Source: Endomicrobium sp.
GTDB taxonomy: Bacteria; Elusimicrobiota; Endomicrobiia; Endomicrobiales; Endomicrobiaceae
Direction of reading: 5' to 3'
Assembly (NCBI GenBank): GCA_031264325.1
Contig: JAISEE010000019.1
Span: 1-48,890, forward strand
DNA length: 48,890 nucleotides
The translations under genes were made by a program, and so were the position numbers. Positions 1 through 48,890 of this stretch are shown in pieces (within the stretch, counting starts at the first letter, position 1; every line of letters begins with the position of its first letter). A model generated the notes under the pieces. That model saw nothing but the letters and a program-made list of their open reading frames with translations. It did not search any database and was not told the origin of the DNA.

Positions 1-1326
1 CAACTATGACTGTGTCGTAGAATACTAGAGACTTAATAATCTTTGTTGATGATCATATCTCTTCTATCATGTCTATTGATAATTTACAAATGTACACTAG
101 AGTTACAACTACATACATCATCTATGAACATACAAGTGCACAGTTACCGCTATTTCACAACATCAACGGTTTTAAAATGTAATGCACAATACACTATATA
201 ATCAATTTGAATGATATATTAGTAAAATATAAATTATATCAAATACTAGCTTTTAACTCGATTAGGCCTAAGTTTTAAATTTATAAAACTATAATATATA
301 ATAAAATTATAATTATAAATTATATGGTCAGATTGTTTAATTTTTTATCTTTTATAATATGTTTGTTCTTCATGAAAATCTTTAATGTTAAATTTAAATT
401 TGTATTTACATTATAAATTATAACAAAATCCTTTTTGAATATCAAAGCCGAGAACAATTATAGTAGTATTTTTACGTCAAAAGCTATTATTCTAAAAACA
501 GAGCCAAATCATGTGTGCATCAAAAAAATAAACTATTAAATATACACCCCCTCCCGTTTTTATGCAAACAACAGACTTATTTTACATTATTATATTATAC
601 TACTAATGACGTGCCTTTTGCTGTTTGACTTTAATAGTTGAAGCACACCAACCAACTATCTAAAACTGTATCGCCTAACGTGGTTTATTGTTAACAAAAT
701 ACCTCCACCGTCTAAGTATCTTTGAATTATACTCTGCACATTTAAACACCTCATTGTTTTCTACTACAACATCTAAAACTAACCACACTTCCCTAAAATA
801 CCAAACATCCCAAAGGCCTCACCACGCTCGCAGCGCTTTCCTTAATGCTATATATATTATCATCTATATATATTTTATGCGTCCTAAAAATTAAAATCCT
901 TTAGAGATAAAATCACAACCAAGAATGAAGTCTTCTAACTGACACTTTGTATTAAAAAGTACAGTACTCCCAGTTTAATACAGAACTCCTTTCTTTAGGA
1001 ACGCACAAATTGCAACACAACTTTTAAACTTCCTTTATGTATTATGTATATTTTACATAACATACTTTGTCTTTTAAACTAACTGCTTTATAATTAATAA
1101 GATGTATTCAACGAATTTTTGAGAATAAAAACTATTATTTTTATTTGCAGTAAAAATTCTTAGCTATATTAAAATTGTTTATGTAAAACTGTCAGTAAAA
1201 ATTCTTTACATACTTAATTAAAAAAACTGTCCAATTTAGGTAGAATTATCAACTACCATGTTTGTGTTTTAAATCTACAATATATGTATGATAACATGGG
1301 ATAGATAACTTAAATCGTGTCAAAGG
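1..1326. other. 1.3 kb without an intact gene, downstream of the ftsB-like gene
   Basis: No convincing intact gene, tRNA or repeat is seen on either strand. On the minus strand a stretch at about 675-824 stays open for 49 codons between stops and is less A+T-rich than its surroundings. It includes the reading DVVVENNEVFKCAEYNSKIL. No family was recognised. By analogy with the other long gaps in this window, where gene wrecks can be identified, this is probably a decayed minus-strand gene. That is inference. A plus-strand frame at 688-894 lies opposite it and looks like its shadow. Confidence 0.5.
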
Positions 1327-1596
1327 TTAGTCATTGACTGAAAATCTGTATTCTATTTCATCTGGCACTGCAACATTTAATTCACAGCGAACCATTCTTT
1401 CTAAGTAAGAAGGCTCTTTTTCAAGATAGTATATTCTTTTTTTAAGTAATTCGTTTTGATATTGAGCGTATCTAATGTTCCTATTTAATTTATTTATCTC
1501 AAAACACCTTCTAATAAACGTCCTATTTCCTTCGTTAAAAATCAAAATTAAGAGAAAAACTAACAACATGATATAACGAATTTTTATTTTTTTCAT
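1327..1596 (-). CDS. ftsB: FtsB/DivIC-like septum formation protein
   Basis: A small bitopic membrane protein of 89 residues. A short basic N-terminus is followed by one hydrophobic segment (about residues 8-20) and then a coiled-coil-like stretch (about 30-60). The C-terminal part contains the pattern LEKEPSYLERMVRCELN, which resembles the region of FtsB/DivIC proteins where a tyrosine or glutamate-rich turn precedes 'A R E E L'. In known bacteria these proteins join FtsL and FtsQ/DivIB in the divisome and help activate septal peptidoglycan synthesis. It is last in the leuS-lptE run. Length and topology fit the family, but sequence conservation is weak, so the assignment is moderate. Confidence 0.65.
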   Translation of the reverse strand: MKKIKIRYIMLLVFLLILIFNEGNRTFIRRCFEINKLNRNIRYAQYQNELLKKRIYYLEKEPSYLERMVRCELNVAVPDEIEYRFSVND

Positions 1597-1657
1597 AGTT
1601 TTTGTTTTAACAAATATTAATATACTTAATTATTGTTCAAAAACCTTTTCTAACATG

Positions 1658-2218
1658 TCACATGTTAGTTACATGTGACCAACCCCTATCAGCAACCATT
1701 CTTACGATATTTCTAGACATTTTAACCCAAACAATTTGTCTTGCTTCTTCTTCGCTCATTTCATCACCCACAAAATCCCCTTCACTTGGTCCTCTATTTA
1801 TATCGCGATAAATTTGTACTCCTTCTATATTTGGCTCAGTCCATAGAGTTACGCCATTATCATTATCAACCAATGAAGCGCTCGCAATAACCCACATTTT
1901 ATACTGTTCTGCAACATTGTTTATATTATAGATAAACGGTTGCAAAATATATCTCTTAATTGTCACCGTAAGAGTTCCATCTGCATCTTCTTCTTTGTTT
2001 ACTAAAAATAAACGCCCACCGCTAACTATCTCTTCTATAACTTCATTCGTAAACTTTGCCTCTATTCCAAATTGATTAGTATTATTCTCAAAAGGTTTAA
2101 CGTAAACCTTTTTAATATGTTCTGGCAAAAATTGAACCGATGGATTATATGGAGACGTGCATGAGCTGAGAATTATAAACAAAGTAGCCATAAACAAATA
2201 AACAATATTTTTTTTCAC
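1658..2218 (-). CDS. lptE: LptE-like LPS-assembly lipoprotein
   Basis: A protein of 186 residues with a lipoprotein signal: a Lys-Lys start, a hydrophobic core, and a lipobox ending LSSC at about residues 17-20, so the mature protein should be lipidated at Cys20. The body contains the pattern VYVKPFENNTNQFGIEAKFT followed by the 'EE...GRLFLVNKEEDADG' region, typical of the LptE/RlpB family. LptE plugs the LptD barrel and delivers lipopolysaccharide to the outer leaflet, so it implies an LPS-like outer membrane. It lies 22 bases downstream of leuS. The leuS-lptE order is also known from proteobacteria, which supports the call. Confidence 0.8.
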   Translation of the reverse strand: MKKNIVYLFMATLFIILSSCTSPYNPSVQFLPEHIKKVYVKPFENNTNQFGIEAKFTNEVIEEIVSGGRLFLVNKEEDADGTLTVTIKRYILQPFIYNINNVAEQYKMWVIASASLVDNDNGVTLWTEPNIEGVQIYRDINRGPSEGDFVGDEMSEEEARQIVWVKMSRNIVRMVADRGWSHVTNM

Positions 2219-2240
2219 AGAGATTCCAAAGATTCTATAA

Positions 2241-4691
2241 TTACTTTATCACTATAGCAACTATCTTACTTTTAACGTATATAAACTTAACTATCTGTTT
2301 ACCTTTTAAGTGAACTAATATTTTCTTGTCAAACATTACGACTTTCTTTACCTCCTCTTCAGACATATCGACAGAAGCAATTATTCTTCCTTTTAATTTT
2401 CCATTTATTTGTACTGGAATTTCAATAGAAGATTCTTTGATCACGCTTTCATCAAAAACAGGCCAGGCATGAATTGAGATACATTCATTATTTCCAAATT
2501 TTTCCCAAATTTCTTCACATAAATGAGGAGTAATAGGAGCAAGTAGCAATATCAATACTTTATATACTTCCAATGACACTCCATCGTCATTAGCGTGATA
2601 CTTATAGGAATATAGTGCATTCACAAGTTCCATAATTGATGAAATCGCAGTATTAAACTGAAACTCTTTTTCAATATCAGCCGTAACTTTCTTTACGGTC
2701 TTATGCATAATTCTCAAAATATCATCTTTATTCTTTTGAGAAGCAATATCTGTAATAGTTATAGGCTTTGCGCTTCTTACAACATCAAAAAGACGCCATA
2801 CTCTGTTTATAAACCTCCAACATCCCTCTATTCCACTAGAAGACCAATCAAATTGTTTCTGAGGAGGTGCGGCAAAAAGAACAAACAATCTTGCTGTATC
2901 AGCACCGTACTTTATGAGTATTTCGTCAGAATTTACAACATTTCCTTTAGACTTTGACATTGCACTACCACTGAGAGTCACCATTCCTTGAGTTAACAAA
3001 TTCACAAAAGGTTCATCGTATTTTATAAGACCCAAGTCTCTCATAACTTTAAACCAAAAACGGGCATATATCAAGTGCATGCAAGCATGCTCTATTCCGC
3101 CGATATACTGATTTACAGGCATCCAATAATTTGCTTTTGCACTGTCAAAAGGAGCATTGTCATTGTGTGAGTCACAATATCGTGCATAATACCACGAAGA
3201 ATCAACAAAAGTATCCATTGTGTCGGTTTCTCTGCTAGCATCTTTATCACATTTTGGACATTTAACATTTACAAATGCCTTGCTTATCTTTAAAGGGGAT
3301 TTGCCTGTCCTTGTAAACTCTAAGTCTTCAGGAAGCAAAACAGGTAGCTCTTTTTCAGAAACTGGGATAATGCCACAATGATCACAATGAATCATTGGTA
3401 TAGGAACACCCCAGTATCTCTGTCTTGAAACTAACCAGTCTTTAAGTTTAAAATTTACAATCTTTTTTCCAAAGCCTTGCTTTTCAATCCAATTTGAAAC
3501 AATATTAAAAGCATCGACAGACTTAACTCCAGTAAATTCTCCAGAATTTACAAGAATTCCTTCATCTTCATAAGCATGTTTGTTTGTGTCAGAATTGTTG
3601 CCTTTTATTACTTCGATGACAGGAATATCAAACTTTTTAGCGAATTCCCAATCTCTTTGATCGTGAGCAGGTACTGCCATAATAGCTCCCTTGCCGTATC
3701 CCATTAAAACGTAATCTGCTGTAAAAATAGGAATTTCTTTCTTCGTAGCAGGGTTTAAGGCATTTACACCTTCCAGCCTTACTCCTGTTTTTTCTTTACT
3801 TGATGTCCTTTCTATATTTGATTTTCTGCCACTTGCAAGAATATATTTGGCAACTTGTTCATAATTTTTAATTTTAAATTTCAACTCATTAATTATTTCA
3901 TGTTCAGGGGCTACAACCATAAAAGTTACGCCAAAAATTGTATCAGGGCACGTAGTAAATATTTTTAAATTTTTGCAAAACCCTGAAATTTTAAAATTTA
4001 TTTCAACTCCATAAGATTTGCCTATCCAATTTTTCTGCATTGATAAAACCTGTTCTGGCCATCCACCAAGCTGCTTGTGTCCTTCCAAAAGTTCATCTGC
4101 ATAATCTGTAATTTTTATAAACCACTGCTCCAAATCTCTATGCTCGGTATGACTCCCACATCTCCAGCATACACCGTTTAAAATTTGCTCGTTTGCAAGA
4201 ACTGTTTGGCATGATGAACACCAATTAACATTAGCATTCTTTCTAAACACTAAACCTTTTTCCCACATCTTTATAAAAAACCACTGAGTCCATTTGTAAT
4301 ATTTAGGGTCACATGTTGAAATTTCTCTGTTCCAGTCATAGGAAAACCCCAACACTTTCAGTTGCTCTTTCATACAAGCGATGTTTTGCTTAGTCCACTT
4401 TTTAGGGTGTATTTTATTTTTAATCGCTGCATTTTCAGCAGGAAGACCAAAAGCATCCCAACCTGCTGTATATAAAACATTTTTGCCCTTCATTCTGTGA
4501 AAACGAGCGCAAATATCTCCTATGCTATAATTACGGACATGTCCCATATGCAGATTACCTGAAGGGTAAGGTAACATTTCCAAACAGTAATATTTTTCTT
4601 TTTTAGAGTCTTCTTTAATCTCAAATATTTTGCTTTCAAACCACTTTTTCTGCCACTTTTTTTCCACTTTTAAATGATTATACTCTATCAT
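2241..4691 (-). CDS. leuS: Leucyl-tRNA synthetase
   Basis: Class I aminoacyl-tRNA synthetase of 816 residues that charges tRNA-Leu. The HIGH signature appears as HMGHVRNYS near residue 48, preceded by LPYPSGN. Cysteine pairs CSSC and CWRC near residues 158-178 match the zinc-binding knuckle. An editing (CP1) insertion with GYGKGAIMAVPAHDQRDWEF near 330 follows. The KMSKS loop reads MSKSKGN near residue 580. The C-terminus carries the anticodon-binding and small Leu-specific domains, so the protein is full length. An AAGGGG ribosome-binding site precedes the ATG. It is followed closely by lptE and lies 18 bases after tlyA, suggesting one transcription unit. Confidence 0.97.
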   Translation of the reverse strand: MIEYNHLKVEKKWQKKWFESKIFEIKEDSKKEKYYCLEMLPYPSGNLHMGHVRNYSIGDICARFHRMKGKNVLYTAGWDAFGLPAENAAIKNKIHPKKWTKQNIACMKEQLKVLGFSYDWNREISTCDPKYYKWTQWFFIKMWEKGLVFRKNANVNWCSSCQTVLANEQILNGVCWRCGSHTEHRDLEQWFIKITDYADELLEGHKQLGGWPEQVLSMQKNWIGKSYGVEINFKISGFCKNLKIFTTCPDTIFGVTFMVVAPEHEIINELKFKIKNYEQVAKYILASGRKSNIERTSSKEKTGVRLEGVNALNPATKKEIPIFTADYVLMGYGKGAIMAVPAHDQRDWEFAKKFDIPVIEVIKGNNSDTNKHAYEDEGILVNSGEFTGVKSVDAFNIVSNWIEKQGFGKKIVNFKLKDWLVSRQRYWGVPIPMIHCDHCGIIPVSEKELPVLLPEDLEFTRTGKSPLKISKAFVNVKCPKCDKDASRETDTMDTFVDSSWYYARYCDSHNDNAPFDSAKANYWMPVNQYIGGIEHACMHLIYARFWFKVMRDLGLIKYDEPFVNLLTQGMVTLSGSAMSKSKGNVVNSDEILIKYGADTARLFVLFAAPPQKQFDWSSSGIEGCWRFINRVWRLFDVVRSAKPITITDIASQKNKDDILRIMHKTVKKVTADIEKEFQFNTAISSIMELVNALYSYKYHANDDGVSLEVYKVLILLLAPITPHLCEEIWEKFGNNECISIHAWPVFDESVIKESSIEIPVQINGKLKGRIIASVDMSEEEVKKVVMFDKKILVHLKGKQIVKFIYVKSKIVAIVIK

Positions 4692-4709
4692 GTATTTCCC
4701 CTTTACTTT

Positions 4710-5453
4710 TTACTTTTCTAATAAAACAAAATGCTCTAGATTTCCTTTTAATCCTTTAAGTCCTGAGTCAGTTTCAGAAACTATCTTAAAACCCAAGCTT
4801 AAAGCAAAACTTTTAATCTTACTTATAGATTTTTGTCTCAACTTTTCATCTCTTACAATACCTTTCTTCATTTCCGAAGATCTAAGTTCAAATTGAGGTT
4901 TTATCATAGCTAAAACAGAGCCATTTTCACAAATGACTTTATATGCAATTGGCAAAATCTTATCAAGTGAAATAAAAGAAACATCTATAGTCACAAAATC
5001 TACTTTATCTTTTAATAAAGCATCGTCAAAATATCTAAAATTAACGTTTTCTATATTTATTACCCTTTTGTCATTCTTTAACTTGTAGTGAAGCTGTCCA
5101 GAGCCGACATCAACAGAATAAACTTTAATAGCTCCATTTTGAAGCATGCAATCTGTAAAACCTCCCGTTGATGCACCTACATCAAGACAAATACACCCTT
5201 TAACATCAATATTTAAAACCCTCAAAGTTGACTCTAACTTTAGACCACCTCTGGAAACATAAGGATTTGTGTTTTTTATTTCAATTATATCCTCGCCTCC
5301 AACCAATATACTAGACTTGTATTGAACTTGATTATTTACAAAAACATTACCGCCCATTATGAAAATTTTGGCTTTGGCTCTTGTTTCCGCAAAGCCTTTT
5401 TCAAGCACTAAAATATCTAAACGCTTCCTCTTCTTAGTTTTTTTCATCTGCAA
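4710..5453 (-). CDS. tlyA: TlyA-family 2'-O-ribose rRNA methyltransferase
   Basis: A protein of 247 residues. The N-terminus is an S4 RNA-binding domain (RLDILVLEKGFAETRAKAK). It is followed by a Rossmann methyltransferase with the SAM-binding loop LDVGASTGGFTDCML (about residues 90-104), an acidic IDVSF motif and a lysine in IKPQFE, as in FtsJ-like enzymes. TlyA proteins methylate ribose 2'-OH groups on rRNA, and some are annotated as haemolysins. The gene overlaps the end of dxs by 20 bases, an arrangement also seen in other bacteria (ispA-dxs-tlyA). The start could be the second ATG (5447), which removes two residues. The family call is firm, but the exact rRNA target cannot be read from sequence. 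Confidence 0.9.
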   Translation of the reverse strand: MQMKKTKKRKRLDILVLEKGFAETRAKAKIFIMGGNVFVNNQVQYKSSILVGGEDIIEIKNTNPYVSRGGLKLESTLRVLNIDVKGCICLDVGASTGGFTDCMLQNGAIKVYSVDVGSGQLHYKLKNDKRVINIENVNFRYFDDALLKDKVDFVTIDVSFISLDKILPIAYKVICENGSVLAMIKPQFELRSSEMKKGIVRDEKLRQKSISKIKSFALSLGFKIVSETDSGLKGLKGNLEHFVLLEK

Positions 5454-7290
5454 ACATCTTTAAAGCTTTGTTGGCTACGCCTTCAGGTGTAAAACCATAT
5501 TTCTTTCTTAACACTTTTACACTTCCATGCTCTACAAATTTATCCGGAAGTCCTATACATTCAACTTTAGCCCATGTACCAAACAATACACCTTTTACGC
5601 TTTCACCAAAACCGCCAATTAAAGAGTTTTCTTCAATCGTAACAAACTTCTTAGTTTTTGAAAACACATCTTTTATTATGTCAACATCCAAAGGTTTTAA
5701 AAACCTCATATTTACCACAAAAGCATTTATATTTTCCTTCTCTAACAATTGTGCGGCTTTTAAACACGTACTTACATGGCTTCCTATAGCAAGAAAACAA
5801 ATATCACGACCTTCTTTTGCAACAGCTCCTTTTCCAATTTTTAAAACACATGGAAATTTATCAAGCTTTACACCTACCCCAGCTTCTCTAGAATAGCGTA
5901 TAACACAAGGTTTATTGGAATTTAATGCAGTTTTTAACATATGCTGTAATTCGTTCTCATCGGCAGGAGACATAATAACTAAATTAGGTATATAATTCAG
6001 ATAAGACAAATCAAAAGACCCATGATGAGTTCCTCCGTCTTCACCAACGAGACCAGCTCTGTCCAAAACAAAAGTAACTGGAAGATTCTGCAAGGCTACA
6101 TCATGTATAATATTATCTATGGCTCTTTGTATAAATGTTGAGTAAATAGCACAAACAGGTTTCATGCCACCAGCCGCCAAGGCAGCGGCAAAAGTAACGG
6201 CATGCCCTTCAGCAATACCTACATCAAAATATCTATTAGAAAACTCTTTAGCAAACTTATCGAGTCCAGTTCCTTCAGGCATTGCGGCAGTTATAGCAAC
6301 TATTTTTTTATCAAAATGAGCAAGCTTTATAAGGGTATCTGAAAAAACTTTCGTATATGTAGCCTCATTAGTTTTTACAACTTCGCCAGTTTTTACATCA
6401 AACTTGCCTACTCCGTGAAATTTTATCGGTTCTTTTTCAGCGGGAACGTACCCCTTGCCTTTTTTTGTAATAACATGCAATAAAACAGGTCCTTCTATGC
6501 CTTTGATATTTTCAAGAATAGCTATTAAATTATTGATATTATGTCCTTGCACAGGACCAATATACGTAAATCCCATTTCTTCAAAAAGCATACCTGGAAA
6601 AAGTATTACTTTGGCTCTTTTTATAAACTTTCTAAAAGACGAACCAAAACCATGAAGTCTACTTACAGCTTTCATCACCTTTTCTTCAACTTTTCTTGCC
6701 ATACCCACAGTTAAAAGTTTAGCCAAATAGCCAGCAACTGCACCAACTTTCTGCGATATAAACATTTCATTATCATTTAATATTACAAGCATATTTTTTT
6801 TAAGATGTCCGGAGTTTTGTAGGCCTTCAAACGCAAGACCTCCAGTCATAGATCCATCGCCAATAACTGCCACTACTTTATAATCTTCATTCTTTATATC
6901 TCTAACAACAGCAAAACCCAAAGCCGCAGAAATTGAAGTTGAAGAATGCCCCGCACCAAACGCATCGTGTTCGGATTCAGACCTACACGGAAAACCACTA
7001 AGCCCATTATAAGTTCTTATTGTTTTGAACTTATTTTTCCTTCCAGTAAGAATTTTATGTGCATAAGACTGATGGCCAACATCCAAAACTATCTTATCAT
7101 AAGGAGAATCAAACACATAATGCATTGCAATTGTCAACTCTACAACACCAAGACTTGATGCTAAATGACCACCGTTTATCGAAACTGTATTTATTATTTC
7201 TTGTCTTATTTCCTTTGCAAGAAGAGAAAGCTCTTCTTTGTTTAATTTTTTTAAATCTTGAGGATTATTCACAACATCTAACACTTTCAT
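5434..7290 (-). CDS. dxs: 1-deoxy-D-xylulose-5-phosphate synthase
   Basis: Thiamine-diphosphate enzyme of 618 residues that condenses pyruvate and glyceraldehyde-3-phosphate, the first step of the MEP isoprenoid pathway. Visible signatures are GGHLASSLGVVELT near the N-terminus, VLDVGHQSYAHKIL, the TPP-binding motif GDGSMTGG near residue 145 with a following ND, and DRAGLVGEDGGTHHG in the pyrimidine domain. Length equals the usual 610-640. A GGAG ribosome-binding site lies five bases before the ATG. It follows ispA by about 140 bases and overlaps tlyA. Its pyruvate substrate is also used by the ferredoxin oxidoreductase encoded at 13229-16395. Confidence 0.97.
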   Translation of the reverse strand: MKVLDVVNNPQDLKKLNKEELSLLAKEIRQEIINTVSINGGHLASSLGVVELTIAMHYVFDSPYDKIVLDVGHQSYAHKILTGRKNKFKTIRTYNGLSGFPCRSESEHDAFGAGHSSTSISAALGFAVVRDIKNEDYKVVAVIGDGSMTGGLAFEGLQNSGHLKKNMLVILNDNEMFISQKVGAVAGYLAKLLTVGMARKVEEKVMKAVSRLHGFGSSFRKFIKRAKVILFPGMLFEEMGFTYIGPVQGHNINNLIAILENIKGIEGPVLLHVITKKGKGYVPAEKEPIKFHGVGKFDVKTGEVVKTNEATYTKVFSDTLIKLAHFDKKIVAITAAMPEGTGLDKFAKEFSNRYFDVGIAEGHAVTFAAALAAGGMKPVCAIYSTFIQRAIDNIIHDVALQNLPVTFVLDRAGLVGEDGGTHHGSFDLSYLNYIPNLVIMSPADENELQHMLKTALNSNKPCVIRYSREAGVGVKLDKFPCVLKIGKGAVAKEGRDICFLAIGSHVSTCLKAAQLLEKENINAFVVNMRFLKPLDVDIIKDVFSKTKKFVTIEENSLIGGFGESVKGVLFGTWAKVECIGLPDKFVEHGSVKVLRKKYGFTPEGVANKALKMFADEKN

Positions 7291-7433
7291 TAATGCTCCT
7301 AATAAAACATTGAAATAAATATGGCAAACTTTAACAACTTAACTAAAGTCAAGTACTCTTATCAACGGTCATACAGACTCTAAGTGTTACGACTTTCACA
7401 AAAATAACACAACAAAGCCTTGACAAATTAAAA

Positions 7434-8327
7434 TCAACAATTTCTTGATGTCATGTAATCTGCAAAATGTAAAAATATTTCAGCCTTATTCCCAAATATA
7501 GATAATGCTTTTTTTGCTTTATTTATATGCCTGTACGCTATTTTTTCCGCTTCTTCTTTGCTAAACAATGAAAGAGTAGTGAGTTTATTGTTATCTGCAT
7601 CGCTACCATTTTTACCTAAAAGTCTTTTATCAGCATAAACATCCAAAATATCATCTGTAATTTGAAAAGCTATCCCTATATTTGTTCCATAGGCCTCTAA
7701 TAATCTTAAACCTTTTTCATCTGCATCAGCTAAAACCGCCCCTACTTTTAAACTTGCAACTATCAACGCTGCAGTTTTTTTTATCTGTATAAATTTTAGT
7801 TTTTTCTCTAAAATTTCTTTATTTTTCTCGCTCCAATTACCTGCTTCTAGGGTATCTTCGACTTGCCCAGCAATCATGCCTTTATATCCGCTGTAATCAG
7901 CAAGAACTTTTACCGCTTTGTTAATATTCTTATCTTCACTATTAGCTTTTGTTATAAGATTAAAAGCTTCTGTAAGCAAAGCATCACCGCATAAAATAGC
8001 AACAGCTTCACCAAATTTTTTATGATTAGTAGGCACTCCTCTGCGCAAATCATCGTTATCCATAGCAGGCAAATCATCATGAACTAACGAGTACATATGC
8101 AAATATTCTACTGCACAGGCCGCCGGGAGAACATTTTTAGCCTTACCACCAAAAAGCTCCGCAGCTAAAAAAACACAAATAGGACGAAGTCTTTTTCCAC
8201 CTGCCATAATACTATAACGCATGCCTTGAGAAATTATAGAATTGTCTTTAGGTAAAGAATTTTTTAATGCCAAGTTTATATACTTTGTTTTTTTTGACAA
8301 ATATTTCTTCAAATTAACTTTTTGCAA
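7434..8327 (-). CDS. ispA: Polyprenyl (farnesyl/geranylgeranyl) diphosphate synthase
   Basis: Prenyl transferase of 297 residues. The first aspartate-rich motif is in LVHDDLPAMDNDDLRRG and the second in FQITDDILDVYAD. GGKRLRP binds diphosphate. The two residues between the aspartate pairs of the first motif fit bacterial short-chain synthases (C15-C20). Start choice: TTG at 8327, six bases after a good GGAG, with no nearby ATG in frame. The gene normally follows xseA-xseB, and remnants of both lie just upstream in this window. Product chain length cannot be fixed from sequence alone. Confidence 0.92.
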   Translation of the reverse strand: MQKVNLKKYLSKKTKYINLALKNSLPKDNSIISQGMRYSIMAGGKRLRPICVFLAAELFGGKAKNVLPAACAVEYLHMYSLVHDDLPAMDNDDLRRGVPTNHKKFGEAVAILCGDALLTEAFNLITKANSEDKNINKAVKVLADYSGYKGMIAGQVEDTLEAGNWSEKNKEILEKKLKFIQIKKTAALIVASLKVGAVLADADEKGLRLLEAYGTNIGIAFQITDDILDVYADKRLLGKNGSDADNNKLTTLSLFSKEEAEKIAYRHINKAKKALSIFGNKAEIFLHFADYMTSRNC

Positions 8328-8340
8328 AATTTACTCCTTA

Positions 8341-8546
8341 GAAGGCTTTATTTCTCATAAAAAGTTATATTTTAATTTTCTTTTTGTTTCATTGAGTTTT
8401 TTTGAAACAAAATTTTACAAAATATGCTCCTTCCAGAAAATAAAACTAAAATTTTATACTAATCAAGATCAGTGTTTTTCATTTCTGAAACTATACCTCT
8501 ATAATCTTTGCAAAAACTTTTCAAAAATTTAATTGTTTTTAACCAT
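8341..8546 (-). pseudogene. xseB: xseB remnant (exonuclease VII small subunit)
   Basis: Read on the minus strand, the start MVKNN..IFEKFLQRL is followed, after a frame change, by IVSEMKNTDLD. After another change and a stop comes FLEGAYFVKFCFKKLNETKRK. Joined, these match the XseB pattern: start, FE.AL..LE.IV..ME, DL.LE, F.EG..L.KFC..KL.E...K. At least two frameshifts and internal stops make it non-functional. It lies exactly where xseB is expected, immediately upstream of ispA and after the xseA remnant. Confidence 0.8.
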
Positions 8547-8549
8547 AAA

Positions 8550-8935
8550 AACTTTATCTCGACATTAAAACCACAAAACACAAATTTTATATCACAGCAT
8601 CGCCTTTTTGACTTAATGGCTTAATTGAATCTTAATAACTTTATCATTACATTTTAGAGTCAAAACAAATTGAAAGCATCTTTCCAAGGCAACAAACAGT
8701 GACAATATATTTAATTTACAAAAAATATTTTTTATTTTTTCAAACTTCATTTCAAAAAAATCTTACACTTTTTATTTTAGTATTGACACCTTAATACTAA
8801 AAATATATATGCCATGAGTTATAAAAATTTAAAGTTTGAAATATCTCCTTGCACCCAAACATATGAATAATAGTCTTCAAAAAAATAAACTTTATTTTCA
8901 GTGTTTATTTGAGAAGCAATATAAAAATCAAACAC
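8550..8935 (-). pseudogene. xseA: xseA remnant (exonuclease VII large subunit), internally deleted
   Basis: From a GTG at 8935 the frame reads VFDFYIASQINTENK, then VWVQGDISNFK, then hits a stop. This is the XseA N-terminus (TVSQIN..., VWV.GEISNFK). After a frameshift come HGIYIFSIK and KCVRF-like pieces (SGH.YF.LKD). About 100 bases on, the pieces VALERCFQFVL, NDKVIK, PLSQKGDAVI and FNVEIK match the extreme C-terminus of XseA. Only about 130 of the usual 400 codons remain, so the middle is deleted. It starts about 30 bases after the rny stop and runs into the xseB remnant. Confidence 0.82.
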
Positions 8936-8965
8936 TTCACCATCATTGTTCTCAATTCTTATACT

Positions 8966-10510
8966 TTACTTAGCTATACCTTGTGCTCTTGTTTCCCTTA
9001 TTACCGTTATTTTGATTTGTCCTGGATATTCAAGCTCTTGCTCAACTTTCTTGGCTATGTCATGAGCCAAAACTTGAGCTTGCTTGTCGTCAATCTGTTC
9101 AGGCTCAACAAGTATTCTTACCTCTCTTCCAGCTTGGACGGCATAAGCCAAAGAAACGCCTTGAAATTCTTTAACCACTTTTTCAAGCTTCTCAAGACGC
9201 TTTAAATAATGCTCTACGGATTCTCTTCTTGCTCCAGGTCTTGCAGCCGAAATTGCGTCTGCAGCAGCTATTACAAAAGCTTCAGGACTTGCAGGAACTT
9301 CAATTCCCTCATGGTGTGACAAAATAGCATTTATCATCTTTTGAGATTCACCATATTTCTTAGCTATATCCGCAGAAATCTGATGATGAGTTCCCTCAAC
9401 TTCGTGATCAACAGCTTTACCTATATCATGGAGCAACGCCGCTTTTTTGCAAAACATAACATCCAGATCAAGCTCCCCAGCTATAGCTACTGCAAGCCAT
9501 GTAACTTCTAAAGTGTGTTGAAGTTGATTCTGGCCATAAGACGTTCTATATTTTAATTTACCCAACAATTTAATTATCTCAAGATTGAGTCCCGGAACAC
9601 CTGCGTCAATAGTAGCCTGCTCACCGATTTCTTTAAGATGCTGATCCATTTCCATTTTAACTTTTGCAACGACTTCTTCAATTCTAACAGGATGTATTCT
9701 GCCATCAGTTATCAATCTTTCCAATGCAATTTTAGCTGTCTGTCTTCTTACGCCATCAAAAGCAGAAATAGTAATAGCTTCAGGAGTATCATCAACTATC
9801 AAATCCACTCCTGTAGCTTGCTCAAAAGCTCTTATATTTCTTCCTTCCCTTCCTATAACTCTTCCTTTAATTTCATCACTAGGTATTTGAACGGTTGAAG
9901 TGGTAATATCTGCTGTGTGGTCCGCAGCTATGCGCTGTATTGCAATGGAAAGAATTTCTTTTGATTTCTTATCCGCATTTTCACGAACTTCTTGTTCGAG
10001 TTTCTGAGCTAAAATAACCGCATCTTGTCTTGCTTCTTTTTCCATCTCACTTATTAATATTTTTTTGGCTTGTTCTCTTGTCATTCCTGATATGCATTCC
10101 AAAACTTTTTTTTGTTCTTCTTTTATTCTGTCAACTTCGGAAAACTTTATTGTAAGGTGATGTTCTTTATTTGAAATTTCTTTCTCCTTGCCAACTAAAT
10201 CTCTTTCTTTCCTATCTGTGGCATCCATTTTGCGCTCTAAGTTCTCTTCACGTTGGTTGATTCTATTTTCCATATTTTGGACTAACTGTTTTCTTTCTTT
10301 TATATCATGTTCAAATTCTTTTCTTTCTTTATCAATTACGACTTTCGCTTCAAGCAACGCTTCTTTTATTTTAGCTTCTGCAACCATTTTTGCTTCTTTT
10401 ATTATTCTTTCTGAGACTTGCTCTGACGATCTTGCATTTATTTTTGCATAAACTAGACGTAAAGCATATCCTGCAATTGCTGCTAAAACTCCCATAATAG
10501 TCACTTCCAT
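8966..10510 (-). CDS. rny: Ribonuclease Y
   Basis: Membrane-anchored endoribonuclease of 514 residues that starts mRNA decay. Domains in order: an N-terminal hydrophobic segment (about 1-20), a long charged coiled coil (about 25-200, rich in Glu/Lys/Arg), a KH RNA-binding domain with [12 protein letters not shown] near residue 220, and an HD phosphohydrolase domain with the metal-binding [12 protein letters not shown] near residue 355. Length matches the family (about 510-520). It overlaps the upstream fau by about 10 bases. An alternative ATG at 10495 would remove five residues and still leave the membrane segment. Confidence 0.95.
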
Positions 10511-11124
10511 CTTTTATCATTCCTCACTTTATAGTTTTGTATAACCCTTTGTTCAGTAACGATAGTTCCAATCGGCAAATCATGTTTTCCAATTGGGAGC
10601 TTATTCGTAATTTGAAAATCATAGGCAAGACCTACTGTTTTGCTTAAAGACACATCTTCTAACCATCTATCATAATAACCCTTACCATAACCAAGTCTAT
10701 AGCCCAAAAGATCAAAAGCAATGCCTGGAATCAAAATTAAATCAATAGAATTTTTTGAAACAACATTGTTTGAATTTATTTCAGGCTGTCTTATTCCACA
10801 AACTAACTGATTGACTTCTTCGGGCTTTATTATTTTTACAGCCTGCATAAACAAATCTCTAAAATTTTTTATCACAGGAACAACAACATTTTTTTTTTCT
10901 TCAATAGCTGACTCCACAATAAAATCAGTTATAACCTCAGAACCATAAGATAAGTAAATCATAAGAGTGTTCGCTTGTTCATATAGAGAAAGTTTTTTAA
11001 GTGTGGCAAAAATAGCAATACTGCAAACTAAAGCCGAAGTCGTATCAAATCTGTTTCTCATAAACAAAAACTCAGATCTCGCTCTTTTTTTTTCTAATTT
11101 TTCTAAATCCAAATAATCGCTCAC
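10501..11124 (-). CDS. fau: 5-formyltetrahydrofolate cyclo-ligase
   Basis: Converts 5-formyl-THF to 5,10-methenyl-THF using ATP. The diagnostic C-terminal region reads [20 protein letters not shown] followed by GYYDRWL, and then GLAYDFQ. The frame is open up to 11247, deep inside rarA, but the residues before VSDYLDL look like read-through. I place the start at GTG 11124: it has GAGG nine bases upstream and gives 207 residues, close to the usual 180-200. This overlaps the rarA 3' end by about 53 bases. An ATG at 11139 is an alternative. Homologues often sit beside zapA and 6S RNA (ygfA in enterics), as here. Confidence 0.9.
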
Positions 11125-12400
11125 GTATTTTATCCTCATATCCTTCTTTTGTAGGCGTATAAAGTTCCACAGGATCTGTCCAATACTCCTGCTTGACATA
11201 ATGTCCTTCAAAATCGTGTGGATATTTATAGCCTTTTCCGTGACCAAGTTCTTTTCTGTAAAGAGTTGAAGTTTTTAAATGATTCGGGACGTTTCTATCT
11301 TTGCCATTTTTAACCTCTGCCAACGCATTCTCAATTGCTAAGTAAGATGCGTTAGACTTTGGAGCACATGCGACATAAATAGCTGCCTGAGCTACAATAA
11401 TTCTAGCTTCAGGCATGCCTATAAACTCAACAGCATTAAGAGCAGAAACGGCAAGAATTAACGCTCTAGGATCCGCTATTCCTATGTCTTCAGAAGCACA
11501 AATTATTATTCTCCTAGCGATAAAACGAGGATCTTCACCAGCGGCAAGCATCTTTGCCAACCAATAAACAGTCGCGTCAGGATCTGTTCCTCTCATTGAC
11601 TTTATAAATGCTGAGATATGGTCGTAATGAGAATCTCCAGAACGATCATAAACAACAGCTTTTTTCTGCATTGATTCTTGAGCTACGTTTATATCAAAAA
11701 CCCTAACACCGTCCTTGTTTATTTTTGTTAAAAGAACCCCTATTTCAAGAGCATTAAGAAGCCTTCTTGCATCACCCCCCGAATTAGCAATAAGATATTT
11801 TTTTGCTTCCTCGGACACCATGATATTATGTTTACCAAGCCCTTTGTTTTTATCGTTTAGAGCTGACTCCATAATCGCAGACAAAGCTTTTTGTGGCAAA
11901 GAGTTAAACTCAAAAACAGTAGCTCTTGAAACAATTGCAGCATTAATATAAAAAAATGGATTTTTTGTTGTTATACCTATCAAAGTTATTATTCCTCTTT
12001 CGAGATCTGGAAGTAAAGCGTCTTGCTGAGAACGGTTAAAATGATGAATTTCATCAAGCATTAGAATAGTCTTTTTACCTGATAGTTCCAACCTAGATTT
12101 AGCTGACTCCATTATTTTTTTTATACCGGATATTCCTATAGTTACAGCATTTACCTCTTCAAAATATGATTTTGTTTTTAAAGCTATTATTCTCGCCAAT
12201 GCGCTCTTTCCACTTCCGGGAGGTCCAAAAAATATAACAGAACCAAGACTATCGGTTTCTATGGCACGACGTAACAACTTGTCGTTTCCGATAATATTGT
12301 CCTGTCCCATAAACTCTTCAAGATCGCAAGGTGACATTCTTACAGCCAACGGCTTACTTCCTTGGTTTGCAACTTCGCTAAAAAAATCTGTTTGGTTCAT
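11072..12400 (-). CDS. rarA: Replication-associated recombination protein A (RarA/MgsA AAA+ ATPase)
   Basis: AAA+ ATPase of 442 residues related to clamp-loader ATPases and eukaryotic WRNIP1, acting at stalled replication forks. The N-terminus has the clamp-interaction-like RMSPCDLEEFMGQ, Walker A FFGPPGSGKSALA near residue 60 and Walker B MLDEIHHFNRSQQD near residue 117. The C-terminus includes the RarA family motif YKYPHDFEGHYVKQEY. Length is typical. It starts after a 122-base gap that contains a candidate structured RNA, and its 3' end overlaps fau. Confidence 0.95.
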   Translation of the reverse strand: MNQTDFFSEVANQGSKPLAVRMSPCDLEEFMGQDNIIGNDKLLRRAIETDSLGSVIFFGPPGSGKSALARIIALKTKSYFEEVNAVTIGISGIKKIMESAKSRLELSGKKTILMLDEIHHFNRSQQDALLPDLERGIITLIGITTKNPFFYINAAIVSRATVFEFNSLPQKALSAIMESALNDKNKGLGKHNIMVSEEAKKYLIANSGGDARRLLNALEIGVLLTKINKDGVRVFDINVAQESMQKKAVVYDRSGDSHYDHISAFIKSMRGTDPDATVYWLAKMLAAGEDPRFIARRIIICASEDIGIADPRALILAVSALNAVEFIGMPEARIIVAQAAIYVACAPKSNASYLAIENALAEVKNGKDRNVPNHLKTSTLYRKELGHGKGYKYPHDFEGHYVKQEYWTDPVELYTPTKEGYEDKIRERLFGFRKIRKKKSEI

Positions 12401-12410
12401 AAAATAGAAA

Positions 12411-12508
12411 AATCCGCAATGTCGTTAGTCTTAACCAATTTAAAGCCTCCTTTGTCCAAGTGAAATACTAAGAATAAGTTGACTTAAAGATCACCAACAT
12501 CACAGATT
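12411..12508 (-). ncRNA. Candidate structured RNA, possibly a reduced 6S RNA (ssrS)
   Basis: In the transcript running from 12508 to 12411, the first 14 bases (AATCTGTGATGTTG) pair without interruption with the last 14 (CGACATTGCGGATT), counting four G-U pairs. A U-rich run follows at the 3' end. A long closing stem around a weakly paired interior is the 6S RNA plan, and the place between zapA and fau/rarA is a classic ssrS position. Against this, 98 bases is much shorter than the usual 160-200, and no clear central-bulge homology was seen. It could instead be a leader hairpin of rarA. Confidence 0.35.
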
Positions 12509-12522
12509 ATTATAAAAATATT

Positions 12523-12816
12523 TCAGTTCGTATAACCAGACTCGTCAAGTTGCCTAATTAGATCTCTAACTTTCTTATCATAACTATTTGAAATACTTTC
12601 TTGCAAATCTCTTAATTTAAGCAGTTCTGCTGCTATTTTCACAACAGTTAAAGTTGCTATTTTCTGCGTGTCAGGTACGTTAAAATTCTCTTTTTTTACT
12701 TCAATCCACTGTTCATTTACAAAGTTTACGACCCTGTTAAAATTTAATTCATCTAAATTGTCTATATTAAATTCTATATCTCTTCCCATTATTTTTTCAC
12801 AAGTAGTAGTAACCAT
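12523..12816 (-). CDS. zapA: Cell division protein ZapA
   Basis: A protein of 97 residues that in other bacteria binds FtsZ and bundles its protofilaments at the Z ring. The body shows the family layout: an N-terminal beta region (DIEFNIDNLDELNF), the conserved VPDTQKIATLTVVKIAAELL pattern that matches ZapA's 'd..ki.vla.l.ia.el', and a C-terminal helix for dimerisation. The ATG at 12816 follows an AAAGG. An ATG at 12789 (MGRDIEF) is also possible. It starts two bases after the ZapB-like gene, so the two are co-transcribed and probably form a division module. Confidence 0.85.
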   Translation of the reverse strand: MVTTTCEKIMGRDIEFNIDNLDELNFNRVVNFVNEQWIEVKKENFNVPDTQKIATLTVVKIAAELLKLRDLQESISNSYDKKVRDLIRQLDESGYTN

Positions 12817-12817
12817 A

Positions 12818-13048
12818 TTACGAAACCTTTACCGTATCAATCTTTTTCAATACTCTTTCTACTCTAGAGCATGCTTCTTTTGCATTTTTTTTTAATGCCA
12901 CATATTCTCTTGTAATACTCATATTACGTTCACTTTCTTTTCTCAAATATTCAACTTCCAACTTTAGTTTATGATTTTCATTTACAATTTTTTTTAAATT
13001 TTCAATTATTTTCCTAACTTTAACACCTAAAATTTCAATATTTTTCAT
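12818..13048 (-). CDS. Short coiled-coil protein, ZapB-like
   Basis: A protein of 76 residues that is almost entirely helical and charged, with heptad-like hydrophobic spacing (IENLKKIVNENHKLKLEVEY). No membrane segment or catalytic motif is visible. The first gene of a two-gene unit with zapA, it probably serves the same division ring, as ZapB does. This is inferred from size, coiled coil and neighbour. No ribosome-binding site precedes its ATG, and a near-perfect promoter ends six bases upstream, which suggests a leaderless message. Sequence identity to true ZapB is not evident, so no symbol is given. Confidence 0.6.
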   Translation of the reverse strand: MKNIEILGVKVRKIIENLKKIVNENHKLKLEVEYLRKESERNMSITREYVALKKNAKEACSRVERVLKKIDTVKVS

Positions 13049-13054
13049 ATCAAT

Positions 13055-13083
13055 ATTCTATAAATTGCTATAATGAATGTCAA
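13055..13083 (-). promoter_or_regulatory. Sigma-70-type promoter of the zapB-like/zapA operon
   Basis: On the minus strand TTGACA (13083-13078), a 17-base spacer and TAGAAT (13060-13055) form a near-consensus promoter. The start codon of the coiled-coil gene lies at 13048, only six bases beyond the -10 box. Transcription would therefore begin at or next to the A of the ATG. Confidence 0.7.
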
Positions 13084-13145
13084 TGCTATTATTTTATATT
13101 TATGAAACATTAACTTAATGTCTAAATCTTCAATTAAAACCTAAA

Positions 13146-13217
13146 AAATTTTAATATAAAAAATGAACAGATAATATGATATTGGTTTATATCTGTTCAT
13201 TTTTTATATTAAAATTT
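13146..13217 (-). terminator. Perfect 28-bp inverted repeat, bidirectional terminator
   Basis: Left arm 13146-13173 and right arm 13190-13217 are exact reverse complements over 28 bases, separated by a 16-base loop. The inner stem (ATGAACAGATA/TATCTGTTCAT) is flanked by an A-tract and a T-tract on each side, so it can terminate transcription in either direction. It starts 12 bases after the porB stop codon and ends the ferredoxin-oxidoreductase operon. Confidence 0.85.
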
Positions 13218-13228
13218 ACTAACAAAAT

Positions 13229-14164
13229 CTATATCTGGCATCCTGCTAAAGCTTTACGTTGCAAAAGCTCCCAATTATTATCAACATTTTTCTGAATAAT
13301 TTCAAGAATTAAAGCATTTTCAAGCTTAAAAAGATGTTTAAATCTGCCCTGAAGTTTTAAAAACTCAGTTACAGGTTTCTTTTCTTTAGGTATAATATTT
13401 AACTTATAAACACCATGCTCAACTTCAAAAGAAGGCCAAATGCATGTTTCAACTGCAAGTCTTGCAAGAAACATCGTATCTTCAGACTTATAGTTCCAAC
13501 CTAGTCTACATGGCGTTAAAATGTTTATAAACGACGGCCCATCTACTGATAAAGCTTTTTGTACCTTTGTTATAAAATCGTTCCAATTTCCAACATATGT
13601 TTGAGCTACATAAGGAATATTATGAGCTACCATTATCTGCGTTAAATCTTTTTTGTTTTGCTCTTTCCCTTGATGAACTTTTCCAACAGGAGCTGTGGTT
13701 GTATGTGCACCAAGAGGCGTTGCTCCAGATCTCTGTATACCAGTATTCATATACGCCTCATTATTGTAACATATATAAAGCATTCTATGCCCTCTTTCCA
13801 TAGCTCCTGATAAAGATTGCAAACCTATATCATACGTACCACCATCACCGCCAAAGGCAATAAATCTGATATCTTCCATTATTTTTCCCTGTTTCTTTAA
13901 ACTTTTATAAGCTGTTTCTATACCACTACATGTCGCCGCCGAGTTTTCAAAAGCACTATGAAAAAAAGAATTTTTCCAAGCTGTATAGGGGAAGACAGTA
14001 GTAGAAACTTCCAAGCAGCCAGTCGCACTGCTAACAACAACCGGCATATTCCCTGCAGCTATCATAGCCTGCCTAGCGACTATACCTGCTCCGCAACCTG
14101 CACAAAGACGATGTCCTCCTGTTACACGTTCCGGACTTTTACTCAAATCTTTTAAATTTGCCAT
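13229..14164 (-). CDS. porB: Pyruvate (2-oxoacid):ferredoxin oxidoreductase, beta subunit
   Basis: The thiamine-diphosphate subunit that decarboxylates 2-oxoacids. Cysteines in HRLCAGCGAG and the later TPCRLGW contribute to the proximal 4Fe-4S cluster. The TPP-binding motif is FGGDGGTYDIGLQSLSGAME, with NNEAYMNTG. The pattern of cysteines and the MNTG.QRS region fits pyruvate-type enzymes (Thermotoga PorB) rather than oxoglutarate ones. I start at ATG 14164, ten bases after GGAG. An ATG at 14191 overlapping the porA stop (TAATG) would add nine basic residues. Last gene of the operon, ended by a strong hairpin. Confidence 0.93.
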   Translation of the reverse strand: MANLKDLSKSPERVTGGHRLCAGCGAGIVARQAMIAAGNMPVVVSSATGCLEVSTTVFPYTAWKNSFFHSAFENSAATCSGIETAYKSLKKQGKIMEDIRFIAFGGDGGTYDIGLQSLSGAMERGHRMLYICYNNEAYMNTGIQRSGATPLGAHTTTAPVGKVHQGKEQNKKDLTQIMVAHNIPYVAQTYVGNWNDFITKVQKALSVDGPSFINILTPCRLGWNYKSEDTMFLARLAVETCIWPSFEVEHGVYKLNIIPKEKKPVTEFLKLQGRFKHLFKLENALILEIIQKNVDNNWELLQRKALAGCQI

Positions 14165-14190
14165 TTTATGTCGTCTCCTAAAAATTTTCA

Positions 14191-15393
14191 TTATTTTCTT
14201 ACGTTTATATATTCTACTTGACTAGTCGGTTTTTGAACCCCTGAGGCTATCTTGGCAAGAATCTCGTAAACATCAACTATGTGTTTAGTGTTAATTTCTC
14301 TTCCACCAAGCCCATAAACATAATTTACAACTTTAGGAATTGTAATGCCTGCAGCGTACAAAGAAGACACAATGTCCGCATATATAGGAGCAAAAGCTCC
14401 CGAGCAAGAATCAGCTCTATCCAACACAGCTATAGCTTTTACATGAGACAAATCTTTAACAATCTGTTTCGTTGGAAAAGGCCTGAAAACTCTTATTTTC
14501 AAAAGACCAGCTTTAATACCTTTTTCTCTTAACTCTTCTACAACAACTTTTATAGTTCCAGCTGTTGATCCGATAACTACTATTGCAATTTCAGCATCAT
14601 CAAACATAAATTTTTCATACATCTCATACTTGCGTCCAAACATTTTCTCAAAATCTTTGGCTACGTTTAAAATTATATCTTTTGAATCTCTCATAGCTTG
14701 AGCAAGTTGATATCTATGCTCAAAGTAATAGTCTTGTAAATCAACTGAACCCAAAGTGTAAGGTCTTTTAGTGTCCAATAAATATCTTTCAGGCTTATAA
14801 ATACCTACAAAGGCTTTTACATCAGCATCTGGATAAAGCTCTACCACCTCCATACAATGAGAAATAATAAACCCATCAGTCGTTACAAGTGTAGGAAGTT
14901 TTGCCTTTTCGGCAATTCTTATAGCTTGAATCATATTATCATAAGCCTCTTGAGAATTTTCTGAATAAATTTGAATCCAACCCGAATCTCTTGCACCCAT
15001 TGTGTCTGACTGATCGCCATGAATATTAAGAGGAGCAGAAATCGCTCTGTTAACTTCCGCCATAACTATAGGAAGCCTCAAACCAGAAGCAATGTAGAGC
15101 ATTTCCCACATAAGACACAATCCTTGCGAAGAAGTACCAGTCATAGCTCTAGCTCCGGCTGCAGAAGCCGCTATAGTCGCTGACATTGCAGAATGTTCGC
15201 TTTCAACAGCTATATACTCGCTTTTTACAATACCATCTGCGACAAACTGTGAAAATATCTGCACAATTTCCGTCGCAGGAGTTATAGGGTACGCTGCCAC
15301 TACATCCGGCTCTATTTGGCGCATTGCTTCCGCCATAACTTCATTGCCTGTTTTTGCAACAATCTTACCTTTTGAAAAAACTGTCTTTATCAT
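14191..15393 (-). CDS. porA: Pyruvate (2-oxoacid):ferredoxin oxidoreductase, alpha subunit
   Basis: A 400-residue alpha subunit. It has the N-terminal pyrimidine-binding region (YPITPATEIVQ), followed by the conserved AVESEHSAMSATIAASAAGA and TGTSSQGLCLMWEMLY stretches, then the transketolase C-terminal-like domain with RVFRPFP near residue 300. Length matches the four-subunit thermophile and anaerobe enzymes (about 390-400). With the other three subunits it oxidises pyruvate to acetyl-CoA and CO2 and reduces ferredoxin in the cytoplasm. This is typical of fermenting anaerobes. It directly follows the delta ferredoxin gene in the same operon. Confidence 0.94.
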   Translation of the reverse strand: MIKTVFSKGKIVAKTGNEVMAEAMRQIEPDVVAAYPITPATEIVQIFSQFVADGIVKSEYIAVESEHSAMSATIAASAAGARAMTGTSSQGLCLMWEMLYIASGLRLPIVMAEVNRAISAPLNIHGDQSDTMGARDSGWIQIYSENSQEAYDNMIQAIRIAEKAKLPTLVTTDGFIISHCMEVVELYPDADVKAFVGIYKPERYLLDTKRPYTLGSVDLQDYYFEHRYQLAQAMRDSKDIILNVAKDFEKMFGRKYEMYEKFMFDDAEIAIVVIGSTAGTIKVVVEELREKGIKAGLLKIRVFRPFPTKQIVKDLSHVKAIAVLDRADSCSGAFAPIYADIVSSLYAAGITIPKVVNYVYGLGGREINTKHIVDVYEILAKIASGVQKPTSQVEYINVRK

Positions 15394-15429
15394 TTTATTT
15401 AACCCCTTAAGACAAAAGCCTCTTAGTAA

Positions 15430-15747
15430 TTATTTCTTTTCTTGCTTCATTGTGATAGCTTGAACTTTAACAGGACACTCTTTAGAACAAATTCCACAAC
15501 CCTTACAGTGATCGTAATCTATCCCAGTGACAACTGTTCCTTTTTTTTCATCCAAAGCAATTTTTATAGAAGCGTCAGGACATGAAATCCAACAAGTTAA
15601 GCAATGTATACACTTGTCTTTGTTCCATACGGGTCTTATTGAACGCCAGCTTCCTGTACCAAAAGTTACAGCTGTCCCAGGTTCTACATAACCCCCAACT
15701 GAAAGTTCCGCGACAGTTAATTTTTTATTAATATTCTTTTTAATCAC
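15430..15747 (-). CDS. porD: Pyruvate:ferredoxin oxidoreductase, delta (2x 4Fe-4S ferredoxin) subunit
   Basis: A 105-residue ferredoxin-type subunit. Two complete cluster motifs are visible: CIHCLTCWISCP and CKGCGICSKECP, each CxxCxxCxxxCP. An N-terminal extension of about 35 residues (GSWRSIRPVWN) is typical of PorD and contacts the other subunits. It shuttles electrons from the TPP subunit toward external ferredoxin. It lies 66 bases after porC and 36 before porA, which gives the order gamma-delta-alpha-beta known from Thermotoga and archaea. Confidence 0.93.
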   Translation of the reverse strand: MIKKNINKKLTVAELSVGGYVEPGTAVTFGTGSWRSIRPVWNKDKCIHCLTCWISCPDASIKIALDEKKGTVVTGIDYDHCKGCGICSKECPVKVQAITMKQEKK

Positions 15748-15813
15748 CTTATTCCTCCAAAGAGCAAAAAAAACTCCTCATGTTATAATATTTTTAAATT
15801 TACCGAAAATTTA

Positions 15814-16395
15814 TCAATTTTTTACTTCATCAAAAGAACGTTTTATAGATAAAATATTTCCACTTATAACTTCAGGTTTATGTCTAAATTTTATCTCAAG
15901 TTTACATTTTACCTCTTCAAGAACATCATTAATATCAAGTATTCCTATTACTTTAATTAAAGCTCCAAGCATAGGTGTATTTGGGATGTCTTTTCCTATT
16001 GTTTCACGGGCTATTTGGCTTGCGTTTACAACATAAACTTGATTTACACCAATTCCGAGTTTTTTAGCAATTTCATCTGAACTGAAAGAAGTGTTTACTA
16101 TAATTTTGCCAGTAGTTCCAATACCATTCGTAACAGACACTGACTCCATAAGAGAAGGTTCCAATATAATAATATAGTTAGGATTTATAACACCTGAATG
16201 TAATGTTATAGGATTCTCGCTTACTCTATTGAAAGACTGAACCGGTGCTCCCATTCTTTCCGGACCGTACTCAGGAAAAGCCTGAATGTACTTCTTAGCT
16301 GTTGCTAAAACAACTTCAGCAAATAAAAGTGCTGCTGTTTTTGCGCCTTGTCCACCGCGTCCATGCCAACGAATCTCAATCATTTTTGCTGACAT
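15814..16395 (-). CDS. porC: Pyruvate:ferredoxin oxidoreductase, gamma subunit
   Basis: A 193-residue subunit with the diagnostic start EIRWHGRGGQGAKTAA and FPEYGPERMGAPVQ, the PFOR catalytic gamma domain that helps bind CoA. A good GGAG lies seven bases before the ATG. It is the first gene of the operon. A plausible promoter (TTTAAA, 16 bases, TATAAT) lies in the roughly 150-base gap between it and recR, at about 16530-16503. Confidence 0.93.
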   Translation of the reverse strand: MSAKMIEIRWHGRGGQGAKTAALLFAEVVLATAKKYIQAFPEYGPERMGAPVQSFNRVSENPITLHSGVINPNYIIILEPSLMESVSVTNGIGTTGKIIVNTSFSSDEIAKKLGIGVNQVYVVNASQIARETIGKDIPNTPMLGALIKVIGILDINDVLEEVKCKLEIKFRHKPEVISGNILSIKRSFDEVKN

Positions 16396-16549
16396 TTTTA
16401 TGCTCCTTTATTGAGAAGTAAATAAACAACATCATCAGATTAAGTTTATTTAAGTTTTTTTTCAATCCTGTTCCTTCTTTAGTTATGTTTAATTATTTTA
16501 ATTATATACTTTAATATTATAAGAGTATAGATTTGAGTTTAAACACCTT

Positions 16550-17155
16550 TTACATCTCTCTGCGACCAGCAATCGCACGTGAAATAGTTACTTCATCAGC
16601 ATATTCAATATCGCCACCAACAGGTAAACCATACCCAATCCTTGTTACTTTAATGTCTATAATGCCTATTTTTTTTATAAGCTCTGCAAGATAAACTGCA
16701 GTCATTTCACCTTTAGAATCGGTATCAGTAGCAATTATTACCTCGTTAATGTTATCACTTTTTAGTCGTTTTATCAAATTATCAATTCTTATATCGTCAG
16801 GACATACAGCATCTAAAGGCGACAATACTCCGCCTAGGACAAAATAGAGACCTTTATAATCCTTAACTTTACTTATTGCTATTAAATCTTGAGGAGTTTC
16901 AACTACACAAATAATACTGCAATCTCTTGCAGAATCAGTGCATATAGAGCATGGATCGTGCTCACTTAAGTTATAGCAAATGCTACAACTTTTTATTATA
17001 TGCCTTGCTTTGAGTATAGAATCTACAAGACTGCCTACTTCATTCTCTGACATTTTTAATATATGATAACTTAAGCGTTCTGCCATTTTTGGGCCTACTC
17101 CAGGCATTCTTTTTATTATTTCAATCATTCTTTCTATGTACTGAGGTCTGTTCAT
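16550..17155 (-). CDS. recR: Recombination protein RecR
   Basis: A 201-residue DNA-binding protein of the RecFOR gap-repair pathway. The N-terminal helix-hairpin-helix (RMPGVGPKMAERLSYHIL), a four-cysteine zinc finger (CSICYN...CSIC...C) near residue 57, and a Toprim domain (ICVVETPQDLIAI, TDTDSKGE) are all present at the usual positions. The dnaX-ybaB-recR order is very common in bacteria. Here the middle gene appears decayed. Confidence 0.96.
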   Translation of the reverse strand: MNRPQYIERMIEIIKRMPGVGPKMAERLSYHILKMSENEVGSLVDSILKARHIIKSCSICYNLSEHDPCSICTDSARDCSIICVVETPQDLIAISKVKDYKGLYFVLGGVLSPLDAVCPDDIRIDNLIKRLKSDNINEVIIATDTDSKGEMTAVYLAELIKKIGIIDIKVTRIGYGLPVGGDIEYADEVTISRAIAGRREM

Positions 17156-17164
17156 ATTTATTTA

Positions 17165-17381
17165 TTATCCTATTATTTGTCATTTCTTTTAATCTTCTTT
17201 AGTTATACATCACCTCAAGACAAAAGATGAGAAGATGATCTTATTTCTTTTATCAATATTACCTTCTTGCTTGTCGATCAAAGCATTTTTTAAATCATAA
17301 CTTTAATTTTTTTACATTTACCTCTATCTTTTTTTTGAAATAACTTTGCAATCTATTCTTAAAATTCCACAACATCTTCAT
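17165..17381 (-). pseudogene. Probable ybaB/ebfC remnant (nucleoid-associated protein)
   Basis: From ATG 17381, two bases after the dnaX-remnant stop, the frame reads MKMLWNFKNRLQSYFKKK and then IEVNVKK before a stop. This resembles the YbaB start (M.NM..FK.LQ..QKKM...). Just before recR a piece RRLKEMTNN resembles the YbaB C-terminus (...A..KAKEEM..L). Position between dnaX and recR is the expected one for ybaB. The middle is unreadable, so the identity rests mainly on synteny. Confidence 0.4.
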
Positions 17382-17383
17382 AG

Positions 17384-17526
17384 TCAAACTGCCAGGGACA
17401 GATAACGTATACAGATGAGATGCATCTCACCCGTAACATTCCTTAACTGTAACCTTTTTTTAAAGACTGAGTTGCAGAAAGGGGATATTTTCACTATTTC
17501 AATAACCAGTTCATCCCATACGCTTA
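17384..17526 (-). pseudogene. dnaX: Detached 3' remnant of dnaX (C-terminal domain)
   Basis: After the dnaX stop at 17583, a different frame stays open for about 45 codons and reads VWDELVIEIVKISPFCNSVF, then KKRLQLRNVTGEMHL. This fits the C-terminal domain of gamma/tau subunits (W..L...I....P.L...L..A.......G.L.L). It ends at a TGA at 17386-17384, right before the ybaB-like start. A linker is lost or shifted between the two pieces. There is no start codon for separate expression. Confidence 0.6.
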
Positions 17527-17582
17527 TTAAGAGGTATATGCTGCAACATTATAACCTATTTTAATCTATCCTATCTGTTTGT

Positions 17583-18749
17583 TCAAATTTCAGAATTTTC
17601 AAAACTTAAATTATTATTAATAACACTCTTTTCAAACTCAACAATTCTATTTATAAGCTCACCAACATTATAATAAGACTCAGACATTTTAAGTAAATAT
17701 ATTTCAAGAAGAATTCTCGGTTTATCATGCCAACGCATCTCTTCTAAAGCTCTTGATAGCAAATTGTTCATTCTTATGTGACGCGAAATCGTAAATAAAT
17801 TTTTTTGAACTTCAAAAAGCTTTTTATCTTCTGTAGAAATTTCCACTATTTCTGGGTTTATCAAATAAATCATAATTTCCCTTAAATGATCTCGTAAGTC
17901 TCTTGCAAACTGCAAAATATTATATCCCTCATCATTAATTTCCTTGATAATTTTTAAAATAGCCTGAATATCGCCTTTAGCAATATTTTCAGTAACCAAA
18001 GCAATTATATTTTTTGGAAGAAGACCAATAAGCTCTCTTATATATTCACCGGTTATCTTTCCAACATTTGAAGACACTGCCTGGTCTAATAAACTTAAAG
18101 CATCTCTCATGGAACCACCTGAAGCTGCAATAACAACACTTAAAGCGTCAGAATCTATTTCAAAGCCTTCTTTTTGGGCAATGTTTTGTATAGCTAAAGC
18201 CATTTTTGAAGTAGATATAAGTTTAAATCTATATTTTTGACACCTTGAAAGAATAGTAATTGGAATTTTATGTTGTTCGGTGGTAGCCATTATAAAAACT
18301 ACATGGTCAGGAGGCTCTTCCAATGTTTTAAGGAGAGCGTTAAATGCCTGAGTAGTTATCTGATGCGCTTCGTCTATAATATAAATTTTGTAATTTGAGT
18401 GAGCACTTGCAAACTTTACGTTTTCTCTTAAGACTCTTATTTCATCTATACCATTGTTTGATGCACCATCTATTTCTAATACGTCAATACTTGAACTTTT
18501 TGAAACTTCAAGACAGTTCTCACAAAGACCACAGGGTGTAACAGTAGGACCATTTTTGCAGTTTAACGCTTTTGCAAGTATTCTCGCCATAGTCGTTTTC
18601 CCGCAACCCCTGGGACCGCTAAACAAATAAGCATGTACTACTCTTTTTTCAGAAATAGCGTTTTTAAGAATTTTGGAAATATGTTCCTGACCTATGACTT
18701 CGTTAAAGTTTTGAGGTCTGAACTTTCTTGCTAATCCAAGATATGACAT
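17583..18749 (-). CDS. dnaX: DNA polymerase III gamma/tau subunit, shortened
   Basis: Clamp-loader ATPase. Walker A SGPRGCGKTTMA near residue 44, the four-cysteine zinc site CGLCENC near 77, Walker B IIDEAHQI near 125, and the SRC sensor (SRCQKYRF) are intact, and domain III follows. The protein stops at residue 388, whereas most bacterial DnaX proteins are 500-600 residues. The next 60 bases are full of stops, and then a C-terminal-domain-like stretch appears in another frame. The ATPase core needed for clamp loading is complete, so the gene probably makes only a gamma-like product without a tau tail. Confidence 0.92.
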   Translation of the reverse strand: MSYLGLARKFRPQNFNEVIGQEHISKILKNAISEKRVVHAYLFSGPRGCGKTTMARILAKALNCKNGPTVTPCGLCENCLEVSKSSSIDVLEIDGASNNGIDEIRVLRENVKFASAHSNYKIYIIDEAHQITTQAFNALLKTLEEPPDHVVFIMATTEQHKIPITILSRCQKYRFKLISTSKMALAIQNIAQKEGFEIDSDALSVVIAASGGSMRDALSLLDQAVSSNVGKITGEYIRELIGLLPKNIIALVTENIAKGDIQAILKIIKEINDEGYNILQFARDLRDHLREIMIYLINPEIVEISTEDKKLFEVQKNLFTISRHIRMNNLLSRALEEMRWHDKPRILLEIYLLKMSESYYNVGELINRIVEFEKSVINNNLSFENSEI

Positions 18750-20044
18750 ATACTATAGTATCCTTAACAACTACAATTACAATAAAAAAACAAAAATATT
18801 GTATTTTAATTTAGCAAATATAAAACTTTTATTACAAATTTCAAATAACTTATAACAAAATTGTTTTCAGCTGTTTTCAACTGAAGTTATTCTTTAATTA
18901 GTCAAAAAATTTTACTTAGAAGAAAATCACTATAAACAACAATACATAACATATTCATGCCATAAGAATCATATAAACAATTTTGTGATAATCTTTTTTT
19001 TGAAACTTGCTCAAAATTTTCAGATATAAAGTGGTTACTCAATTATAATATAAATTAAAATATAAATATGTATTTATTAGTATTTGCTTCATATGTATAC
19101 CCTATTCCTACTCTTGCTAGCTTCTTTGATGAGATGGAGAGATCGAAACAATTCAGACAGAAGTTTATAATATTTGTGAAAAGACTCTATAATACAGATT
19201 ACGATTGAATGGATAGACAGAAAATTTTCTCCAGTCCTTACACATCTCTAAGTCCGACTATTATCACAGCTATCGTATAATTAATAATGATTTGTAATCT
19301 GTTTTTATATGTAGTATTTTTTACTCTATAATCATAGCATATAATATAAATTCTTATAGTCAACAAAATAAAAACATCCCTGTACTATAAATCTTTTAAG
19401 TTATTTAAGCATATATTCCTCTCTATGTTATGATGAAAAATATCTATATTAGTACTTTTATAATACTTCTTTACGCTTTAATATCGACTAACATTAGCCA
19501 TATTTACATAATCTTTTGAAACAACTTTACTCAAAACATAACTACTTTATATAAAAAATATATTAATATGCGATACTAACATACAATCGCAAGCACATAA
19601 TTTTTGATATGACCGAAATTTTGTATTATTTCGTATTATCAATTCTCTGAAAATACAAATTAGTTTTACTGGTAAGTTTATGATTACTGCCTATAACTTT
19701 AAGAATTGACTTCAGTTGTAGCAAAATAATAAGCTATGTATTAAAGAGCACGTTTATGTTAAATAAGAGTTATCAAATGCAACAAAAAAATATTTGAAAT
19801 AATGGTTTAAACTAGACAAGTATTTATATCTCAAGTTACACGCAAACCTCACTTTGACAATGTATTTTACAAATAATAATGAAAAAGTAAACTATTATTT
19901 CAATAAACTTATGAAGCTTATTGAAAAGTCATAAATTTAGACAACATCACCACAAACATTTACATAAACAACTTTAATAACTTTATTAATTAAGTATACA
20001 AAACGAGGTTTGATCTCACGATTAAAACTATATAAGTTTACATT
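18750..20044. other. 1.3 kb degenerate region between dnaX and clpB
   Basis: No intact gene, tRNA or repeat was found. On the minus strand a few stretches look protein-like but unassignable, for example DLEMCKDWRKFSVYPFNRN near 19250-19190 and LARVGIGYTYEANTNKYIF near 19115-19060. A promoter-like TTGACT with TATGCT 16 bases downstream occurs at 19363-19336 on the minus strand with no gene after it. The composition is uniformly A+T-rich. Likely old pseudogene material. Confidence 0.5.
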
Positions 20045-22660
20045 TTAATCCAAATGTTTCTTTTTTAATTCCAGTCCTTCTTTGTCTTCCATGTTGTTCC
20101 TTGTAAAATCAACACTAATTTTATCCCCTTCTTTGAATTCACCAGAAATTAGTTTTGAAGAAAGAGGATTTAGTAAATATATCTGTATTGCTCTTTTTAA
20201 AGGCCTGGCTCCAAAAGAAGGATCATAGCCCTTTGATAAAATAAAATCTTTTGCTTTATCCGTAAACTCAACATGTATTTTCTTATCATCTAAACGTTTT
20301 TTAAAAAATTTAAGCTGAATATCAATAATTTTGTTTAATTCTCTCTCTCCTAAACTCTGAAATATTATAGTTTCGTCTATTCTGTTTAAAAGTTCAGGCC
20401 TAAAATATTTATGCAGTTCCTTCATTGCTTTATTTTTCATATCTTCGTAATTGTCATACGTTTGGATATATTGAGAGCCGATATTTGACGTCATTATTAT
20501 AACAGTATTTTTGAAATCAACTGTTCTCCCTTGCCCGTCGCTAAGTCTGCCATCATCAAACAGCTGTAGCATAACATTAAGTACTTCAGGATTTGCCTTT
20601 TCAACCTCGTCAAACAAAACCACGCAGTACGGTCTTCTTCTTACAGGTTCAGTAAGTTGACCACCTTCTTCAAAACCAACATATCCAGGAGGTGCACCTA
20701 TAAGACGGGCAACGCTATGTCTTTCCATATATTCAGACATATCTATTCTAACTATATTTTTTTCGTCATCAAACAAAAGTTCGGCTAAAGATTTTGCCAA
20801 CTCAGTTTTACCTACACCGGTAGGTCCCAAAAACAAAAACGAGCCTGTGGGTTTATTTGGGTCAGAAAGCCCTGAACGCGAACGACGAACAGCATTTGAT
20901 ATGGCAGTTACCGCCTCATCTTGACCTATAACTCTCTCATGAAGCTTATCTTCCATTTTAAGAAGTTTCTGTATATCGCTTTCCATCATACGCGTAATGG
21001 GAATACCAGTCCATTTACTCACAACTTCAGCAATATCCTCTTCATCAACTTCTTCTTTTAGCATTTTCTTTTTACTTTGAAGTTTAAGAAGATTTTTGTT
21101 TTCCTCATCCAACTGTTTTTGCATATTTGGAATTTTACCATAACGAATTTCAGCAGTAACATCTAAATCACCACTTCTTTCAGATTTTTGCTCTTCAATC
21201 TTCATACTTTCAATATCTTCTTTCAAGCGTCTAATTTGCGAAATTGAAAATTTTTCTTTTTCCCAATGAATTTTCATACCTGTCAAATCTTGTCTTAACT
21301 TGCCTATTTCTTTTTCCATATTTGTAATACGTTCTTTTGCCACAGGGTCATTTTCTTTTTTTACTGCCTGTCTTTCAATTTCAAGTTGTCTTATCTTGCG
21401 CTCTACAGCATCAAGTTCCGTAGGCATGGAATCTATTTCTATTCTAATTTTGCTTGCAGACTCATCAACCAAGTCTATGGCTTTATCTGGTAAATATCTA
21501 TCTGTTATGTATCTTGCACTAAGATTTGCCGCGGCAACCAGAGCCAAATCTTGTATTTTTACCCCATGATGAACTTCATATCTTTCTTTGATTCCTCTAA
21601 GAATTGCTATCGTATCTTCAACAGACGGTTCACCTGCATAGACAGGTTGAAAACGTCTTTCCAAAGCCGCGTCTTTTTCGATATGTCTATATTCATCTAA
21701 TGTCGTAGCACCAACAAGTTTAAGTTCACCTCTGGCAAGCATAGGTTTTAGTATATTTGCAGCATCAACAGCTCCTTCGGAAGAACCCGCTCCGACTATC
21801 ATGTGTAACTCATCTATAAAAAGAATTATTCTGTCTCTCGAGACTTGAATTTCTTTAAGCACTGCCTTCAATCTATCCTCAAATTCTCCTCTGTACTTAG
21901 CACCTGCAATCAAAGCTCCCAAATCTAAAGCTATAACTTTTTTATCTTTTAAGCTCTCAGGAACATCGCTCGAAACTATGCGTTGAGCTAAACCTTCAAC
22001 TATGGCAGTTTTCCCTACTCCAGGTTCTCCGATTATTACAGGGTTGTTCTTTGTTCTTCTGGATAATACCTGCACACACCTGCGGATTTCTTCATCCCTG
22101 CCTATTACCGGATCAAGCTTTCCTCGTTTAGCTAAATCAGTTAAATCTTTACCATATTTTTCTAAAGCTTGATATTTATCTTCAGGATTTTGATCCATTA
22201 CTCTCTGAGCACCTCTTATACTTACAAGATTTTTTAGAATAACATCTTTTGTAAGTCCATATTTTTTAAGTATTTTTGAAGCTACTTCTGAAGATTCCTC
22301 AGCTATTGCAATAAGTATATGTTCTGTAGAAACGTAATTATCTTTTAAACTTTTTGCCAACTTTTCGGAATTGTTTAAAATATTTATAAATCCTTGAGAA
22401 AAATATACGATTCCGCCAGAAACTTTTACTTTTTTTTCTATCTCGAAAACCAAATCTTTTAATATGTTCGAAAACAACATGTCTTCCTGATCAACAGCAG
22501 CACTTTTCTTTATAATTGACCTAACTATACCATCTTGCTGTTTAACTAAAGCATACAAAACATGTTCAACAACAATTTCTTGATTACCATATTCAGACGC
22601 TATATTTTGCACATCTGCCAGTACCTCTTTAGATTTAATCGTAAACTTAGAAAAATTCAT
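20045..22660 (-). CDS. clpB: ATP-dependent chaperone ClpB
   Basis: A disaggregase of 871 residues. It has an N-terminal double Clp-N repeat, a first AAA+ module (Walker A GEPGVGKTA near residue 212), a middle coiled coil (about 405-530) with many charged residues, and a second AAA+ module (GPTGVGKTE near residue 613). The C-terminal D2-small domain includes GARPLKRAI. The middle coiled coil separates it from ClpA and ClpC. I start at ATG 22660, seven bases after GGAGG. The frame continues nine codons upstream, but without a ribosome site. No CIRCE element or heat-shock sigma site was recognised upstream. Confidence 0.96.
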   Translation of the reverse strand: MNFSKFTIKSKEVLADVQNIASEYGNQEIVVEHVLYALVKQQDGIVRSIIKKSAAVDQEDMLFSNILKDLVFEIEKKVKVSGGIVYFSQGFINILNNSEKLAKSLKDNYVSTEHILIAIAEESSEVASKILKKYGLTKDVILKNLVSIRGAQRVMDQNPEDKYQALEKYGKDLTDLAKRGKLDPVIGRDEEIRRCVQVLSRRTKNNPVIIGEPGVGKTAIVEGLAQRIVSSDVPESLKDKKVIALDLGALIAGAKYRGEFEDRLKAVLKEIQVSRDRIILFIDELHMIVGAGSSEGAVDAANILKPMLARGELKLVGATTLDEYRHIEKDAALERRFQPVYAGEPSVEDTIAILRGIKERYEVHHGVKIQDLALVAAANLSARYITDRYLPDKAIDLVDESASKIRIEIDSMPTELDAVERKIRQLEIERQAVKKENDPVAKERITNMEKEIGKLRQDLTGMKIHWEKEKFSISQIRRLKEDIESMKIEEQKSERSGDLDVTAEIRYGKIPNMQKQLDEENKNLLKLQSKKKMLKEEVDEEDIAEVVSKWTGIPITRMMESDIQKLLKMEDKLHERVIGQDEAVTAISNAVRRSRSGLSDPNKPTGSFLFLGPTGVGKTELAKSLAELLFDDEKNIVRIDMSEYMERHSVARLIGAPPGYVGFEEGGQLTEPVRRRPYCVVLFDEVEKANPEVLNVMLQLFDDGRLSDGQGRTVDFKNTVIIMTSNIGSQYIQTYDNYEDMKNKAMKELHKYFRPELLNRIDETIIFQSLGERELNKIIDIQLKFFKKRLDDKKIHVEFTDKAKDFILSKGYDPSFGARPLKRAIQIYLLNPLSSKLISGEFKEGDKISVDFTRNNMEDKEGLELKKKHLD

Positions 22661-23389
22661 AAATTTCCTCCGTTTTGATAAAACCAAGGGAAGCGTCGAT
22701 ATATTATTTATTTGAAATAAGCTTTATTTTTTCAAAAAATTATAACTATATCTTAAATATTTATTTATTTTATTAAGACTATATTTCATGATTATTCTAA
22801 CAGAAACTTTAATAACAATAACATTTAAGCTGAACATTTACAAACACATCGCGCTATGAAACTTAAAAAACTTTAACAGCTATTATAAACACGTTTTTAA
22901 GTCTAATTAATATTATATTATATTATACATTATCAATCTGCAGGCAAAGAGAGGATGTTTTTTAAAATCGTCACGCTTATTTAGAAGAATCTTTGCATAT
23001 TAACACCGTTTGTCATTGTCTATTTCTATGTAACCTCACAAATTACAACACTCATTTTCGTGATCAAAATAAAAACTCCTCTTTCTGTTATCATATATAT
23101 CACTTAAAGAACATAAAGATAAACTTCTGCTCCAATTACAAACTTACTTATATGATTAAGCAAAATAATAAAAACTATCTTTTTTCTTAATTTACCACTC
23201 TGAAATGTCATTTAAATAATAATCATACATATTTTTTCAGAAACAAAACTTCATCAAGTATGTCTAAAAATTTTCAACAAATTTTATGTCAAATCTGAAA
23301 TCTAAAAAGTATGTAGAAAAAAAACTCCCACAAAAAAGTTAACAAAATATATTCGTGAATTATATACACTTACCTCTAGAGAGATATTA
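22661..23389. other. 0.7 kb A+T-rich region upstream of clpB
   Basis: Holds no recognisable gene. A TATAAT at about 22749-22744 on the minus strand lacks a good -35 box. An imperfect inverted repeat (TTTGAAA ... TTTCAAA around AAGCTT) lies at 22710-22737 and may be part of the clpB control region, but no known operator was recognised. A minus-strand frame near 23010-22890 stays open for about 39 codons (ILLNKRDDFKKHPLFACRLI) without family match. Confidence 0.45.
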
Positions 23390-23820
23390 TCAAAACTGGC
23401 AAATCTGAAAATTTATTCGATATCAATGGCAAAAACTTTTCACGCTATAATCAACAAGATTCGATCTTAAAAATTTTAAATTTATACCACAAGCTCTATA
23501 CCTAACCCATACATAAACTCAACTGATATAATTTCTTTTAAATTAAAATATTAAGGCCAAATCCAAAACTGATTAAAACGATATTTATAAAATTGTCAAA
23601 AGTTAAAATTATCCTCATATTGATAAATAAGTTCACAGGGATAACGAAATGTCAAATTCCAAACAGAAGAAGGGAATGGATACCCAAAAATGAATTTATA
23701 TACCGAATATTAAAAATTATTTTTTCAGATTATTATTTTTCTGTAAGTATCTCTGCTATTGTTAAAACCTGATTTAATGTTAACGAAATACTTTCCTGAA
23801 ATCAACACAACGCCCGTATC
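23390..23820 (-). pseudogene. Possible outer-membrane beta-barrel protein remnant
   Basis: Minus-strand pieces alternate between frames. SVEFMYGLGIELV, then after one base shift INLKFLRSNLVDYSVKSF, then YRINFQICQF and a stop. Glycine/aromatic alternation, the LVDYSV pattern and a terminal aromatic after R-I-x-F resemble the last strands of PorV/UPF0164-type barrels (DYA...HRISL..F). Upstream pieces such as VVLISGKYFVNIKSGFN could be earlier strands. Multiple stops and frameshifts exclude function. Identity is tentative. Confidence 0.3.
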
Positions 23821-23989
23821 CCATTATCAATAGTCGAAGTTGTATGAATTTTTAATTTTGATTATACGAAATATCCTTAAAGTTAAAATTTTTTCTATAT
23901 AGTGCATGTATTTTTTCTTACCTGAGTTAAATCTAAACCAACTTCAAAGATAATAAATTGTCTACTTCAGGCTTATTAATTTTACCTTT

Positions 23990-24352
23990 ACGTTTAGAAT
24001 ATCCTTTTGGACAAAGTCTTAATTTTAGCAAACAGCTTATCAGCACCGAGAGGATCAAAAGACTTATAACTTTATTAGTTTCAGTTAGTTTCAATAAGTT
24101 CTACTATAAACGCATTATGTATATACGATATGGGTTTTTAGTAATAAAGTAATAAAGATCCTATTGTTACTGTTCTGCAAAACTCTACTCTGTCTATCGT
24201 AGATATATAATATCTAAAACTGTAAGATCTGTTAGCATCCATCAGTATATCTTTACATATGCTAACTATAAACCTTCACTTTTAAGAAAGCCTTTTATCA
24301 AACTTTTTAAATTTTCTTTATCAACAATCAGAATAACTTTTGTGTATGCCAT
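23990..24352 (-). pseudogene. Decayed response regulator (receiver domain)
   Basis: An intact AAAGGA and ATG (24352) open the reading MAYTKVILIVDKENLKSLIK GFLKSEGL and then a stop. Downstream come LTDLTVLDIIYLR, after a stop DRVEFCRTVT in a shifted frame, and near the end FDPLGADKLFAKIKTLSKR. These align in order with a CheY-like receiver: ILIVDDE, the phospho-Asp strand VLDI.LP..DG.E.CR, and KPFDP..L.AKIK.L.KR. The phospho-acceptor region is LDI with the following DG changed to DR. Several in-frame stops and shifts show it is dead. Any output domain is unrecognisable. Confidence 0.8.
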
Positions 24353-24477
24353 AAGAATCCTTTTACTAATAAAAAGCTAGCAAAAATAAATTTAACTCTT
24401 AAGGTTCTTTTATAAAACTTAAAATTCAGACTAATCCAGCAGTAAACATACCATGATGGAACAATCCTAAAATTCCA

Positions 24478-24768
24478 TTATTTACTTTTAGGCTCAAGGG
24501 ATACCACAATACTACTGTTCAACTTTGAAGTTGTAAAATTATAAAGCCATATTACAACAAGTGCCCCTACTACCATTATAGTCGTATAAAACACTACAAA
24601 TATAGCCCAAGACAATAACCTCGCACCAAAACCAAACTTTGCAACCAAATCTGTTGGGAAAAAGAAAAACATAATTAAGCCTATAAGAGACCCTAAAACT
24701 GCAAAAATAGTAGGTAATACTTTAAGAACTGAAATTACTTGGACTTTTTTCACATCATAAAAGGACAT
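24478..24768 (-). CDS. Small two-helix membrane protein (DUF3566-like)
   Basis: A protein of 96 residues with two clear membrane segments, about 14-36 (LPTIFAVLGSLIGLIMFFFF) and 50-75 (LSWAIFVVFYTTIMVVGALV). The start SFYDVKKVQVISVLK and the topology are similar to DUF3566-type transmembrane proteins, where a short cytoplasmic strand precedes the helices. Function unknown. A strong GGAGG ribosome site lies about 12 bases before the ATG. It lies some 180 bases downstream of fba and is flanked on the other side by pseudogenes. Confidence 0.6.
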   Translation of the reverse strand: MSFYDVKKVQVISVLKVLPTIFAVLGSLIGLIMFFFFPTDLVAKFGFGARLLSWAIFVVFYTTIMVVGALVVIWLYNFTTSKLNSSIVVSLEPKSK

Positions 24769-24908
24769 TTTTTTTGTAACCTCCTTTATTTTTTTCTTTC
24801 AACCAAATGATTATTTTACGATAAAATACTAAAAAATATTTTTTCAAAGTCAAACTTAAAGATATTTCTTACGTTTTTATCACAATCGCAAAACTAAAAA
24901 TAAAAAAA

Positions 24909-24962
24909 CTAAAACTTGCTTACAATAATACTCTTTTTCATATCTTCAAGAGTCTTGGGAGT
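24909..24962 (-). pseudogene. fba: Out-of-frame 3' end of fba
   Basis: Reading one base shifted from the CCC run at 24960-24962, the sequence continues KTLEDMKKSIIVSKF before a TAG at 24911-24909. This looks like a natural helical C-terminus that has been cut off from the upstream aldolase frame by a single inserted base. Confidence 0.6.
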
Positions 24963-25908
24963 AGTCATTTGAATGCCCTGCAGTTCCAAAGTCTTTCATT
25001 TTTGAAATTATAAGATTTGTAAGAGCTGTTCTTGCATATCCTAGATAATCCCTCGGATCAAACTTTTCAGGTGTTACCATAAATGCTTTTCTTATTGCAG
25101 CCGTAATAGCAAGTCTTCCATCAGTGTCAACGTTAATTTTTGATACACCAAGTTTAATCGCTTCTTGAAGACTAGTCATAGGCACACCCGCTGCTCCAGA
25201 TATCTTTCCGCCATATTTATTTACTTCGCAGATCAACTTTTTAGGAACTGAAGAAGCGCCGTGCAATACAATAGGAATATCTATCAACTCTCTTACTTTT
25301 TTTAAAACATCAAAAGCAAGATTTACTACTCCTTTAAATTTATAAGCGCCGTGTGAAGTTCCTATAGCTATAGCTAAAGAATCAACGCCTGTTTCATCTA
25401 CAAATTTTTTTGCTTCATTAGGATCAGTTAAATGAATTTTACCTGAACCAATATCATCTTCAAGTCCACCAAGAGTTCCTATTTCTGCTTCAACGGAAAC
25501 ACCTCTGGCATGAGCGTATTCAACAACAGAACATGTAACGTTTACATTATAATCATAAGTGGAAGCAGTTTTGCCATCTTCCATTAAAGATCCGTCTATC
25601 ATAACAGATGAAAAGCCTAAATCTATCGCCCTTATAACAGATTCCAAAGAATTGCCATGATCTAAATGCATAGCTACTGGAATATCAAGGTTTTCAATAA
25701 CAGCAGCTTTCATTAAATACCCCAAGTAAGTAAAATTGGAATATTTCAAAGCACCTCTGCTAGCTTGAATAATTACTGGGGATTGAGTCTCTTTTGCAGC
25801 AGCCATAATAGCCTGAATCTGTTCCATATTATTGACATTATAAGCACCTACTCCATAACATTTTTTTTGCGCTTCTTTTAGAATTTGTTTTGCCGATATC
25901 AGTGCCAT
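24946..25908 (-). CDS. fba: Class II fructose-bisphosphate aldolase
   Basis: Zinc-dependent aldolase of 320 residues that interconverts fructose-1,6-bisphosphate with two triose phosphates. Visible signatures are VAMHLDHGNS (catalytic Asp, zinc His), the AEIGTLGG region with the conserved Glu, IGTSHGAYKF and VLHGASSVP (zinc histidines), and NVDTDGR for phosphate binding. The end is odd: after DFGTAGHSNDYS the frame reads QDS and stops, while a one-base shift gives a sensible C-terminal helix. The catalytic core is complete, so activity is probably kept. It starts eight bases after accA. Confidence 0.95.
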   Translation of the reverse strand: MALISAKQILKEAQKKCYGVGAYNVNNMEQIQAIMAAAKETQSPVIIQASRGALKYSNFTYLGYLMKAAVIENLDIPVAMHLDHGNSLESVIRAIDLGFSSVMIDGSLMEDGKTASTYDYNVNVTCSVVEYAHARGVSVEAEIGTLGGLEDDIGSGKIHLTDPNEAKKFVDETGVDSLAIAIGTSHGAYKFKGVVNLAFDVLKKVRELIDIPIVLHGASSVPKKLICEVNKYGGKISGAAGVPMTSLQEAIKLGVSKINVDTDGRLAITAAIRKAFMVTPEKFDPRDYLGYARTALTNLIISKMKDFGTAGHSNDYSQDS

Positions 25909-25916
25909 GTATCCTT

Positions 25917-26915
25917 CTATTTTTTCTTTATTTTTTTATTATTTTTCTTAGATAAAGCTTCTTTATAAATTCCTATATTTCTAAATCTTAAATACCTTTC
26001 CTGAATAATTTTTCTGCTACTCACTCCATTGTAAATATGAAGATATTTGCTTAAAATAGTCTTTATATTTGTAGCAGTCTTGTCATGACTGTAATGTGCT
26101 CCACCAAGAGGCTCTTTTATTATTTCATCTATAACTTTTAGTTTAAGCAAATCTTTTGATGTAAGTTTTAAAGCATCTGCCACGCCTGCAACTGCTGAAC
26201 CATCTCTGAAAAGTATAGCAACACAGCCTTCGGGAGATATAACAGAGTAATAAGAATTTTCTAAACACAACACCTTGTTTGAAACTCCTATCCCTAAAGC
26301 ACCGCCTGAACCACCCTCGCCTATTATAACTGTTATAATAGGAACTTTTATGCTGGACATTTCTCTTAAATTTGTTGCAATTGCTTCAGCCTGCCCTCTT
26401 TCCTCAGCGGCAATTCCAGGATAGGCTCCCGGAGTATCTATAAATGTTATTATAGGGCGATTAAACTTTTCGGCAAGCCTCATTACTCTCATAGCCTTTC
26501 TATAACCTTCAGGGTGAGCCATACCAAAATTTCTGTCTAAATTTTCTTCAAGAGTCCTACCTTTTTGATGCCCGATTACAGCTACTGGCTTCGCATCAAA
26601 CTCGGCTATTCCACATAAAATGGCTGGATCGTCACCAAAACGTCTGTCGCCATGAAGTTCAAAAAAATTTTCAAAAATAAGTTTTATGTAATCTTTAGAA
26701 TAAGGCCTCTGTGGGTGCCTAGCAATTTGTATGCACTGCCACGATGACAATGAGCCATAAATTTTTTGTTTCAACTCATCTCTTGTTTTTTCAAAAGTTT
26801 TAATCTGTTCAGATAAATCTATGTTTTGTTCCTGAGCAGAATTTTTTAATTCTTCAATTCTTTTATCAATTTCCACTATAGGCTGTTCAAAATTAAAAGT
26901 TATAGCCATAGCCAT
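25917..26915 (-). CDS. accA: Acetyl-CoA carboxylase carboxyltransferase subunit alpha
   Basis: A 332-residue alpha subunit that transfers CO2 from carboxybiotin to acetyl-CoA to make malonyl-CoA. Signatures: [12 protein letters not shown] near residue 67, the [12 protein letters not shown] motif, [37 protein letters not shown] and the [12 protein letters not shown] signature, all in the crotonase-fold order. A coiled N-terminus and a lysine-rich C-terminal tail complete it. A GAGAGG site precedes the ATG. The partner accD is not in this window. Followed at once by fba. Confidence 0.96.
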
Positions 26916-26963
26916 TTTAATCCTCTCTTACCATCTTTTTTAAAACTAAACAAATATTCCTGA

Positions 26964-27668
26964 CTAAAATTTACCTAAATAGCTTACCCTTAACACTCTT
27001 TCATTTTTTGGAACTGCTCTTACATCTTTTTTTCCCCAACAATCTCTTACAATACAATCTATATCTAAGTATTCCGTAACAGAAAACTTTAAACCACAGT
27101 TAAATCTTGCATCTGAAAAACAATTTACATTGTCATATTCAAGCATAAAAGATACAAGTTCTTTATATAAAGGTACTGTTGCGTTTGAAAACAAATAAAT
27201 TTTTGATTTAGAAAAATCGTTTACATTAATACCTAAGTTAAACATTAATCCTTCAATAAAAAATTCTCTACCTGTAACAAAATATAACCCTTTACAGTTT
27301 TGTATATACTTGTAAACTCCATTGATAAAAATTCCCTGCGCATCATAACCTAAGGCGATCCCTGGCAAGATCATGTTTCCTTCATAAAGTCTAAATTTTA
27401 CATGGATAGCGGGAACAATTGTTTTTATATTTTCGTCTCCTATGAACTTATCTAATTCCCAAGACACTCCTAAGTCTAATGGCTTGAAAACACCAAAATT
27501 AATCTCTGAAATTATGCTTCCATGTGAAAAACACCTGAAGTCAACACTGTACGAACCATAGCTTAATATGCCCGTAGTAGGTGTATCAATCACATATATT
27601 TTGCTGGCATAAAGAAAAGAAACATAACTTAAGACTGCAACAAACGATACTAATATTTTCTTCAACAT
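26964..27668 (-). CDS. Predicted outer-membrane beta-strand protein with signal peptide
   Basis: A protein of 234 residues with a clear Sec signal (LKKILVSFVAVLSYVSFLYAS, cleavage likely after AS near residue 22). The mature part is rich in alternating polar/hydrophobic strands and glycine, for example GVFKPLDLGVSWELDKFIG and MFNLGINVNDFSK, and ends in a hydrophobic strand finishing KF, as outer-membrane barrels do. It resembles YjbH-like and other Elusimicrobia outer-membrane proteins in general style, but no family was firmly recognised. Function unknown. Located 48 bases before accA on the same strand. Confidence 0.55.
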   Translation of the reverse strand: MLKKILVSFVAVLSYVSFLYASKIYVIDTPTTGILSYGSYSVDFRCFSHGSIISEINFGVFKPLDLGVSWELDKFIGDENIKTIVPAIHVKFRLYEGNMILPGIALGYDAQGIFINGVYKYIQNCKGLYFVTGREFFIEGLMFNLGINVNDFSKSKIYLFSNATVPLYKELVSFMLEYDNVNCFSDARFNCGLKFSVTEYLDIDCIVRDCWGKKDVRAVPKNERVLRVSYLGKF

Positions 27669-27777
27669 TTATACTCACCCCTCAGCATGCCTACTATATA
27701 CCTATGCCTATATTATTAACTTACAACATATAAGATCAATTTTAGCTTTACAAAAACTGACATGACTAATAGTTTAG

Positions 27778-28278
27778 TTATCTTATAGAGTTTAAAATAT
27801 TGCTTACAACTTGACTTGGTGTTAATCCATCAGTATTAAAAGCATAATCATAGTTTGAATATATTTCTTTTCTTAATTCTAAAAGTCTTTTTATTTCATC
27901 TAAAGGATTTTTATGCTTTAAGAGTGGCCTTGTTGAATCGGATTTTATTCTGTCATATATAGCTTCTGGTGAAGCATAAAGATTTATTATTATTCCATTA
28001 TTTCTTAAAAATTTAATATTTGATGAATTAAGAACTACCCCCCCACCGCAAGATATCACAGAGCGGTGTTCTTGCTGTGATAAAGTCCTTATAATTTCTG
28101 ATTCCGTCTGCCTAAACTCCTTTTCACCAAATTTTTTAAAAATCATCCTTATTGAAAGCCCTATTTTTTTCTCTATCAAAACATCAGTATCAAAAAATAC
28201 TCTATGGAGTTTTTTTGAAAGAAGCTTTCCACTAATAGATTTTCCAACACCCATAAAACCTGTTAAAACTAAATTCAT
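27778..28278 (-). CDS. aroK: Shikimate kinase
   Basis: A 166-residue kinase that phosphorylates shikimate at the 3-OH, fifth step of the shikimate pathway. Walker A GFMGVGKSISG at residue 7, the substrate Asp in FFDTDVLIEK near 33, KEFRQTESE with the substrate Arg near 57, and SCGGGVVL near 77 are all present, followed by the DSTRPLL lid region. The ATG overlaps the aroC stop by one base (TAATG), so the two are coupled. Confidence 0.95.
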   Translation of the reverse strand: MNLVLTGFMGVGKSISGKLLSKKLHRVFFDTDVLIEKKIGLSIRMIFKKFGEKEFRQTESEIIRTLSQQEHRSVISCGGGVVLNSSNIKFLRNNGIIINLYASPEAIYDRIKSDSTRPLLKHKNPLDEIKRLLELRKEIYSNYDYAFNTDGLTPSQVVSNILNSIR

Positions 28279-29438
28279 TATACTAGCTTTATCCTTTCTT
28301 TATAATCGCTTACTCTTTTCTTAATATCTTCAATAGAATCTTCACCAAATTTTTCTACTAAAGCCTTAGCAAGCTCTATGACAACTGAAGCCTCAGCAAT
28401 AACACCCGCAGCAGGAACCGCACAAACATCACTTCTAACAGCTTCTGCTTTTGCCGACTCTTTTGTTTTTAAATTTACTGATTTAAGAGGATTTACAAGC
28501 GAAGGGATTGGTTTCATTGTACAAGTTATAATTATAGGTTCACCATTGCTCATTCCTCCTTCTATACCGCCAGCTCTATTAGTTTTTCTATAAAAACCTT
28601 TTGTTTTATCATAAAAAATCTCATCATGAGCTTTTGAGCCGAAAAGTTCTGCAAGTTTAACACCATACCCAAATTCAACAGCTTTAATAGCCTGAATAGA
28701 AATTAAGGCCTGAGCAAGACGACCGTCAAGTTTTAAATCATGATGAACATGACTTCCAAGACCAACTGGAACATTCTTAGCTACAACTATAACTTTACCG
28801 CCAAGCGTATCGCCATTTAAAGAGGCTACTTTTATCAACTTTTTCATTTTCTTATCAGCTTCAGCGTCTGGAGATCTCAGTTCAGAATTTTCAACATTAT
28901 TCCAAAATTTTTCTTCCTCAACTGAAATATTTTCAACAACAACGCTTCCAATTTGCGAAGTATAAGACATAACACTTATACCAACAAGCTCTTTTAAGAG
29001 AGCTTTGCACACAGCTCCAACTGCCACTCTAGCTGCTGTTTCTCTAGCAGACGCTCTTTCAAGAATATCCCTAAAATCTTTTAAGCCATACTTCATAAGA
29101 CCAGGCAGGTCAGCATGTCCTGGACGAGGACTCAAAAAAGAAATGTCGCTAGACTTATTTGAAAAAGGTGACATTATATCTGCCCAATTTTTAAAATCCT
29201 TATTAAAAATAAGCATAGCTATTGGAGAACCCAAAGACTTATGACAGCGCATGCCTGATAAAATTTTTACTTTATCAGTTTCTATACTCATCCTTCTTCC
29301 TCTGCCATAACCTTTTTGTCTTCTCGCAAGTTCTAAATTTATATTATCAATATCTATAATAAGTCCGGCAGGGATACCTTCAACAACTGCTATCAAAGCT
29401 TCTCCGTGAGATTCCCCAGCAGTAGTAAACCTGATCAT
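28278..29438 (-). CDS. aroC: Chorismate synthase
   Basis: FMN-dependent enzyme of 386 residues converting EPSP to chorismate, the last common step to aromatic amino acids. Family signatures: IRFTTAGESHGEALIAVVEG at the start, SPRPGHADLPG, DFRDILERASARETAARVAVGA and GIEGGMSNGEPI. I start at ATG 29438, with GGAG six bases upstream. The frame continues seven codons upstream (29459) but that part is not conserved. Coupled to aroK. The remaining shikimate genes are not in this window. Confidence 0.96.
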   Translation of the reverse strand: MIRFTTAGESHGEALIAVVEGIPAGLIIDIDNINLELARRQKGYGRGRRMSIETDKVKILSGMRCHKSLGSPIAMLIFNKDFKNWADIMSPFSNKSSDISFLSPRPGHADLPGLMKYGLKDFRDILERASARETAARVAVGAVCKALLKELVGISVMSYTSQIGSVVVENISVEEEKFWNNVENSELRSPDAEADKKMKKLIKVASLNGDTLGGKVIVVAKNVPVGLGSHVHHDLKLDGRLAQALISIQAIKAVEFGYGVKLAELFGSKAHDEIFYDKTKGFYRKTNRAGGIEGGMSNGEPIIITCTMKPIPSLVNPLKSVNLKTKESAKAEAVRSDVCAVPAAGVIAEASVVIELAKALVEKFGEDSIEDIKKRVSDYKERIKLV

Positions 29439-29586
29439 AATTTTCTCCACAATACACAATAAATTGATAACTAATATTTAAGTTTATTAATTTATATGTT
29501 TATATATACTAACTATCAACATTATCAACATATTATAACATAAATATTTTCACTACAAAAGCTCTAACATGAACTTTAAATTGACT

Positions 29587-30882
29587 TTATTTTTTAAATA
29601 CCCGTCTAAAAATATATCTCACATTTTTAAACTGAGATTTTACATCACAATCCTTTTTAATCTCATTAGAACTCATATACTTTTTTATATCTTGACTTCT
29701 AAGACACGCTTCTTCAAAAGATATCTTATTACTCCTTGCATCAAATGCTGCAGTCTGCGTCATTGCATAAGCGTTTTCTCTGGATACGCCTTTGCCTACC
29801 AAAGAGAGAAGCACAGTCCCAGAAAAAATAATATCTTTTGCTTTATCTATATTTGTCTGCATACTTTCAGGGTAAACATTGAGACCTGACAACAGCACCT
29901 GCATTTTAATAAGCATATAATGTAAAACTATTGAAGCATCTGGAATCATGATCCTTTCCGTGGAAGAATGACTTATGTCGCGCTCATGCCACAGGGCTAT
30001 ATTTTCCATAGCTGTGACAGCGTATCCTCTTAAAATACGAGCAAGCCCGCAAATATTTTCCGAAATTATAGGGTTTCTTTTGTGCGGCATAGCAGACGAT
30101 CCTTTTTGTTCTTTCGTAAATGGCTCTTCAACTTCCGACACTTCTGTCCTTTGCAAATGTCTTATTTCTACAGCAATCCTTTCAAGACATGCACCGACAT
30201 GGGCCAAAGTAGAAAAATAAATTGAATGTCTATCACGTGGAACAATTTGAGTAGAAATAGGCTCTGCTTTCAGTTCCATTTTTTTGCACACATACTTCTC
30301 AATGCTAGGATCCAAATGAGCCATAGTGCCTACTGCACCTGAAATTTTACCATAACTTACGGTCTCAAGAGCAAAATTCAGTCTACTTAAAGATCTCACA
30401 ATTTCACTGTACCAACTAGCTATTTTTAATCCAAAAGTCATCGGTTCTGCATACACACCATGAGTTCTCCCTACTATAGGAGTCATTTTATACTTCTTTG
30501 CCAACTTTGCAATTATAGCAGATAATTTTTTAGTCTCTTCTATAAGAAGTTTTGTAGCTTGTCTAAATTGTGCACCTGCAGCTGTATCTAAAACATCGGA
30601 AGATGTCATGCCTAAATGCAGGAAACGTCCTTCATGGCCAACAGTCTCAACAACGCATGTAAGAAAAGCTATAACGTCATGCTTAACTGCGAGCTCTATT
30701 TCAGCTATTCTTTTAACATTTATTTTTGCTTTTTTCTTTATAACCTCCACAGCTTTTTTGGGAACTATACCTAGCTTTGACATAGCTTCCGCCGCAAAAA
30801 TTTCAACTTCAAGCATTTTCTTAAATCTATTTTCATCTGACCAAATCATAGCCATTTCAGGTTTAGTATAACGAGAAATCAT
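29587..30882 (-). CDS. purB: Adenylosuccinate lyase
   Basis: A 431-residue lyase that acts twice in purine synthesis: it splits SAICAR to AICAR and adenylosuccinate to AMP. The fumarase/aspartase-family signature is SSAMPHKRNPI near residue 263, with the catalytic region HLGMTSSDVLDTA and GRTHGVYAEP. Full length. It begins three bases after the purN stop, making purM-purN-purB one transcription unit. The 3' end is followed by about 150 bases of A+T-rich DNA before aroC. Confidence 0.96.
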   Translation of the reverse strand: MISRYTKPEMAMIWSDENRFKKMLEVEIFAAEAMSKLGIVPKKAVEVIKKKAKINVKRIAEIELAVKHDVIAFLTCVVETVGHEGRFLHLGMTSSDVLDTAAGAQFRQATKLLIEETKKLSAIIAKLAKKYKMTPIVGRTHGVYAEPMTFGLKIASWYSEIVRSLSRLNFALETVSYGKISGAVGTMAHLDPSIEKYVCKKMELKAEPISTQIVPRDRHSIYFSTLAHVGACLERIAVEIRHLQRTEVSEVEEPFTKEQKGSSAMPHKRNPIISENICGLARILRGYAVTAMENIALWHERDISHSSTERIMIPDASIVLHYMLIKMQVLLSGLNVYPESMQTNIDKAKDIIFSGTVLLSLVGKGVSRENAYAMTQTAAFDARSNKISFEEACLRSQDIKKYMSSNEIKKDCDVKSQFKNVRYIFRRVFKK

Positions 30883-30884
30883 TT

Positions 30885-31481
30885 TTAGCCTCTTTTTTCT
30901 TCTATAACTCTTTTAATTGCCTGAGGATATACTTTATGTCCTATTTCTAAAACTTTTCTTGCCACATCTTCAGGAGTATCATCCTTGAAAATTTTCACTT
31001 CTTTCTGAAGAATTATTTTGCCAGCATCATATTCTTCATTTACAAAATGCACAGTTACTCCAGACTTTTTTTCCCCTGATTTTACAACAGCCTCGTGAAC
31101 AAAGTGTCCATACATACCTTCACCCCCGAACTTTGGAAGAAGAGCAGGGTGAATATTTAAAATTCTTCCATTATAAACTTTCAATATTTCTTTATCTACC
31201 ATTCTCATATAGCCAGCAAGACAGACTAAATCAATATTTGCAACTTGGAGTTCTGCAAGAATATTCTTGTTAAAAGATTCGTCATCTTTAAAACTCTTTC
31301 TTTCCATACAAACAGATTTTATATTTTCTCTTTTTGCTCTTTCCAAAACAAAGGCATTTGCATTGTTTGAAATAACCAAAATGACTTCAGCTAAACTTTT
31401 TAATATGCCAAACTTATACGCATCTACTATAGCCTGCATATTAGAGCCATTGCCAGAAGCTAAAATTGCAAGCCTAATCAT
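30885..31481 (-). CDS. purN: Phosphoribosylglycinamide formyltransferase (GART)
   Basis: A 198-residue folate-dependent enzyme that formylates GAR to FGAR. Motifs: LASGNGSNMQAIVDA at the start for phosphate binding, CLAGYMRM, the catalytic asparagine and histidine in LNIHPALLPKFGG, and VHFVNEEYDAGKII with the conserved Asp. The ATG overlaps the purM stop by four bases (ATGA). It needs 10-formyl-THF, and the folate enzyme fau is encoded earlier in this window. Confidence 0.95.
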   Translation of the reverse strand: MIRLAILASGNGSNMQAIVDAYKFGILKSLAEVILVISNNANAFVLERAKRENIKSVCMERKSFKDDESFNKNILAELQVANIDLVCLAGYMRMVDKEILKVYNGRILNIHPALLPKFGGEGMYGHFVHEAVVKSGEKKSGVTVHFVNEEYDAGKIILQKEVKIFKDDTPEDVARKVLEIGHKVYPQAIKRVIEEKRG

Positions 31482-32440
31482 ATAATTTCAACACCTCTAT
31501 TTCCTTTTTTAATATAACCTATGACTTTAGCACCCTTAAAAAACTTTTTAACTTGTAAAGCTACGTTAGGACGAACGATCAAAACCATTCCTATCCCCAT
31601 ATTAAGAGTTCTATAAATATCATTCTGTGGAACTTTTCCTTTTGTTTGAACAAGTTTAAAAATTTCAGGAACATCCCAAGACTTTTTTTCAATTACTACT
31701 CTAATATTTTTTTGAAGAACTCTTTCTATTTTATCATAAAAACTTCCGCCTGTAATATGGACTATGCCAACTATATTTTGTTTGTTTGAGTTAAACTTTG
31801 AAAGAGCTGCCAAAACTTCTTTGACATAAATTTTAGTCGGAGCAAGGAGCTGTTTTGAATATTTTTTAAGCTCCGCATTAGAAAAAACTTTTCTTATAAG
31901 AGAATATCCATTTGAATGCGGACCGCTTGAGGGAAGACCTATTACGACATCGTTATATTTTATTTTTTTACCGCTTATTTGTTTGCCATTTTCAATTATT
32001 CCCACTGAAAAACCAACCAAATCATATTCACCGTCTTTGTAGAAGCCAGGCATTTCCGCAGTTTCTCCACCTATGAGAGAAGAGGCTGATAGCTCACAGC
32101 CTTTAACTACGCCTTTTATAACTTGTTCGGCTTGATCTACGTCTAACTTCCCGCAAGCAAAATAATCCAAAAAGAAAAGAGGCTTAGCGCCTACGCATAT
32201 CAAATCATTTACATTCATAGCTACTAAATCTATCCCTACTGTATCATGCTTATTAAGAAGAAATGCAACTTTTAACTTTGTTCCTACGCCATCAGTCGAA
32301 CTTACAAGACTATATTTTGTTCCACTTATCGGAAAAAGTCCACCAAATCCTCCGATTTTAGACAGCCTCTTTTTTAACCTTTTTACAAGATCATTACCTG
32401 CATCAATGTTTACTCCCGCGCTCTTATATGTTATAGGCAT
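31478..32440 (-). CDS. purM: Phosphoribosylformylglycinamidine cyclo-ligase (AIR synthetase)
   Basis: A 320-residue ATP-dependent enzyme that closes FGAM to AIR. Signatures: YKSAGVNIDAGNDLV at the start, SSTDGVGTKLKVAF, GIDLVAMNVNDLICVGAKPL, LIGGETAEMPGFY, and the HITGGSFYDKIERVL stretch, where the expected glycine is followed by Ser. It is the first gene of purM-purN-purB. A well-formed promoter lies 215 bases upstream and a second candidate just before the gene. Confidence 0.96.
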   Translation of the reverse strand: MPITYKSAGVNIDAGNDLVKRLKKRLSKIGGFGGLFPISGTKYSLVSSTDGVGTKLKVAFLLNKHDTVGIDLVAMNVNDLICVGAKPLFFLDYFACGKLDVDQAEQVIKGVVKGCELSASSLIGGETAEMPGFYKDGEYDLVGFSVGIIENGKQISGKKIKYNDVVIGLPSSGPHSNGYSLIRKVFSNAELKKYSKQLLAPTKIYVKEVLAALSKFNSNKQNIVGIVHITGGSFYDKIERVLQKNIRVVIEKKSWDVPEIFKLVQTKGKVPQNDIYRTLNMGIGMVLIVRPNVALQVKKFFKGAKVIGYIKKGNRGVEII

Positions 32441-32469
32441 TTGTATTTCTCTTTTTTATTAATTTATAG

Positions 32470-32488
32470 TTGAGGCTTCTCTTGTCAA
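32470..32488 (-). promoter_or_regulatory. Second candidate promoter close to purM
   Basis: TTGACA at 32488-32483 on the minus strand is followed after 14-16 bases by TATAAA/TAAATT. It would start transcription close to 32455, about 15 bases before the purM ATG. The -35 box is perfect, the -10 weak. Confidence 0.35.
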
Positions 32489-32662
32489 TAAATAAAGTAA
32501 CCAAATATGCTGGTAACTATCAAAATATGGTTAATTGTAATATAAATATACAAAGTGGTAAAATGTTAAGGCGATAATATGCCTACAACAAACACTGCAA
32601 ATACAAAATTACAGAAAACCCCTTGTGTTTTGGTTATATTTTTTTGTTATTTTATCATAGTC

Positions 32663-32691
32663 ATTATATAAGCTGACATATTGTTTGACAA
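32663..32691 (-). promoter_or_regulatory. Sigma-70-type promoter upstream of purM
   Basis: TTGTCA (32691-32686), a 17-base spacer and a perfect TATAAT (32668-32663) on the minus strand. The predicted leader to the purM ATG is about 215 bases and contains no purine-riboswitch consensus that I could recognise. Confidence 0.6.
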
Positions 32692-32699
32692 AAAAAACG

Positions 32700-33533
32700 T
32701 AAATTATGGATCCTTATAGATATCTCTAAATATTATAACAAACTAAAACATTTTAAACTTTCGTTTATTCGTTTATTATAATGCTTAGAGATATAATGTG
32801 CTACGTGTATGACTTTTCTTTTATAGCATAGAATGACTATAAACCTGACAAGTCATCGACTACTAGACAAAATAAAAACTTCATATGCTTTCAAATACTT
32901 TCAAAAATCTTATTTTTGACATTTACGTCTTAAAATATGACACAACTAAATGTCGGGTGGGAACAATGATAAATATTTCTCAAAACTCCTCCTTTTCTCT
33001 TATTACACAGTGAGACCCATAGCGATAGATTAGGTATAGATAGCCAATAACCATCCATTAAATAAACACACAACTACAACCGAAAACCCTGCAAACGAGT
33101 ATCTATCTCGTACCTAGAGCTGAGCCCTAAGTCAGCTGATAAAACAGACAGATATATTAGAATACGCCTACCAAGAACTTTGCAGAGACAAATGATATAC
33201 TGTATGTACAATTTGTCAAAAATTCAATTGAAGCTATAATTTTAATAACTTTTCAAAATATCCCGCTAAAAAAATATCATGTACATGTAGACTATATCTC
33301 TATATCTTTTTTTATCTCAACTAAAAATTTCACAATTTCTAAATCATGCCAAAAATTATTGGATACATTATTGTAATTACAGAAGGAACAATGACAAACG
33401 CCTTCTCATGTCTATGTAATAAAAAACACATCCCCTATCCAGCTATTGACAAAAAAATACAAAAACAAAACAGAAAAAAAGTGTTCATAATATAATAACA
33501 TTTAATAATAAACGAAATTGAAAAAACAATGCC
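32700..33533. other. Degenerate region between pyrE and the purM promoter
   Basis: No intact gene or RNA was recognised. Minus-strand pieces look protein-like but change frame: NNFWHDLEIVKFLVEIKKDI near 33355-33290, SISFVSAKFLVGVF near 33200-33160, and EIFIIVPTRHLVVSYFKT near 32980-32925. Stops occur every 20-40 codons, as expected for an old pseudogene. It lies where a purine or pyrimidine gene could have been, but no pur or pyr motif was found. Confidence 0.45.
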
Positions 33534-34118
33534 TTACTTCCTGCTTCCGGGCTTAACTGCGATAGTTCCCTCTTTACACATAGAACAACATTCTTCTTTA
33601 TAGCTTTTTACTTCCAAACTTAAGAGAGAAAACTGCGGAACTCCAAAATCAACTTTTCCAGTACTTCTGTCAACAAGAGATGCAACCGCAACAACTTGCC
33701 CCCTATTTGTTTTCAGCGTTTCTATAACCTCTCTGGTTGAAAGCCCAGTAGTTATAACATCTTCCACCACTAAAACTTTTTCGTTATCGCTTAACGAAAA
33801 ACCTCGTCGCAAAAGAACTTTACCATCAACTCTTTCAGTAAATACTGCTCTTACACTTAAAGCTTTAGCAATTTCCTGCCCGATAATAATACCGCCTATT
33901 GCAGGAGAAACAACAACATCAATTTTTATGTTGTTTTCTTTTACTTTTTTTGCAAGTTCTTTTCCAAGCCTTTCAGATTCTTTAGGATGTTGTAAAATCA
34001 AAGCCGACTGAAAATATGTATCCGAATGCAAACCGCTAGATAATTTAAAATGTCCATTTAAAAGAGCATTATTTTTTTTGAATAGTTTTCTTATATCTTT
34101 CTGTTCTTCCTGTAGCAT
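33534..34118 (-). CDS. pyrE: Orotate phosphoribosyltransferase
   Basis: A 194-residue enzyme that joins orotate to PRPP to form OMP. The PRPP-binding motif VLVVEDVITTGLST near residue 112 is intact, and the N-terminal GHFKLSSGLHSDTYFQ and GGIIIGQEIA stretches match the family. A GGAG lies seven bases before the ATG, which is inside the 3' end of the LysE-type gene (50-base overlap). Last gene of the long pyrimidine operon. A decayed region of about 1 kb follows. Confidence 0.95.
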   Translation of the reverse strand: MLQEEQKDIRKLFKKNNALLNGHFKLSSGLHSDTYFQSALILQHPKESERLGKELAKKVKENNIKIDVVVSPAIGGIIIGQEIAKALSVRAVFTERVDGKVLLRRGFSLSDNEKVLVVEDVITTGLSTREVIETLKTNRGQVVAVASLVDRSTGKVDFGVPQFSLLSLEVKSYKEECCSMCKEGTIAVKPGSRK

Positions 34119-34755
34119 TTTGCATCTCCTTTATTTCTCTGTTTCTCATGCTTCTTATGCCCAAAAATATCAACACGCAACCCATAATCACATTTATTGT
34201 ACGTATAAAAGTGATTGGCAAAAATTTTCCTACAATTGTGCCTACCAAACAAACAAAAGTCATAAATATTGGAGTAGCAAGTAAAAATCCGAAAGCGAAA
34301 ATACCTGTTTTTTTAAAATTCATATTTCGTTTGCTTATCTCAAGAGAAAAAATTCCAGTAATAAATAAAATTGTTATAGGGTTTGCAATATTTAACCCAA
34401 ATAACCAAAAAAATAAATCACGTCCTTGAAATGAAGGCGAATCTACAGCATGTCCTGCCGTTATAAATAAAACACCAAATGTAACAAGAATTGCTCCAAT
34501 GATAACATTAAAAATTCTCTGATAAGACTTTAACTTCTTTATAACGGCGGATATTGAAAAAATAGCCAGGCTTATATAAATAATGTCAGAAAGGGTTATT
34601 CCTATAATGCCCATAATCAATTTGCTTAAAGGTAAAGAGAGAGACAAACGAAAAATTAGTAGACAAATAGGCCCCATTCCACCAATCTCTAGCAAAAGCC
34701 CAGTTCTTAACCCATCAATAAACAACTTTTCTGATTCCCTTGATCTCAACATCAT
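34069..34755 (-). CDS. LysE/RhtB-type amino-acid exporter
   Basis: An integral membrane protein of 228 residues with about six hydrophobic segments (for example MGIIGITLSDIIYISLAIFS and IFNVIIGAILVTFGVLFIT). The N-terminal GMGPICLLIFRLSLSL and the later Asp-containing TLSDIIYI helix match the LysE superfamily, which exports amino acids or related metabolites. Its ATG overlaps the pyrF stop by four bases, and its tail runs 50 bases into pyrE, so it is firmly within the pyr operon. Substrate cannot be told from sequence. The charged tail after RSMRNREIKEM may be an extension. Confidence 0.7.
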   Translation of the reverse strand: MMLRSRESEKLFIDGLRTGLLLEIGGMGPICLLIFRLSLSLPLSKLIMGIIGITLSDIIYISLAIFSISAVIKKLKSYQRIFNVIIGAILVTFGVLFITAGHAVDSPSFQGRDLFFWLFGLNIANPITILFITGIFSLEISKRNMNFKKTGIFAFGFLLATPIFMTFVCLVGTIVGKFLPITFIRTINVIMGCVLIFLGIRSMRNREIKEMQNATGRTERYKKTIQKK

Positions 34756-35399
34756 TGTATCAATGTCCTCTCATAAATATTCTTAGCAACTTCAATAGGA
34801 TTTTGCGCTTCTAGTATAGCTCTTCCTATAACTATAAAATCAGCTCCTTCTTTTATTGCTATTTCAGGAGTAGCAACTCTTTTTTGATCATCATTTATTT
34901 TCGCCAGTCTTATGCCGGGAGTTATCACATTAAATTCTTTTCCACATTCTTTTTTGATTAAAGATATTTCCAACGGTGAAGATATTACACCATCTATGCC
35001 ACATGCCTTTGTAAGCTTTGCTCTTCTTACGACTTCTTCAGGCATGGCAACCTGGCTTGTTAAAACAGTTACAGCCCATACTTTAGGCCTATTCTCAACA
35101 GAAGCAGCAGCTTTGAGCATTTCTTCTCCACCAATTGAATGAACTGTTAAACTAAAAACTCCCAACTCTTTTGCCAACTCTACAGAACGCTTCACTGTTG
35201 TGGGAATATCATGGAATTTTAAATCCAAAAAAACTTCTTTACCGTTGTCTTTTATCATTTTTATTATTTTTTTCCCCACATTCAGAAATAAAATATGACC
35301 GACTTTATAGATGTCTATGTATGATCCTGTTTCTTTTACAAGCTTCTCAGCTTTTTGAAAGTCATAAACATCCAAAGCTAATATTGTCTTTTTCATCAT
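34752..35399 (-). CDS. pyrF: Orotidine 5'-phosphate decarboxylase
   Basis: A 215-residue TIM-barrel enzyme converting OMP to UMP. LALDV at the start, the catalytic DLKFHDIPTTV near residue 60, TVHSIGG, and VITPGIRL with VIGRAI at the phosphate site are all present. I start at ATG 35399, which overlaps the pyrD stop by four bases and follows AGAAGGGG. An ATG at 35414 is in frame but lies inside pyrD without its own ribosome site. Confidence 0.95.
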   Translation of the reverse strand: MMKKTILALDVYDFQKAEKLVKETGSYIDIYKVGHILFLNVGKKIIKMIKDNGKEVFLDLKFHDIPTTVKRSVELAKELGVFSLTVHSIGGEEMLKAAASVENRPKVWAVTVLTSQVAMPEEVVRRAKLTKACGIDGVISSPLEISLIKKECGKEFNVITPGIRLAKINDDQKRVATPEIAIKEGADFIVIGRAILEAQNPIEVAKNIYERTLIQ

Positions 35400-36334
35400 A
35401 GCCCCTTCTGACAAATATTTTTTACAATATTAACAGCACCTATTATCTCTTTTACAGATTTTATGTTTTTTTCTTTTAATATTTTTTCAATTTCATCAAT
35501 AATTTTGATTAAATTTTCAGGAGACACCAAACTTGCGCTACCAACGCTTACAACCGTTGCGCCTGCAAGCATAAACTCAACCGCATCTTCGCCTGTCATT
35601 ATTCCGCCACAACCTAAAATTGGTATCTTTATATCCTGATATGCATCATAAACGCATCGCACCGACATAGGTTTAATACAAGCACCCGATAAGCCACCTT
35701 TAACAGTAGAGAGTTTTGACTTAAAAGTTTTTAAGTCTATAGCCATAGCAGGGTAAGTGTTTGCTAAAGTTATACCATCCGCTCCAGCACTTTGAGCCAT
35801 CACAGCAAGTTCGGAAATATCAGTAACCAGCGGAGACAGTTTTGCAATAATGGGAACATTTGAAACTTTCTTTACGCTTTTGACAACGTCTTGCATTAAA
35901 GGCAAATCATGGCATACTATTTTCTTTTTTAAATTTGGACAAGATAAGTTCAATTCTATTGCGGACACACCTGAATACAAGTTCAATATCTTTACAGTTT
36001 CAACATACTCGTTTACTGAACTTCCAGCAACACTTACTATGACAGGAGAACCTATTTTCAACAAATTACTAAGAGGCTCCTTAACAAAAGATTTAACTCC
36101 TATATTTTGCAGACCTATTGTATTTAACATTCCTGAAGTAACTTCAGCAATTCTTGGCTGCGCATTCCCAGAACGCGGCTCTAAAGTAATAGTTTTTGTT
36201 ACAATCGCACCCAGCTTTTCCAAAGGTATTAAATCGACAACCTCATAACCATAGTAACCAAAAGTTCCCGATGCTGTAAACACAGGGTTCTTAAATTTAA
36301 TCCCAACAAATTCTATACTTAAATCAGGTTTCAT
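35396..36334 (-). CDS. pyrD: Dihydroorotate dehydrogenase, class 1B catalytic subunit
   Basis: A 312-residue FMN enzyme that oxidises dihydroorotate to orotate. Start pattern LSIEFVGIKFKNPVFTASGTFG, the catalytic cysteine in ELNLSCPNLK near residue 130 (class 1 enzymes use Cys), and the GCGGIMTGEDAVEFMLAGA phosphate region. The presence of pyrK in the operon identifies class 1B, which passes electrons to NAD through PyrK. Normally adjacent to pyrK, but here the two are separated by a methyltransferase/nuclease pair. Its ATG overlaps the nuclease stop by four bases. Confidence 0.95.
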   Translation of the reverse strand: MKPDLSIEFVGIKFKNPVFTASGTFGYYGYEVVDLIPLEKLGAIVTKTITLEPRSGNAQPRIAEVTSGMLNTIGLQNIGVKSFVKEPLSNLLKIGSPVIVSVAGSSVNEYVETVKILNLYSGVSAIELNLSCPNLKKKIVCHDLPLMQDVVKSVKKVSNVPIIAKLSPLVTDISELAVMAQSAGADGITLANTYPAMAIDLKTFKSKLSTVKGGLSGACIKPMSVRCVYDAYQDIKIPILGCGGIMTGEDAVEFMLAGATVVSVGSASLVSPENLIKIIDEIEKILKEKNIKSVKEIIGAVNIVKNICQKGL

Positions 36335-36951
36335 TTTGAATTATCAAATATTCTCTTTACTAAAGATTTTCTCGCATAAAAAGCTCTTGTATTTGAACCA
36401 TGCCCCTTGCCTTTTGTTCTTGCCTGTATCCATTTTCCATCTTTGCCTGTTAAAGAATTAAACCCACTATTTTTAAGCTTGTTTCTTATAAAATCATAAT
36501 CTTTTTTTATCTCTGCAATTAAATTACTATCATTTGTGAAGTCAAAACTTGTTACTTTCAACAATTCTGCATCTTCAGCATTTTTGCCATTCCACTTGAC
36601 TGCGCAAAAAACTATTGACTTTAATTTTGACCAACAATGGCTATCATAAAACTCCATCTCTAAAAACTCTTTAGGGTTTATCATAGTTATTGCCATTGTC
36701 TCTTTTGGCACAAATTCGCCTTTACATTCACAAAAACTTACTGACTTCAGTTCAAAATTCAATCCGTTTGGAGCCTTTGAGATATTAATATCCAATCCTG
36801 CCAATTTTTCAAGAACTAAACCTTTCCAGCCTTTATTTTGTTTGCCTGTTTCAAGAGTCGTAACCTTGTGCTTCAGGGATAAATCTCTTAAATTTCGCCC
36901 AACGTATTTACGCAGATTAATTATTGCATTAGCTCTTGTGATTATCTTCAT
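36331..36951 (-). CDS. MutH/Sau3AI-type restriction endonuclease
   Basis: A nuclease-like protein of 206 residues. The stretch KGWKGLVLEKLAGL (residues 40-53) matches MutH KGW.G.LLE..LG including its glutamate. NFELKSVSF holds the paired catalytic E67-x-K69, and NTRAFYARKSLVKRIF near the end matches MutH's RGFYLKK..... The MutH/Sau3AI family cuts at GATC. Odd point: the aspartate seven residues before the Glu in MutH (D70) is an Ala here (A60), so the active site may be altered or use another acid. It overlaps the methyltransferase by four bases and pyrD by four. Family fit good, specificity inferred. Confidence 0.8.
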   Translation of the reverse strand: MKIITRANAIINLRKYVGRNLRDLSLKHKVTTLETGKQNKGWKGLVLEKLAGLDINISKAPNGLNFELKSVSFCECKGEFVPKETMAITMINPKEFLEMEFYDSHCWSKLKSIVFCAVKWNGKNAEDAELLKVTSFDFTNDSNLIAEIKKDYDFIRNKLKNSGFNSLTGKDGKWIQARTKGKGHGSNTRAFYARKSLVKRIFDNSK

Positions 36952-37835
36952 TTTTTTCTTTTATTTACTCTATATTTTTCACTTTTTCCAAGAAGATATT
37001 GTTGCCCAAAACTTTTATGACGCAAGCAATTTAAAGTCTTATCTTTATTATCTTCTGAAACTAACCCTTTATATTTTTTTACAGATAAATCTAAATATTT
37101 CTCTTCAGTATCAATCCCAATAAATTTTCTACCGTTTATAACAGCAGCTATTCCGGTTGTTGAACTACCCGCGAAAGGATCAAGCACAGTATATTCTTCA
37201 CTTGTGCTTACCAAAATAATTCTCTTCAACAAGTCTAAAGGCTTTTGTGTCGGATGTTTGCCAAATAGTTTTTCAGAAGGCTTTGGAGTTCCAATTGACC
37301 ACACGCTACGCATCTGCGTTCCGTCTTTTTTAAAAAAATCTTCCTCCCAATTTCCATTTTTCATTAAATTATAGTTAAAAATATGTTTGCCTTTCTTCTC
37401 TTTACGCGCCCATATTAATGTTTCGTGGCTTGCTGTAAAAAAACGACAGCTTAAATTTGGGGCAGCATTTGGCTTGAACCAAATTATATCATTTAAGAAA
37501 TGGTATCCATTTATTTCAAGTGCTACTCCACACTGATAGATGGAATGATATGTTCCGCTTACCCAAATAGTTCCATTATCTTTTAGAACTCTTTTGCACT
37601 CTTTGAGCCACTCTATATGAAATTCTAAATTTTTAATAAAATCCTGCCCTATATCCCAATCACCTTTTTTAACGCTTACACGTTTTCCTGAACGACACGT
37701 GAAAGAGCCGTTTGACAAAAAATATGGAGGATCAGCAAATATCATATCTATAGAATTTTCGGAAAACCCTTGCAATACTTTTATACAATCGCCTTTGTAC
37801 AAAACAAAATTATTGCTATGAAAATACTCTGTCAT
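36948..37835 (-). CDS. DNA adenine methyltransferase, beta class (DpnA-like)
   Basis: A 295-residue SAM-dependent methyltransferase. Motif IV DPPY is at residues 35-38, followed by a FLSNGSFTCRSGK target region and KGDWD; motif I comes late as DPFAGSSTTG near residue 218, so the order is beta class. DPPY indicates N6-adenine. The whole layout, including NLSCRFFTASHETLIWARK and GKHPTQKP, is close to DpnA (M.DpnIIB), a GATC enzyme. Paired with the MutH-type nuclease next to it, this suggests a GATC restriction-modification unit. The ATG overlaps the pyrK stop by one base. Confidence 0.88.
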   Translation of the reverse strand: MTEYFHSNNFVLYKGDCIKVLQGFSENSIDMIFADPPYFLSNGSFTCRSGKRVSVKKGDWDIGQDFIKNLEFHIEWLKECKRVLKDNGTIWVSGTYHSIYQCGVALEINGYHFLNDIIWFKPNAAPNLSCRFFTASHETLIWARKEKKGKHIFNYNLMKNGNWEEDFFKKDGTQMRSVWSIGTPKPSEKLFGKHPTQKPLDLLKRIILVSTSEEYTVLDPFAGSSTTGIAAVINGRKFIGIDTEEKYLDLSVKKYKGLVSEDNKDKTLNCLRHKSFGQQYLLGKSEKYRVNKRKK

Positions 37836-38590
37836 TATAATTCCACTTGCTCTATTTTAAACACAGGACCATCTTTACACGTCATCTTTATTTTACCATT
37901 CACTTTTAAAGCGCAACCTTGACAATTACCTAAACCACATGCCATTTTTTCCTCAAATGACCCAAAACCTTTTACATTTTTAAACTTGGCAACTTCTATA
38001 ACTTTTTTTAACATTGGAACAGGGCCACAAACAAATATCATATCGTTAGATTTTAAATTCTTCTCTAACACATCCGTTATATAACCTTTATGTCCTTTTG
38101 AACCGTCTTCTGTTGAAACTTTTATTTTCCAACCTAGTTTTTCAAATTTATCAAGACACAACAAGTCCTTTGATGAGCGAACGCCATAATATAATATTCC
38201 TTTCTTGCCTAATTTCATGGCAAGAAAATACACCGAAGCAATCCCAGTACCACCAGCAACAATGACATGATTAAAAGTTTTACAAATTCCTAAATCATAG
38301 CCTTTTCCCAATGGCCCCAAAAGACGTATTTCGCCTGAGGAAATATCAGAAAGAATCGTTGTGCCTTTACCTACAACTTTATATAAAAAACTTAACGTAT
38401 CTTTTTTTATATAGTGAACGCTTATTGGTCTGCGTAAAAAAACACCAGGAACTTCTATCATAAAAAATTGACCCGGGGAACAATGTTTTAAGCCACTGCC
38501 TGCTTTAACTTTTAATTCAAAATAGCCTCTACAAACTTCTTTATTTGAAACTATCTCGTAACTTTTATCAAATATTTTAGCTTTACACAC
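37835..38590 (-). CDS. pyrK: Dihydroorotate dehydrogenase electron-transfer subunit
   Basis: A 251-residue subunit. FAD domain: SPGQFFMIEVPG and FLRRPISVH; NAD domain: VIVAGGTGIASVYFLA and CGPVPMLKKV. The C-terminal 2Fe-2S site is CGLGNCQGCALKV followed by MTCKDGPVF, giving four cysteines. PyrK passes electrons from PyrD's FMN to NAD. It normally neighbours pyrD, but here the methyltransferase gene begins on its stop codon (TAATG). Confidence 0.95.
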   Translation of the reverse strand: MCKAKIFDKSYEIVSNKEVCRGYFELKVKAGSGLKHCSPGQFFMIEVPGVFLRRPISVHYIKKDTLSFLYKVVGKGTTILSDISSGEIRLLGPLGKGYDLGICKTFNHVIVAGGTGIASVYFLAMKLGKKGILYYGVRSSKDLLCLDKFEKLGWKIKVSTEDGSKGHKGYITDVLEKNLKSNDMIFVCGPVPMLKKVIEVAKFKNVKGFGSFEEKMACGLGNCQGCALKVNGKIKMTCKDGPVFKIEQVEL

Positions 38591-38605
38591 TCTTAATCCT
38601 CATTA

Positions 38606-39877
38606 TTATTTCTGCCAGACTATATTACCACCTACTATAGTCATAACAGCACCGCCTTTAAACCTTCTTCCTATAAAAGGTGAATTTTTACTTTTTGAAA
38701 ATATGCTTTCTTTAGTAAAGTCATAATGATACTTAGTATCTATTATTGTTATATCAGCCACACTGCCTTCTTTGAGAGAACCTCTACCTTCAAGATTAAA
38801 TATTTTTGCAGGATTTAAAGTCATCTTAGCAATAGCTTCAGAAAAACTTAAAACTCCATTATCCACAAGTTCGTTTAAAACCAAACTTAACATAGTTTCA
38901 AATCCTATAATACCAAAAGGTGCTAAATCAAACTCTCTGCTTTTTTCTTCCTGCGTATACGGAGCATGATCAGTAACTATGCAGTCTATCGTGCCATCCG
39001 CTAGCCCTCTTTTAATGGCTTCTACATCTCTCTTTTCTCTTAAAGGAGGATTTGTTTTAGTATTGGCATCATATACTTTAACAATATCGTCAGTAAGCGT
39101 AAAATAATGAGAGCAGGTTTCAGCAGTAACTTTTATACCTTTTTTTTTAGCTTGTCTTACTAAGTCAACAGAACCTTCAGTTGAAACATGGGCTATATGC
39201 AAATAACCACCAGTAAGCTCAGCAAGCATTATATCACGACTTATCATAACTTCTTCAGCCTGTCTTGGTATCCCCCTAAACCCCAATATCATCGAGTTTT
39301 TGCCTTCATTCATTGATCCATTTTTACTAAGTTCCCTATCCTCGCTATGGGAAATAACAGGAAGCTTAAACATCTTGGTATATTCCAAAGTTCTACGCAT
39401 TATCTGAGAACTTCTTATAGGAAGACCATCATCGCTTACGGCAACAATGCCAGCTTTCTTTAAAACTCCAATTTCTGAAAGCTCATTCCCTAAAGAACCT
39501 TTTGTTGCGCATCCTATAGGAAAAACGTTTACAATGCCAGCTTTCTGAGCTTTGAAGATAATAAATTCAACAGTCAAAGCATTGTCTATGGGAGGCTTAG
39601 TATTAGGCATACATAAAACAGTAGTAATTCCTCCTTTTGCAGCTGCACGCGTGCCTGTATAAATTGTCTCTTTATCTTCTTGACCCGGCTCTCTCAAATG
39701 AGCATGGACATCTATTAATCCAGGAACTGCAATTTTACCACTTCCATCAATAATTTTACTCTTGCCGTATTTAGAAAACTTTGAAACTATTTTACCATTT
39801 TCAATTAAAATATCACTAACAAGATCTTTATTCTGCGACGGATCAACAATTCTTATATTTTTAATTTGATGACGCAT
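38606..39877 (-). CDS. pyrC: Dihydroorotase
   Basis: Metal-dependent amidohydrolase of 423 residues (type I) that cyclises carbamoyl-aspartate to dihydroorotate. Metal ligands are visible in [16 protein letters not shown], the SHSEDR loop, IAHVSTEGS and [11 protein letters not shown]. The C-terminus has the [13 protein letters not shown] signature. The gene overlaps the end of pyrB by 17 bases, as in many type I operons where PyrB and PyrC can form a complex. Confidence 0.95.
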
Positions 39878-40796
39878 TTTTCCTCTTTTTTAAAAGATAT
39901 AAAACTGCCATCCTGACAGCTATGCCATTTGTTACTTCCTCGTTAATTACTGCATTTGGACTATCAGCTACTTCGGAAGAAATCTCTATACCTCTATTCA
40001 TAGGACCAGGATGCATAATTAAAACTCCTGGTTTTGCTTTGTTAAGCCTTTCTTTTGTTAATTGGTATAATTCCACATACTCATGAACTGACGGAAACAA
40101 ATTTTCTTGTTGGCGTTCAAGCTGTATTCTTAAGATATTTACCACATCAGCTTTTTTTACTGCCTCATCTAAATCATAATATATTTTTACACCCAAATCT
40201 TTTATATTTTCAGGGATTAAAGTTGGTGGTCCCGACACTGCAACTTCAGCTCCCATTTTAGTTAATGCCCAAATATTAGATTTTGCAACTCTTGAGTGAA
40301 CAATATCGCCGACAAGGAGCACTTTTAACCCTTCAATTTTCTTCTTTTTATCATATATCGTATATAAATCAAGAAGTCCTTGTGTTGGGTGTTCGTGAAA
40401 ACCATCACCTGCGTTTATTACTGAAGCATTAAGGTTTCTCGCCAAAATATTAGGAGCTCCAGCCAACGAATGTCTGATAATTATATAATCAGCTTTCATG
40501 GCTTCAAGCGTCTTGCCTGTATCTATTAGACTTTCTCCTTTAACTACACTTGAAGTATTAGTCACAATATTTACGACATCTGCAGAAAGCCTCTTGGCCG
40601 CAATTTCAAAAGAATTTCTTGTGCGAGTTGAAGGCTCATAAAAAAGCGTCACTACTGTTTTGCCAATCAAAGTTGGAACTTTTTTAACAGATCTAGTGAA
40701 AAGACTTTTAAGGGGCTTTACCGCGTTTAAAATTGTCTGTAAGTCTTTTTTATCCAAATACTCAAGACCAAGCAAGTCTTTGCAGTTAAGTGACAC
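39861..40796 (-). CDS. pyrB: Aspartate carbamoyltransferase catalytic subunit
   Basis: A 311-residue enzyme that makes carbamoyl-aspartate. The carbamoyl-phosphate motif [13 protein letters not shown] near residue 52, [28 protein letters not shown] and [11 protein letters not shown] are intact. Start is GTG at 40796 with AAGGA upstream. No pyrI gene is present, and PyrC lies next to it. Only 73 bases separate it from pyrR; no clear PyrR attenuator hairpin was recognised there. Confidence 0.95.
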
Positions 40797-40869
40797 TTTG
40801 TTCCTTCCTTTCCTTATGCTTAATAATATAGCCTATCGCTTCTCTTTAAGATCGCATTCAACAAGGACG

Positions 40870-41400
40870 TTAACTTACAAAAACTTTATCTTCGCCGTTT
40901 ACTTCCTTACAATCAACTTTTATGAATTTTTTTGTTTTGTATTTAACTCCAACATATTTAGCTTCTATAGGTAACTCCCTAAAACCTCTATCAACTAGAA
41001 CCGCAAGCTGAATAGATTTTGGCCTGCCGAAATCTGTAAACACATCCAAAGCGGCCTTTACTGTTCTTCCAGTAAAAAGAACATCATCAATCAAAATTAT
41101 ATTTTTTCTGTTTAAATCAAATGGTATAACCGTATCTTTTATTATAGGCATACCAGATTCAAAGTCATCAAGATCATCCCTATGAAGTGTAATATCTAAA
41201 GTTCCAAACAAAATTTCAAACTCTTTTACACTAGAAAGCTTTGCAATTTCAGAAATGATTCTCTTTGCAAGAAACACTCCTTTGCTTTGTATGCCAACAA
41301 TTGCAAAATCGCTTATATTTTGATTATCGGCAAAAATTTTTATAGAAATCATTCTTAGCGCATCTTGAAAGGCGTTAGAATCCAATATAATTTCTTCCAT
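40870..41400 (-). CDS. pyrR: Bifunctional pyr operon regulator / uracil phosphoribosyltransferase
   Basis: A 176-residue PyrR protein. The PRPP motif IILIDDVLFTGRTVKAALD near residue 100 and the N-terminal AIVGIQSKGVFLAKRI-like stretch (here FAIVGIQSKGVFLAKR) fit the family. In other bacteria PyrR binds the pyr mRNA when UMP is high and promotes attenuation, and also makes UMP from uracil. It leads the pyrimidine genes of this operon and starts one base after purE. Confidence 0.93.
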   Translation of the reverse strand: MEEIILDSNAFQDALRMISIKIFADNQNISDFAIVGIQSKGVFLAKRIISEIAKLSSVKEFEILFGTLDITLHRDDLDDFESGMPIIKDTVIPFDLNRKNIILIDDVLFTGRTVKAALDVFTDFGRPKSIQLAVLVDRGFRELPIEAKYVGVKYKTKKFIKVDCKEVNGEDKVFVS

Positions 41401-41401
41401 T

Positions 41402-41947
41402 TTATTTTTTTCTCAAACCTGATATATTTGTTATATATTTTTTAAAACCATCTTTTTGAAGTTTAATATCTTCTTTTACTACAAGTTCAGCAAGCTTTAT
41501 TTTATAAGACTTTAGCTTTACTTTCAAGTCATCATTAGCTACTGCGATTATTTGAACAGCTAAAATCGCTGCATTTATAGCTCCCGCTTCACCTACTGCA
41601 ACAGTAGCCACAGGTACCCCTTTAGGCATTTGCGATATTGACAGTAAAGCATCAAAACCTGCCAAATGCTTGCACTCTACAGGAACGCCTATTACAGGAA
41701 AAATAGTTTCTGAAGCTATAACCCCAGGAAGAGCCGCAGACATACCAGCCACTGCTATAAAAATTTTTGCACCAAAACTTTCAGCTCTACTTATGCACTG
41801 CTTTAAGTGCTCAGCTGTTCTATGGGCAGAAGCTATATTCACACTATAAAAAAGTTTAAATTCATCTAAAATTTTGATTGTTTCGCTAACTAAAGCCAAG
41901 TCAGATCCTGACCCTACAATAATTGCCACATCAGCTTTTGTTTTCAT
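41402..41947 (-). CDS. purE: N5-carboxyaminoimidazole ribonucleotide mutase
   Basis: A 181-residue PurE that makes CAIR. It starts with VAIIVGSGSDLAL and has IASAHRTAEHLK. Class I enzymes read SAHRTP here, so an Ala replaces the usual Pro next to the catalytic region. VAGMSAALPGVIAS, ECKHLAGFDALLSISQMPKG and VAVGEAGAINAAI match the rest of the class I pattern. Class I needs N5-CAIR from PurK, which is not in this window. It overlaps purD by 17 bases with a strong AAGGAAGG site. Confidence 0.92.
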   Translation of the reverse strand: MKTKADVAIIVGSGSDLALVSETIKILDEFKLFYSVNIASAHRTAEHLKQCISRAESFGAKIFIAVAGMSAALPGVIASETIFPVIGVPVECKHLAGFDALLSISQMPKGVPVATVAVGEAGAINAAILAVQIIAVANDDLKVKLKSYKIKLAELVVKEDIKLQKDGFKKYITNISGLRKK

Positions 41948-43220
41948 TTAAAACCTTCCTTGCAATATCTTTCCTATAATGGACACTTTCAAACTTTATC
42001 ATAGAAACACTTGAGTAAACTTTATCTGTAGCACTTTTTATATCAGAAGCGATTGAAACAACATTCAACACTCTTCCACCAGAAGTAACAATCTTTTTAC
42101 CTTCTAATTTCGTTCCTGCATGGAACACCATAGTATCTTTGTCTCTTATATTCTCAAGACCTCTTATTTCAAAACCTTTCTTAAAACTTCTTGGGTATCC
42201 TCTTGAAGCTAAAACTACACAAACTGAAAATATTTTTTTCCAATTTATTTTTAAATTTGCAAGATTTTTATCTAAAATTGCTTCACAAATATCAACAAAA
42301 TCTGTATCAAGCAACGAAAGAACAGTCTGGGCTTCGGGATCGCCAAAACGACAGTTAAATTCTAAAACATAAGGACTAGATCCATCCATAATGATCCCAA
42401 CATACAAAATGCCCTTATAGTCAAATTTTTCTGCTTTAATTCCATTGATAACTTTCCGGATTATAATATCTTCAACTTTCTTGTTTAATTTTTCTGTAGC
42501 TAATGGAGTCGGAGCATAAGCACCCATACCTCCAGTGTTTGAGCCTTTATCGTTATCGTTTACTCTTTTGTGATCTTGAGAAACAGGCATCACAGAATAA
42601 GTTTCACCATCAGTAAATACTAAATACGAGAATTCTGGTCCATCTATATATTCTTCTATAATTATATTGGTTCCTGCTTCTCCTAAGACTTTTTCCTCCA
42701 TCATTTGCTTTACTACACTTACAACGCCTTCTCTGTCTCTACCGCTACAAATATAAACACCTTTGCCTGCGGCTAGACCATCAGCCTTAACTACAATTTT
42801 CTTATCAGCATTCAAGTTTACAAGGAATTTTAATACACTATCAACACTTGAAAAACTATTATACTGTACCGTAGGAATTCCGTATTTATACATAAACTCT
42901 TTCGAGTACATCTTACTTGACTCTAGTCTCGCAGCAATTTTAGAAGGTCCTATTATTCTTAAACCTCTTTCTTCAAAGTAATCTACTATACCCAATGACA
43001 AAGGCGCTTCTGGACCTACAAAAGTAAAATCTATATCGTTTGCCTTAACAAAGTCAGCGAGCCTGTTAAAATCATCCACGCTAATATCTACAATTTCAGC
43101 AACTTGAGATATTCCACCATTTCCAGGAGCACAATATACTTTTTCAATCTTAGAACTTTTTGCAAATTTCCAACATATAGCATGCTCCCTACCTCCAGAC
43201 CCAACAACCAACACTTTCAT
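41931..43220 (-). CDS. purD: Phosphoribosylamine-glycine ligase (GAR synthetase)
   Basis: A 429-residue ATP-grasp enzyme joining phosphoribosylamine to glycine. Signatures: MKVLVVGSGGREHAICWK, the FVGPEAPLSLGIVD motif, ADGLAAGKGV, YAPTPLAT and LEFNCRFGDPEAQ. GGGAG lies before the ATG. It is the first intact gene after the 2.1 kb decayed region, and purE and the pyr genes follow without pause, so it heads the operon. Its substrate is the product of PurF, of which only a possible remnant was found nearby. Confidence 0.96.
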   Translation of the reverse strand: MKVLVVGSGGREHAICWKFAKSSKIEKVYCAPGNGGISQVAEIVDISVDDFNRLADFVKANDIDFTFVGPEAPLSLGIVDYFEERGLRIIGPSKIAARLESSKMYSKEFMYKYGIPTVQYNSFSSVDSVLKFLVNLNADKKIVVKADGLAAGKGVYICSGRDREGVVSVVKQMMEEKVLGEAGTNIIIEEYIDGPEFSYLVFTDGETYSVMPVSQDHKRVNDNDKGSNTGGMGAYAPTPLATEKLNKKVEDIIIRKVINGIKAEKFDYKGILYVGIIMDGSSPYVLEFNCRFGDPEAQTVLSLLDTDFVDICEAILDKNLANLKINWKKIFSVCVVLASRGYPRSFKKGFEIRGLENIRDKDTMVFHAGTKLEGKKIVTSGGRVLNVVSIASDIKSATDKVYSSVSMIKFESVHYRKDIARKVLNENKS

Positions 43221-44480
43221 TTAATCTCCCATTTATATAAAAATTTGATTTAGAAAGTATATTTTTCAAAAAAAACTTAACTATTTACTATTTATTTAAT
43301 AAAAAGCTAAGGCAAAAAACAAATGTAAAATATAATTAAATATTAACTTTCAATTACTTGATTAACGATCTTGTTTGTTTTGTTTGAAAATAATGAACTC
43401 TATAACCCCAAAAGCGAATTAATTATGTACTTTCTTAACTTAAATATACATATCTGTAATATTCGCATAAATAATTTTCAGTTATCCATTTTTCTCCCTT
43501 TACCATGCAAAAAACTCTATTAGTGTCTTGCTCTTCAAGACTACTGCTCACTTGACAAATACAGCTTACGAAATAACACACATTTTATATCATGTAAAAC
43601 TTTAAACCTAATTTGAGCTTAAAATGAGTTAAATAAATTTTACAAAAAAAATACATTTAATGGCAACAAATGACAATTATGCCCATATTATTTCCTTTAA
43701 CTATTTAACTTTAAGTTATTAACTAGATACCCAAATGCTTATAAATAAGCCCTTGTATGCGTTTCGTAAAAATTATTTTTTACTTTTTTGTGTTTTATAT
43801 AGAACACAAAAAAATCTTAACTAAAGTTTGCACTCAATTGCACCTTATTGCTCCATTGTCTATTGTCTATATTTATTTTATTAGAGAGAAGATTAAGTAT
43901 TATTTTAGCTTTATTTGAAATAAAATTTTGCCATAACCATATAACAATAGTAGTTATTTTGACAGGAAAACATCAAAAACATAGGCATAGCATATGATGT
44001 GTAATTATGGTATAAATGTCTAAATACGAACCAAAAGCGAGAATATCTTCATCTCTTTTAATTTAGTAGTTTATAAATACCCTTATATCCTTTATCTTTT
44101 GGTACGCAAATGGGGGGGAAATATACAATTTAGAATTATTATAGGAAAAATACAGCGAATAGTTGACAGTAGTCATTAATATATAAAATATAATAAAATA
44201 TAAATAAATTCTCTTTTGTTATTTTTGCCTAAAAATTTCAAATAAGTACCCAATTCAAAATAACAATACGTTCGCATAGTTTCATACACTCCCAAATTTC
44301 TTGAACAAAAATACTCCGCACTTACTTTGCTTAAAACATTGTCAAATTTCAAACTTTGCTTAAAGTTTTATCCATATTTTTCAAATCAGTATCGGCCACA
44401 ATGTTGTTTCATAAATTATTTTTTTTGTATGTAGTGAGAGTTGGCTCGGCAAAATCATATTTTTATAAACATAAGCATGT

Positions 44481-44518
44481 TTTGATGTTTTGAAACATAT
44501 TTGATGCTTTGAAACATA
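44481..44518. repeat. 19-bp tandem repeat, two near-palindromic copies
   Basis: TTTGATGTTTTGAAACATA at 44481-44499 is followed directly by TTTGATGCTTTGAAACATA at 44500-44518, differing at one base. Each copy contains ATGTTTTGAAACAT or its variant, an almost perfect dyad. Two tandem dyads could be an operator or simple slippage. Confidence 0.75.
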
Positions 44519-44829
44519 TTTTTGATTATGGTTATTATGTACCACAAACTAGAACGCCTTGCCACATTTGTTATTGCTCTATCAAAACTGTCAACAGTGT
44601 TGCATAAAACTGGTTGGGATGTGGCAAAAAATCATAAAAATCCTTTTCACGATGTTTTTTTTACTTCACATAAATAAATATTGTTAGAATGTGCCCTTAT
44701 AACATCAGCACCATAAACTTAATAAGACTTAATATTTTTAATTTTCATTACACCGAAATAAATTTGATTAAAGACTACTCTAGTTGTTCAGATATTCTGT
44801 GATTAATGTTTAAATTTAAATAATCAACA

Positions 44830-44930
44830 ACAAAAGTGCATATGATGTTCCCTTTATAACCTGTCTAGAAACATAAAACAAATCTTTTTACCTAATTTCG
44901 CTCATATCACTTCCTACAACGTATTCTCAA
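44830..44930 (-). pseudogene. Possible purF remnant (PRPP-binding loop)
   Basis: Minus-strand pieces KLRIRC, VKRFVLCF, then after a frameshift (L)D, then QVIKGTSYALLLL resemble PurF's KLNPI..., GKRVVLIDD and SIVRGTTS.AL..L. The position between purQ and purD fits a pur gene, and purF is otherwise absent from this cluster. The N-terminal part is not readable, and purQ ends too close for a full upstream part, so a deletion would be required. Weak. Confidence 0.35.
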
Positions 44931-45378
44931 TTTATTGTCATTTTATTTAAAATATATTCAATAAAATTTAAACACTATGATGCGTAGCTAAAGAAAAATT
45001 CCAAGCAATCTTCTAACAACTATAAAGTTAATTATATATCATAAAACCATCAACTTAGTACTTTGAAGCTTAAAGATGTCTTTTATTATTTTTTAAAATG
45101 CTTTTATATTTAAACTTCAATTATAAATTTTGAAACAACAAGTTGGAATAATAAAAGCTAAAATATATGATAACTAGATGACTTTGAAAACACAAATGAT
45201 AGTAAATCCGTTTCAAGTAAACAAAAAAACTTTCAGTTGCAATAACATGTAGTAAAACGATACATAACAACTGACTATGTTGTTATAAAACCTTGATAAA
45301 TAAATCTAAGACACAGGTACAACAACAAAGTCAATAATCTTAAAGACACACCTCTAATTCAAATAACCTAAAAATTTA

Positions 45379-46164
45379 TTATTTTACAAAATCAACGACA
45401 TTTTGAAATATTATTTTTCCCCAACCATATTCACCATCAAAACTTTCTCTCGCAGGATGCTGAAGAGCAAATATATATCGTTCAGGATGAGGCATAAGAC
45501 CAAAAACATTTCCTTTTGTGTTACAAATTCCTGCAATCTGCTCAACGGAATTGTTTGGAGCTAGAGGATATTCTGGAATTGTGCCATTTTTAGTTGAGTA
45601 TCTAAATACAATCTGATTATTTTTATTTAACTCTTCCAAAAGTTTAAAATTTACGGGAATGAATTTTCCCTCACCATGTGCTACAGGCAAAGTTATTACA
45701 TCAGGGAGATTTTTTGTCCAAATACAATTAGATTCGTTCTTAGCTTTTTTTTCTGTTTTTAAATAAACCCAACGGCATTCAAACTTATCCGAATCATTGT
45801 AAGAAATCGTTGAAATTTGCTCAAACAGTTTAGGATCAGGGAGCAAACCCATCTTAACCAAAACTTGAAAACCATTACATATGCCTATAACGGGCTTGCC
45901 ACTTAGAGAAAATTTTTTTATCTTATCTCCAAGTTTATTTTTAATTTCATTAGCTAATACTTTTCCTGAAGCTATATCATCTCCATAAGAAAACCCTCCA
46001 GGGAAAGCCAAGATATCATATTCAAAAATTTTATTTTTATTTTCTATAAGAGAATTAACGTGTACTCGTTCAGCCACTGCTGAACACACCTCAAAAGCAG
46101 CTTGTGTTTCATAATCGCAATTTATACCAGCAGCTCTTAAAATTAATGCTTTTACTTTTTTCAT
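45379..46164 (-). CDS. purQ: FGAM synthetase, glutamine amidotransferase subunit
   Basis: A 261-residue class I glutaminase. The nucleophile cysteine is in GICNGFQVL near residue 97, the oxyanion region in FPGGFSYGDDIASG, and the catalytic His-Glu in LMPHPERY near 230. It supplies ammonia to PurL. The separate purS and purQ genes show this is the three-part synthetase type. It follows purL by 31 bases. Downstream lies the 2.1 kb decayed region. Confidence 0.95.
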   Translation of the reverse strand: MKKVKALILRAAGINCDYETQAAFEVCSAVAERVHVNSLIENKNKIFEYDILAFPGGFSYGDDIASGKVLANEIKNKLGDKIKKFSLSGKPVIGICNGFQVLVKMGLLPDPKLFEQISTISYNDSDKFECRWVYLKTEKKAKNESNCIWTKNLPDVITLPVAHGEGKFIPVNFKLLEELNKNNQIVFRYSTKNGTIPEYPLAPNNSVEQIAGICNTKGNVFGLMPHPERYIFALQHPARESFDGEYGWGKIIFQNVVDFVK

Positions 46165-46195
46165 ACTTCACCCTATTACTTTATTCTATACTATT

Positions 46196-48616
46196 TTACA
46201 AGTTTATAGCATTTTGCCAAACCTTTAAAAGATTTCTTGATTTCTCTTTTATCTTTATTTTGTTTTTCAAACTTTCAAAAATTACATATTTATCCTCTCT
46301 TACACAGCCAACTTCAGCAAAAACACAACCCTTAAAAATCTCAATGAACTTAGATTCATTTTCAGGTATTACTTCAACTATAAATCTACCGTTCGACTCA
46401 GAAAAAAGTATTTCAGTAACACCTAATTTGCCTTTAGTTTTAATTGCATCTATATCAACTTCTACACCTTTATCCCCGGCAAAAGCCATTTCACTTATTG
46501 CAACTGCAAGACCACCTTCGGAGCAATCATGGCAACACTCTATCAAACCATTGCTTATAGCTTTATAAATTCTCTTCATTATTTCTTTCGATTCTTTTGG
46601 ATACACAGTAGGAACAATTCCATCTTTAATATTTTTTATCTTTGCAAAAACGGAACCAGCAATCTCATTTCTCGTGACACCAAGAACAAATATTTTATTT
46701 CCATCATTTTTAAGCGACATTGTAACTGTATTTGCGACATTTTCTATAACACCCATCGCAGATATTAAAAGCACAGGAGGTATAGAATATTTTTTTCCGC
46801 CAATAGAATACTCGTTATGCAAACTGTCTTTGCCAGATATAAAAGGAACATCAAAGGCTTTTGACATATCGTAACAAGCAATTGCTGCCCTTACTAAACT
46901 CCCTAAAGTTTCAGGGTTGTTAGGATTTCCCCAGCAAAAATTGTCAAGAAGTGACATCTTTTCCAAATCTGCACCAACAGCCACGGCGTTTCTTAAAGAC
47001 TCTTCTATAGCAGAAGCGGCCATTTTATATGTATTTATTTTCCCATAACTAGGATTTAATCCATTAGACAAAACAATTCCTTTTTTAGTTCCACTTATCG
47101 CTATATAAGGAAATATAACAGCCGCATCGCCAGGTCCCGAAACCTCTATATCTGCACCCTGCAAAGGCTTTACAATAGTTTGACCTTGTACTTCATGATC
47201 ATATTGCCTTATAATACACTCTTTTGAACATACGTTTAAATCTGAAAGAGCAGATTTAAAAATTTTTGAAAGATCAGTTGAAGTCATTTTAATAAATTTT
47301 TGAATCTTTTCTTCTTTTACTTTGCAAACAGCGAATTTTTTAGGCTTTGGAATTCCATAATGTAAAAAAGACATATCCATATTCGCCACAACATAATTAT
47401 TATATTTTAACATCAATTTTTTATCTTTTGTAAATTCTCCGATAAATACAGCTTCAACATTTTCTTTATTAAATAGTTCAACTATTCTTTTCTTATTTTT
47501 CTGCGGAACAGCAAGCACCATTCTTTCCTGAGCTTCAGAAATCCATATTTCCCAAGGCGCAAGTCCTTCATACTTTAAAGGCACTTTATCTAAATAAACA
47601 ATAACACCTGTCTTTTCGCCGAGCTCACCTATAGCGCTGGATAGCCCACCAGCTCCACAATCGGTAACAGATCTATAAAGGTTCAAATCTCTAGCTTTGA
47701 GCATTGTATCTAAAACTTTCTTTTCAACTATTGGATTTCCTATCTGAACAGCGCTTATGTCAGACTCTTGATCAAGCTGTATGGAAGAAAACGTCGCTCC
47801 ATGTATCCCATCTCTGCCTGTTTTTCCGCCAACAACTAAAATCAAATCGCCTGAATTAACTTTTTTATCAATTTTATTTTTAGGAATTATTCCCATAGTA
47901 CCACAATAAACAAGCGGATTTGCCATATATCCATCATCAAAATAAACAGCTCCGTTTACAGTTGGTATCCCCATTCTATTGCCGTAATCCCTCACGCCTG
48001 CCACAACCCCTTTGGCTATTCTCTTTGGGTGATGCATGCCCTCAGGTACTTGAAAATTTTTTGTGTCAAGATTGCCAAAACAAAACACATCAGTATTCGC
48101 TAAAGGTTTAGCGCCAAGCCCAACTCCCAATATATCTCTTATAACACCGCCTATACCTGTGGCAGAACCTCCATATGGCTCAAGAGCCGACGGATGATTA
48201 TGTGTCTCAACTTTAAAAGCTACTCCATTTTTAGCATCAAATTCTATTATACCAGCGTTGTCTTTAAATACCGATAGACACCACTTTTTGTTTAATTCCA
48301 TAGTGGCTTTAAAAACAGTCTCTTTCAAAAGGTTATTATAAATTTTTTTTGTTTTTTTAAAATGTTTTTCTTCTGTATATTCTATTATCCCAGTAAGCGT
48401 TTTATGCTTACAATGTTCGCTCCATGTCTGTGCTATTGTCTCTATTTCCACATCTGTAGGGTTTCTCTTTAACTTTTTAAAATAAAACTGTATTGATTTC
48501 ATCTCATCAATTGACAAAGAAAGAACATTTTTATCACTAAAATTTACCAATTCTTTATCAGACAAATTTAAAATTTCTATAGTTTTACAATTAGTGCAAC
48601 TAATTTTATTTTTCAT
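46196..48616 (-). CDS. purL: FGAM synthetase, large subunit
   Basis: An 806-residue small-type PurL that uses ATP and ammonia to turn FGAR into FGAM. Motifs: TWSEHCKHKT near residue 66, FKVETHNHPSALEPYGGSAT, GGKTGRDGIHGATFSS, TDCGAGGLSSAIGE, SGKDSLHNEY and CHDCSEGGLAVA. The C-terminal glutaminase domain of the large type is absent, as expected when purQ is separate. Its ATG overlaps the purS stop by four bases. Confidence 0.96.
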   Translation of the reverse strand: MKNKISCTNCKTIEILNLSDKELVNFSDKNVLSLSIDEMKSIQFYFKKLKRNPTDVEIETIAQTWSEHCKHKTLTGIIEYTEEKHFKKTKKIYNNLLKETVFKATMELNKKWCLSVFKDNAGIIEFDAKNGVAFKVETHNHPSALEPYGGSATGIGGVIRDILGVGLGAKPLANTDVFCFGNLDTKNFQVPEGMHHPKRIAKGVVAGVRDYGNRMGIPTVNGAVYFDDGYMANPLVYCGTMGIIPKNKIDKKVNSGDLILVVGGKTGRDGIHGATFSSIQLDQESDISAVQIGNPIVEKKVLDTMLKARDLNLYRSVTDCGAGGLSSAIGELGEKTGVIVYLDKVPLKYEGLAPWEIWISEAQERMVLAVPQKNKKRIVELFNKENVEAVFIGEFTKDKKLMLKYNNYVVANMDMSFLHYGIPKPKKFAVCKVKEEKIQKFIKMTSTDLSKIFKSALSDLNVCSKECIIRQYDHEVQGQTIVKPLQGADIEVSGPGDAAVIFPYIAISGTKKGIVLSNGLNPSYGKINTYKMAASAIEESLRNAVAVGADLEKMSLLDNFCWGNPNNPETLGSLVRAAIACYDMSKAFDVPFISGKDSLHNEYSIGGKKYSIPPVLLISAMGVIENVANTVTMSLKNDGNKIFVLGVTRNEIAGSVFAKIKNIKDGIVPTVYPKESKEIMKRIYKAISNGLIECCHDCSEGGLAVAISEMAFAGDKGVEVDIDAIKTKGKLGVTEILFSESNGRFIVEVIPENESKFIEIFKGCVFAEVGCVREDKYVIFESLKNKIKIKEKSRNLLKVWQNAINL

Positions 48617-48849
48617 TTTACTTTATACTCTTGAATTAACGTGTTGGCTAATAACTTTATAGCTATTTTATTTAAAATGTCTCGAGATACGTTTCCATGT
48701 AAATAATATTTATGTCCTGTTTTAACTTTAACATCTTTAGTAATTCCCAAATCTTTTATAGCTTTTACAAGACTTTCAGAAACAGTATCTGTAACACATT
48801 TTTTATACAAAACTTCTATAATTGAATTTTTATATTTTTTATCTTCCAC
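48613..48849 (-). CDS. purS: FGAM synthetase, PurS subunit
   Basis: A 78-residue bridging subunit that helps couple PurQ and PurL. The pattern VSESLVKAIKDLGI followed by VKTGHKYYL matches PurS. The start is GTG at 48849. The same frame is open to the window edge (14 more codons, reading SDKITERFKVVSG), so the gene could begin further up or be fused to an upstream gene. With purL it is translationally coupled. Confidence 0.85.
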   Translation of the reverse strand: MEDKKYKNSIIEVLYKKCVTDTVSESLVKAIKDLGITKDVKVKTGHKYYLHGNVSRDILNKIAIKLLANTLIQEYKVK

Positions 48850-48890
48850 ACCAGAAACAACTTTAAATCTTTCAGTTATTTTATCGCTAA

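Follow-up and report, generated by a model that had tools for sequence, protein, structure and literature searches.

A shortened 6S-type RNA with a retained closing stem between zapA and rarA in an Endomicrobium genome

Gene neighbourhood and predicted fold

The window analysed here is a stretch of 48,890 nt from an Endomicrobium genome (contig JAISEE010000019.1), and its minus strand carries a co-directional series of genes in the order zapA (12523-12816; Pfam ZapA, 8.5e-10), a small RNA element, rarA (11072-12400; Pfam MgsA_C, 2.2e-65), fau, for 5-formyltetrahydrofolate cyclo-ligase (10501-11247; TIGR02727 above its cut-off), and an RNase Y gene. The element, which we describe as a truncated 6S (ssrS-type) RNA gene of 98 nt, runs from 12508 to 12411 inside the 122 nt that separate zapA from rarA. 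Its 3' end lies 10 nt ahead of the rarA start, and a U-rich run (UUUUUCUAUUUU; 12401-12412, read from the sequence) lies 3' of its closing stem and reaches the rarA start codon. A preliminary description of this DNA had placed a closed RNA of 98 bases with a following U-run between zapA and rarA/fau; it left the strand unstated, and both features are indeed present, on the minus strand. A candidate -10 element, TATTTT, can be read by eye at 12515-12520 and is likewise seen by eye ahead of 6S in several relatives, while a promoter scan returned 14 promoter-like sites, none of them directly before the element. Directly upstream of zapA lies an ORF of 76 aa (12818-13048, minus strand) whose match to YabA is weak and falls short of the Pfam cut-off. 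Further on, a perfect inverted repeat with 28-nt arms and 16 nt between them (13146-13217), possibly a two-way terminator, sits between a TPP-enzyme gene (13229-14191) and the zapA side.

Folded on the minus strand, the element is closed by 14 consecutive pairs, as the preliminary description had it, four of which are G.U, with a minimum free energy of -24.6 kcal/mol. In isolation it is more stable than any of 200 shuffles (z -2.77); with its flanks included the value is only z -1.34, and 17 of 200 shuffles are as stable. The plus-strand reading was rejected, its stability being no better than that of shuffles (z 0.71). Runs of 14 pairs at spans of 90-130 nt are not rare, occurring four times per strand in the window with the element included, so the stem alone would prove little; what lifts the element beyond chance is homology, since a family-specific model built without this genome matches its exact coordinates.

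The 5' and 3' arms of the closing stem, P1, occupy 12495-12508 and 12411-12424, the latter leading into the U-rich run, and all 14 pairs are kept relative to L042, one of the nearest intact relatives. By homology to the P2 helix of L042, the strands of the former P2 lie at 12475-12487 (5' strand, by analogy the would-be pRNA template side) and 12430-12442 (3' strand). What is left of the central bubble on its 3' side can be aligned at 12443-12460, with inferred boundaries. The innermost predicted helix of the element has three pairs, and thus no stable helix takes the place of the apical arm.

Descent from 6S RNA

The family-specific covariance model, R1, was built from an alignment (A1) of 30 full-length 6S sequences of the family, from which the window and the locus L065 were excluded. 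Of 49 loci considered, 36 were cut out by a sequence pattern and 13 did not fit it (L061, L065, L066, L072, L077, L080-L082, L084, L085 and L087-L089); 30 of the 36 were used, five being omitted as close to others (L044, L069, L070, L058 and L059) and one for a wrong end (L056). As a consequence of these omissions, R1 is trained on intact-looking sequences. The A1 consensus comprises 28 pairs, 12 of which have changed on both sides with pairing kept in at least one sequence.

R1 matches the window over the whole model (1-151) at exactly 12411-12508, with 59.6 bits and an E-value of 5.9e-12 on a rough calibration; the next-best place in the window scores 6.8 bits. The element is the only R1 match at E<=1 in the whole genome, which is 75% complete, and neither R1 (at E<=1 under stricter filters) nor RF00013 finds a second 6S copy there. 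The Rfam 6S model, RF00013, has no match in the window at its gathering score (46.4 bits), and relaxing the threshold to E<=10 brings up none in 12300-12700 or genome-wide; nor does any Rfam family attain its gathering score anywhere in the window. Weak matches to SNORD28 and FuFi-1 in 12300-12700, far below their gathering scores, were dismissed as identities. The covariance-model check proposed for this RNA thus gives a divided answer, negative with the Rfam model and positive with the family-specific one.

RF00013 was run against 40 genomes, the present one among them and without a match; 18 gave a match at E<=0.001, and 10 of these exceeded the curated score. Nine other members of the genus have a match, and in every one of them the match stops 3-7 nt short of rarA, which bears out the earlier suggestion of an ssrS-type neighbourhood, and the distance is larger in several genomes outside the genus. 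The seven nearest relatives carry a 6S RNA of 151-163 nt in the same zapA-rarA gap.

Set against the features that mark accepted 6S RNAs, the element has homology and synteny with them (59.6 bits with R1; the zapA-rarA gap) and a closing stem formed from its 5' and 3' ends. It lacks a score above the RF00013 gathering threshold, a central bubble bounded by P2 and an apical helix (P2 has a predicted probability of about 0 and the apical helix is deleted) and an apical arm with a -35-like region, 54 nt being missing. A length of about 160-200 nt is quoted for 6S RNA in the available text of PMC8414754; the element has 98 nt, and its intact relatives are themselves only about 150 nt long. Judged by homology and gene order, the element is a 6S RNA by descent. 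The proposal of a shrunken 6S RNA therefore holds as regards ancestry, the element lying in the same gap as, and colinear with, the 152-nt 6S of its nearest relatives.

Deletion of the apical arm and predicted loss of P2

The nearest intact relatives, L042 and L044, have a 6S of 152 nt. In the alignment with L042, the 54 nt missing from the window correspond to positions 41-94, which comprise the apical arm together with the margin of the central bubble, and the junction falls at 12468-12469, with no direct repeat visible. The deleted arm is where the -35-like region should lie. Those relatives that carry names are Endomicrobium and Endomicrobiellum genomes, with rarA identities to the window of up to 89%, which would place the window in this group. 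Members of these genera live in termite-gut flagellates. Single-cell genome and transcriptome data for Endomicrobium symbionts are reported in PMC8809381.

The deletion is accompanied by a predicted loss of P2. Although 11 of the 13 P2 pairs are formally possible in the window, their predicted probability is about 0 at 25, 30 and 37 C, as against a mean of 0.98-0.99 for P2 in L042, and the best structure with both P1 and P2 enforced reaches -16.5 kcal/mol, 8.1 kcal/mol worse than the minimum of -24.6; such predictions ignore protein binding. Restricted to the window's 98 columns, L042 is still predicted to form P2, which implies that substitutions and not the deletion broke P2 in the window.

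Substitution rates

Divergence was compared with a neutral yardstick, the 4-fold sites of rarA with base-specific rates, for pairs of our choosing (14 overall, nine by region). Seven intact pairs show 6S divergences of 0.04-0.43 of neutral. Over the 98 shared columns, the window lies at 0.52 of neutral against L042 and 0.58 against L044. L043, full length with inserts, lies at 0.51, and L084, full length and decayed, at 1.18; against L061, L065 reaches 1.02 and the genome G061 0.98, and L065 against G061 gives 0.82. If the base adjustment is left out, the window and the 4-fold sites show no significant difference (16/98 versus 40/159 substitutions; Fisher p 0.12). Since the window's 0.52-0.58 is only just above the intact range, partial constraint on the whole RNA is possible on these rates; conversely, the total rate of 0.52 of neutral is too weak to serve as proof of a loss of function, given that intact pairs reach 0.43.

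The regional counts come with the reservations that their P values are uncorrected for the several regions and pairs tested, that P2 and bubble counts are small, and that substitutions before the deletion are inseparable from later ones. Between L042 and the window, P1 has 3 substitutions where 10.9 are expected (P 0.005), the loop between P1 and P2 has 1 (3.4 expected), P2 has 6 (6.6 expected) and the central bubble has 6 (8.9 expected). All 14 P1 pairs are kept, against a neutral simulation mean of 9.3 (P 0.002), while the 11 of 13 P2 pairs kept compare with a simulated mean of 9.7 (P 0.31); in P2 one G-C pair has been replaced on both sides by A-U, and two pairs are broken. What is preserved in P1 is the pairing and not the bases specific to 6S: a U.G pair invariant in 30 of 30 intact sequences has become U-A, and an invariant C-G has become U.G. 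The substitution deficit in P1 is not significant in L084 (P 0.16), nor in L065 or G061 against L061 (P 0.21 and 0.25).

Short forms across the class and the fate of the closing stem

At E<=1, R1 matches 69 of 95 genomes of the class, the present one included. Full-model matches are 129-163 nt long, with the exception of two of 98 nt, namely the window and the genome G053 (locus L065, 2845-2942, equivalent to G053:C12:17699-17796). In a rarA protein tree of 50 rows (L090, with a broken frame, and L066 were left out, and L088 and L089, from Omnitrophota, were not entered), the window falls in a clade with L042-L046 and L084 (support 100/92), its sister relation to L084 being weak (80/71), and L065 pairs with G061 (100/99) next to L061 (96/86). 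The two 98-nt truncations, lying in separate clades, are therefore independent. The G053 form has one P1 pair changed on both sides and keeps P2 (mean predicted probability 0.88 at 37 C), folds at -33.1 kcal/mol, and on these predictions would be the better candidate for a functional mini-6S. Its sister G061, a genome that is 99% complete, retains about 53 nt (L091, 980-1033), essentially the closing stem and the U-run, which score 29.5 bits with R1 and give no match under stricter filters. No R1 match was found in 15 of 41 genomes of the genus; 14 of the 15 are below 1 Mb and 14 of the 15 below 90% complete, so that some absences may be assembly gaps.

Three further loci in the comparison set are recorded here in their own right. 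In G031, a 3.1-Mb genome of another family, a stem-closed RNA of 79 nt with a 6S-like closing stem lies upstream of rarA (L038, reverse complement 1293-1371), with no R1 or RF00013 match. In G037, a 6S-like RNA of about 106-114 nt lies upstream of rarA (L040, 1319-1424); it scores 35.1 bits with RF00013, below the cut-off, has no R1 match and is not listed by cmscan. Finally, G017 carries a rarA-like stretch with 12 in-frame stops (G017:C5:1166-2479) beside a full-length 6S match.

Ten cases in which the RNA is short, decayed or lost were compared: six retain P1 pairing (the window, L084, L061, L065, L072 and G061), and in four it is broken or gone (L077, where it is broken, and G001, G013 and G002, which have no R1 match and where it is gone). 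L043 and L084 retain the full set of 14 pairs, and L065, G061 and L061 retain 13 of the 14 each; the R1 alignment shows one broken pair in L072. To reach 14 pairs, L084 requires a 2-nt bulge; two of its pairs are broken in the R1 alignment, and P1 is absent from its minimum-energy fold. The preliminary description had named loss of the stem in close relatives as evidence against the RNA; the nearest clade shows no such loss, the broken or missing stems being those of more distant genus members (L077, G001, G013 and G002).

A second use of the stem is weakly suggested by the spacing of the genes. In the nearest intact relatives (L042), the interval from the zapA stop to the start of 6S is only about 14 nt, which leaves no room for another terminator, and the 3' end of 6S may therefore also end zapA transcripts. 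A terminator scan of 11900-13300 in the window called none; set beside a terminator's GC-rich stem, short loop and U-run, the element has a stem and a U-rich run, with 70 nt inside the stem. Among four relatives without P1, the scan called a terminator in the gap only in G001, of six pairs; G013 has a weaker 5-pair hairpin that was not called, and G006 and G002 have neither terminator nor hairpin in the gap.

Discussion

Taken together, the data lead us to lean, with some reserve, towards a 6S RNA in decay that has held on to its closing stem, perhaps in the role of a terminator-like hairpin; decay with P1 kept for another reason is favoured because the apical arm is lost, P2 is lost by prediction and P1 is kept. 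The element is the 6S orthologue of a genome-reduced Endomicrobium or Endomicrobiellum in which the apical arm was deleted (54 nt in the present alignment) and in which substitutions, before or after that deletion, are predicted to have broken P2 next to the central bubble. The canonical 6S role, that of an open-promoter mimic holding sigma70-type RNA polymerase, would then probably be lost, and with it the binding of the polymerase. Selection appears to hold the closing stem and the U-rich run, and for the presumed transcript the likeliest remaining role would be to act between zapA and rarA as a hairpin of the terminator or transcript-end kind. The element is best regarded as a natural truncation of a known RNA family, the shrunken-6S proposal being correct about ancestry and questionable about function. 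The working, very short 6S RNA implied by the preliminary description fares poorly, P2 being lost in the predicted ensemble and evolving at about the neutral rate.

That the element could nonetheless be a functional natural minimal 6S RNA, in which stem and bubble suffice for weak binding of RNA polymerase although the -35-like arm is missing, is a possibility by analogy, which we consider doubtful. The available text of PMC8876501 describes engineered B. subtilis RNAs without the -35 region, 6S78 and 6S82cp, which bind sigmaA-RNAP, template pRNA and are released, with 50% binding at about 1 uM, the full-length RNA having a Kd of about 100 nM, so that the affinity of the engineered RNAs is roughly tenfold lower. 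The G053 form, with its high predicted P2 probability and stable fold, and the window's overall rate of about half of neutral point the same way. Against this stand the absence of P2 from the window's predicted ensemble and its 6 substitutions against a neutral 6.6, the 3-pair innermost helix that leaves the apical arm without a stable replacement, the loss of nearly everything but P1 in G061, the sister of G053, and the rate of L065, at 1.02 of neutral against L061. A working mini-6S fits G053 better than the window, and the broader proposal that a natural 98-nt minimal 6S evolved at least twice in Endomicrobium symbionts, regulating RNA polymerase without the -35-mimicking arm, with G053 as the better and the window as the weaker candidate, is in our judgement unlikely. 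A plain pseudogene, with P1 kept by chance or for want of time and nothing under selection, would account for the nearly neutral rate of P2 and the bubble, for the full-length decayed L084 at 1.18 of neutral and for the loss or breakage of P1 in 4 of 10 cases; it is made improbable by the deficit of P1 substitutions (P 0.005) and the retention of P1 pairs (P 0.002) in the window, and by similar pair retention against L061 in L065 (P 0.026) and G061 (P 0.031), with the qualification that part of the P1 constraint may predate the deletion.

The two remaining explanations would remove the truncation or the ancestry altogether. An assembly that dropped the apical hairpin from an organism with a full-length 6S is conceivable for a single genome of 34 contigs that is 75% complete, but the junction shows no direct repeat, 16 substitutions and a broken P2 accompany the deletion, and other genomes carry an independent 98-nt form and a nearly stem-only form, so we hold such an artefact to be very improbable. 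The position of the element, ending so shortly before the rarA start, would also suit an unrelated structured rarA leader of the attenuator or riboswitch-like kind, but colinearity with the 6S of the relatives, the R1 E-value of 5.9e-12 and the lack of any Rfam family at its gathering score in the window leave a leader not derived from 6S strongly disfavoured.

6S RNA is a small RNA that holds back transcription in bacteria, and the available text of PMC8414754 describes it as occurring in nearly all of them. According to that of PMC8876501, the apical arm of the E. coli RNA holds the -35-like region and the 3' side of its bubble the -10-like one, pRNA synthesis unwinds the P2 region (the downstream helix), and complexes with RNA polymerase can form without the terminal stem, equivalent to P1. 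Among the papers searched, none joined 6S RNA with zapA and rarA or with Endomicrobi, none joined 6S RNA, covariance model and Elusimicrobi, and none was matched under shortest or minimal 6S RNA. The indispensable parts of 6S have been studied mainly with mutants and engineered truncations. The genus offers a natural series, from intact RNAs of about 151 nt through decayed ones, 98-nt forms without the apical arm in two lineages and a nearly stem-only form of about 53 nt to genomes with no detectable 6S. This series suggests that the half that binds RNA polymerase can erode first and that the stem, not needed for binding in E. coli, outlasts it for a time, possibly through a second task of ending the zapA transcript. 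The Rfam 6S model misses such remnants, and the element shows how a widespread regulatory RNA can erode stepwise.

Among known systems, the closest is 6S RNA itself (ssrS; RF00013), with which the element shares descent, the zapA - 6S - rarA - fau neighbourhood, P1, the 3' U-rich run and remnants of P2 and the central bubble, and from which it differs in having 98 instead of about 151 nt, no apical arm, no predicted P2 and no Rfam match. The 98-nt 6S of G053/L065 has the same length, the same missing part and a kept P1, but it stems from an independent event on the rarA tree and has a well-kept P2 and an asymmetric bubble. As far as the available text of PMC8876501 describes them, B. subtilis 6S78 and 6S82cp, at 78 and 82 nt, are similar in size and likewise without the -35-like apical region, but they are engineered and retain a helix on either side of the bubble; of the corresponding pair, the window RNA keeps only P1 and not P2. 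With intrinsic terminator hairpins, finally, the element shares a stem followed by a U-rich run between co-directional genes, and it differs from them in the 70 nt enclosed by its stem and in being uncalled by the terminator scan.
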